Assembly: GCA_017853245.1 (NCBI GenBank)
Contig: JAFMJY010000009.1
Location: 1-41,295 of the forward strand
Source of the DNA: Burkholderiales bacterium
GTDB taxonomy: Bacteria > Pseudomonadota > Gammaproteobacteria > Burkholderiales > Usitatibacteraceae
Direction: 5' to 3'
DNA length: 41,295 nt
A model generated the notes under the pieces. The model saw only the letters and a list, made by a program, of their open reading frames with translations. It did not search any database and was not told where the DNA came from. Each line of letters opens with the position of its first letter. The first letter of the stretch is position 1. Positions 1-41,295 of the stretch are shown here, piece after piece. The position numbers were made by a program, and so were the translations under genes.

Positions 1-709
1 ACTCGGGGTCGAAGAGCTTGCGGTAGTCGTAGCGCCCCTCGGACTCGATCACCTGAAGCGTGCGCGGGTCGAGCACCCAGAGGCGCGTGTAGAAAAACGG
101 CGCGATGAACGTGCTCGATCGAGACTGCTTGCCATCAGGCGTCACCGTCTGCTCATCCACGGACGACGAAAAGTCCCCGCCCAGCAGGCTCGACTCGCCG
201 GCGCGCGGGCCCTCGAGCGGCTGAACATAGATGCCGATGCCGTGCAGCTTCGAGCCCATGCCCTGGCGCTCAGGGGCGACGTAAGCCGGCGTGACGGCGA
301 TGATGCGATGCCACTTCTCGCGCCCCGGAAAGCTCTCGAGCGCCTTGGCAAGCTTGCCGATCGCCACCCGCTCGCGATCGGAGGCGGCGATGCCGCGCAT
401 CTCCTGGGCGTTGAGCTTGATGAACACGCGCTCGCTGCCCGGCTCGCTCTCGCCAACGGCCCGATCGAGCCCGCGCAACACAGCCGCGTTGAGCTCATCA
501 CCTTTCAGCGTAATGGTGGTGCGGCGATAGGGCTCGAGGTTCGAGCCCACCTGCGGGCGCTGCCGCACGACGGTGAGCTGGTCGCCCACTGCCGAGATGA
601 GGGCGATCACCTTCTTGGGCCCGCCTTCGGGCGCGGTGGCCCGCGCGGGCGGCATGGCAAACAAGCCCACCGCGAGGGACAGCACCGACAGGGCAGAGGC
701 AACGCTCAC
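1..709 (-). CDS. Partial unrecognised secreted protein, coupled to argF
   Basis: I do not recognise this family. The reading frame starts at a GTG (709-707) that overlaps the argF stop codon in a GTGA arrangement, so translation is probably coupled to argF. It runs off the window edge after 236 codons with no stop. The first ~26 residues look like a Sec signal peptide (hydrophobic SALSVLSLAVGLFAM, then PPARA as a likely cleavage region), so export is inferred. The mature part is soluble, without membrane segments or cysteines in the visible portion. It has a repeated Arg/Glu-rich middle (residues ~100-135) and a stretch mentioning FIAPFFYTRLWVLDP near residues 201-215. No catalytic motif is evident. 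Sitting directly after argF does not by itself show a role in arginine synthesis. Coding status is well supported by codon use and overlap; function is unknown. Confidence 0.8.
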   Translation of the reverse strand, partial: MSVASALSVLSLAVGLFAMPPARATAPEGGPKKVIALISAVGDQLTVVRQRPQVGSNLEPYRRTTITLKGDELNAAVLRGLDRAVGESEPGSERVFIKLNAQEMRGIAASDRERVAIGKLAKALESFPGREKWHRIIAVTPAYVAPERQGMGSKLHGIGIYVQPLEGPRAGESSLLGGDFSSSVDEQTVTPDGKQSRSSTFIAPFFYTRLWVLDPRTLQVIESEGRYDYRKLFDPE

Positions 710-1620
710 TGGGTCACCTTCCCGAGCAGCAGGTATTCCATCAGCGCTTTCTGCGCGTGCAGTCGATTCTCTGCCTCGTCCCAAACCACGCTTTGCGGGC
801 CCTCGAGAACGTCCTCCGAGACTTCCTCGCCGCGGTGGGCGGGCAGGCAGTGCATGAAGAGGGCATCGGGGCGCGCGACGGCCATCATGTCGGCATCCAC
901 CGTGAAGGCCGAGAACGCATCCTTGCGCGCCTCGGTCTCGTCCTCCCAGCCCATGCTGGTCCAGACGTCGGTGGTGACGACATCGGCGCCGCGCGCGGCC
1001 TGCATCGGATCCGTGAACATCTCGAGGTGTCCCTTGCCCGCGCGGGCGGCGCGGGCAGGCTCGAGCTCGTAGCCGGCAGGGCTGGCCACATGCAGGCGAA
1101 AGTCGAGCAGCTCCGCCGCCTGCAGCCAGGTGTTGCACATGTTGTTGCTGTCCCCGATCCACGCGACCGTCTTGCCGCGAATGGGGCCCCGGTGCTCCAC
1201 GTGGGTGTAGATATCCGCGAGCACCTGGCACGGGTGGTACTCGTTGGTGAGGCCGTTGATCACGGGCACGCGCGAGTGCGCGGCAAAGCGCTCGATGATC
1301 GTCTGCTCGAAGGTGCGGATCATCACGATGTCGACCATGCGAGAAACCACGCGCGAGACATCCTCGATTGGCTCACCGCGGCCCAGCTGCGTATCCCCGG
1401 TATTGAGCACGATGGAGGCGCCACCCAGCTGGAACATGCCCGCCTCGAACGACACGCGGGTGCGCGTGGAGCTCTTCTCGAACACCATGGCGAGCATGCG
1501 GTCCACCAGCGGCTGGTAGGGCTCGTACTTCTTGAAGCGCTCCTTGATGACGCGGGTGCGCTCGAAGAGGTGGGCAAACTCCTCCGCGGTGAAATCCGTG
1601 AGCTGGAGGAAATGCTTCAT
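706..1620 (-). CDS. argF: Ornithine carbamoyltransferase
   Basis: Catalyses carbamoyl phosphate + L-ornithine to citrulline + phosphate in cytoplasmic arginine synthesis. The 304-residue length is normal. The carbamoyl-phosphate loop STRTR is at residues 51-55, HPCQ at 129-132, the ornithine-side SMG at 222-224 and HCLP at 257-260 with the catalytic-type Cys. It lies 4 bases after the argD stop, with no visible ribosome binding site of its own, so it is probably read through from argD. Its stop overlaps the start of the downstream unknown secreted protein by 4 bases. Alternative assignment to aspartate or putrescine carbamoyltransferase is unlikely given SMG and HCLP. Confidence 0.97.
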   Translation of the reverse strand: MKHFLQLTDFTAEEFAHLFERTRVIKERFKKYEPYQPLVDRMLAMVFEKSSTRTRVSFEAGMFQLGGASIVLNTGDTQLGRGEPIEDVSRVVSRMVDIVMIRTFEQTIIERFAAHSRVPVINGLTNEYHPCQVLADIYTHVEHRGPIRGKTVAWIGDSNNMCNTWLQAAELLDFRLHVASPAGYELEPARAARAGKGHLEMFTDPMQAARGADVVTTDVWTSMGWEDETEARKDAFSAFTVDADMMAVARPDALFMHCLPAHRGEEVSEDVLEGPQSVVWDEAENRLHAQKALMEYLLLGKVTQ

Positions 1621-1624
1621 TGCG

Positions 1625-2812
1625 CTAGGCGGCCACCGGCTGGGCGAGGAGCGCCTTCACCAGCGGCGCCAGGCGCGCCACCAGCTCCTTCGACTCCGCG
1701 TCCGAATAGATGAGCGGCGGCAGCAGGCGAATCACCTTGTCGGCGGTGACGTTGATCACCAGGCCCGCCTCCAGCGCGCGAGCCACGATTTCGCCGCAGG
1801 GCCGGTCGAGCTCCACGCCAATCATGAGGCCCATGCCGCGGATCTCCTTGACGCCGGCCACGCCCGCGAGCGCCTCGGCCAGACCCGCGCGGATGAGGTC
1901 ACCCTGGCGCTTGGCGTTGGCAAGGATGCCGTCCTTCTCGATCACCTCGAGCGTGGTGAGCGCGGCCACACTGACGAGCGGGCCGCCCCCGAACGTCGTG
2001 CCGTGGTTGCCCGGCTTGAACACTTGCGCGGCGACGCCGCGAGCGAGACAGGCGCCGATGGGCACACCCGAACCCAGGCCCTTGGCAAGCGCCATCACAT
2101 CCGGGACGATGCCCGACCACTGGTGCGCGAACCACTTGCCCGTGCGGGCGATGCCGCTTTGCACCTCATCGATCATCAGGAGCCAGCCGCGGCGATCGCA
2201 GATCTCGCGCAGGCTCCTGAGGTACTGGGCATCGGCCACATGAATGCCGCCCTCTCCCTGAAGCACTTCCAGCAGCACCGCGACCACGGAACCGTGCGAC
2301 TCGAGCCGCTCGATGGCGGCGAGGTCGTTGTAGGGCACGCGCAGGAAGCCGCCCATCAGCGGCTCAAAGCCCGCCTGCGCCTTGCGCGAGCCGGTGGCCG
2401 AGAGGGTGGCGAGCGTGCGGCCGTGCCACGCCTTCTCCATCACGATGATGGCCGGGTTCTCGATGCCACGGTGGTGCCCGTGCAGGCGCGCGATCTTGAT
2501 GGCGCACTCGTTCGCCTCGGCGCCCGAGTTGCAGAAGAAGGCGTTGTCCATGGCTGCAAGCGCGCACACGCGCTCGGCGAGTCGCTCCTGTTCCGCCACG
2601 CGGAACAGGTTGGAGGTGTGAATGAGACGAGCCGCCTGCCCGGCAATGGCCTTCACCAGCACCGGGTGCCCGTGGCCCAGGCCGCTCACCGCGATGCCGG
2701 CCAGCGCGTCCAGGTAGCGTCGGCCCTCGGTATCCCAAAGCCAGGCGCCCTCGCCGCGCGCGAACGCGATCGGTTGCGGGGCATAGGTCTTCATCACGTG
2801 GGACGCGCTCAT
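1625..2812 (-). CDS. argD: Acetylornithine aminotransferase (class III PLP)
   Basis: PLP-dependent transaminase that converts N-acetylglutamate semialdehyde and glutamate to N-acetylornithine and 2-oxoglutarate, and often also serves the DapC step of lysine synthesis. I place the start at the ATG at 2812, giving 395 residues, because it is preceded by GGAGG and begins the usual N-terminus (MSASHVMKTYAPQPIAF). A longer frame upstream has no family similarity. The class III signature is visible: the GAEANE region, an LMIDEVQSG block carrying the PLP-binding Asp, and the Schiff-base Lys in ALAKGLGSG. It is first in a unit with argF. A promoter-like pair and a strong hairpin lie just upstream. 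Related GABA or succinylornithine transaminases cannot be fully excluded by reading, but the argF neighbour supports ArgD. Confidence 0.95.
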   Translation of the reverse strand: MSASHVMKTYAPQPIAFARGEGAWLWDTEGRRYLDALAGIAVSGLGHGHPVLVKAIAGQAARLIHTSNLFRVAEQERLAERVCALAAMDNAFFCNSGAEANECAIKIARLHGHHRGIENPAIIVMEKAWHGRTLATLSATGSRKAQAGFEPLMGGFLRVPYNDLAAIERLESHGSVVAVLLEVLQGEGGIHVADAQYLRSLREICDRRGWLLMIDEVQSGIARTGKWFAHQWSGIVPDVMALAKGLGSGVPIGACLARGVAAQVFKPGNHGTTFGGGPLVSVAALTTLEVIEKDGILANAKRQGDLIRAGLAEALAGVAGVKEIRGMGLMIGVELDRPCGEIVARALEAGLVINVTADKVIRLLPPLIYSDAESKELVARLAPLVKALLAQPVAA

Positions 2813-2830
2813 GCTGGCCTCCAGAAATGA

Positions 2831-2855
2831 ACACGGCGGCCTCGAGCCGCCGTGT
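2831..2855 (-). promoter_or_regulatory. 10-bp hairpin in the argD leader
   Basis: Perfect inverted repeat: ACACGGCGGC (2831-2840) pairs with GCCGCCGTGT (2846-2855) around a 5-base loop. On the minus strand it ends 19 bases before the argD GGAGG ribosome binding site and is followed by TTCATTT, a weak T-run. It could be a leaky terminator for rpsT transcription or a leader structure affecting argD. It is not a textbook intrinsic terminator because the T-run is broken. Confidence 0.6.
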
Positions 2856-2872
2856 GGGTGGGGTTGCCGGGG

Positions 2873-2901
2873 ATTATCGGCATTCACCCCAGGGGTCGCA
2901 A
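2873..2901 (-). promoter_or_regulatory. Possible sigma-70 promoter for argD-argF
   Basis: On the minus strand TTGCGA (2896-2901) is separated by 17 bases from GATAAT (2873-2878). Spacing is ideal, the -10 matches 5/6 and the -35 matches 4/6. Transcription would start near 2866, about 54 bases before the argD ATG, and would include the 2831-2855 hairpin. No clear ArgR box was recognised. Confidence 0.5.
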
Positions 2902-2903
2902 TG

Positions 2904-2919
2904 CCGGGCGATCGCCCGG
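2904..2919. repeat. 16-base perfect palindrome in the rpsT-argD spacer
   Basis: CCGGGCGATCGCCCGG is fully self-complementary. It lies 19 bases downstream of the rpsT stop and just upstream of the proposed argD -35. As RNA it would fold as a 6-bp GC stem with a GATC loop. It could be the 3' stem of the rpsT message or a protein-binding site; no T-run follows. Confidence 0.45.
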
Positions 2920-2938
2920 GGCGACCGCCAAAGAGGGT

Positions 2939-3211
2939 TCAGGTACGGCCGGTGAGGGCCTTGGCCTGCTTGGCCAGCCGGCTCTTGTGGCGAGCGGCCT
3001 TGTTCTTGTGAATGATCTTCTTGTCGGCGATGCGGTCGATCGTCGACATGTTCTCGGCGAGCGCTGCCTGGGCCGCCTTGCCATCGCCGGCGGTGAGCGC
3101 CGTCTTCACCTTCTTGATGGCCGTGCGCAGTTCCGTGCGAAGCCCCATGTTGGCGCCGCGCGTCTTGGTCGATTGGCGGGCCCGCTTCGCCGCCTGCTTG
3201 GTGTTGGCCAT
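2939..3211 (-). CDS. rpsT: Small ribosomal subunit protein bS20
   Basis: A 90-residue, Lys/Arg-rich helical protein that binds the 5' domain of 16S rRNA. The N-terminus [13 protein letters not shown] and the internal region [25 protein letters not shown] are typical bS20. The ATG at 3211 is chosen because the protein then has family length. A much longer open frame continues upstream on this strand through murJ but is only a GC-bias artefact. It is transcribed divergently from murJ, as is common in proteobacteria, from a strong promoter at 3249-3277. Confidence 0.98.
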
Positions 3212-3248
3212 GGAAGGTCCTGAATTCGTTGGGAAAAGTAAGCCTGAT

Positions 3249-3277
3249 AGTATAGCGCGCTCATCCCGCCAAGACAA
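3249..3277 (-). promoter_or_regulatory. Strong sigma-70 promoter for rpsT
   Basis: On the minus strand TTGTCT (3272-3277), a 17-base spacer, then TATACT (3249-3254). Both boxes are close to consensus, the spacing is optimal and the ATG is about 38 bases further on. This is one of the best promoter matches in the window and fits a ribosomal protein gene. Confidence 0.8.
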
Positions 3278-3313
3278 AGCAGGGGCGGTGCCCCGCCCCC
3301 GGCGCCCTCGCCC

Positions 3314-4846
3314 ATGAACCTGCTGAAGGCCGCCGCGTCGGTGAGCGCCATGACGCTCCTGTCGCGGCTCACCGGCTTCGCCCGGGACGTGATCCTCGCG
3401 TTCGGCTTCGGCGCCGGGGCGGCCATGGACGCCTTCGTGGTGGCCTTCCGCATCCCCAACCTGCTGCGCCGGCTGTTCGCGGAGGGGGCTTTTTCGCAGG
3501 CTTTCGTCCCCGTCCTGGGGGAGTACCGGGAAACGCGCGGCGACGAGGCAACGCGCGCGCTGGCGGGCCGGGTGCTGGGCGTCCTGTCGGTGGCGCTGCT
3601 CATCGCCACGGCCCTGGGCGTCGTGGCGGCGCCAGCCATCGTCTATTTGAGCGCCGCGGGGTTCGCCTCTGACGCCGAGAAATTCGGCCTCACGGTGGCG
3701 ATGCTTCGCATCTGCTTTCCCTACATTCTCTTCATCTCGCTGGTGAGCTTCGCCGCAGGCATCCTGCACACGTGGGGGCACTTCAAGTCGCCTGCCTTCA
3801 CACCGGTACTGCTGAACCTCGCCTTCATCGGCTGCGCGCTGTGGCTGGCGCCGCGCCTCGAGGAGCCGATCCTCGCGCTCGCCTGGGCAGTGTTCATCGG
3901 CGGCGTGCTGCAGCTTGCGTTCCAGATTCCCTTCCTGCGGGAAGTCGGCATGCTGGTTCGCCCGCGCTGGGAGCCGCGCGACGACGGCGTGCGCCGAATC
4001 CTCAAGCTCATGGGGCTCGCGGCGCTGGGCGTGTCGGTCGCGCAGATCAGCCTGCTCATCAACACGCACATCGCCTCGTGGCTCCAGGACGGCTCGGTGT
4101 CCTGGCTCTACTACGCGGATCGGCTGATGGAGTTCCCCTCCGCCTTGCTGGGGGTGGCCATCGGCACCGTGCTCCTGCCCTCGCTCATCAAGCGGCACCA
4201 GGGCAACGACGCGGCGGGCTATTCCCGGCTCCTCGACTGGGGCCTGCGGCTCACGCTGCTGCTGTCGGCCCCCGCCGCCCTCGGGCTCGCGATGCTGGGC
4301 GTGCCGCTCATCGCCACGCTCTTCGGGCACGGCGCCTTCGGCCGCGAAGACGTGCTGATGACCCGGCTCGCGCTCGCCGCCTATGCGTTGGGCCTTACGG
4401 GAATTATTCTCGTGAAAGTTCTCGCGCCAGGCTTCTACGCGCGGCAGAACATCCGTACGCCGGTGAAGGTGGCGCTCGCCACACTCGCCGTGACGCAGGC
4501 CGCGAACGTGGCGCTGGTGCCGTGGCTCGGGCACGCCGGCCTTGCGGCAGCGATCTCGCTCGGCGCCTGCTTCAACGCCGGGTGGCTGTGGGTGCTCATG
4601 AAGCGAACGGGCGGCTGGGTGCCGGAGCCGGGCTGGAGCGTGTTTCTGGGAAAGCTGGTAACGGCCCTCGTCGTGATGGGAGCCGCCCTGTGGCTTGCGA
4701 TGGGCCTGGAGGAAGCCTGGTTCGCGATGAGCATCACCGAGCGGGGCATCCGCCTCGTGTTGCTCGTTGGCGGCGCCGCTGCGCTCTACTTCGCCGCGCT
4801 CTGGGCGCTGGGCCTGCGCCTTCGCGACTTCATGCGCCACGCATGA
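3314..4846 (+). CDS. murJ: Lipid II flippase MurJ (MviN)
   Basis: Polytopic inner-membrane MOP-superfamily transporter that moves the peptidoglycan precursor lipid II to the periplasmic face. 510 residues, about 14 hydrophobic segments. Charged residues known to be important in E. coli MurJ are present at equivalent positions: R18, R24, D39, R52 and E57, in SRLTGFARD and [15 protein letters not shown]. The start at 3314 gives the expected N-terminus [19 protein letters not shown], but there is no recognisable ribosome binding site before it; a GC hairpin (GGGGC-GGT-GCCCC, 3282-3294) lies just upstream instead. The stop overlaps the ribF ATG (ATGA). Confidence 0.97.
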
Positions 4847-5775
4847 GTCTCAAGGTCATTCGCGACCCGCAAGCCGGCGCGCCCGAGACAGTGCTCGCCA
4901 TCGGGGCGTTCGATGGCATCCATCGCGGGCACCGAGCGCTCTTCGCGCGCGTGGTCGAGCAAGCGCGCGTTGAGGGCCGCGTGCCGGCTGTGCTCACCTT
5001 TGAGCCCCTCCCGCGCGAGCATCTCTTTCCGGCAAGCGCGCCGCCGCGACTCTCCTCGGTTGGCGCCCGCCTCGCCGCGTTTGCGGAATCCGGCATCGAG
5101 ATCGCATTCCTGTGCCGTTTCAATGCGGCCTTCGCGGGCCTCACCCCGGCGGCATTTGCCGAACGGCTGCGCCTCCTGCACGGCGCACGCCACGTGTGGG
5201 TCGGCGAGGATTTCCGCTTCGGCGCACGGCGGGCGGGAGACGTGGCCTTCCTGCGAGACGAAGGCCGGCGGCTCGGCTTCACCGTCAATACCCTGTCGAC
5301 CGTGGACGATGGCGACGGCCGCATCTCGAGCACGCGCGTGCGCGCCGCCCTCTCGGCGGGCGACATGGCGCAGGCTGCAAAGCTGCTCGGGCACCCCTAC
5401 GCCATGTGTGGCCGCGTGGTGCACGGCGCCAAGCTTGGCCGCACGCTGGGATTTCCCACCGCCAACCTGGCGCTGCCCCGCGGGCGCCCGCCGATGACGG
5501 GAATCTATGCGGTAAGATGCTCGGGCGCATCGACTCGCGGACTCGAGGGAGTGGCGAGCCTGGGATACAAGCCCGCGGTGGGCCATACCGGCCCCGCGAC
5601 GCTCGAAGCGTTTCTCTTCGATTTCTCGGGCGACCTCTACGGGCGTCGCCTCACCATCGAGTTCCTGAAGAAGCTGCGCGAGGAGGAAAACTTTCCCTCG
5701 CTGGATGCGCTCGTCGCGCAAATGCAGCGCGATTGCGACGCGGCGCGGGACCACTTCCGCTCACAGGCACCCTGA
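4843..5775 (+). CDS. ribF: Bifunctional riboflavin kinase / FAD synthetase
   Basis: Makes FMN and then FAD from riboflavin and ATP in the cytoplasm. 310 residues, standard length. The N-terminal nucleotidyltransferase has [10 protein letters not shown] at residues 21-30 (the GxFDGxHxGH motif) and ISSTRVR at 161-167. The C-terminal flavokinase has GFPTAN at 203-208 and a conserved Glu at 255 in TLEAFLFDF. The ATG overlaps the murJ stop by 4 bases and its own stop overlaps the ileS ATG (TGATG). murJ-ribF-ileS-lspA is a widely conserved arrangement in beta- and gammaproteobacteria. Confidence 0.97.
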
Positions 5776-8561
5776 TGGCTGATACCAACCAGACCGACTA
5801 CCGCAAGACGCTGAACCTCCCCGACACGCCCTTCCCCATGCGTGGCGACCTCGCCAAGCGCGAGCCGGGCTGGATCAAGTCGTGGCAGGAAGCAGGGCTC
5901 TACGCGCGCCTTCGCACGGCCTGCAAGGGCCGGCCGCTCTTCGTGCTGCACGACGGGCCACCGTATGCCAATGGCGACATTCACATCGGTCACGCGGTGA
6001 ACAAGGTGCTGAAGGACATCGTCGTGAAATCGAAGACGATGGCCGGGTTCGATGCGCCCTACACACCGGGCTGGGATTGCCACGGCCTACCGATCGAACA
6101 CCAGATCGAGAAGAAGCACGGCCGGAACCTGGAGAGCAACCAGGCGCGCTCGCTCTGCCGCGCCTACGCTGCCGAGCAGATCGAGCGGCAGAAGGCCGAC
6201 TTTCAGCGCCTCGGTGTGTTGGGGGATTGGGACAATCCCTACCGTACGATGGCGCCGCAGACGGAAGCCGATGAAATCCGCGCGCTCGGCCGCATCTGGC
6301 AACGCGGGCTGCTCTACCGGGGCCTGAAGCCCGTCAACTGGTGCATCGATTGCGGCTCGGCGCTCGCGGAAGCTGAGGTCGAGTACGAAGACAAGACCTC
6401 GCTCGCCATCGACGTGGGGTTCGCCGCGGTTGACCCTGCAGCCGCGGCGAAGGCGTTCGGGCTTGCATCACCCGCCCAGGCCATCGCGGTGGCGTGGACC
6501 ACGACGCCGTGGACGCTGCCCGGAAACCGGGCGCTCTGCGCGCATCCCGAATTCGTCTACGAGCTGGTCGACACCGAGCGGGGCGTGCTGCTGCTCGCGG
6601 CTGAACTGCGCGAGGCGTGCCTCAAGCGCTATGGGGTGACGGCGCGCGCCGTGCTGGGCCGAGCGACGGGCGCCAAGCTCGAAGGGTTGCGTTTCCGCCA
6701 CCCGTTCGAAGCGCGCGATGTGCCAGTGATCCTGGGCGGTCACGTGACGACGGAGGCCGGCACGGGCCTCGTGCACACCGCGCCCGCGCATGGGGTCGAT
6801 GACTTCATCGTTGGAGCCAAGTACCAGCTCGCCGTCGATCAGCCTGTCGATGACCGCGGCCAGTTCAAGTCCACGGTGCCGCATTTTGCGGGGCTCGGCG
6901 TGCGCGAGGCCGAGAAGCCAATCGTGGAAGCGCTCACTGCAAACGGCGCCCTCCTCAAGAGCGAGCCCTTCCGGCACAGCTACCCGCACTGCTGGCGGCA
7001 CAAGACGCCGATCATCTTCCGCGCCACGACGCAGTGGTTCATCGGCATGGATCGAAAGCCCGAAGGCGGCACCGAAACGCTGCGCGAGGCGGCGCTGAAG
7101 GCCATCGCCGCCACCGCGTTCTATCCCGCCTGGGGCCGCTCGCGCATCGAGGCGATGATCACCGGGCGCCCGGATTGGACGCTCTCCCGCCAGCGCAACT
7201 GGGGCGTACCGATTCCGCTATTCCTGCACCGCGAAACGGAAGAGCTGCACCCGGACACGGAGCGCCTGCTCGAGGAAGCCGCCCAGCGCGTCGAGAAGGG
7301 TGGCATCGAGGCGTGGTTCGCCGCTTCATGCGCGGATTTCGGCGTCGACGAGACGGCCTACCGCAAGCTCACGGACACGGTCGACGTGTGGTTCGATTCC
7401 GGCACCACGCACTTCTCGGTGCTGCGCGGACTCCAGGAGCAAAAGTGGCCGGCGGACATGTACCTCGAGGGCTCGGACCAGCACCGCGGCTGGTTCCAGT
7501 CGAGCCTGCTCACCAGCTGCGCCATGGACGGGCGCGCACCCTACGAATCGCTCCTCACCCACGGCTTCGTGGTGGATGGCCAGGGCCGCAAGATGTCCAA
7601 GTCCCTGGGCAACGTGATCGCGCCGCAAAAGGTGTCGGACACGCTGGGCGCCGAGATCATCCGGATGTGGGTCGCCTCGACGGATTACTCCGGCGAGCTG
7701 TCGCTCTCGGACGAGATCCTGAAGCGTGTTGTTGAAAGTTATCGCCGCATCCGCAACACGCTGCGCTTTCTGCTAGCCAACACGGCGGATTTTGACGCGT
7801 CGAAGGATTTGCTGCCGCCGGCGCAGTGGCTGGAGATCGACCGCTACGCGCTGGCCATGACTCGTGAGATGGCGGCTGCGTGCGAAGCTGATTACGCGCG
7901 CTTCGAGTTCCACCTGGTCGCGCAGCGCCTGCAGACGTTCTGCTCTGAGGAGCTGGGCGGCTTTTACCTGGATATCCTCAAGGACCGGCTCTACACCACC
8001 AGCCGCGCAGCGCTCGCGCGGCGCTCAGCCCAATCGGCCCTGCACCACATCAGCCAGTGCCTGCTGCGCTTGATGGCGCCGGTCCTCTCGTTCACGGCCG
8101 AGGAGGCCTGGGCAGTGCTCAACCCCGGGAAGAACGACAGCATCTTCTTCCACACGTGGAGGGATGTGCTGCCAGCCCAGGACGACGAGGCTGCCCTCAC
8201 CGCCAAGTGGCGCCGCCTGCGCGAGATCCGCGCCGCCGTGCAAAAGCCCATGGAGGAGCTGCGCCAGGCGGGCGGCATCGGGTCGTCGCTGCAGGCCGCC
8301 GTGGAGATTGTCGCCCCCGAGGGTGATCGGGCGCTGCTCGAGAGCCTGGGTGATGAGGTTCGATTCCTGCTCATCTCGTCCACCGTCACGGTCACGGGCG
8401 GCGAGGCGCTGGCCGCGCGCGTGACGGCAAGCGCCCATGCCAAATGCGACCGCTGCTGGCACTACACGGCCGACGTGGGCATCGATAGACGGCACCCCAC
8501 CCTCTGCGGCCGCTGCGTATCCAACGTCGAAGGCCCTGGGGAGACGCGGCGCCATGCCTGA
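5775..8561 (+). CDS. ileS: Isoleucyl-tRNA synthetase
   Basis: Class I aminoacyl-tRNA synthetase that charges tRNA-Ile and edits misactivated valine. 928 residues. The HIGH signature is at residues 70-73 in [12 protein letters not shown], and KMSKS at about 606-610 in [10 protein letters not shown]. The inserted CP1 editing region carries the usual [12 protein letters not shown]. The C-terminal zinc-binding cysteines are visible as CDRCW and CGRC, which places it with the E. coli-like bacterial type. The start is the ATG inside TGATG at the ribF stop. The last codons overlap the start of lspA by 8 bases. Confidence 0.98.
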
Positions 8562-9057
8562 GGCCGCGCCTCCGCGCTGGTGGCGGTGGCTAGCACTGTC
8601 CGCCGCGGTCTGCGCGCTCGACCTTGCGACCAAGGCCTGGGTGAGCGCTGCATTTCGCCTCGGCGAGACGCGCGAAGTCACGCCGTTCTTCAACCTGGTG
8701 CTGTGGCACAACCCGGGTGCCGCGTTCAGCTTTCTCGCCGACGCCGGCGGCTGGCAGCGCTGGTTCTTCATCGGGGTGACGTTTCTCGTCGTCGGCATGC
8801 TGCTGGGAATGCTGCGCAAACAGCCTGGCAATGGGCGCCTGGGGCTCGCCGTGGGGTGGGTGATCGGGGGCGCGCTCGGCAACCTGTGGGACCGCGTCAC
8901 GCTTGGCTATGTCGTGGACTTCATCCAGCTGCACGCTGCCGGCTACTATTGGCCCGCATTCAACGTCGCCGATTCCGCCATCACCATAGGCATCATGCTG
9001 ATCCTGTGGGACGGATTCCGGCCCCGGCCCGACGGCGCACCCGCCCCAAACCCCTGA
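8554..9057 (+). CDS. lspA: Prolipoprotein signal peptidase (signal peptidase II)
   Basis: Aspartyl membrane protease that removes signal peptides from diacylglyceryl-modified prolipoproteins at the inner membrane. 167 residues, four hydrophobic segments. Motifs: NPGAAFSFL (53-61), [10 protein letters not shown] (105-114), the catalytic Asp 122 in GYVVDFI and the second catalytic Asp 140 in FNVADSAI. The ATG at 8554 lies within the end of ileS and gives normal family length. An in-frame extension upstream is not family-like. It is followed after 10 bases by ispH. Confidence 0.97.
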
Positions 9058-9067
9058 GGCTTTCACG

Positions 9068-10015
9068 ATGACCCTGATGCCGGAAGCTGAAGTGCTGCTC
9101 GCCCAGCCGCGTGGCTTTTGCGCGGGCGTGGATCGGGCTATCGCCGTCGTCGAGCGCGCGCTGTCGCTGCATGGCGCGCCGATCTACGTTCGCCACGAGA
9201 TCGTTCACAACAAGCACGTGGTGGAGGACCTGCGCGCCAAGGGCGCGGTTTTCGTGGAAGAGCTCTCGGAAGTGCCGGCTGGCGGCACGGTAATCTTTTC
9301 TGCGCACGGCGTTTCGCTGCAGGTGCGAGAGGAAGCCGAGTCGAGGGGCCTTCGGGTCTTCGATGCCACATGCCCGCTGGTGACAAAAGTTCACATCGAG
9401 GTTTCGCGCATGCGCGAGCAGGGCCGCGAGGTGGTGATGATCGGCCATCGCGGCCACCCCGAGGCCGAGGGGACCATGGGCCAATCCGGCAGCGGCATGT
9501 ACCTCGTGGAAACCGAGGCCGACGTGGCGCAACTGTCGGTGCGTGACCCCGCCAACCTCGCCTACGTGACGCAGACAACGCTTTCGATGGACGACGCCGC
9601 GCGAATCGTGTCCGCACTCAAGGCGCGCTTTCCGTCGATCCTCGGGCCCAAGAAAGACGACATCTGCTACGCAACCCAGAATCGCCAGGATGCTGTGAAG
9701 GTGATGGCACCACGTTGCGACGTGGTGATCGTCGTGGGCTCGACAAACAGCTCGAACTCCAATCGGCTGCGGGAAGTTGCCGAAAACCTGGGCAAGCGCG
9801 CCTACTTGGTGGATTGCGCCGCCCAACTGCGGCCGGAATGGCTTCAGGGCGCGAAGACGGTCGGCGTGACGGCCGGCGCTTCAGCGCCCGAGGTGCTGGT
9901 CCAGGAAGTCGTCTCGGCGCTCAAAATACTGGGCGCGGCACGGGTGCGGGAGTTGGACGGCATCACGGAGAACGTCACCTTTCCGCTGCCGAAGACGCTG
10001 GGCAAGACTGCCTAG
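9068..10015 (+). CDS. ispH: 4-hydroxy-3-methylbut-2-enyl diphosphate reductase
   Basis: Last step of the MEP isoprenoid pathway: reduces HMBPP to IPP and DMAPP using an iron-sulfur cluster. 315 residues. The three cluster-ligand cysteines are C18 (GFCAGV), C102 (ATCP) and C200 (DICYATQ). The proton-relay Glu is at 134 in [10 protein letters not shown]. It is the last gene of the murJ-ribF-ileS-lspA-ispH run. The stop is only 19 bases from the stop of the convergent fimT, with no visible terminator between. Confidence 0.98.
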
Positions 10016-10034
10016 CGGCTCAGGCCCCACGACC

Positions 10035-10601
10035 TCACGCGCACGCCCCGCTGGCTTGCCGGGTTAGCACGCTTGCGGTGCCGCTCGGTCCAACAAAGAC
10101 GCACTTCTGGACCTGGCCTGCAGGCTCGCTGCGCCAGACGATGAAGTAGGCGGGAGTCACTCCCACGCCGATGGCCTCCAGTGGGAGCTGGCTGTCCGCC
10201 AGGCAATCGCTGTCGGTGGGCACGCGCACACGGCAAATCTGCCAACCGGGCAAGAGCGCGGGCTCCTGTCGCAGGACCTTGGCGTCCCCGCCGGTCACGG
10301 CCACCACGACCCAACCATTCCTCCACTCGCCGGGCGACGCACAACTCGCCCCGGCGCAGACAGACACTCTCGCGTTTCGCAGAATCGCCTCGCTGCGGGC
10401 CAGCTGAATGCTCGCGGCGAGGTTGCTCGCGATGGAGGATGCGCGCGTGCTGACGGCGATGTGGTCGAAGGACGGGACGGCAATGGCTGCGAGGATCCCC
10501 AGGATGGCGATCACCACCAGGGCCTCGAGCAGCGTGAAACCCCTCCCGGCGCGGCGGGCAGGCACGAGCCTCGTCGTGAAAATGGGCTGCTCGTCGCGCA
10601 C
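10035..10601 (-). CDS. fimT: FimT/GspH-family minor pseudopilin
   Basis: Type IV pilus minor pilin-like protein, 188 residues. A 21-residue leader ends in Gly, followed by the N-methylated-type sequence FTLLEALVVIAILGILAAIAVP with Glu5 (residue 26), the substrate pattern of PilD prepilin peptidase. The C-terminal part has paired cysteines (VCAGASCASP, ICRV, DCLA, KCVF, ACA) suggesting disulfides in the periplasm. The GTG start is 6 bases after the pilY1 stop, and it is the last gene of the minor pilin cluster. In Pseudomonas, fimT/fimU open the cluster; here the GspH-type gene closes it. Some FimT proteins bind DNA for uptake; whether this one does cannot be read. It may equally be called fimU. 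Confidence 0.85.
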   Translation of the reverse strand: MRDEQPIFTTRLVPARRAGRGFTLLEALVVIAILGILAAIAVPSFDHIAVSTRASSIASNLAASIQLARSEAILRNARVSVCAGASCASPGEWRNGWVVVAVTGGDAKVLRQEPALLPGWQICRVRVPTDSDCLADSQLPLEAIGVGVTPAYFIVWRSEPAGQVQKCVFVGPSGTASVLTRQASGACA

Positions 10602-10607
10602 GGGCGG

Positions 10608-13600
10608 CTACTTCTGGATGAACCAGTACTTCCGGGCTTTGGGCCTCGACAGAATCCTGAGCATCTTCGGCGGCGACCCCTCGAGCGCCGAGGCGCCAGA
10701 CCCGCCGATCAGGAACGGCACCACCTGCCCGGAGTCGAGCTTTACCTTGCCCGCCACGGGCGAAGGCGGCAGGCCTCCCGAGACGAGCCGCTCGGACCGG
10801 GCGCCCTGTTCGTTCACGGCGCCGACGGCTTCCTGGTAGCCCACGTTGTAGACACGCGCCTCCCCGAGGGAAGTAGAGCACATTCCCGGAGCGGGATCGG
10901 TTGCGCGGTGCGTGCTGAACGTGGTCACGCCGAATACCGTAATTGCCGACGTGACGACTTGCTCACCCTGGCCATTGGCGTTGAGGCGGAGCGCCCAGCC
11001 CTTGTCACTCGGGCCCAGCGTCACCGCGCCGCTTGACGGCACGGGCTTCAGCGACTCGAGGCAGACCCAGGCGTTACCGCCGCACTTGGCCCGCTCGGCG
11101 TCGAGCCAAGTCGACGAGGTGGGGTTGTCCTTCACCATGAAAAAGTAGTTCTGGGCGGCAAACGCATTGGCAAAGGCCGTGAGCGGCTTTTCGCGGTCTC
11201 CCGAGCCCAGCAGCAGCGAGTACGTGCCATCGTCGTTGGCGACAATATCCGGCGCAAAATGAAACTTCCTGCCTGGGCCGAGGCTCGCGATGCGGGTGAT
11301 CGTCCAGTCCGCCGGCGCAGTCGAGCCAAATTTCACGTTGGCGTTGGCGCCCGACAGCCGGTAGACGTTTCCGCCGAGGTCGACGGTGTAAGCCCACAGC
11401 ACCTCCCCGGTGTCGAGATCCCTCACCACGAACACATCGGCGACGATCGACCGCGCCGCAGCCCCTCCGGGCAACGAAAACTTCTTCAGCAGGGCGCCCG
11501 TGACGGCGTCGACGAGGAAGATGGCCCGGCCCTTCGCGGTGGACGAACACGCGGTCGTCGCCGAGTCGATGTCCTCGCACGGGTCGTAGCCCCCGCCCAT
11601 GGCGATCACCGGATTCGCGTGGCCGGGCACTTCCATGATCGCCGGAGACGCCCACGTCTGCCCGAGGTCCTCGAAGCCACTGGTGCAGCCGGCGTCGCTG
11701 GCAGCCGAGCCGGCATCGAGATTGATGGGGCACCCAAGGCGCCACAGCAGGGTCGGCTGCGCCATGGTGTCATTGGCGATGCCGCTCACGTCGAAGGCAT
11801 AGATGACACGCCCACCCCGGCGGGCCGTCGCGTACAGGCGGGTGGTTGCCGCTCCACCTGCAACCGCCTTGCGCCAAGCGGTGATGGGGCCATCCAGCCC
11901 GTAGGGCTTGGGCGTCCCGAGGGTCGAGCCGTAGAACTTCACCCGATCGCTGTTCTGGGTTCGGGCGTTGTCCCGAAGCCGTCGCAGGCTGGGGTAGAAC
12001 TCCTGTGGCAGGAAGGCCCAGAGCTCGGCTCCCGCGTCCTTGCCCCCGAACGCCGTGGCCCGGTTGCCGTTCACCGCCTTGAGCAGCCCGTCATTGGCGC
12101 CGTAAAACACGACGACCCGCGGACTGGCGTCCGTTCCGAAGTTGATCGCCACCGGCCGTGAATGCACCACGTCGCCATGGAGTGAGGGCCGGGCTGCGTT
12201 GGGGTTGAGGCCACGGTCCTCGTCATCCACATCCTGGCCAGTTGTCCAATTCACCAGCGAAGTCCGTTCGGCATCGCTCGAGACACCCAGCTGCGCGTTC
12301 GTAAACAGCGCCGGCGAAAGCTCGGAGAGCGACGCGCAAGCCAGGGAGGAGCAGGCCCGGATCGATCGGGAGAAGGGATTTCGGCGCTGGACATAGGCCT
12401 GCCCGCCTTTTTCAACCCACTGCCCATCTGGAAAGTTCGACACCTCGTCACCCGCGACGGACAGGCAGTCGCCGGTGGGCTTGAAGGCAAAGTAGCTGTC
12501 GACCGCCGACGGCGTCCAGAAGCTGCGCGCGCAGTCCGTGATGAAGCCCGTGCTTGAGCTGATGGCGGGCGAGTCGGCGGCATCGACGAGCCGGAGGGAG
12601 TCCGGGTCGTTCGGGTTGGCCAGGCCCAGCTTGTACTGCTTGAGGTTCCCGGCCCAGCGGGGCTGGGCATCACCATCGGGCCGGAACATTCCGATGAACA
12701 CCTGGTTCAGGTAAGTGCCCTGGGTGTTGACGCTCACCGGCAAGCTGACCGAGGCGAACACGGAGTTGTCGGCGCGAATCTCGCTGATGATGCCGCCGAG
12801 GGCGGTGGCGAGCTCGCTGTAGTTGGTCGTGGAGAAATACTTTCCGCCGCCCACCGCCGCCATGTTGGCGAGCAATGCGGGGTAATCGGGCTTGCAGGCC
12901 AGGCGATTGATCAGCCCGACCGTGTAGGTCACGATCTTGGGACCGCTGACGCCGGCGTACATAAACCGGGACCACTCGTCAGCGTAGAAGCCGCCCCTTT
13001 CGTGCTGGCTGGCGTTGTCCGACAGCGTGGCGCTGAGCGGGGTTTCCTGGGATCCGCTGACCTGCACGCAGGCCGTCGGGTACGTACCTGTGATGCGAGA
13101 CAGGAAACCTGCCGGCGCGCCGGGAACTTCGGCCAAGGCCTGCTCCAGGGCAATCCGTGGGTTGACCATGCCCGTGTCACCGGGCGTGCCCGAGTTGTTG
13201 AACGCGTTGCCGATGAAAACGATGTAGTTGCTTGCACATCCGACGACAGGCTTGATCGCCGCGTAGTTTCGGCCGGACAGGCCGGCCTTGCCCGCGTAAT
13301 AAGCCCAGGCTTCCTGCGTCGCCGCGCCGGTTGCCTTGCCGGTAGCCTTGATGTAACCGTTGCCGGCGCCGCCGCTTGTTCGCCAGGACCTGATCCACGC
13401 CAGCATCGACGCCTTGTTGGCGGTGGTCATTGGCGTGAGCGGGACCATCAGGCAGCCGCCGTTTGCGCCGCCGCAGTTGGCGTTGTTGATGTCGCGGATG
13501 AGGGTCGCGTTGTAAGCCATCAGCCCGATGTTCATGATCGCCGAGCCATCGGCCTTGACGGGCAGCGAGCGAATCACGTTGTGCAACGCGCACTGCTCGA

Positions 13601-13829
13601 TGCCGCCCGCCGTTCCGCTCAGGCTGGGCGCCGAGGCATCTCCCTCATAAGAACAGGCAGCTGCGGACGCCTCGAAATTGGCGGCGTTGTCGAGGATGAT
13701 GAGGAGGTTGGGCAGGTCTCCCGTCCCGGGCGTTCCGCCCAGGAAGAGGTCGATGTCCTCGGCCAAAGCTGCCCGGGGGAGCGAGACGGCGGCCAGCATC
13801 AGCGCCAGCAGGAATGACTTAAATTTCAT
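10608..13829 (-). CDS. pilY1: PilY1-type pilus tip adhesin / pilus assembly protein
   Basis: Large secreted protein that caps or primes type IV pili with the minor pilins. I use the ATG at 13829 (1073 residues): it opens a clear signal peptide (MKFKSFLLALMLAAVSLP, cleavage after ALA) and has GGGAG 7 bases before it. An earlier in-frame ATG at 13853 overlaps pilX by 8 bases. The N-terminal part resembles the von Willebrand A-like region (PNLLIILDNAANF, residues 40-52). The C-terminal half is the PilC/PilY1 beta-propeller with SRPVAINFG, VVVFYGANDGLLKAVN, ELWAFLPQEFYP, GRVIYAFDVSG and MGGGYDPCEDID. Two expected metal sites look degenerate: the A-domain has D47-N-A-A-N instead of DxSxS, and the propeller loop at residues 803-811 is RDLDTGEVL instead of a DxDxDxxxD-type calcium loop. 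Confidence 0.93.
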   Translation of the reverse strand: MKFKSFLLALMLAAVSLPRAALAEDIDLFLGGTPGTGDLPNLLIILDNAANFEASAAACSYEGDASAPSLSGTAGGIEQCALHNVIRSLPVKADGSAIMNIGLMAYNATLIRDINNANCGGANGGCLMVPLTPMTTANKASMLAWIRSWRTSGGAGNGYIKATGKATGAATQEAWAYYAGKAGLSGRNYAAIKPVVGCASNYIVFIGNAFNNSGTPGDTGMVNPRIALEQALAEVPGAPAGFLSRITGTYPTACVQVSGSQETPLSATLSDNASQHERGGFYADEWSRFMYAGVSGPKIVTYTVGLINRLACKPDYPALLANMAAVGGGKYFSTTNYSELATALGGIISEIRADNSVFASVSLPVSVNTQGTYLNQVFIGMFRPDGDAQPRWAGNLKQYKLGLANPNDPDSLRLVDAADSPAISSSTGFITDCARSFWTPSAVDSYFAFKPTGDCLSVAGDEVSNFPDGQWVEKGGQAYVQRRNPFSRSIRACSSLACASLSELSPALFTNAQLGVSSDAERTSLVNWTTGQDVDDEDRGLNPNAARPSLHGDVVHSRPVAINFGTDASPRVVVFYGANDGLLKAVNGNRATAFGGKDAGAELWAFLPQEFYPSLRRLRDNARTQNSDRVKFYGSTLGTPKPYGLDGPITAWRKAVAGGAATTRLYATARRGGRVIYAFDVSGIANDTMAQPTLLWRLGCPINLDAGSAASDAGCTSGFEDLGQTWASPAIMEVPGHANPVIAMGGGYDPCEDIDSATTACSSTAKGRAIFLVDAVTGALLKKFSLPGGAAARSIVADVFVVRDLDTGEVLWAYTVDLGGNVYRLSGANANVKFGSTAPADWTITRIASLGPGRKFHFAPDIVANDDGTYSLLLGSGDREKPLTAFANAFAAQNYFFMVKDNPTSSTWLDAERAKCGGNAWVCLESLKPVPSSGAVTLGPSDKGWALRLNANGQGEQVVTSAITVFGVTTFSTHRATDPAPGMCSTSLGEARVYNVGYQEAVGAVNEQGARSERLVSGGLPPSPVAGKVKLDSGQVVPFLIGGSGASALEGSPPKMLRILSRPKARKYWFIQK

Positions 13830-13845
13830 GGGTGGGCTCCCAGGG

Positions 13846-14352
13846 TCAGGCATCGCAGGCGGCTTTCTTCACCGCGTCACGCAGGTGGATGAGGATGCCG
13901 GAGTACATCACCAGGGAAGCCTCGGTTCGGGAGTCCGTCACGGCGGCGCGGACGTCCCACGTGGTGTCCCAGGTTCCCTCGTCCGACATGTCCTTGGGCA
14001 GGGAGAGGCTGCTTTTGGGCGCTGCCACGTCCAGCTTGGCGCTCACGCACTCCATGCTCACTGCAACCGAGTAGTCGCTGGACCCGTCCCGGTCGATGTC
14101 GATGGCGTGGGTGGTCTGGCCCTTGAGCGCGCTGGCGGCGACCCCGGATTGCGTCAGGCCGATCCGCTCCTCCACTGCCGCATTGGCAGCGGCGATCGCC
14201 TGCTCGCGAAACTGCATGTTGCCGACAACCCGCAGGTTGGTCGTACTGAGCGTGAAAGCCGTAATCAGCATCAGGGTGATCAGCACGAGCATCATCAGGC
14301 CCACGAACAGCGTGGCGCCTGACTGACGGCCCAGCGCACCTCGGCGCTTCAC
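13846..14352 (-). CDS. pilX: PilX-type minor pilin
   Basis: 168 residues from a GTG at 14352 that overlaps the pilW stop (GTGA). The short leader ends RQSG and is followed by ATLFVGLMMLVLITLMLITAF, a pilin-like hydrophobic helix without the Glu at position 5, as is usual for PilX/GspK-type minor pilins placed at the tip complex. The rest is a soluble domain with two cysteines (one in SMECVS, one near the C-terminus). Assignment rests on length, helix and position between pilW and pilY1. A longer in-frame extension upstream is inside pilW and is not family-like. Confidence 0.88.
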   Translation of the reverse strand: MKRRGALGRQSGATLFVGLMMLVLITLMLITAFTLSTTNLRVVGNMQFREQAIAAANAAVEERIGLTQSGVAASALKGQTTHAIDIDRDGSSDYSVAVSMECVSAKLDVAAPKSSLSLPKDMSDEGTWDTTWDVRAAVTDSRTEASLVMYSGILIHLRDAVKKAACDA

Positions 14353-15533
14353 GATGGCGTCTCCCGACGGCCCGCAACGTTGACCAGGCGGACGGTTGCC
14401 GAAAAGACATGCCGCTTGTACTCGGGGTCCAGCGTCCGGCTGGCACAGGCGACATCGACGCTCGCCGTGCTGCACACGGACGGCGCGCTCCCCAGCTGGT
14501 AGGTCTTCAGGTCGCGGTGGCCTGGCGTTCGCTCGCGGGCCCGCGCGAGCACGTAGATGCGGGCGACCGTAGCGTTCACGAGTTGGCCCGGGGCACAACC
14601 TGCCCCGCAACGGGCCCATTCGCCGTCGGGGACGCCATCGCCCCGGTTCACGGCGATGGTCTTGCCATCGGGGTCCTGCCACAGCACGGCGGCCGAGTAG
14701 TCCACTGGCGCGCCGGTTTCACTGAGCGAGTCGATTCCCAGCTCGACGCGAATCGCCTCCACGCCCTCGACCAGGGCGTCCGGCGCTTGGTTACCCAGCA
14801 CGCCGCCCTTCAAGCCGAAGGGGGAACGCACCAGTGTCGGGACGCCATCCGCGGGCGACACCGAGTAGCTGCGGACGTAGTACACGTTCGACACGAGCCT
14901 GCGCTTCTCCGCAACCGTCGCACAGTCCTTGGCCCGCAAGGTGAGCGCGCCCGTCGCCAGCGTGTAGGCGGCAGGATCCGAAGCGCATCGCGAAGCCTGA
15001 AAGTACATCTCGCCAGCCGCGTCGGCGGCACAGTTGCCCTCGCCGGGCTTGCAGGTTTCCGCATGCCTCACCACCAGCACGTCGGAATCCGCTCGGGCAT
15101 TCAGCACAGGCCCAGCGGCCGGGCCGCACTCGGCCGGCACGGTCCCGTAAGCCTGCACCGCGATCCCAACCAGGTTTTTTTGCTGTCCCGCCCATGTCGT
15201 TTCGTCGTAGGTGAGGCACGCCGGGAGCACGGCGTCCGGCGTCTGTGCGGGGTCGGGAGCCGACTTGAGGGTGAGGTCGTCGAATGCGGGCACATGTGTT
15301 CCCCAGAAGCCCGCGTGGATGAGGTCGTTTTCCAGCACCTGGATCGCGAAGCGCCCGCTCTCGATCATCGAGCTCGCCCGAGCCATCTCGCGGCTGGTTC
15401 GGCTCGTGTCGACGAAGAGCGCGACAAGAGACGAGAGCAAAACGAGGCCGAGCGCGATGGAGACCATGAGCTCCACCAGGCTGAAGCCGTGCGAGCGGGT
15501 CCGCGCGAGCGCGTCGGTATCGCCTGTTCTCAC
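14349..15533 (-). CDS. pilW: PilW-type minor pilin
   Basis: 394 residues from a GTG at 15533, which overlaps the pilV stop by 4 bases. The prepilin leader is 16 residues (ending SHG), followed by FSLVELMVSIALGLVLLSSLVALF with Glu5 at residue 21. The early mature part contains the PilW pattern SSMIESGRFAIQVLENDLIHAGFWG. The C-terminal half is large and has many cysteines, expected to form disulfides in the periplasm. It acts with PilV, PilX and PilY1 in the priming/tip complex. The upstream open frame extending to 15809 lies inside pilV and is ignored. Confidence 0.92.
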   Translation of the reverse strand: MRTGDTDALARTRSHGFSLVELMVSIALGLVLLSSLVALFVDTSRTSREMARASSMIESGRFAIQVLENDLIHAGFWGTHVPAFDDLTLKSAPDPAQTPDAVLPACLTYDETTWAGQQKNLVGIAVQAYGTVPAECGPAAGPVLNARADSDVLVVRHAETCKPGEGNCAADAAGEMYFQASRCASDPAAYTLATGALTLRAKDCATVAEKRRLVSNVYYVRSYSVSPADGVPTLVRSPFGLKGGVLGNQAPDALVEGVEAIRVELGIDSLSETGAPVDYSAAVLWQDPDGKTIAVNRGDGVPDGEWARCGAGCAPGQLVNATVARIYVLARARERTPGHRDLKTYQLGSAPSVCSTASVDVACASRTLDPEYKRHVFSATVRLVNVAGRRETPS

Positions 15534-16117
15534 CGCAACCCCGCTATCCGCACGATGGTGGTCACGAACCGGCGGCAGCGATCCCCGGTGCACTCCGAGC
15601 CGGCGCCGTCGTAGAGCCCGGCGGCACACGTTACGTTGGCCGGTGGTGGCGTGACGGGCCGCATCCCTTGCCAGGTGACGGTGATCAGGTACTCGCGGTT
15701 CGCTGCCCCGGCGGCCGACAGCCGCTCGATGCACCCGCGACCGCCAAGCATGGCGCCCACCCGACTGTTGCCCAGCGCCTCGCTGGCGCCTTGCAGTCCC
15801 TCGCACCACTCACGGGCGTCCCGCTCATAGCGCTCGGCTCCGGCGCCGCAGACGGCGCCGGCACCCGTTGGCCAGGCGACCTCGGTCACATAAGACTCGG
15901 ACTGCGGGCGATTGGTGGCCAGGCGGCTCGCCATGTCCTTCAGCAGCAGCATCGCCTGCGAGCGCTGGTAGGCCTCGATTTCCGACGTCTGCAGCCGCGC
16001 CTGAAGCGCCACCAGTGCGAGTAAGCCGAGCAACAAGATGACGATGGTGACGAGAACCTCGATCATCGTGACGCCCGACTGGCGCCCGGGGCCCCGATTC
16101 ACTGCGGGCGCTACCAC
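15530..16117 (-). CDS. pilV: PilV-type minor pilin
   Basis: 195 residues starting at a GTG (16117) that overlaps the pilE stop (GTGGTAG); another GTG five codons later is also possible. The leader ends RQSG, then VTMIEVLVTIVILLLGLLALVALQARLQ, with Glu5 at residue 20. The following AYQRSQAMLLLKDMASRLATNR is characteristic of PilV. Several cysteines are present in the globular part. It forms part of the type IV pilus minor pilin complex with PilW and PilX. Confidence 0.92.
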   Translation of the reverse strand: MVAPAVNRGPGRQSGVTMIEVLVTIVILLLGLLALVALQARLQTSEIEAYQRSQAMLLLKDMASRLATNRPQSESYVTEVAWPTGAGAVCGAGAERYERDAREWCEGLQGASEALGNSRVGAMLGGRGCIERLSAAGAANREYLITVTWQGMRPVTPPPANVTCAAGLYDGAGSECTGDRCRRFVTTIVRIAGLR

Positions 16118-16500
16118 TTGTCCGCCGGGGTTCGGTTGCCGGCACTGTCGAGCTTGAGGTTGCCCAGCCGCGCGGCATGGGGCCCGACGGCGGTGAACTC
16201 AATCTCGAAGCGCGGCGGCGGGCCGTCGGACACGGCGATGAGGTAGGTGTAGTCACGGCTCACGTCCGACGGCAGCGCGTACCCGGACGCCTCCAGCGAG
16301 TCCTTGCTGGCGAACGTGCGGTTGGCGAGAAAGAACTGCTGCTGCCGGTTCGCGATGTCCATCATCGCCGCCTGGGCGGCGGACCGCCTGGCGCGCGCCA
16401 CTTGGTCGACGTAACTCGGGTAGGCGATCGTCGCCAGCAGGGCCACGACCACCACCACGATCATCAGCTCGATCAGCGTGAAGCCGCGCGAGCGCGACAT
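16111..16500 (-). CDS. pilE: PilE-type minor pilin
   Basis: 129 residues. The ATG at 16500 is chosen because GGGAGGGGG lies just upstream and the leader (MSRSRG) then has normal length. The mature N-terminus FTLIELMIVVVVVALLATIAYPSY has Glu5 (residue 11). The C-terminus ends with the PilE/ComP-like pattern GNLKLDSAGNR...W. No cysteine is present, so the usual D-region disulfide is absent, in contrast with the cysteine-rich pilV and pilW next door. It is probably a minor pilin, not the main fibre subunit, because it is first in the minor pilin operon. It could also be labelled ComP-like. Confidence 0.87.
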   Translation of the reverse strand: MSRSRGFTLIELMIVVVVVALLATIAYPSYVDQVARARRSAAQAAMMDIANRQQQFFLANRTFASKDSLEASGYALPSDVSRDYTYLIAVSDGPPPRFEIEFTAVGPHAARLGNLKLDSAGNRTPADKW

Positions 16501-16677
16501 CGCACCCCCTCCCTTGGCCACCTCGCCAGAACCGCCGATTCTAGGGGCGGATCCCCGGCGCCACCGGGGGCCGCCGGATAGCCGCCCCCTCAGCCCCGAC
16601 AGGCGGGGGTGCCGCGTCCCGCGGCAAGGGGGCTGCCCGGCGGAACGGCAACTCGGGAGGGCTCGGCCGGGGAGGGC
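16501..16677. other. GC-rich spacer between pilE and tRNA-Thr, with two hairpins
   Basis: No gene seen. Two perfect inverted repeats stand out: CCCCGG-CGCCA-CCGGGG (16553-16569) and GCCGCG-TCC-CGCGGC (16611-16625). On the minus strand TAGAAT (16538-16543) could be a -10 for the pil cluster, but no -35 fits at 16-18 bases and no sigma-54 GG/GC pair was found. Neither hairpin has a T-run. Confidence 0.4.
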
Positions 16678-16690
16678 TATAATGCGCGGC
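16678..16690 (+). promoter_or_regulatory. tRNA-Thr promoter -10 with GC discriminator
   Basis: A perfect TATAAT (16678-16683) is followed directly by GCGCGGC (16684-16690). The tRNA begins 13 bases after the -10. A GC-rich discriminator is the hallmark of stable-RNA promoters under stringent (ppGpp/DksA) control. No convincing -35 is present at 16-18 bases. Confidence 0.7.
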
Positions 16691-16696
16691 TCGCGT

Positions 16697-16772
<76 letters not shown>

Positions 16773-16799
16773 CTCCTCCCCGCCAGCCGAACCCCCGCC

Positions 16800-18311
16800 C
16801 TACCTGAGGAAAAGCCGGTACGCGGGGTTGGCCGTCTCCTCGGTGTGCTCGTACCCCAGTTCCCGCAGGAACCGGGCCAGCGCGCCCCGCTCCGCGGCAG
16901 GCACCTGCAGGCCCACCAGCACGCGGCCCACATCGGCGCCGTGGTTGCGGTAATGGAAGAGGGAAATGTTCCAGCCTGAGCCCATGCGCTCGAGGAAATT
17001 CATCAGCGCGCCGGGACGCTCGGGAAACTCGAACCGGAAGATGCGCTCGTCGGCCCGCGTCGGGGCATGGCCGCCCACCAGATGCCGCACGTGCAGCTTG
17101 GCCATTTCATTCTCGGACAGGTCGGTGGCCTTGAAGCCGGCGCGCCGCAGCTGGGCGACCAGGCGGGCCGTTTCTGGCCGGCCACTCACCGTGAGGCCGA
17201 TAAAAACGTGCGCCTCCTTCGGGTCTGCGATCCGATAGTTGAACTCCGTCACGTTGCGCCGGCCGAGCTTCGCGCACAGCGACCGAAAGCTGCCGGGCTT
17301 TTCGGGGATGGTCACGGCCAACACCGCCTCGCGATGCTCACCCAGCTCGGCGCGCTCGGCGACGAAGCGCAGCCGGTCGAAGTTCATGTTGGCACCGCAC
17401 GCGACCGCCACCACCGTCCGCCCCCTCTGCCGACGCCTGCCGAGCCATCGCTTTGCGCCGGCCACCGCAAGCGCACCCGAAGGCTCGACGATGGTGCGCG
17501 TATCCTCGAAGACGTCCTTGATCGCCGCGCAGATTTCGTCCGTGTCGACCAGCACCATCTCGTCGATCAGCTCGCGGGCGAGGCGAAACGTCTCACGCCC
17601 CACCTGCCGAACGGCTACGCCATCGGCGAAGAGGTTCACGTGCTTGAGCGTCACGCGGCGGCCTGCTTCGAGCGAAGCGGCCATCGCCGCCGCATCCACT
17701 GGCTCCACGCCGATGATCTTCGTGGTCGGCGACAAACGCTTCACGTAGGACGCGATGCCCGCGATCAGGCCACCGCCGCCCACCGGCACGAACACGGCAT
17801 CGATGGGGTGCTGATGCTGGCGAAGGATTTCCATGCCGATGGTGCCCTGGCCTGCGATCACCAGCGGGTCGTCGTAGGGGTGCACGAAGGTCATGCGCCG
17901 CTTGCGGGCGAGCGCCTCCGCGTGCCGGGCAGCCTCGTGATACGTGTCCCCCTGCAACACGACCTTGGCGCCCCGAGCGGTCACTGCCGCCACCTTGATG
18001 CGCGGCGTGGTCACCGGCATCACGATGGTGGCCTTGGCCCCCAGGCGCTGGGCGCCAAGAGCCACCCCTTGCGCATGGTTGCCGGCGCTCGCGCAAATGA
18101 CACCGCGCGCGAGCTCTGCCGCCGAGAGGTGCGCCATCTTGTTGTAGGCACCACGCAGCTTGAAGGAAAAAACGGGCTGCTTGTCTTCGCGCTTGAGTAG
18201 CACCTGGCTTCCCAATCGTCGGGAGAGCGCGGCTGCGGGCTCGAGCGGGCTTTCGATCGCCACGTCGTAGACGCGCGCAGAAAGAATGAGGCGAAGATAG
18301 TCGGGAGTCAT
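16800..18311 (-). CDS. ilvA: Biosynthetic threonine deaminase
   Basis: PLP enzyme that converts threonine to 2-oxobutyrate and ammonia, the first step towards isoleucine. 503 residues from the ATG at 18311, the length of the long, allosteric form. The PLP lysine is K51 in FSFKLRGAYNK; the glycine-rich phosphate loop is VGGGGLIAG. The C-terminal third holds two ACT-like regulatory modules (starting near AVLAVTIPEKPGSF and ERIFRFEFPERPGAL) expected to bind isoleucine and valine. It is last in the minus-strand run that begins at speD, and its stop is 28 bases from the 3' end of the convergent tRNA-Thr. Confidence 0.97.
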   Translation of the reverse strand: MTPDYLRLILSARVYDVAIESPLEPAAALSRRLGSQVLLKREDKQPVFSFKLRGAYNKMAHLSAAELARGVICASAGNHAQGVALGAQRLGAKATIVMPVTTPRIKVAAVTARGAKVVLQGDTYHEAARHAEALARKRRMTFVHPYDDPLVIAGQGTIGMEILRQHQHPIDAVFVPVGGGGLIAGIASYVKRLSPTTKIIGVEPVDAAAMAASLEAGRRVTLKHVNLFADGVAVRQVGRETFRLARELIDEMVLVDTDEICAAIKDVFEDTRTIVEPSGALAVAGAKRWLGRRRQRGRTVVAVACGANMNFDRLRFVAERAELGEHREAVLAVTIPEKPGSFRSLCAKLGRRNVTEFNYRIADPKEAHVFIGLTVSGRPETARLVAQLRRAGFKATDLSENEMAKLHVRHLVGGHAPTRADERIFRFEFPERPGALMNFLERMGSGWNISLFHYRNHGADVGRVLVGLQVPAAERGALARFLRELGYEHTEETANPAYRLFLR

Positions 18312-18345
18312 GGCATGGGCTCGCAGCGCACGCGCCCGCAGGCAG

Positions 18346-19014
18346 TCAGCGCCCGCGGTCGAGGCGGCGAATGCCCGAGGAGGAGGCGAGCAGCAGGTGA
18401 TCAGCCGGGCGACGCGCGAAGACGCCGTTGGTGACGATGCCGGGCACCTGGTTGAGTTCCGTCTCAAGCGCTACCGGGTCGACAATCTTCAGGCCGTGCA
18501 CGTCCAAGATCACGTGCCCGTTGTCGTTGCCGGCCCCCTCGCGCAGCACCGGGCGTCCACCCAGGCGCACGATTTCGCGCGCAACGAAGCTGCGCGCCAT
18601 CGGGATCACCTCCACCGGGAGCGGAAAATTCCCCAGCACCGGCACGAGCTTCGACGCATCCGCAATGCACACGAACTTGCGGCTCGCCTGGGCCACGACC
18701 TTCTCGCGGGTGAGCGCACCGCCGCCGCCCTTGATCATGGCGAGGTGTTCGGTGACTTCATCTGCGCCATCGATGTAGAGGTCGCAGGCGCCAGCGGCGT
18801 TCAAGTCCTGCACAGGCAGGCTCAGGTCCCGCAGGCGTTTGGCCGTGGCCTCGCTGCTCGGCACCGCAGCTCTGAGGCGCACTTTCGCCGCCGCCAGGAG
18901 GTCGATGAAGTGATTGACCGTGGAGCCCGTGCCCACGCCCAGGACCATGTCGTCTTCTACAAACGCGAGCGCCGCCTGGGCGGCGGCTTTCTTCAGCTCG
19001 TCCTGGGTGGGCAT
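18346..19014 (-). CDS. rpiA: Ribose-5-phosphate isomerase A
   Basis: Interconverts ribose 5-phosphate and ribulose 5-phosphate in the pentose phosphate pathway. 222 residues, normal. Motifs: [13 protein letters not shown] (26-38), DGADE (82-86), KGGGGAL (95-101), with D82, D85, K95 and E104 matching the known active-site residues of the E. coli enzyme shifted by one. It lies between yggX and ilvA in a same-strand run. It is functionally linked to tkt further along, although on the other strand. Confidence 0.98.
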
Positions 19015-19035
19015 GGCGCGATCGGTGGCGGAGGA

Positions 19036-19305
19036 TCAGGCCTTGGGCACGTAGCCCTGCGCCTGGTCCGCGCCCTCGCCGAAGAAGTGGCGGCGCATCT
19101 GCTCTTCGAGATACTTGCGCGCTCGCGCGTCGGAGAGGTTCAGCCGGTTCTCGTTCACCAGCATCTTCTGGTGCTCGAGCCAGGCCTTCCACGCTTCCTT
19201 GGAAACGCCCTCCCAGAGCATCTTGCCGAGCTCACCGGGATAGGGCGGGAAATCGAGGCCCTCGGCCTCGCGCTTGAGTTTGATGCACTGGACCGTTCTC
19301 GCCAT
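19036..19305 (-). CDS. yggX: Probable Fe(2+)-trafficking protein YggX
   Basis: Small cytoplasmic protein, 89 residues, associated with protecting or supplying iron-sulfur clusters under oxidative stress. The start [24 protein letters not shown] with conserved Cys7 and the helix [19 protein letters not shown] are typical of the family, as is the C-terminal RRHFFGEG. The ATG lies 2 bases after the argA stop, so it is likely cotranslated with argA. The 'iron trafficking' label comes from family work, not from anything in the sequence. Confidence 0.95.
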
Positions 19306-19307
19306 GG

Positions 19308-20636
19308 CTACAGCTCCTTCACGAAGATCTTCGAGCGACGCTCGACATTGTAGTGGGAGCGCCGCGCCTCGGGCAGGCGAGCAATGTCGGCCTCGACGAA
19401 GCCGCGCTCGATGAACCAGTGGGTGGCGCGCGTGGAGAGCACGAAGAGCGACTTCATGCCCAAGGAACGCGCGCGAGCCTCCGCGAAGGCGAGCAGGCGC
19501 TCCCCCCGGCCGCCATCGCGGTAGAACGGGTTCACCGCCAGGCAGGCGAGCTCGGCGCTCTTCTCCGCGGTGTACGGGTAGAGCGCGGCACACCCCAGGA
19601 TGTTCTGGCCATTGTCGATCACGAAGAAGTGGCCGATGTCGCTCTCCAGGCGCTGCCGGTCGCGGCGCACGAGGATGCCCTGCTGCTCAAGAGGCTCGAT
19701 GATCTGCACGATGCCGGGAAGGTCATCGGCGGTCGCTGCTCGGATGCTCTCCTGCGACTCGGGCACCACCATGGTGCCGATGCCGTGGTGGGTGAAGAGC
19801 TCGATCAAGAGCGCCCCATCCACGTGGCGGCTGATGACGTGTGCGCGTTTCACCCCGGAGGCACAGGCGCGAGCGGCGCACGGCAGGTAGATCCGCACGT
19901 CCTCCGGCAGGTTGCCGTTGGCGGCGATCAGGTCGTCGGCCTGCTTGACCGTGAGCTCCGACAGGAGCCGGCCCTTGGGGTCCAGCGCCCCCGCCGTGTC
20001 GCCCAGAAAGATGAGCTTGTCGGCGCGCAGGGCGATGGCCGTGCTGGTGGCCACATCCTCAAGCGTGCAGTTGAACACCTCGCCCGTGGGCGAAAACCCG
20101 ACCGGCGAGATCAGCACCACCTCATGGTCGTCCAGGCGCCGGCGAATGCCGTCCGCATCGATCTTGCGAACTTCGCCGGTGTGGCCAAAATCCACGCCAT
20201 CGACCACACCCACGGGCTTGGCGGTGACGAAGTTGCCCGAAGAAACCCGGATGTCCGCGCCCCACATGGGACTGTTGGCGAGCTCCATCGAGAGCAGCGC
20301 CTCCACCTCCACCCGCACGATGCCGTTCGCCTCCTTCACGCAGGCCAGCGCTCGCGCGTCCGTCACGCGGCGGTTGGCGACATAGCGCGGCTCAACGCCG
20401 TGCTGGCGCATCTGCTCCTCGATCTGCGGGCGTGCGCCATGCACGAGCACCACCCGCACATCGAGGCTCACCAGCACGTTGATGTCGTGCGTGAGCTGCG
20501 TGAAGCCGCCGTCGGCGAGCACCTCGCCCCCGAAGGCGATGACGAAGGTGGCTCCGCCCCACTGGTGGATGTACGGCGTGGCGGACCGAAACCATTTCAC
20601 GAAGGCTTCGGTCTTGAGGGTGGGCGATCGGGCCAT
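19308..20636 (-). CDS. argA: N-acetylglutamate synthase (classical, AAK-GNAT)
   Basis: Acetylates glutamate with acetyl-CoA, opening arginine synthesis. 442 residues from the ATG at 20636. The N-terminal amino-acid-kinase-like domain (~20-280) starts with [15 protein letters not shown] and contains [15 protein letters not shown]; it normally binds arginine as feedback inhibitor. The C-terminal GNAT domain (~295-442) has [20 protein letters not shown] for acetyl-CoA binding and THWFIERGF. The upstream neighbour is rsmE (16-base gap) and the downstream neighbour yggX. Presence of ArgA fits either a linear (ArgE) or a cyclic (ArgJ) pathway. Confidence 0.97.
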
Positions 20637-20652
20637 GGATGCGAGCGGAAGT

Positions 20653-21387
20653 TTACCGGCGGAAGTCGCCCCAGAGCGACTGAATGGCTGCAAGGGCCGC
20701 AAGCGGCGCCGTTTCCGTGCGCAGCACCCGGGGCCCGAGCGAGAGCGGCTGGAAGCCCACGTGGGTCGCGACATCGATTTCGCGCTCGGAAAGCCCGCCC
20801 TCGGGCCCGACCAGCAACTCGACATCGCCCTGTGGCGCCGATTGCGCAACCAGCGCTTCCTCGGCGTCGGGCAAGAGAACCCACCGGCGGGCCGCGGATG
20901 GGGCCGAGGCCCAATCCCGGAGCCCCAACGTCGGGCGCACCTCGGGAATGCGCGTGCGGCCGCTCTGCTCGCACGCGGCGATCACCACGCGCTGCCAATG
21001 GGCTTGCCGCTTCGCGGCGCGCTCACCGGACAGGCGAACGACACTGCGCTCGCAGACCACCGGCTGCACCCACGCGACCCCCAGCTCTGTGGCTTTTTGC
21101 AGGATCCAGTCCATCTTGTCGGCTTCCGGCAACCCCTGAATGAGGCCTACTGCGGATCCGGGCGCCGGCTCGTCGGGCCGGAAAACGCCCACCTTCACGT
21201 CGACCCGCTCGCGATCCATGCGCTGGATCACGGCGGCGTACTCGCCGCCGGTTCCATCGAAAACCACCAGCGCGTCGCCGGCGCGAAGGCGCAGCGCCTT
21301 GCCGACGTGTTGGGCGGCGGCGGCGTCGAGCGAAAACTGGGCGCCCGGTCCCAGGCGCTGCTCGCAGAAGATTCTCGGGGTGGTCAT
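20653..21387 (-). CDS. rsmE: 16S rRNA (uracil-1498-N3) methyltransferase
   Basis: SPOUT-class methyltransferase that modifies U1498 of 16S rRNA using SAM. 244 residues from the ATG at 21387. The N-terminal PUA-like part is followed by the knotted domain: ATELGV (100-105), EQSGR (140-144), GPEGG (194-198) and LGPRVLRTETA (217-227). It lies between speE (40-base gap) and argA (16-base gap) on the same strand. Confidence 0.96.
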   Translation of the reverse strand: MTTPRIFCEQRLGPGAQFSLDAAAAQHVGKALRLRAGDALVVFDGTGGEYAAVIQRMDRERVDVKVGVFRPDEPAPGSAVGLIQGLPEADKMDWILQKATELGVAWVQPVVCERSVVRLSGERAAKRQAHWQRVVIAACEQSGRTRIPEVRPTLGLRDWASAPSAARRWVLLPDAEEALVAQSAPQGDVELLVGPEGGLSEREIDVATHVGFQPLSLGPRVLRTETAPLAALAAIQSLWGDFRR

Positions 21388-21427
21388 GGGTAAAGGCTGG
21401 CCGTCGGCCCTGGCGCCGCCGCGCGGG

Positions 21428-22273
21428 TCAGGCAAGCAATGCCCTGACGTAGTTGGGCTGGGCGAAAATCGCGCGGTGCATCTCGCCGTTATAGAACTGC
21501 AGGTCGCGAAGCCCCCGCGCGGCAATACGACGATCGGCCTCTTCCACCGTCAGGGAGCGCGGGTCCAGGCTATCCGAGGCGCAGGCGAATCCCCACCACG
21601 CGCCGTACAGGGGAATGTGAACGAAATAGGGCGCCACAACCCTGAACACGGCACGCAGGTTGTCGATCGTCGCCTTGACGCGCTGCGGATGGAAGAAGGG
21701 CGACCCCACGTGCAGGACGAGCGCCGCGCCATCGGCCATGGCCCGCTTCGCAAGAGCGAACGTGTCGCGGGAATAAAGCGCAACCGATGGGCCCACGGGG
21801 TCCGTGAGGTCCATGGCGATCAGGTCGTAGCGGACGCTGGTCTCCCGCAGGTAGGCGAGTCCATCGCCCACGGTCACCGCCATGCGCGCGTCGTCGAAGG
21901 CGCCGCGGTGCACGCGGGAGAAGTGCGCCTTGGAGATGGCGATTACGTCGGGATCGAGCTCTGCCATGTGCACGCGCTCGATCGTGGGGTGCTTGAGGAG
22001 CTCCTCGGCCGAGCCGCCATCGCCACCGCCAATCACGAGAGCGCGAGCCGGGTTCGGGTGCGCGACTGCCGCCGGATGCACGAGCGGCTCATGGTAGAGA
22101 AACTCGTCGCGCTCGGAGGTCATGTTGAAGCCGTCGAGCCGAAAGATGCGGCCGAGCTCGGGCGTGTCGAAGACTTCCAGCAGCTGGAAGGGCGTCTGCC
22201 GTCGCTCCACGAGCGTGGCGTCGAAGTAAACGCCGCTTGCGTCGGTAAGCTTCTCGTGGATCTTGTCGGCCAT
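21428..22273 (-). CDS. speE: Spermidine synthase (polyamine aminopropyltransferase)
   Basis: Transfers the aminopropyl group of decarboxylated SAM to putrescine. 281 residues. The nucleotide-binding loop is IGGGDGG (81-87); ELD (105-107) contacts the donor ribose; D155-LT-D158 in MDLTDPVGP is the catalytic acidic pair; YHE is at 60-62. The usual MQTTERDEF segment reads NMTSERDEF (50-58): the Gln commonly found before TTERDEF is a Met. This may mark a separate clade or altered acceptor use. Directly downstream of speD, which makes its co-substrate, so the pairing is clear. Confidence 0.94.
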   Translation of the reverse strand: MADKIHEKLTDASGVYFDATLVERRQTPFQLLEVFDTPELGRIFRLDGFNMTSERDEFLYHEPLVHPAAVAHPNPARALVIGGGDGGSAEELLKHPTIERVHMAELDPDVIAISKAHFSRVHRGAFDDARMAVTVGDGLAYLRETSVRYDLIAMDLTDPVGPSVALYSRDTFALAKRAMADGAALVLHVGSPFFHPQRVKATIDNLRAVFRVVAPYFVHIPLYGAWWGFACASDSLDPRSLTVEEADRRIAARGLRDLQFYNGEMHRAIFAQPNYVRALLA

Positions 22274-22329
22274 GGGCTGGCGCGCCGACGGGTTCGCGTG
22301 GCGCGAGACGATGACGGTGGGGCGGGGCG

Positions 22330-22749
22330 CTACTTGACCGCGGCGAGTCGCTGTTTCTTCTGCTGCAGCGCCGGCTGGTCGCGCCCGCGCCAGACCCGCT
22401 CAACCATGGCTTCCGTGGGCTCGAAGGCTGCGGCAAGGCGGGCATAAAGGGCTTCAGCCTTGGCGCTGTTGTCGCAGGTGACGTTACAAACGTAGACGTC
22501 GAGGGTGGCGCCGTCTCGCTCAGGCCAGGTGTGGACCGCCAGGTGCGACTCGGCGAACACCACCGCGCCCGTGGCACCGCCGATCTGGGTGCTGTCGATA
22601 CCGTCGAACTGATAGAAGTGGTCGCCCAGCACGGTGAGGCCCACGTCGCGGCAGGCGCTCACGCAAATTTCACGCAGGTTCGTGGAGGAGGCGAGGATGT
22701 CCCGGTTACGGCAGCCGTACAGGTCGGCGATGATGTGCAGTCCCTTCAC
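22330..22749 (-). CDS. speD: S-adenosylmethionine decarboxylase proenzyme (class 1b)
   Basis: Makes decarboxylated SAM for SpeE. It self-cleaves before Ser68 in [12 protein letters not shown] to give the pyruvoyl cofactor. The catalytic His/Cys regions (H73 in VHTWPE; C88/C92 in VYVCNVTC) are in place. 139 residues, slightly longer than usual, with a basic C-terminal tail ([11 protein letters not shown]). The start is a GTG at 22749. AAGGGGG about 9 bases upstream is the likely ribosome binding site; AGGGA touches the GTG. It is first in the speD-speE run and is preceded by a ~165-base structured leader. Confidence 0.96.
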
Positions 22750-22920
22750 TCCCTGATACCCCCTTGTCGACTACGGCACCGGCTGCATGAGCCGCCACCG
22801 CGGGGCCGGGCGCCGGCGCGCTACGAAGCGCGACGACACCCCGGGTGCCGGGGTGGCGATGAAGACCCAACCTGCGAGGTTCGGCTCAAGCAGCAGTGCT
22901 ACTGGTTACGAGACGAGCGA
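22750..22920 (-). promoter_or_regulatory. Structured 5' leader of speD
   Basis: No gene seen in the 318-base gap 22750-23067; this half faces speD. It holds a perfect 8-bp stem with a 3-base loop (22837-22844 with 22848-22855) and a 6-bp stem CGCGCT-ACGA-AGCGCG (22817-22832), followed by a very GC-rich stretch. A five-codon frame (ATG at 22788, stop at 22773-22771, encoding MQPVP) ends 21 bases before the speD GTG. The length and pairing suggest post-transcriptional control. I cannot match it to a named RNA family. Confidence 0.4.
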
Positions 22921-22926
22921 ATTATA
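22921..22926 (-). promoter_or_regulatory. Possible speD -10 box
   Basis: TATAAT, a perfect match, on the minus strand about 172 bases before the speD start. No good -35 at 16-18 bases. The call rests on the -10 alone in a GC-rich region where such a sequence is rare. Confidence 0.5.
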
Positions 22927-22997
22927 GCGGGGCTGCCCCGCGACCACTACCCCTTTTGCGGCAAGAGCCCCGACCGGGCCCGCTTTCGGGCACGCAA

Positions 22998-23027
22998 CTG
23001 GCAGCGCCGAGCCGTCTCGCCGATAAT
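22998..23027 (+). promoter_or_regulatory. Possible promoter for tkt
   Basis: CTGGCA (22998-23003), 18-base spacer, GATAAT (23022-23027). The -10 matches 5/6 and the -35 matches 4/6. Transcription would start near 23034, about 34 bases before the tkt ATG. The intervening 22927-22997 shows nothing else that I can name. Confidence 0.45.
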
Positions 23028-23067
23028 CCGCGGGCCCTCTTCCCACGCCTTCGCCGCTCCTCCTCCC

Positions 23068-25068
23068 ATGTCGAACACCGCCCGCCCACAGGATCTCGCC
23101 AACGCCATCCGCGCCCTTGCCATGGACGCCGTCCAGAAAGCGAACTCCGGGCATCCCGGCATGCCGATGGGCATGGCCGAGATCGCCGAGGTCCTCTGGC
23201 GCCGCTTCCTGCGCCACAACCCGGCGAACCCCGCCTGGCCCGACCGCGACCGGTTCGTGCTCTCGAACGGCCACGGGTCGATGCTTCAGTACGCGCTGTT
23301 GCACCTCACCGGATACGCGCTATCGATGGAAGACATCAAGGCATTCCGGCAGCTGCACTCGCGCACGCCCGGCCACCCGGAGGTGGGGATGACCCCGGGG
23401 GTGGAAACCACCACCGGGCCGCTGGGCCAGGGCCTCGCCAACGCCGTGGGCATGGCACTCGCGGAAAAATTGCTTGCCGCCGAGTTCAACCGCCCCGGAC
23501 ACACGATCGTCGACCATCACACTTATGCCTTCGTGGGCGATGGATGCCTGATGGAAGGCATCTCGCACGAGGCGTGCTCGCTCGCCGGCACCCTGGCGCT
23601 GGGCAAGCTGATCGTCCTCTACGACGACAACGGCATCTCGATCGACGGGAACGTGGCGGGCTGGTTTCGCGACAACACGCCGATGCGCTTCGCCGCCTAC
23701 GGCTGGCACGTGATCCCGAACGTCGATGGGCACGACCCGAAGGCGGTCGAGGCGGCCATCGCGGAAGCGCGCGCCGATGGCTCGAAGCCCACGCTCATCT
23801 GCTGCAAGACCGTGATCGGCAAGGGCTCGCCCAACAAGGCAGGCACCGAGGGCGTGCACGGCGCGGCCTTGGGTGACAAGGAGATTGCGGCCACCCGGGA
23901 AGCGATCGGCTGGAGCCACCCGCCGTTCGAGATCCCCGCGAACATCTACGCGGCCTGGGATCAGCGCCCCCGCGGAGCGTCCCTCGAGTCGGATTGGTCG
24001 GCGCGATTTGCCGGCTACGAGAAAGACCACCCCGGCCTGGCGAAGGAATTCCGGCGGCGCATGGCGGGCGAGCTCCCGGCCAATTGGAAGTCGGTCGCAT
24101 CGCAAGCGCTCGCTGCCGCCGTTCAGAAAGCGGAAACCGTCGCCACCCGGAAGGCCTCCCAGATCGCCATCGAGGCGATCGCGCCGCACCTGCCCGAACT
24201 TTTCGGCGGCTCGGCAGACCTCACGCACTCGAACCTCACCAACTGGTCCGGCACGAAGCTGGTCGGGGCCGACAAGCCAGGCAACTACGTGAGCTTCGGC
24301 GTGCGCGAGTTCGGCATGGCGGCCATCGGCAACGGCATCGCGCTGCACGGCGGCCTCATCCCCTACTCCGGCACCTTCCTCGTCTTCAGCGACTACGCCC
24401 GCAACGCCATTCGCATGGCTGCGCTGATGAAGTTGAGGAACATCTTCGTCTTCACCCACGACTCCATCGGCCTGGGCGAGGACGGGCCGACGCACCAGGC
24501 GGTCGAGCACGTGTCCAGCCTGCGCCTGATCCCGAGCCTCGATGTCTGGCGCCCCTGCGACACGGCGGAAACCGCCGTGGCCTGGGCGTGCGCCGTGGAG
24601 CGCGCCGATGGGCCGACGGCGCTCGCCCTGTCGCGCCAGAACGCGGCCTTCGCCGTGCGTACGCCCGAGGCGCTGGCCGCCATCTCCCGAGGCGGCTACG
24701 TGCTGAGCGAGGCGGCTGGGAGCGCGGCCCGAGCGGTGATCATCGCCACCGGCAGCGAAGTGAGCCTCGCGCTCGCCGCGCAGGAGGCGCTCGCGAAGGA
24801 CGGAATCGCGGTGCGCGTGGTCTCGATGCCAAGCACGAGCGTCTTCGACCGGCAGGACGCTGCCTGGCACTCGGCGGTTCTGCCGCGCGGCATTCCGCGT
24901 GTTGCCGTCGAGGCGGGCATCACCGATTTCTGGCGCAAGTACGTCGGCCTGGAAGGCGCAGTGATCGGCGTCGACCGGTTTGGCGAGTCCGCGCCCGCCG
25001 GGGCCGTCTACAAGCACTTCGGGGTCGACGCCGAGCACATCGCGTCGGCGGTGCGCTCCCTGCTCTGA
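23068..25068 (+). CDS. tkt: Transketolase
   Basis: Thiamine-diphosphate enzyme that moves two-carbon units between sugar phosphates in the pentose phosphate pathway and, if present, the Calvin cycle. 666 residues. Motifs: SGHPGMPMG (27-35), the diphosphate-binding GDGCLMEG (157-164), GSADLTHSN in the pyrimidine domain and the catalytic Glu region GVREFGMAA. The C-terminal domain has [12 protein letters not shown]. The ATG at 23068 gives the usual start [15 protein letters not shown]. No ribosome binding site stands out (TCCTCCTCCC precedes it). It heads a block of central carbon genes and is divergent from speD. Confidence 0.97.
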
Positions 25069-25109
25069 TCGGCGGAGCCCGGCCGGAGGGAGCGGCGAGG
25101 GGGCTCGGC

Positions 25110-25115
25110 TAAAAT
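25110..25115 (+). promoter_or_regulatory. Possible gap promoter -10
   Basis: TAAAAT in the 87-base tkt-gap spacer, an AT island in very GC-rich sequence. No -35 fits at 16-18 bases. A 6-base inverted repeat GAGCCC/GGGCTC (25075-25080, 25101-25106) lies just before it and might be an operator or the end of the tkt message. An activator-dependent promoter is one reading. Confidence 0.35.
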
Positions 25116-25155
25116 AAGGGCTGATCCTGCGTCGACCTCACCCGGAGCCCCTTCC

Positions 25156-26169
25156 ATGCCCATCCGCGTCGCCATCAACGGCTACGGCCGCATCGGCCGC
25201 AACATCCTCCGCGCCCACTACGAGAGCGGCAAGAAGCACGACATCGACATCGTCGCGGTGAACGACCTCGGCAACACGGAGACCAATGCCCACCTCACGC
25301 GCTACGACACGGCGCACGGCAAGTTCCCGGGCACGGTGGCGGTGGACGGCGACCACATGGTGGTCAACGGCGACCGGATCCGCGTGCTCGCCAACCGCGA
25401 CCCGTCACAGCTTCCCTGGGGCGAGCTCGGCGTGGACGTGGTGCTCGAGTGCACCGGCTTCTTCACATCAAAGGAAAAGGCTTCCTCGCACCTCAAGGGC
25501 GGCGCCAAGAAAGTGATCATCTCCGCGCCTGGCGGCAAGGACGTGGACGCAACCGTGGTCTACGGCGTGAACCATGGCACGCTCAAGGCCTCGCACACGG
25601 TCATCTCGAACGCCTCCTGCACCACCAACTGCCTCGCGCCGCTGGTGAAGCCCCTGCACGAGAAGATCGGCGTCGTCACCGGGCTCATGACCACCGTGCA
25701 CGCCTACACCAACGACCAGGTGCTGACGGACGTGTACCACGAGGACCTGCGCCGCGCCCGCTCCGCCACCCAATCCATGATCCCCACCAAAACCGGCGCT
25801 GCGGCAGCAGTGGGCCTGGTGCTCCCTGAGCTGAACGGCAAGCTGGACGGCTACGCCATTCGGGTGCCCACGATCAATGTTTCGATCGTGGACCTCTCCT
25901 TCATCGCCGGTCGGGACACCACGGCAGACGAGGTGAACGCGATCATGAAGGCCGCCTCGGAGTCACCGGCGCTCAAGGGCGTCCTCAACTACAACACCGG
26001 CCCGCTGGTGAGTGTGGACTTCAACCACGACCCGGCTTCGTCGACTTTCGATTCGACGCTCACGAAGGTGTCCGGGCGGCTGGTGAAGGTTTCCAGCTGG
26101 TACGACAACGAGTGGGGCTTCTCCAACCGCATGCTCGACACCACCGTCGCGCTGATGTCCGCGCGCTGA
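25156..26169 (+). CDS. gap: Glyceraldehyde-3-phosphate dehydrogenase (type I)
   Basis: Oxidises glyceraldehyde 3-phosphate to 1,3-bisphosphoglycerate with NAD(P). 337 residues. Rossmann motif NGYGRIGRN (8-16); catalytic Cys155 in SNASCTTNC and His182 in TVHAYTND. The Asp in VNDLGN (residue 37) is the residue that normally favours NAD over NADP. The ATG begins [15 protein letters not shown] as expected. It lies between tkt and pgk, 5 bases before pgk. Confidence 0.98.
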
Positions 26170-26174
26170 GGGCC

Positions 26175-27356
26175 ATGACGGTCCTGAAGCTCGCCGACCT
26201 CGACCTCGCGGGCAAGCGCGTCTTCATTCGCGCGGACCTGAACGTTCCACAGGGCGACGATGGCGCGATCACCGACGACACGCGCGTCCGGGCCTCGGTG
26301 CCGGGCATCCGCATGGCGCTCGACAGGGGCGCGGCGGTAATGGTGACCTCCCACCTGGGCCGCCCGACGGAGGGCTCATTGCAGCCCGAGGATTCCCTCG
26401 CCCCCATTGCCCGGCGGCTGGGGGAGTTGCTCGGCAGGCCCGTGCCATTGGTGGCGAACTGGGTCGATGGCGTGACGGTCGGGCCAGGAGAAGTCGTTCT
26501 CCTCGAAAACTGCCGCGTGAACCGGGGCGAAAAGAAGGACGACGAAGCGCTCGCCCGCAAGATGGCTGCGCTCTGCGACGTGTACGCGAATGACGCGTTC
26601 GGCACTGCGCACCGGGCGGAAGCCACCACGCATGGCATCGCGAAATTCGCCAAGGTCGCGTGCGCCGGGCCGCTGCTCGCCGCCGAGCTGGACGCGTTGG
26701 GCCGTGCGCTCGCCAATCCCCGCCGCCCGCTCGTGGCGATCGTTGCGGGCTCCAAGGTCTCCACCAAGCTCACGATCCTCAAGAGCCTCGCAGCCAAGGT
26801 GGACCAGCTGATCGTCGGTGGCGGCATCGCCAACACGTTCGCGCTGTCGGCCGGGCTGCCGGTAGGCAAGTCGCTGTGCGAGCCGGACCTCGTGGGCGAG
26901 GCGCGCGAAATCTCCCGGATGATGCAGGCACGCGGCGCTGCCGTGCCCATCCCGGAGGATGTGGTCTGCGGCAAGGCCTTCGCTGCCGACACGCCCGCCA
27001 CGACGATGGACGCGGGGTCCGTCGGCGCCGATGACATGATCTTCGACATCGGCCCGCGCACCGCCAGGCGCTACGGGCAGATCCTCGCGCAGGCAGGCAC
27101 CGTGGTGTGGAATGGCCCAGTCGGTGTCTTCGAGTTCGAGGCGTTCGGCGCCGGCACCCGCACGGTCGCCGAGGCCATCGCGCAATCGACGGCCTTTTCC
27201 ATCGCCGGGGGCGGCGACACGCTGGCCGCCATCGCCAAATACGGCGTGACAGATCGCATCGGCTACATCTCTACCGGCGGCGGCGCCTTCCTCGAGTTTC
27301 TCGAGGGCAAAACCCTGCCCGCCGTGGCCATCCTCGAATCCCGCGCGGCCGGGTAG
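26175..27356 (+). CDS. pgk: Phosphoglycerate kinase
   Basis: Transfers phosphate from 1,3-bisphosphoglycerate to ADP. 393 residues from the ATG at 26175; an in-frame extension upstream lies inside gap and is ignored. Motifs: FIRADLNVP (17-25), TSHLGRP (58-64), GSKVSTKL, the hinge-region [11 protein letters not shown] and the nucleotide loop AGGGDT. Tight linkage to gap makes cotranscription likely. Confidence 0.98.
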
Positions 27357-27381
27357 GCCGACCCCTTTTCGCGAGGCGCCT

Positions 27382-28812
27382 GTGCGCAGCACCAAAATCG
27401 TAGCCACCCTCGGCCCGGCGTCGAGCGAGCCGGCCATCCTGGAGCGCATGTTCCGTGCGGGCGTCGACGTGGTGCGCCTGAACTTCTCCCACGGCACGCA
27501 CGCCGACCACGCGGCACGGGCGGAGCTCGTTCGCGAGATGAGCCGAAAGGTTGGCCGCCCGGTCGGCATCATGGGCGACCTGCAGGGCCCGAAGATCCGC
27601 GTTGGAAAGTTCGTCCAGCACAAGATCCATCTCGAGCCCGGCGCCCCGTTCATTCTCGACGCCCACTGCGAGCTGGGCGACCAGTCCCGCGTGGGCCTCG
27701 ACTACAAGGAGCTTCCTGGCGACGTGAAGCCGGGCGACGTCTTGCTCCTTGACGATGGCCGCATCGTCCTCGACGTGGTGGATGTGCGCGGCGCCGAGGT
27801 CCATACCGTCACTCGCCACGGTGGAACGCTCTCCAACAACAAGGGCATCAACCGCCAGGGCGGCGGCCTCACGGCGCCGGCGCTCACGCCGAAGGACATC
27901 ACCGACATCCAGCTGGCGGCAAAGCTCGAGGTCGATTTTCTGGCCGTCTCCTTCCCCAAGAGCGGCGCGGACATGTACATGGCGAAGGAGCTGCTGCGCG
28001 CTGCCGGCGGCCACGCGCTCCTCATTGCCAAGATCGAGCGGGCCGAGGCCATCCCGGCCCTGGAAGACATCATGCGAGCCTGCGACGGCATCATGGTCGC
28101 GCGCGGCGACCTGGCTGTGGAGGTGGGCGACGCGGCCGTGCCTGCCCTGCAGAAGCGGATGATCCGGCTTGCGCGCGAGCTGAACCGCCTGACCATCGTC
28201 GCCACGCAAATGATGGAGTCGATGATTTCCTCGCCGGTGCCAACCCGCGCCGAAGTGTCGGACGTGGCCAATGCCGTGCTCGACGGCACTGATGCCGTCA
28301 TGCTGTCGGCGGAGAGCGCCTCGGGGCAATACCCGGTGGAGGCAATCGAGGCCATGGGCCGGGTGTGCACCGAGGCGGAGAAGGCGATGCCGGTGAACCT
28401 CGAGCGGGACTTTCTCGACCGGGTCTTCACGCGCGTCGACCAGACCATCGCCATGGGCGCCCTGTTCACGGCGCAGCACCTCAAGGTCAAGGCCATCGCG
28501 TCATTCACCGAGAGCGGCTCCACCCCGCTCTGGATGAGCCGCCTCAATTGCGGCGTGCCCATCTACGCCCTCACCTCCGACCCGGTTGCTCCCTACCGCT
28601 GCTCGCTCTTCCGGGGGGTGGTGCCGCTGCCGGTGCTCTACCTCGGGCACGACCGCGATGAGCTGCTCGCGCTGGGAGAGGAGCGCCTCGTCTCCAGCGG
28701 CGTCGTGAAGAACGGCGACCTGATCATCCTCACCATCGGCGAGCCACTCGGCAAGTCGGGCGGCACCAATACATTGAAGATCGTCAAGGTGGGCGAGCAC
28801 CGGCAGTCCTAG
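27382..28812 (+). CDS. pyk: Pyruvate kinase
   Basis: Makes pyruvate and ATP from phosphoenolpyruvate. 476 residues from a GTG at 27382 ([12 protein letters not shown]). A weak GAGG lies 9 bases upstream. Motifs: [18 protein letters not shown], the active-site loop IAKIERAEA and [10 protein letters not shown] (the more common form is GDLGVE), then ATQMMESMI and [12 protein letters not shown]. The C-terminal domain ends without the extra PEP-utiliser module found in some Gram-positive enzymes. It is in the glycolytic run between pgk (25-base gap) and fba (53-base gap). Confidence 0.97.
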
Positions 28813-28865
28813 GCTGGAAGCCAACCGCCCCTATCCAACCACGCACGGAACGACCGGAGGACACC

Positions 28866-29930
28866 ATGGCACTGGTATCGATGCGGCAACTGCTGGACCA
28901 CGCGGCAGACAACGGCTACGGCCTGCCCGCCTTCAACGTGAACAACCTCGAGCAGGTGCAGGCCATCATGGAGGCGGCAAGCGAGACGGACAGCCCCGTG
29001 ATCATGCAGGCCTCGGCCGGCGCGCGGAAATACGCCGGGGAGACGTTCCTCAAGTACCTGATCGAGGCAGCGGTCGCCTCATACCCCAAGACGCCGGTGG
29101 CGATGCACCAGGACCACGGCCAGTCTCCGGCCGTGTGCGAGGGCGCAATCAAGCTGGGCTTCTCCAGCGTCATGATGGACGGGTCGCTGGAGGCTGACGG
29201 CAAGACGATCGCCACTTACGACTACAACGTGAAGGTCACCAAGGAGGTCGTCGACATGGCGCACCGCCTCGGCGTCTCCGTGGAAGGCGAGCTGGGTTGC
29301 CTGGGGTCCCTGGAGACCATGAAGGGCGACAAGGAAGACGGCCACGGCGCGGAAGGGACGATGACCCGCGACATGCTGCTGACGGACCCGGAGCAGGCAG
29401 CCGACTTCGTGAAGAAGACTGGCGTGGACGCGCTGGCCATCGCCATCGGCACATCGCACGGGGCGTACAAGTTCACCCGCAAGCCCACGGGCGACATCCT
29501 CGCCATCGGGCGCATCAAGGAGATCAACCGCCGCATCCCCAACACCCACCTGGTGATGCACGGCTCCTCCAGCGTGCCGCAGGACCTGCTCGCGATCATC
29601 CGGGAGAACGGTGGCGAGATGAAGGAAACCTACGGCGTGCCGGTCGAGGAGATCCAGGAGGGCATCAAGCACGGGGTCCGCAAGGTGAACATCGACACCG
29701 ATATCCGCCTGGCGATGACGGCAGCCGTGCGCAAGTTCATGAACGCCAACAAGAGCGCCTTCGACCCGCGCGACTACCTGAAGCCCGCGCGTGCCGCCGC
29801 CAAGGAGATCTGCAAGCAGCGCTACCAGCAGTTCGGCTGCGCCGGCATGGGCTCGAAGCTCTCCCCCATCGCGCTCGACAAGATGGCCTCTCGCTACGCG
29901 AAGGGCGAGCTCAAGGCGATCGTGGTCTGA
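28866..29930 (+). CDS. fba: Fructose-bisphosphate aldolase, class II
   Basis: Zinc-dependent aldolase that interconverts fructose 1,6-bisphosphate and the two triose phosphates. 354 residues. The metal/catalytic HQDHG is at 81-85, followed by the Glu-rich VEGELG region, [16 protein letters not shown] and [11 protein letters not shown]. The pattern fits the Calvin-cycle-type (CbbA-like) subtype B common in betaproteobacteria, although use in a Calvin cycle cannot be inferred. GGAGG 6 bases before the ATG gives a strong ribosome binding site. Confidence 0.97.
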
Positions 29931-30805
29931 TGGACCTCTACCAGTCGAGCCTCACGTCCCTGCCGCTCCTCGCGCGCGGCAAGGTGCGCGATATCTACGC
30001 CGTCGGCGACGATCGCCTGCTGCTGGTGGCGAGCGATCGCCTGTCGGCCTACGACGTGATCCTGCCAACCCCCATCCCTGAAAAGGGCCGTGTGCTCACG
30101 CAGCTCTCGCTCTTCTGGTTCAGGCGCTTCGCGCAACTCGTCCCGAACCAGCTCACGGGCGTCGACCCCGAGAGCGTCGTCGCAGCCCATGAGCGTGATC
30201 AGGTGCGCGGACGCTCCGTGGTGGTCAAGCGCCTGAAGCCGCTTCCGGTGGAAGCCGTCGTGCGGGGCTATCTCGAGGGATCGGGCTGGAAGGAGTACCA
30301 GGAGAGCCGAAGCGTCTGCGGCGTGCCCCTGCCGGCGGGGTTGAATCGCGCCTCCAAGCTGCCGCACGCCATCTTCACGCCCGCTACCAAGGCGGAAGCT
30401 GGGGAGCACGACGAGAACATCGACTTCGCGCGCACCTGCGCCATCCTGGGCGAGGCGCGGGCGCAGGAGGTGCGCGACATGGCGATTCGCCTCTACACCG
30501 AGGCGGCGGACTACGCCCTCACGCGCGGCATCATCATCGCCGACACCAAGTTCGAGTTCGGGGTTGATGACAAGGGCACGCTGCACCTGATCGACGAGGT
30601 GCTCACGCCGGATTCGTCGCGATTCTGGCCGATGGACACCTACCGGGTGGGCCAGAGCCCGGAGAGCTTCGACAAGCAGTACGTGCGCAACTGGCTCGAC
30701 TCCATCGGCTTCGCCCGAAAGCCACCCGCCCCGCCCGTGCCCGCCGAAATCGCGCAGCGCACCTCGGAGAAGTACCAGGAAGCCTTCCGCCGCCTCGCCG
30801 GCTGA
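29930..30805 (+). CDS. purC: SAICAR synthetase (purine synthesis)
   Basis: Joins CAIR and aspartate with ATP to form SAICAR. 291 residues, the longer bacterial/yeast-like form. Motifs: [13 protein letters not shown] (13-25), [36 protein letters not shown], and [14 protein letters not shown]. The ATG overlaps the fba stop (TGATG), as does its own stop with the next gene, so the three are translationally coupled. purE and purK, often next in betaproteobacteria, are not here. Confidence 0.97.
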
Positions 30806-31404
30806 TGCGCGCAGTCCTGCTTGACTTGGGTGGCGTGCTGGTCGAGCTCGCCCCATCGACAGATTTCCTCGAGCGACTTGGCGGCGCGCAACCCGCCGAG
30901 GCGCTCTGGCGCCGCTGGCTCGCCTCGCCCTCGGTGCGCGCGCACGAGACCGGCCGAATGGCCACCAGCGACTGGGCCGCGGCGGTCGTGCGCGAATTCG
31001 ACTCGTCGCTATCGCCCGCCGACTTCCTGCAGTCGTTCCACGACTGGATCGTCGGCCCGTTCGACGGCGCCCATGCACTGCTCGACCAGCTCCGCGCCCG
31101 ACATCGCACGGCCATCCTCACCAACCTGAGCGCCGTGCATTGGGAGGCCGCGAGCGGCTTCGGGCTCTTCGAGCGCGTCGACAGCGTCTTCGCCTCCTTC
31201 CGCGAGGGCGTGATCAAGCCGGACCGGGAGTTCTTCGCCCTGGCCCTCGAGCGGCTGAATGTGGACTCGGCCAATGCCGTCTTTCTCGACGACAACCTCA
31301 CCAACGTCGAGGGCGCCCGCGCCTGCGGCATCGAAGCCCACGTGGTCCGGGGCGTTGCCGAGGCACGCGTGACGCTCGCGAGGCTGGGGCTGCTGGACGA
31401 CTAG
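30805..31404 (+). CDS. HAD-superfamily hydrolase (YihX-like)
   Basis: 199 residues, cytoplasmic. HAD motifs are: I, LLDLGGVL with nucleophile D7; II, ILTNLS with T106; III, K138 in VIKPD; IV, FLDDN with D162/D163. The second Asp of the classic DxD motif I is Gly9, as in the YihX-type (DLGNV) group, which points to a phosphatase on small sugar phosphates or related substrates, but the substrate cannot be told. The ATG overlaps the purC stop by one base. It ends 2 bases before the convergent hydrolase gene. Confidence 0.88.
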   Translation: MRAVLLDLGGVLVELAPSTDFLERLGGAQPAEALWRRWLASPSVRAHETGRMATSDWAAAVVREFDSSLSPADFLQSFHDWIVGPFDGAHALLDQLRARHRTAILTNLSAVHWEAASGFGLFERVDSVFASFREGVIKPDREFFALALERLNVDSANAVFLDDNLTNVEGARACGIEAHVVRGVAEARVTLARLGLLDD

Positions 31405-31406
31405 GC

Positions 31407-32165
31407 TCAGCGATTGGGCTGGGCAAGCACGGCCGAGAGCCACGCGTCAATTTCGCGCGCGAGCGCGTCCTCGCGCCCATGATGAAAATGGTTCGCGCCC
31501 GGCATCATCACCTGCCGGGAACCGTCAGCCGCCAGCGCCACCGTGATGCGCCGGCGCCAGGCAGCGGCGAGCGAATTGGGGTGGTCCTGCTCGCCGTACA
31601 CATCCAGAACGGGCCGCGGGCTGAACCAGGTGGCGAGGCTGAAGCCGCCCGTGATGCCGATGCACACCCATGCCCGGTAGGGCGAGGCCAACGCCTCGTC
31701 GAAGTAGGCGTTGGTCATCCATGCGCCCATGCTGTGGGAGACGATGGCGATCGGCCCTGGCTGCTTCGCGGAGAGCCAGGCGCCCGCGCGCGCAATGCGG
31801 TCGACCGCCTCGGGGAAGAGCGCCGGGTAATACGCCTCGGGCCGCGCGTCAGCCGCCTCGACTGGCATCTGGATCGAGAGCGTGGTCCAGCCCAGGTCCG
31901 TGAGCTTCGCCCGCAGCGTGCCGATGAGGCTGTGGTCCGGGTGCACGCCGATACCGTGCACGATGACCACGGCGCCCTTGGGCTTCGATGCCGGCGCGTG
32001 GATCGCGAGGTACGTGCGGCCCGCCGACGTTTCCAGCCAGACCGCGTCACCAACCACAAGCCCTGGCACCACCTCGTCGGCCCAGCGCTTTTCGCGCGCG
32101 TAGTCCTGCGCGCCGACGGGCAAGGCCAACACGCAGAGCGCCAACAGGAAAGTGCGGAGGAACAT
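31407..32165 (-). CDS. Exported alpha/beta hydrolase, DUF3530-like
   Basis: 252 residues from the ATG at 32165, which opens a clear signal peptide (MFLRTFLLALCVLALPVGAQ). The fold elements are visible: oxyanion region VVIVHGIGVHP (67-76), nucleophile elbow SHSMG with S145, acid D194 in YGEQDHP and a His cluster ANHFHHG (His226/228/229). A peptidase or esterase role in the periplasm is inferred from the triad; the substrate is unknown. Longer frames upstream lack a signal peptide. Divergent from the M20 gene across 37 bases. Confidence 0.83.
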   Translation of the reverse strand: MFLRTFLLALCVLALPVGAQDYAREKRWADEVVPGLVVGDAVWLETSAGRTYLAIHAPASKPKGAVVIVHGIGVHPDHSLIGTLRAKLTDLGWTTLSIQMPVEAADARPEAYYPALFPEAVDRIARAGAWLSAKQPGPIAIVSHSMGAWMTNAYFDEALASPYRAWVCIGITGGFSLATWFSPRPVLDVYGEQDHPNSLAAAWRRRITVALAADGSRQVMMPGANHFHHGREDALAREIDAWLSAVLAQPNR

Positions 32166-32172
32166 GGCTGCG

Positions 32173-32202
32173 TAGAATAGCCTCAACCTGCAGGAGGCCG
32201 CC
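32173..32202 (+). promoter_or_regulatory. Possible -10 and strong ribosome binding site for the M20 gene
   Basis: TAGAAT (32173-32178) could be a -10, with no clear -35. AGGAGG (32192-32197) lies 5 bases before the ATG at 32203 and is a near-ideal Shine-Dalgarno sequence. The space is shared with the start of the divergent hydrolase gene. Confidence 0.45.
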
Positions 32203-33333
32203 ATGGCAACGACCCTCGACCCACGAGCGCTCACCCGCGAGCTGCTCGCCTTCAACACCATCAACCCGCCTGGCATGGAGCGGGCCTGCGCGCGGCACCT
32301 CGGCGCGATCCTCGAGGCAGCCGGCTATCGCTGCGCCTATCACGAGTTCGCCGACTCGCGCACGAGCCTGGTGGCCGAGATCGGCGGCGGCGCCAAGCGC
32401 CCGCCCATTTGCTTCACCGGCCACATCGACACCGTTCCCCTCGGCGCAGCGCCGTGGACGCGCGACGCGTTTGCGGGCGAAACGGACGGTGACAAGCTTT
32501 ACGGCCGAGGCTCCTCCGACATGAAAAGCGGTGTCGCCGCCTTCGTCGCGGCGGCGGTGGAGCTGGCGCCCGTTCTCGCGCGCGGCCCCGGGGTGATCCT
32601 GGTGATTACCGCAGGCGAAGAGGTGGGTTGCGAGGGCGCGCGCTTTCTCGCCGACCATGACCATCTCGGCCGCGCCGGCGCCATCGTGGTGGCGGAGCCC
32701 ACGGGCAACTACCCCTACGTCGGCCACAAGGGGCTTGCCTGGTACGAGGTGGAAACCACCGGCGTCACGGCCCACGCGTCGATGCCGGAGGTGGGCGTAA
32801 ACGCGATCTGCAAGATGGCGCGAGTGATCGCCGACCTGGAGGCCTTCCGCTTTCCGGTCGAGTCGCACCCGGTGATGGGAAAGCCCACGCTCAACGTCGG
32901 TACCATCGAGGGCGGAATCAACACCAACTCGGTTCCCGACCGTGCGCGCATTACGCTGGACGTCCGCACCGTGCCGGGCATCGACCACGGCCACCTCTGC
33001 ACGCATCTCGCGCACGCGCTCGCACCCCATGGGGCGACGGTGAAGCCACTCACCGGCGTGCCGCCGCTCTACACCGAGCCGGCCGATGAGTGGGTGCAGC
33101 AGGTGTTCGAGGTGTGCACGCCATTTCTCGGCCGGCGCCCCGACCCCAGGGTCATCGCCTTTGCCACGGACGGGGCGGACCTGCGTCGCGGCATGGGCGG
33201 GCCGCCAGCCGTGATCCTGGGGCCTGGCGAGCCGCAACTTGCGCACCAGACGGACGAGTGGTGCTCGATGGCCCGGGTCGAGGAGTCCGTCGACGCGTTC
33301 CGGACGCTGATGCGCCGCTGGTGCAGCGCCTGA
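32203..33333 (+). CDS. M20 family deacylase (ArgE/DapE-like)
   Basis: Zinc-dependent amidohydrolase, 376 residues. The metal and catalytic residues of the family are visible: H74/D76 in FTGHIDTVP, D106 in GRGSSDMKSG, E139/E140 in TAGEEVG, E165 in VAEPTG and H348 in LAHQTDEW. A dimerisation ('lid') domain begins near GHKGLAWYEVETTGVTAHAS. Overall form fits acetylornithine deacetylase or succinyl-diaminopimelate desuccinylase. ArgE is attractive because argA, argD and argF are in the window, but the gene is not linked to them, and aminoacylases of this family are common. Convergent with trkH, 7 bases apart. Confidence 0.9.
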   Translation: MATTLDPRALTRELLAFNTINPPGMERACARHLGAILEAAGYRCAYHEFADSRTSLVAEIGGGAKRPPICFTGHIDTVPLGAAPWTRDAFAGETDGDKLYGRGSSDMKSGVAAFVAAAVELAPVLARGPGVILVITAGEEVGCEGARFLADHDHLGRAGAIVVAEPTGNYPYVGHKGLAWYEVETTGVTAHASMPEVGVNAICKMARVIADLEAFRFPVESHPVMGKPTLNVGTIEGGINTNSVPDRARITLDVRTVPGIDHGHLCTHLAHALAPHGATVKPLTGVPPLYTEPADEWVQQVFEVCTPFLGRRPDPRVIAFATDGADLRRGMGGPPAVILGPGEPQLAHQTDEWCSMARVEESVDAFRTLMRRWCSA

Positions 33334-33340
33334 GGCGCGA

Positions 33341-34852
33341 TTACTTTCGCCAGAATGCGGGCGTGACGAGCACGACGAGCGTAAACAGCTCCAGCCGCCC
33401 CAGCAGCATCGTGAGCGTGCAGACCCAGGTCTGAAAATCCGATAGCACCGCGTAGTTGGATGCCGGGCCGACCGCGCCCAGGCCCGGGCCCAGATTGTTG
33501 ATGCATGCGAATACGGCCGTGAAGGCTGTCACCGGGTCCAGCCCGGACGCGAGCAGCAGCATGGTCATCACGATCAGCGTGCCGCCGTACATGAGCATGT
33601 AGGCGAGCACCGAAAAGACGACGTTGTTCTCGATCACCGCCTCCCCCAGCTTCACGGGCAAGACGGCGTGCGGGTGGATGATGCGCGTCATCTCGCGAAA
33701 CGTCTGCCGCACCAACACCTCGGCCCGAATCATCTTGATGCCGCCCCCCGTGGACCCCGAGCTCGATGAGATGGCGGCAAGCAAAACAAGCCAGAACCCG
33801 GCGAAGGCAGGCCATTGGCCATAGTCCGTCGTGGCAAAGCCCGTGGTGGTCGCGATCGACACCACCTGGAAGGCCGCCAGCCGGAATGCCGACGGAAGCT
33901 CCGCCACCGTGCCCGACGCCATCAGGAACAGCGTCATGCCCGCGACCGAGGCGGCCAGCCAGCCCACCACCACGCGAGCCTCCACGTCGCGCACGTACGG
34001 CCGGGCCGAGCGCTGCCGGAACGCGAGGAAGTGGGTGGCGAAATTGATTGCTGCCACCAGCATGAAAACCACCAGCACCGCCTCGATGGCCGGCGAGTTG
34101 AAGTGGCCGACGCTTGCATCCTTGGTGGAAAAACCGCCCAATGCCATGGCGGAGAACGCGTGCGCCGTCGCGTCCACCCAGCCCATGCCCGCCCAGTGCA
34201 GCGCCACGATGCAGGCAACCGTCAGGAAGGCATAGACGACCCACAGCCCCTTGGCCATGTCGCCGATGCGCGGCGTGAGCTTGGTGTCCTTCATGCCTCC
34301 GGGGAACTCGGCCTTGAAGAGCTGGCTGCCGCCCACGCCGAGCAGCGGCAGGATCGCCACCGCGAGCACGATGATTCCCATGCCGCCCAGCCAGTGCAAC
34401 AGTGTGCGCCAGATGTTGAGCGAGGGCGGCAGTTGGTCCAGCCCCGAGATGACCGTCGCGCCAGTGGCCGTGAGCCCGGAAACCGCCTCGAAATAAGCGT
34501 CGGTGACACTGAGGCCCGGGATGCCCGCCAGCAGAGGAATGGTGGAAAACGCCGGCACCACGGTCCAAACCAGCGCGACCAGCAAAAAGCCGTCCCGTGG
34601 CTGTAGCTCCCGGCGCTGTCGCCCGCGGGTCGTGACAAACAGGATGAGCCCGAAAAAGCCGGTGATGGTGAAACCGGCCACGTACAGCCCCATCGCCCCG
34701 TCGCCAAGCGCGAGGGAGAAGGCCATCGGCACGAGGAACGCGAAGGAAAAAAGCAGGATGGCCGCCGAGACGACGTGGATGACCGGCAGCGCGCGCACCA
34801 GGGCATCCCTCGGCCGCGGGACGCCCCGCCCGCCACGCGACTGGCGCGTCAC
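33341..34852 (-). CDS. trkH: Trk potassium uptake protein TrkH
   Basis: Inner-membrane potassium translocation subunit. 503 residues, about 10-12 hydrophobic segments, starting at a GTG 6 bases after the trkA stop. The four selectivity-filter loops of the SKT fold are visible: LTATGATV, ALGGFSTKD, TTGFATTD and NNLGPGLG. The intramembrane Gly/Ser loop SSSSGSTGGGIK is also present. Works with TrkA, directly upstream, which gates it by nucleotide binding. Confidence 0.97.
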   Translation of the reverse strand: MTRQSRGGRGVPRPRDALVRALPVIHVVSAAILLFSFAFLVPMAFSLALGDGAMGLYVAGFTITGFFGLILFVTTRGRQRRELQPRDGFLLVALVWTVVPAFSTIPLLAGIPGLSVTDAYFEAVSGLTATGATVISGLDQLPPSLNIWRTLLHWLGGMGIIVLAVAILPLLGVGGSQLFKAEFPGGMKDTKLTPRIGDMAKGLWVVYAFLTVACIVALHWAGMGWVDATAHAFSAMALGGFSTKDASVGHFNSPAIEAVLVVFMLVAAINFATHFLAFRQRSARPYVRDVEARVVVGWLAASVAGMTLFLMASGTVAELPSAFRLAAFQVVSIATTTGFATTDYGQWPAFAGFWLVLLAAISSSSGSTGGGIKMIRAEVLVRQTFREMTRIIHPHAVLPVKLGEAVIENNVVFSVLAYMLMYGGTLIVMTMLLLASGLDPVTAFTAVFACINNLGPGLGAVGPASNYAVLSDFQTWVCTLTMLLGRLELFTLVVLVTPAFWRK

Positions 34853-34858
34853 CGCAAG

Positions 34859-36235
34859 CTAGAAGAAGCCCACCCCGACCTCGAAGAGCTTCTCGAGCTT
34901 CGGGATGACGTTCTTCTGGGTCACGAAGAGCACCACATGGTCATCGGGCGCGATCACGTGATCGTCGCGCTCGGCCACGATCGCCTCGCCGTCCCGGATG
35001 ATTCCGACGACGGTGGCGCCTGCTGGCAGCTCCACGTCGCGAATGGCACGGCCCACCACGCGGGAGGTCTTGGCGTCGCCGTGAGCGATCAGCTCGATGG
35101 CCTCGGCACGCCCCCGCCGCACGCTGTGCACCGCCGCCACGTCGCCGCGGCGGACATGCTCGAGCAGGCTGCCAAGGGTCACCTGCGCGGGCGAGATGGC
35201 GATGTCGATCTGGCCGCCCTGCATGAGGTCCCCGTACGCGCGCCGGTTGATGAGCGCGATGACGCGGCGCGCGCCCATGCGCTTGGCGAGGAGCGCCGCC
35301 ATGATGTTGGCCTGGTCGTCGTTGGTGACGGCGATGAAGAGGTCCGTCTCCTCGATGTTCTCGTCGGAGAGCAAGTCCTCGTTGCCGACATCGGCATTGA
35401 GCACCAGCGCCGAGGACAGCTGCCCGGCCAGGTATTCGCAGCGGCGCTTGTTCGCCTCGATCACCTTCACGTTGAGGCGACCCTCCAGCGAGCGCGCCAG
35501 GCGAAGGCCGATGTTGCCTCCCCCCGCGATGATCACTCGGCCGACGGGCTCACCCCGCTCGCAGAGGTGAGTCATCACCTCCCGGATGTTGCCGCTGGCT
35601 GCGCAGAAGAACACCTCGTCGCCGGGGCGGATCACGGTTTCACGCTTGAGCTCAACCGGCGCGTCACGCCGATAAATGGCAGCGACCTTGACGTCGATGT
35701 CGGGAAACGCCTGGCCAAACTCGCCCAGCGGGTGGCGCACGAGCGGCCCGCCATCCACGGCCCGCACCGCCACCAGGTCGATCTTGCCGCCGGCAAACTC
35801 CGCCACCTGCAGCGCCTCGGGAAAGTCGACGAGCTTGCCGATGTACTCGGTGACGATCTGCTCCGGGCAGATGGCGTGGCTCACCGAAAACCCCTCGTCT
35901 TCCAGGAGCTGGGGGTGGCTTGCGAACCAAGTGGACCGGATGCGAGCGATGCGCGTGGGCACGTTGAAAATGCGGTGCGCAACCTTGCAGGCAACCAGGT
36001 TGGTCTCATCGCTGGTGGTCACCGCGAAGAGGATGTCCGCGTCGGCGGCGCCCGCCTCCGCCAGCGTCTCCGGTTGCGCGGCGTTGCCGCAGACGGTGCG
36101 CAGGTCGTAGCGCGACTGCAGGTCCTTCAGTCGCTCGGCCTGCATGTCGACGACGGTGACGTCGTTCTTCTCGGAGACCAGGCTCTCGGCGACGCTTGCG
36201 CCGACCTGCCCGGCCCCGAGGATGAGGATCTTCAC
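34859..36235 (-). CDS. trkA: Trk system regulatory subunit TrkA
   Basis: Cytoplasmic NAD(H)-binding regulator of TrkH, 458 residues. Two RCK_N-RCK_C units: the first Rossmann motif is GAGQVG at 7-12 with D30 closing the fold, the second is AGGGNIG in the middle of the protein. Each is followed by an RCK_C (TrkA_C) module. It precedes trkH by 6 bases. On the minus strand upstream, TAGAAT (36269-36274) may be a -10 with no clear -35. Confidence 0.97.
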   Translation of the reverse strand: MKILILGAGQVGASVAESLVSEKNDVTVVDMQAERLKDLQSRYDLRTVCGNAAQPETLAEAGAADADILFAVTTSDETNLVACKVAHRIFNVPTRIARIRSTWFASHPQLLEDEGFSVSHAICPEQIVTEYIGKLVDFPEALQVAEFAGGKIDLVAVRAVDGGPLVRHPLGEFGQAFPDIDVKVAAIYRRDAPVELKRETVIRPGDEVFFCAASGNIREVMTHLCERGEPVGRVIIAGGGNIGLRLARSLEGRLNVKVIEANKRRCEYLAGQLSSALVLNADVGNEDLLSDENIEETDLFIAVTNDDQANIMAALLAKRMGARRVIALINRRAYGDLMQGGQIDIAISPAQVTLGSLLEHVRRGDVAAVHSVRRGRAEAIELIAHGDAKTSRVVGRAIRDVELPAGATVVGIIRDGEAIVAERDDHVIAPDDHVVLFVTQKNVIPKLEKLFEVGVGFF

Positions 36236-36308
36236 GCGCTGGGGCGCTCCATCGGGAATCCGGCGCGCATTCTACGCCTGCGCAGCCCCAGGCCGGCCGG
36301 CTGCGGCG

Positions 36309-37142
36309 CTACACCGCCAACGCCACCTTGATGCCCATGGCCACCAGGAAGAGCGCGAAGATTCGCCGCAGCGTGTCGCCACGCAGCCGGTGCGCGAGGC
36401 GCGCGCCGTAGGGCGCAACGAGCATGCTGGTGATCGAAATCCCCACAAAGGCCGGCAGGTAGACAAAGCCAAGGTTGGGCGCCGGAAGCCCCGCCACCGG
36501 CCAGCCTGCCACGGCATAGCCGAAGGCGCCACCGATGGCCAGGGGGAAACCCAGCGCCGCGCAGGTCCCGATGGCCCGGTGCGTGTGCACGCCACACCAC
36601 GTGAGGAAGGGTACGCCGACCGCGGCGGCGCCACCACCGAAGAGACTGGAGACAACGCCGATGAACGTGCCCGCGCCGAAGAGGCCGGCTTTGCCCGGCA
36701 AGCCGCGCGTGGCCTCGGGCTTGAAACCCACCACCATCTGCAGCGTGACGTAGGCCATGAAGGCGAGAAAGAAGCTCTTGAGCGCCGCGGTGGGCAGCAG
36801 GCGCGCCACCGCCACGCCGCCGAGCATGCCGGCGACGAGCCCTGGCGTCATGGCCTTCACGACGGCCCAGTCCACGGCCCCGTGCCGGTGATGGGTTCGA
36901 AAGCTCGCGAAGGCGCCCGAGGCCATCGCGGCCAACGATGTCCCGATCGCGAAGTGCATGACGTGCTCCTGGGGCACGCCTTGCACGGCAAACGACAACG
37001 CGAGCGCCGAGACGATCAGGATTCCGCCGCCGATTCCCAGCAACCCGGCGAAGAAGCCTACCGCCGCACCGATCGCGAGATACAGGCCGAGGTCGGCAAG
37101 CAGCGGCAAGGCTACCCAATCAACCGCGTGATGGCCTTCCAC
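36309..37142 (-). CDS. TauE/SafE (TSUP) family permease
   Basis: 277-residue inner-membrane protein with about 8 hydrophobic segments. The duplicated TSUP signature is visible as GFFAGLLGIGGGILIV near the N-terminus and GVVSSLFGGGAAAVGVPFL in the middle. Family members export or import sulfite, sulfoacetate, organosulfonates or related anions; the substrate is not evident. The ATG at 37142 overlaps the EVE gene by 31 bases; a TTG at 37109 just after the EVE stop is an alternative start and would give 266 residues. Confidence 0.9.
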   Translation of the reverse strand: MEGHHAVDWVALPLLADLGLYLAIGAAVGFFAGLLGIGGGILIVSALALSFAVQGVPQEHVMHFAIGTSLAAMASGAFASFRTHHRHGAVDWAVVKAMTPGLVAGMLGGVAVARLLPTAALKSFFLAFMAYVTLQMVVGFKPEATRGLPGKAGLFGAGTFIGVVSSLFGGGAAAVGVPFLTWCGVHTHRAIGTCAALGFPLAIGGAFGYAVAGWPVAGLPAPNLGFVYLPAFVGISITSMLVAPYGARLAHRLRGDTLRRIFALFLVAMGIKVALAV

Positions 37143-37570
37143 TCCGCCAGCGTCACTGGCGTGATGGAGAGGCGGTTGCCGCGGCGGAGGGTGGCCATGT
37201 TCTCGAGCGCCGGTGCGGCTCGCATCTCCTCGAGCGTGACTAGCCGGGTTTTCTTCACCAACTTCACGTCCACCAGCATCCAGCGTGGCTTGTCGCGTGT
37301 GCTCTTTGCGTCAAAGTAGGGGCTCTTGCGATCGAACTGAGTCTCATCAGGGTAGGACGTGCTGGAAACTTCGGCGAGGCCCGCGATGCCCGGCTCGGGA
37401 CAGCTCGAGTGATAGAACAGCACACCATCGCCGACCTTCATCGCATCGCGCATGAAGTTGCGCGCTTGGTAGTTGCGCACGCCGAACCACGGCGTGGTCT
37501 TGCGCGGGGCGCGAACGAGGTCGTCGATGGAGAACTCGTCGGGCTCCGACTTCATCAGCCAGAACGCCAT
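37112..37570 (-). CDS. EVE domain protein
   Basis: 152 residues making up a single EVE domain of the PUA-like fold. Characteristic segments are FWLMKSEPDEFSIDDL, WFGVRNYQARNFMRDAMKVGD, VLFYHSS and DKPRWMLVDVKL. EVE proteins can bind modified bases in nucleic acids; cellular role here is unknown. The gene often lies close to 6S RNA and zapA in betaproteobacteria, and here an SGNH esterase gene sits between. The ATG is 1 base after the esterase stop. Confidence 0.93.
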   Translation of the reverse strand: MAFWLMKSEPDEFSIDDLVRAPRKTTPWFGVRNYQARNFMRDAMKVGDGVLFYHSSCPEPGIAGLAEVSSTSYPDETQFDRKSPYFDAKSTRDKPRWMLVDVKLVKKTRLVTLEEMRAAPALENMATLRRGNRLSITPVTLAEWKAITRLIG

Positions 37571-37571
37571 G

Positions 37572-38912
37572 TCAGTCGAGCGCGGGCACGCCGGGCTTGT
37601 CGGTGCCCGGGATCAGCGAGTCGAGGCCCGGGGTCTCGAACAGGGCGAGGTCGATCGCCGCCGCCATGGCGCGGTAGCCCGCGTCGCTCGGGTGCAGCCC
37701 GTCGCCGCTGTCGAATTCCCGCTTGAGGAACGTGGGCCGCAAGGGGTCGCGCACCGCCAGGTCAAAATCGATCACGCCGTCGAACTCGCCGCCGCCGCGG
37801 ATCCAGGCATTGATAGCTTGCCGCTTACCCTCGCCATCCTCCGTGTAATAGGCCGACGAGCACGGGAACAGCGGGACAGTCGGCAGGCAGGTGGCCGCAA
37901 ACGGCGTGAGCGTAGCCCCGAAGATCTTCAGGCCCCGCTCCCGTGCCTCGGTGATCAGGCGACGGTAGCCGGCGATGATCTGCTCGGCGCTCTTGTGCTG
38001 GAAGGCGATGCCGGGCAGCCAGCTCGGGATGCCGATGTCGTTGATGCCCTGCAGGACGATCACGTAGCGCACGCCGGGCGCGGAAAGCGCGTCTCGGTGG
38101 AAGCGCGTGAGCGTGTCAGGCCCGACGAAGAAGGTGAGCACACGGTTGCCGGCGATGCCGGCGTTCACCACCGACAGGTGACGATGGCTCGAGGCGCCGA
38201 GCAAACGCTCCGACAGCAGATTGGGCCAGCGCTGATTCGCGTCCACCGAAGAGCCTTGCCCGTCGGTGATCGAGTCGCCGATCGCGACGATGGCGCTCGA
38301 GCGCAGGCTCGCCTGCACGGACACGCCACTGATGAAGAACCAGGAGGTCGACGTTTTCTCGACCGACGGATTGGCGACCATCGCCTGGTTGCCGGGAAGA
38401 ATGTACGTGGTCTGGCTGGCCAGGTGATGAAAAGTCGCCGCCGGCTTGCTCAACTCGTACCACTCGGTCGGGATGTGGAAGCTCACCACCAGGTCGGCGA
38501 GCGTCGGCAGCAGGAAATCCACCGGGTCGCTGTCCAGCGTGGCGCCCGCCGGAATGGTGAACGAACGGGAACCTCCGACCGTCACCGGGCGAAGCGTGCC
38601 CGCCACCACAGAGGCACCGGCGCTCCTCAGCGAGACACTCGCCGCGGACACCGGTAGGGGGTTGTCACCGTACTCGTTGGTGAATCGGATGCGAATCCGC
38701 TCGCCCCCGAGGCTCACCCGGAATACTTGCCGGACGGTTTGGTTGCGAAAGCTCCCGGGCTCGGGGACGACCAGGGGCCACTCCTCGAACTGCGGGCTTG
38801 CCGCCCAGGTGGCGACCCAGTGGGTCGCGGTAGGCTGCGCCCAGGAAAGCGGCACGTAGACCCCCGCGGCGATCCAGGCGATGCACCGCAGGAAGAAGCT
38901 GAAGCGTTTCAC
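37572..38912 (-). CDS. Exported SGNH/GDSL-type esterase
   Basis: 446 residues starting at a GTG (38912). The first ~25 residues are a signal peptide (VKRFSFFLRCIAWIAAGVYVPLSWA), so it is exported. An N-terminal beta-rich region (~30-200) is followed by the SGNH catalytic domain: block I GDSITDG (212-218, nucleophile S214), block II AGNR, block III GINDIG with N291, and block V DGLHPSD with D404 and H407. An esterase or polysaccharide deacetylase acting on envelope or environmental substrates is likely, but the substrate is unknown. An in-frame start at 39020 lies inside 6S RNA and is rejected. No ribosome binding site is obvious before the GTG. It lies 44 bases after the 6S RNA. Confidence 0.88.
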   Translation of the reverse strand: MKRFSFFLRCIAWIAAGVYVPLSWAQPTATHWVATWAASPQFEEWPLVVPEPGSFRNQTVRQVFRVSLGGERIRIRFTNEYGDNPLPVSAASVSLRSAGASVVAGTLRPVTVGGSRSFTIPAGATLDSDPVDFLLPTLADLVVSFHIPTEWYELSKPAATFHHLASQTTYILPGNQAMVANPSVEKTSTSWFFISGVSVQASLRSSAIVAIGDSITDGQGSSVDANQRWPNLLSERLLGASSHRHLSVVNAGIAGNRVLTFFVGPDTLTRFHRDALSAPGVRYVIVLQGINDIGIPSWLPGIAFQHKSAEQIIAGYRRLITEARERGLKIFGATLTPFAATCLPTVPLFPCSSAYYTEDGEGKRQAINAWIRGGGEFDGVIDFDLAVRDPLRPTFLKREFDSGDGLHPSDAGYRAMAAAIDLALFETPGLDSLIPGTDKPGVPALD

Positions 38913-38956
38913 GAGGGGAAGGCCTGGACGGTGGGCGGGCGAAGCGGCAGTGACGC

Positions 38957-39138
38957 GGGATGCCTGCGGTGTTCGCCCGGGCCGCACGCTCGAACCCAAG
39001 GGTCCAAGTCGGTCGCCCACCGAGCGCCGCAGGTACGTCCGCGTGGGACGCGCACAATAGCGCTCATCGGGCGGGCGTCCATGCTGACATGATTATCGGC
39101 TCGAAGATGTAAGCCCGGACGAACACCGCAGGCATCCC
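38957..39138 (-). ncRNA. ssrS: 6S RNA
   Basis: About 182 bases, near the 184 of E. coli 6S RNA. The conserved 5' segment CTTACATCTTCGAGCC followed by GATAATCATGTC is present, as is the 3' CTTGGGTTCGAGCG. The two ends (39120-39138 and 38957-38975) form an uninterrupted 19-bp stem on the minus strand. A more AT-rich central region remains for the open bubble that mimics a melted promoter and traps sigma-70 RNA polymerase. Position right after zapA is the classic proteobacterial location. Exact ends are inferred from the stem. No -10 box was found just before it, so it may be processed from the zapB-zapA transcript or have a poor promoter inside zapA. Confidence 0.93.
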
Positions 39139-39161
39139 GGATGCCGCGCCGGGGGCGTCGG

Positions 39162-39524
39162 TCAGAAAAGCTTGTCCTGGTCCGCGCCAAGCGCTGATTC
39201 CAGCGCCTCCTGCATGACAACGATTCTACGCCGCACATCCCCGGCGTCAACGCCGGAAGCGGCTGCGGCAGCAGCGGTGATGCGCGGCTTGTCTCGACGC
39301 GCGGCCAGCAGCTCATGCGCAATGTTGAGCGCCGCCATGATGGCGAGCTTCTCGTTGCCGGCGACCTTGCCCGTGTCGCGCAGCTGGCGGATGCGCTCAT
39401 TGAGGAATTCGACGCTCGCGGTGATCTGGGCTTCCTCGCCCGGGGGACAGCCAACGCGATACTCGCGGCCCAGCACCTGGATGGCGAGCCCTCCATCACG
39501 GCCCTTGGCGCCTGAATCGCTCAC
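39162..39524 (-). CDS. zapA: Cell division protein ZapA
   Basis: 120-residue cytoplasmic protein that bundles FtsZ filaments at the Z ring. The ZapA core is clear: VLGREYRVGCPPGEE, VEFLNERIRQLRDTGKVAGNEKLAIMAALNIAHELL, followed by a short C-terminal helix. The start is a GTG at 39524 that overlaps the zapB stop (GTGA), suggesting coupling. Its stop lies 23 bases before the 5' end of 6S RNA. Confidence 0.94.
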   Translation of the reverse strand: MSDSGAKGRDGGLAIQVLGREYRVGCPPGEEAQITASVEFLNERIRQLRDTGKVAGNEKLAIMAALNIAHELLAARRDKPRITAAAAAASGVDAGDVRRRIVVMQEALESALGADQDKLF

Positions 39525-39721
39525 GGCTCTGTCTCCGGAATCTGCTTGAGCAACGCCTCGATCCTCGCCTTGGCGGCGGCGAGCTTCTCGCCCAGGCGCG
39601 CGTTCTCGTCGGCCCGCTCGGCCACCTGCTGGCGCAGGCTCGCGTTGTCGGCACGCAACTGGCGAATCTGCGCCGCCGCTTGCGCGACCTTTGCCTCGAG
39701 CGACGCCAGTTCGTTTTCCAT
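39521..39721 (-). CDS. zapB: Small coiled-coil ZapB-like protein
   Basis: 66 residues, almost entirely one coiled coil (MENELASLEAKVAQAA... ending LLKQIPETEP) with heptad Leu/Ala spacing. It resembles the short proteins found directly before zapA in betaproteobacteria, often annotated as ZapB-like or as a cell division protein. Function with ZapA/FtsZ is inferred from position. The ATG at 39721 lies at the predicted transcription start, so the message may be leaderless. A longer reading frame starting at a TTG overlaps the -35 and is less likely. Confidence 0.82.
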   Translation of the reverse strand: MENELASLEAKVAQAAAQIRQLRADNASLRQQVAERADENARLGEKLAAAKARIEALLKQIPETEP

Positions 39722-39727
39722 GCGTCG

Positions 39728-39757
39728 ACGATAGGGGAAAACGCACGCCCGAGTCAA
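39728..39757 (-). promoter_or_regulatory. Sigma-70 promoter for zapB-zapA
   Basis: Minus strand TTGACT (39752-39757), 18-base spacer, TATCGT (39728-39733). Start expected at or within a base or two of 39721, the A of the zapB ATG. Downstream genes including 6S RNA could share it. It overlaps the divergent btuB promoter region. Confidence 0.6.
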
Positions 39758-39762
39758 CGCGT

Positions 39763-39768
39763 TATGAT
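39763..39768 (+). promoter_or_regulatory. btuB leader -10 box
   Basis: TATGAT on the plus strand, about 7 bases before the first pairing bases of the cobalamin riboswitch (39773-39778). That position is right for the transcript to begin at the aptamer's P1 helix. No -35 matches well; the region it would occupy (39740-39745) is within the zapB promoter spacer. Confidence 0.55.
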
Positions 39769-39772
39769 GAAT

Positions 39773-39919
39773 GCGCTCTCAGGTGTACGGGAAGCCGGTG
39801 TGAAGCCGGCGCTGCCCCCGCAACGGTAAGCCTCACGAGAGCCGTCATGCAGTGCCACTGCGCGCGAGCGCGGGAAGGCGACGGCTCGTTCAGGCCAGCC
39901 CGGAGACCGGCCCGAGCGC
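39773..39919 (+). promoter_or_regulatory. Cobalamin (AdoCbl) riboswitch aptamer
   Basis: Typical class-I cobalamin aptamer. P1 can form between GCGCTC (39773-39778) and GAGCGC (39914-39919). The conserved core GCTGCCCCCGCAACGGTAA (39811-39829), GCCACTG (39854-39860), GGGAAGGC (39872-39879) and the B12 box AGCCCGGAGACCGGCC (39897-39912) are all present in order. It precedes a TonB receptor of the BtuB family, the expected target; binding of the coenzyme normally turns such genes off. Confidence 0.96.
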
Positions 39920-39920
39920 G

Positions 39921-40015
39921 ACGCCCCGGCGTGTCGATGCCTGCATCGGCGCGGCGGGAACCGAAAACCACCGGCTTGCGGGGACGCTCGCCGGAAGGAA
40001 AGGAAGGTCTGCAGC
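39921..40015 (+). promoter_or_regulatory. Riboswitch expression platform and btuB ribosome binding site
   Basis: After the aptamer come two small hairpins, ACGCC-CC-GGCGT (39921-39932) and CGATG-CCTG-CATCG (39935-39948), then purine-rich GGAAGGAAAGGAAGG (39993-40007) 8 bases before the ATG. An inverted repeat CCGGC (39971-39975) with GCCGG (39990-39994) could close over the start of the ribosome binding site. There is no T-run, so control by hiding the ribosome binding site is more likely than an intrinsic terminator. Confidence 0.55.
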
Positions 40016-41295
40016 ATGAGAATTCCGGCGCTGTCGGGCAGCTTGCTGCTCTCGGCCGCCGCGCTGGCCCAGCCAGCCCCGCCGGCCACGCCGGTCGAGG
40101 GGCTGGTGGTGACGGCGACGCGCATCGTCCAGCGCGCCGACGAAGCCCTGCGCGACATTGCCGTCATCACCCGCGAAGACATCGAGCGCGCTGGCCCCAT
40201 CACCCTTCAGGAGCTCCTCGCCCGCGAGGCGCTGGTGGAGTTTCGCGGGTCGGGCGGCGCCGGACAGCCCGCCGGCCTGTTCCTGCGTGGCGCGAATGCG
40301 GCCCAGACCCTGGTGCTGGTCGACGGCTTGCGAGTGAGCTCGGCGACAGTCGGCACGACGGCGGTCCACACTCTGCCCCTTGCGATGATCGAGCGCATCG
40401 AGGTCGTGAAGGGCCCGCTCTCCAGCCTGTACGGGGCGGACGCCATGGGCGGCGTGATCCAGATCTTCACCCGCGCCTCGCAGAAGCCGCGACTCACCGG
40501 GGCGCTGTCAGTCGGAAACGAGCGCGACTACGCCGGCTCGGCAGGCTTCACCGCCATCGAGGGCAACACAACGGTGTCATTTTCGGCGGGCGCCCGCCGC
40601 TATGACGCGCCAAGCGCCACGAACCCGCGCGCCTTTTGCCATGACCCGGACCGGGACCGGCACGAGCTCGAGTTCGCCTCGACGGAGGTGCTCACGCGGC
40701 TCTGGCAGGGCGAGGTGATTTCCGTCTCTGGGTTCGTGAGCCGCAATCGTGCGCGCTTCGACGGCTGCCCGGATGAGCAGGGCCGCTTCTCGGACGACCG
40801 GAACGAGCAGACCCTCGCAGGCGCTCGCGTGTCGTCGACCAACGTGATCCTGCCCGGGTGGTCGAGCCGGCTGTCCGCGGGGGAAGGCCGGGATCGCATC
40901 GACATCACGGGCAGCCTCGCCTCGCGGTACGAAACGCGCCAGCAACAGTTGAGCTGGGTGAACACGTTCTCCGTGCCCGGCGGCACTTTTCTGGCGGGCG
41001 TCGAGGGGCTGCGCCAGCAAGTGCTGTCCTCCGACTTGTTCGCGCGTACCGAGCGCGACACCCGCTCGGTGTTCGTGGGCCTGAACGAACGTTGGGGTGG
41101 CCAACAGCTGGAGGCTTCGGCGCGGCGCGACGAAGACGATCAATTCGGGGCTCGCACCACGGGCTCGATCAGCCTCGGTGGCACCTGGCCCCGATTCGCG
41201 CAGGTGACGACCACGAGAGGCCGGAGCTTCCGCGCCCCCACCTTCTATGACCTCTACGGCCCCACTTCCGACTACTACGTGCCCAATCCGGCGCT
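40016..41295 (+). CDS. btuB: TonB-dependent vitamin B12 receptor BtuB (partial)
   Basis: Outer-membrane receptor for corrinoids, truncated by the window edge after 426 codons (no stop seen). The ATG at 40016 follows a strong purine-rich ribosome binding site. Signal peptide MRIPALSGSLLLSAAALA, then a TonB box EGLVVTATR (28-36). The plug domain covers about 40-155, with LVLVDGLRV, IERIEVVKGPLSSLYG and GVIQIFTR as in the BtuB/FecA/CirA plug family. Beta-barrel strands with alternating hydrophobic residues follow. The upstream cobalamin riboswitch makes BtuB the best name. A siderophore receptor is much less likely. Confidence 0.93.
   Translation, partial: MRIPALSGSLLLSAAALAQPAPPATPVEGLVVTATRIVQRADEALRDIAVITREDIERAGPITLQELLAREALVEFRGSGGAGQPAGLFLRGANAAQTLVLVDGLRVSSATVGTTAVHTLPLAMIERIEVVKGPLSSLYGADAMGGVIQIFTRASQKPRLTGALSVGNERDYAGSAGFTAIEGNTTVSFSAGARRYDAPSATNPRAFCHDPDRDRHELEFASTEVLTRLWQGEVISVSGFVSRNRARFDGCPDEQGRFSDDRNEQTLAGARVSSTNVILPGWSSRLSAGEGRDRIDITGSLASRYETRQQQLSWVNTFSVPGGTFLAGVEGLRQQVLSSDLFARTERDTRSVFVGLNERWGGQQLEASARRDEDDQFGARTTGSISLGGTWPRFAQVTTTRGRSFRAPTFYDLYGPTSDYYVPNPA

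Follow-up and report, generated by a model that had tools for sequence, protein, structure and literature searches.

The nine-residue calcium loop between two strands of the PilY1 propeller is, with a probability of about three in four, replaced by a metal-free beta-turn throughout one branch of a divergent subfamily of this protein, in what would still be a working PilY1. The turn state occurs in many beta- and gammaproteobacteria. The member examined here comes from the window, a 41,295-nucleotide stretch of a Burkholderiales genome (GCA_017853245.1, contig JAFMJY010000009.1), which encodes an intact type IVa pilus PilY1 of the divergent subfamily. This protein no longer has the classic propeller calcium site, the ligands of which are absent. 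A first-pass annotation had described the calcium loop at 11397..11423 as degenerate, and this is borne out by the codons as well as by alignment with 3HX6, the C-terminal domain of P. aeruginosa PilY1. The observation is correct and the interpretation attached to it partly so, the protein being a branch-wide case of a known motif absence.

The turn, the gene and the predicted fold

On the minus strand, the codons from 11421-11423 down to 11397-11399 read R D L D T G E V L, and are followed by the conserved strand W A Y T V D L G G N (11367..11396), which matches YAYAGDLQGN of 3HX6. A PDB sequence search with the window protein alone gave no PilY1 match, and a mixed profile (18 sequences, the window protein included) was required for the alignment of the 3HX6 chain to the window protein: NGLSSPRLADNNSDGVADYAYAGDLQGNLWRFD. 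This alignment with a PilY1 of known structure, proposed as a check in the first-pass annotation, places RDLDTGEVL at the 3HX6 calcium loop; the equivalent P. aeruginosa loop is consequently D-N-N-S-D-G-V-A-D. When the Tyr that follows the loop is taken as anchor, loop positions 1, 3, 5 and 9 of the window protein hold R, L, T and L, i.e. none of the four ligands is retained. D812 and D814 sit one residue off the ligand register, and the earlier estimate of at best two of four acidic ligands was for this reason generous yet fair, although the count in register is zero. The turn corresponds to residues 811-819 counted from the ATG at 13853; the residue numbers 803-811 given previously denote the same codons, and are eight lower because they were counted from the second Met (M9, 13829). 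The stretch from D806 to D825 spans 20 residues, the canonical length also seen in all 40 loop-intact relatives compared, and the site was thus removed by substitution, not by shortening, in the window protein. In the branch to which this protein belongs, the loop stretch is one residue shorter in 33 of 56 rows.

None of the patterns tried revealed a canonical loop elsewhere in the protein, with zero matches across 1081 residues for Dx[DN]xDGxxD, Dx[DN]x[DNS]xxx[DE], [DN]x[DN]x[DNSG]xxx[DE], RGD and DxSxS. Likewise, the second site DxDxNxxxD, located upstream of an RGD, has no match in the window protein, from which the RGD is also absent. A PQQ-repeat-like turn, for which we take DxxTGxxxW to be the motif, was considered for the same position and rejected; Pfam searches at E up to 10 with two short window pieces returned PF05567 and two weak matches, and no PQQ model.

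The pilY1 gene (10608..13853, minus strand) encodes 1081 amino acids from the ATG at 13853, or 1073 from the likelier ATG at 13829. Its product combines a putative vWA-like fold in the N-terminal region with a C-terminal beta-propeller, and exceeds the curated cut-off of PF05567 (T4P_PilY1 propeller; 47.6 bits, cut-off 28.1); a search of NCBIfam gave no match. The true start is probably the second Met, since M9 is common to the relatives (conserved at no less than 90% in one 72-row alignment, and Met in 43 of the 56 rows of a second) and GGGAG lies directly upstream of 13829.

An AlphaFold2 model of the protein (72 rows; mean pLDDT 83.8, pTM 0.83) predicts a tight hairpin at the place of the loop, between strands 808-811 and 818-824, with a mean pLDDT of 90 for residues 811-820. 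The best PDB match of the model, as determined by Foldseek, is 3HX6, and VIA-align gives Z 25.6 and an rmsd of 3.0 over 383 residues at 20% identity. A 3HX6-like propeller is hence present in the predicted structure. The two proteins share the propeller fold and the strand following the loop; however, DNNSDGVAD of 3HX6 corresponds to RDLDTGEVL in the window protein, which retains none of the ligands in register and contains neither an RGD nor a DxDxNxxxD site. Model residues 46-363 align to chains such as 3ibs (Z 18), which we take to be vWA folds, and Pfam detects no vWA domain.

The gene lies in a minor-pilin setting, all on the minus strand. Directly downstream is a FimT/GspH-type minor pilin (10035..10601; PF12019 44.9 bits, PF07963 33.3 bits). 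On the other, upstream side, the ORF of a PilX-like minor pilin (13846..14682; PF14341 24.6 bits, just below the cut-off of 25.5) overlaps the pilY1 ORF by 8 bp and is followed by a PilW minor pilin (14349..15809; PF16074 49.3 bits, and PF07963), the coordinates of both being ORF bounds with the real start probably inside. Further along are a PilV-like minor pilin, named by position (15530..16117; PF07963 26.3 bits, and PF22150 22.8 bits, below the cut-off of 27), and a ComP/PilE-type minor pilin (16111..16521; PF16732 49.9 bits, and PF07963). The FimT, PilW and ComP types are thus recognized above cut-off, the PilX-like one just below, together with one more N-methyl pilin. Within the window genus (G000-G007), the occurrence of PilY1 is patchy: five of seven sister genomes carry an ordinary YGGD-type protein, and none was detected in one. 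The window and G001 copies both belong to the divergent subfamily but to separate branches, and L004 keeps the loop. Exchange of the minor-pilin/PilY1 cassette would explain this patchiness.

Distribution of the loop-less turn

A loop loss private to the window protein was initially suggested by the first six divergent relatives, in each of which the loop is still acidic, but was overturned by a wider sample. Relatives were gathered from named genomes (80 loci retained out of 230 relatives) and from 399 genomes of the order. Following removal of L112, L134, L143, L164 and L167 as well as of identical propellers, which reduced 116 rows to 102, a quick tree with SH-aLRT support and no bootstrap was built from 114 propellers, 102 of the subfamily and 12 ordinary, over 537 columns from which the loop columns were excluded. 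The loop was scored as kept when at least three of the four ligands, the last acid among them, were present; by this rule 51 of the 114 propellers keep it and 63 do not. The loop state needs 8 changes on the tree, as compared to a mean of 37.6 over 500 label shuffles, none of which needed so few; such counts do not separate loss from gain. The tree shows strong clustering of the loop state, from which no cause follows.

The window protein falls in a branch of 56 rows (SH-aLRT 99), 54 of which are loop-less and two borderline, the latter being L081 (SDDDDGYLE) and L106 (VPDANGYLE), which barely satisfy the motif rule. L106 and L124, both within the branch, have an odd residue composition. The loop is kept in 43 of the 46 remaining subfamily rows, the exceptions being L118, L129 and L156, and a single loss within the branch, rather than a gain outside it, would best describe its history. 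The Ralstonia-labelled L129, in which the loop is degraded to DRAGSGYIQ, stands in a loop-intact branch and would seem to have lost the site recently. Going by record titles, the loop-less branch has members from Pseudomonas, Azotobacter, Variovorax, Ramlibacter, Thiobacillus, Nitrosospira, Methylotenera and other genera.

For comparisons between the two states, 40 of the 43 loop-intact rows were used (L006, L007 and L012 were omitted as far relatives), and the 56 rows counted as lost include the borderline L081 and L106. The turn of the branch follows roughly the consensus V-V-P/T-D/N-S-x-(T)-G-L-A-x-Y-A-Y, with the D/N retained in 50 of 56 rows and the G in 53. Y822, D825, G828, N829 and R832 are invariant in all 56. 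Position 834, conversely, is D or N in every one of the 40 loop-intact rows, whereas 21% of the branch has an acid or Asn there, and some D-x-D/N-x-D/N-x3-D/E can be found anywhere in the protein in 39 of 40 loop-intact rows versus 6 of 56 branch rows.

The loop is also frequently missing from ordinary PilY1s. A non-random sample of 123 ordinary loci from the order, some sharing a genome, was assembled from 13 of the window's family and 110 taken by score order; four were dropped for want of an anchor match. Among the 119 readable loops 52 pass the motif and 67 fail, 48 of the latter being of a YGGD-like type; six of the 52 intact calls (L058, L220, L223, L235, L281 and L286) belong to an SGLA/YGGD-like class and may be in register by chance. 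None of the 13 ordinary copies from the window's family passes. The fraction of 52/119 is lower than the loop frequency of approximately 75% published for PF05567 as a whole in a 2011 study (PMC3123361, of which excerpts were available), although samples and rules differ; the same excerpts discuss members without the Dx[DN]xDG motif. A frequent betaproteobacterial type (L016-L028 and many of L213-L285) has a DN...(D/N)NT turn before YGGDLxGN, a candidate alternative calcium-site geometry. These ordinary proteins occur in the same order, family and genus as the window and likewise fail the motif; however, they differ in turn sequence and score higher with Pfam (103-161 bits, against about 50). 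Taken as special to the window protein, the loss does not stand up, as it is shared by 54 of 56 branch rows and by 67 of 119 sampled ordinary PilY1s. Absence of the calcium loop is common and already described in the PilY1 family, and the window case is in this respect largely ordinary.

The first-pass annotation had furthermore coupled the loop loss to a loss of the vWA MIDAS. The DxSxS motif is indeed absent, its place (13677..13691, minus strand; residues 55-59) being occupied by DNAAN. However, the change is subfamily-wide: DNTAN, the commonest subfamily form, is found in 36 of 56 branch rows, and with 9 of 40 it leads among the loop-intact rows too. As DN-x-x-N is thus the most frequent state in loop-intact relatives as well, the proposed link between loop and MIDAS falls, and their co-loss is rejected.

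Other metal sites, disulfides and further copies

The most serious competitor of the metal-free reading, which we nevertheless consider rather doubtful, is that calcium is still needed and bound at another place, i.e. at a Cys-bounded acidic loop, at a linker around residues 541-547 or weakly at D812/D814, both of which are still near the turn. The acidic loop DPCEDIDSATTACSSTA (11535..11585, minus strand; residues 757-773) is a candidate metal site bounded by Cys 759 and 769, with the subfamily pattern GGGYDxCEDxD...C, in which D763 is often acidic too. All 56 branch rows have D757 and D761, and 52 of them E760, while linker position 545 (E545 in the window protein) is acidic in 93% of the loop-less rows. 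Metal binding by the conserved acids of loop 757-769 or of the linker could occur, and P. aeruginosa PilY1 is described, in the part of PMC3248442 available, as having a second calcium site at 600-608. However, the same acids are equally conserved beside an intact classic loop (38, 37 and 40 of 40 rows for D757, E760 and D761; 95% for position 545), and are consequently no replacement for the lost site. None of them fits the calcium patterns tried, and their conservation may be purely structural. A metal-independent PilY1, as suggested in the first-pass annotation, is at this stage a hypothesis.

An exchange of calcium for disulfides, with extra putative disulfides stabilizing the propeller in place of the ion, is attractive since P. 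aeruginosa PilY1 gains mechanical stability from calcium, according to the excerpt of PMC11891296. The raw contrast is strong: the Cys positions 441/463, 708/723, 759/769 and 924/931 are present in 91-100% of the branch rows versus 0-47% of the 40 loop-intact rows, and the aligned C-terminal part, which 441/463 precede, contains a median of 9 Cys in loop-less and 5 in loop-intact proteins. However, no support remained once descent was controlled. Over seven independent pairs, a number at which significance is unreachable, a count of at least seven Cys followed loop loss in 1.5, opposed it in 0.1 and made no difference in 5.4 (means). Disulfide compensation was accordingly rejected as an account of the raw contrast, and we regard it as unlikely. 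The same low standing applies to the broader proposal that a large branch, often with this protein as the sole PilY1 detected, has dispensed with the calcium switch, so that extension and retraction would be ungated and the force-bearing propeller would be held by disulfides.

Less credible still is loss of the loop through gene decay, or because another PilY1 handles the calcium-dependent work. Further PilY1s do exist in some branch genomes; 11 of the 23 ordinary paralogue loci read keep the canonical loop, and the genome of L081 holds a second subfamily copy, L204, with the intact loop DSNGDGLSD. However, the remaining 12 paralogues are likewise without a canonical loop, the window gene is intact with an open frame of 1081 codons, and the strand next to the turn does not vary within the branch. 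Moreover, the window genome has a single PF05567 match, and the subfamily profile also finds this gene only. No PF05567 match besides the loop-less copy was found in 24 of 50 branch genomes (Pfam, E ≤ 0.001), the copy itself being the single match in 22 and missed by the model in two; in two further branch genomes Pfam misses the known copy, and the single match is an ordinary PilY1. Since at least four of the 50 genomes (G419, G423, G440 and G463) contain a known loop-less copy that escaped this search, other divergent copies may be missed too, and this limited sensitivity weakens the single-copy argument. In six Pseudomonas-labelled genomes with a loop-less copy (L183 and L185-L189), the ordinary PilY1 is also without a canonical loop, its turn being e.g. 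YATDSSGNIYVKDVYAGD; with both copies affected, these cells may be entirely devoid of the classic PilY1 calcium site. Finally, a normal loop masked by an assembly error or a local frameshift, imaginable in a 202-contig assembly (98.7% complete), can be dismissed, as neither of the two other frames hides a motif at the loop place and 53 further branch rows are without the loop.

Loop-less PilY1 and control of the pilus

Replacement of the calcium loop by a metal-free turn in a functional protein remains the reading that we favour. PilT-family genes were detected above cut-off in all 25 genomes considered, i.e. the window genome, where two such genes adjoin each other, and the 24 branch genomes in which no other PilY1 was matched. 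This combination suggests that the loop-less PilY1 probably serves a retractile pilus. The protein would act there as pilus tip and priming factor, with no calcium switching of extension and retraction at this site.

Published descriptions, each available in part, provide several parallels in motif absence. The text seen of PMC3283707 reports no evident conservation of the calcium site in Variovorax paradoxus Varpa_5900, insertion mutants of which have swarming and biofilm phenotypes. Motif-less members from Xanthomonas/Stenotrophomonas and Herminiimonas are mentioned in PMC3123361, and most proteins of the myxobacterial clades 1.4a, 1.4c and 1.7 are without all three predicted motifs according to the excerpt of PMC13190605. 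All of these share with the window protein the lack of the usual calcium motif. In Myxococcus xanthus, the C-terminal motif is named, in the excerpt of PMC8833165, only for PilY1.1 and PilY1.2, and the N-terminal domain of PilY1.3 contains two calcium motifs, in contrast to the window protein, which is without any pattern tried. A partial survey of the literature on PilY1 without calcium sites yielded no description of the present loop-less branch. Calcium dependence seems to vary even among proteins that have the site: in P. aeruginosa pili were abolished when it was mutated, while pilus formation in Kingella proceeds without the need for calcium binding (both from the excerpt of PMC13190605).

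A leading model for control of extension and retraction from the pilus tip is the calcium switch described for PilY1 of P. aeruginosa. As 67 of 119 sampled ordinary PilY1s are without the site, and as it is likewise missing in PilT-encoding genomes with no other PilY1 detected, this switch should not be taken for granted in all type IVa pili. The loop-less branch includes cultured members, which permit a direct test.
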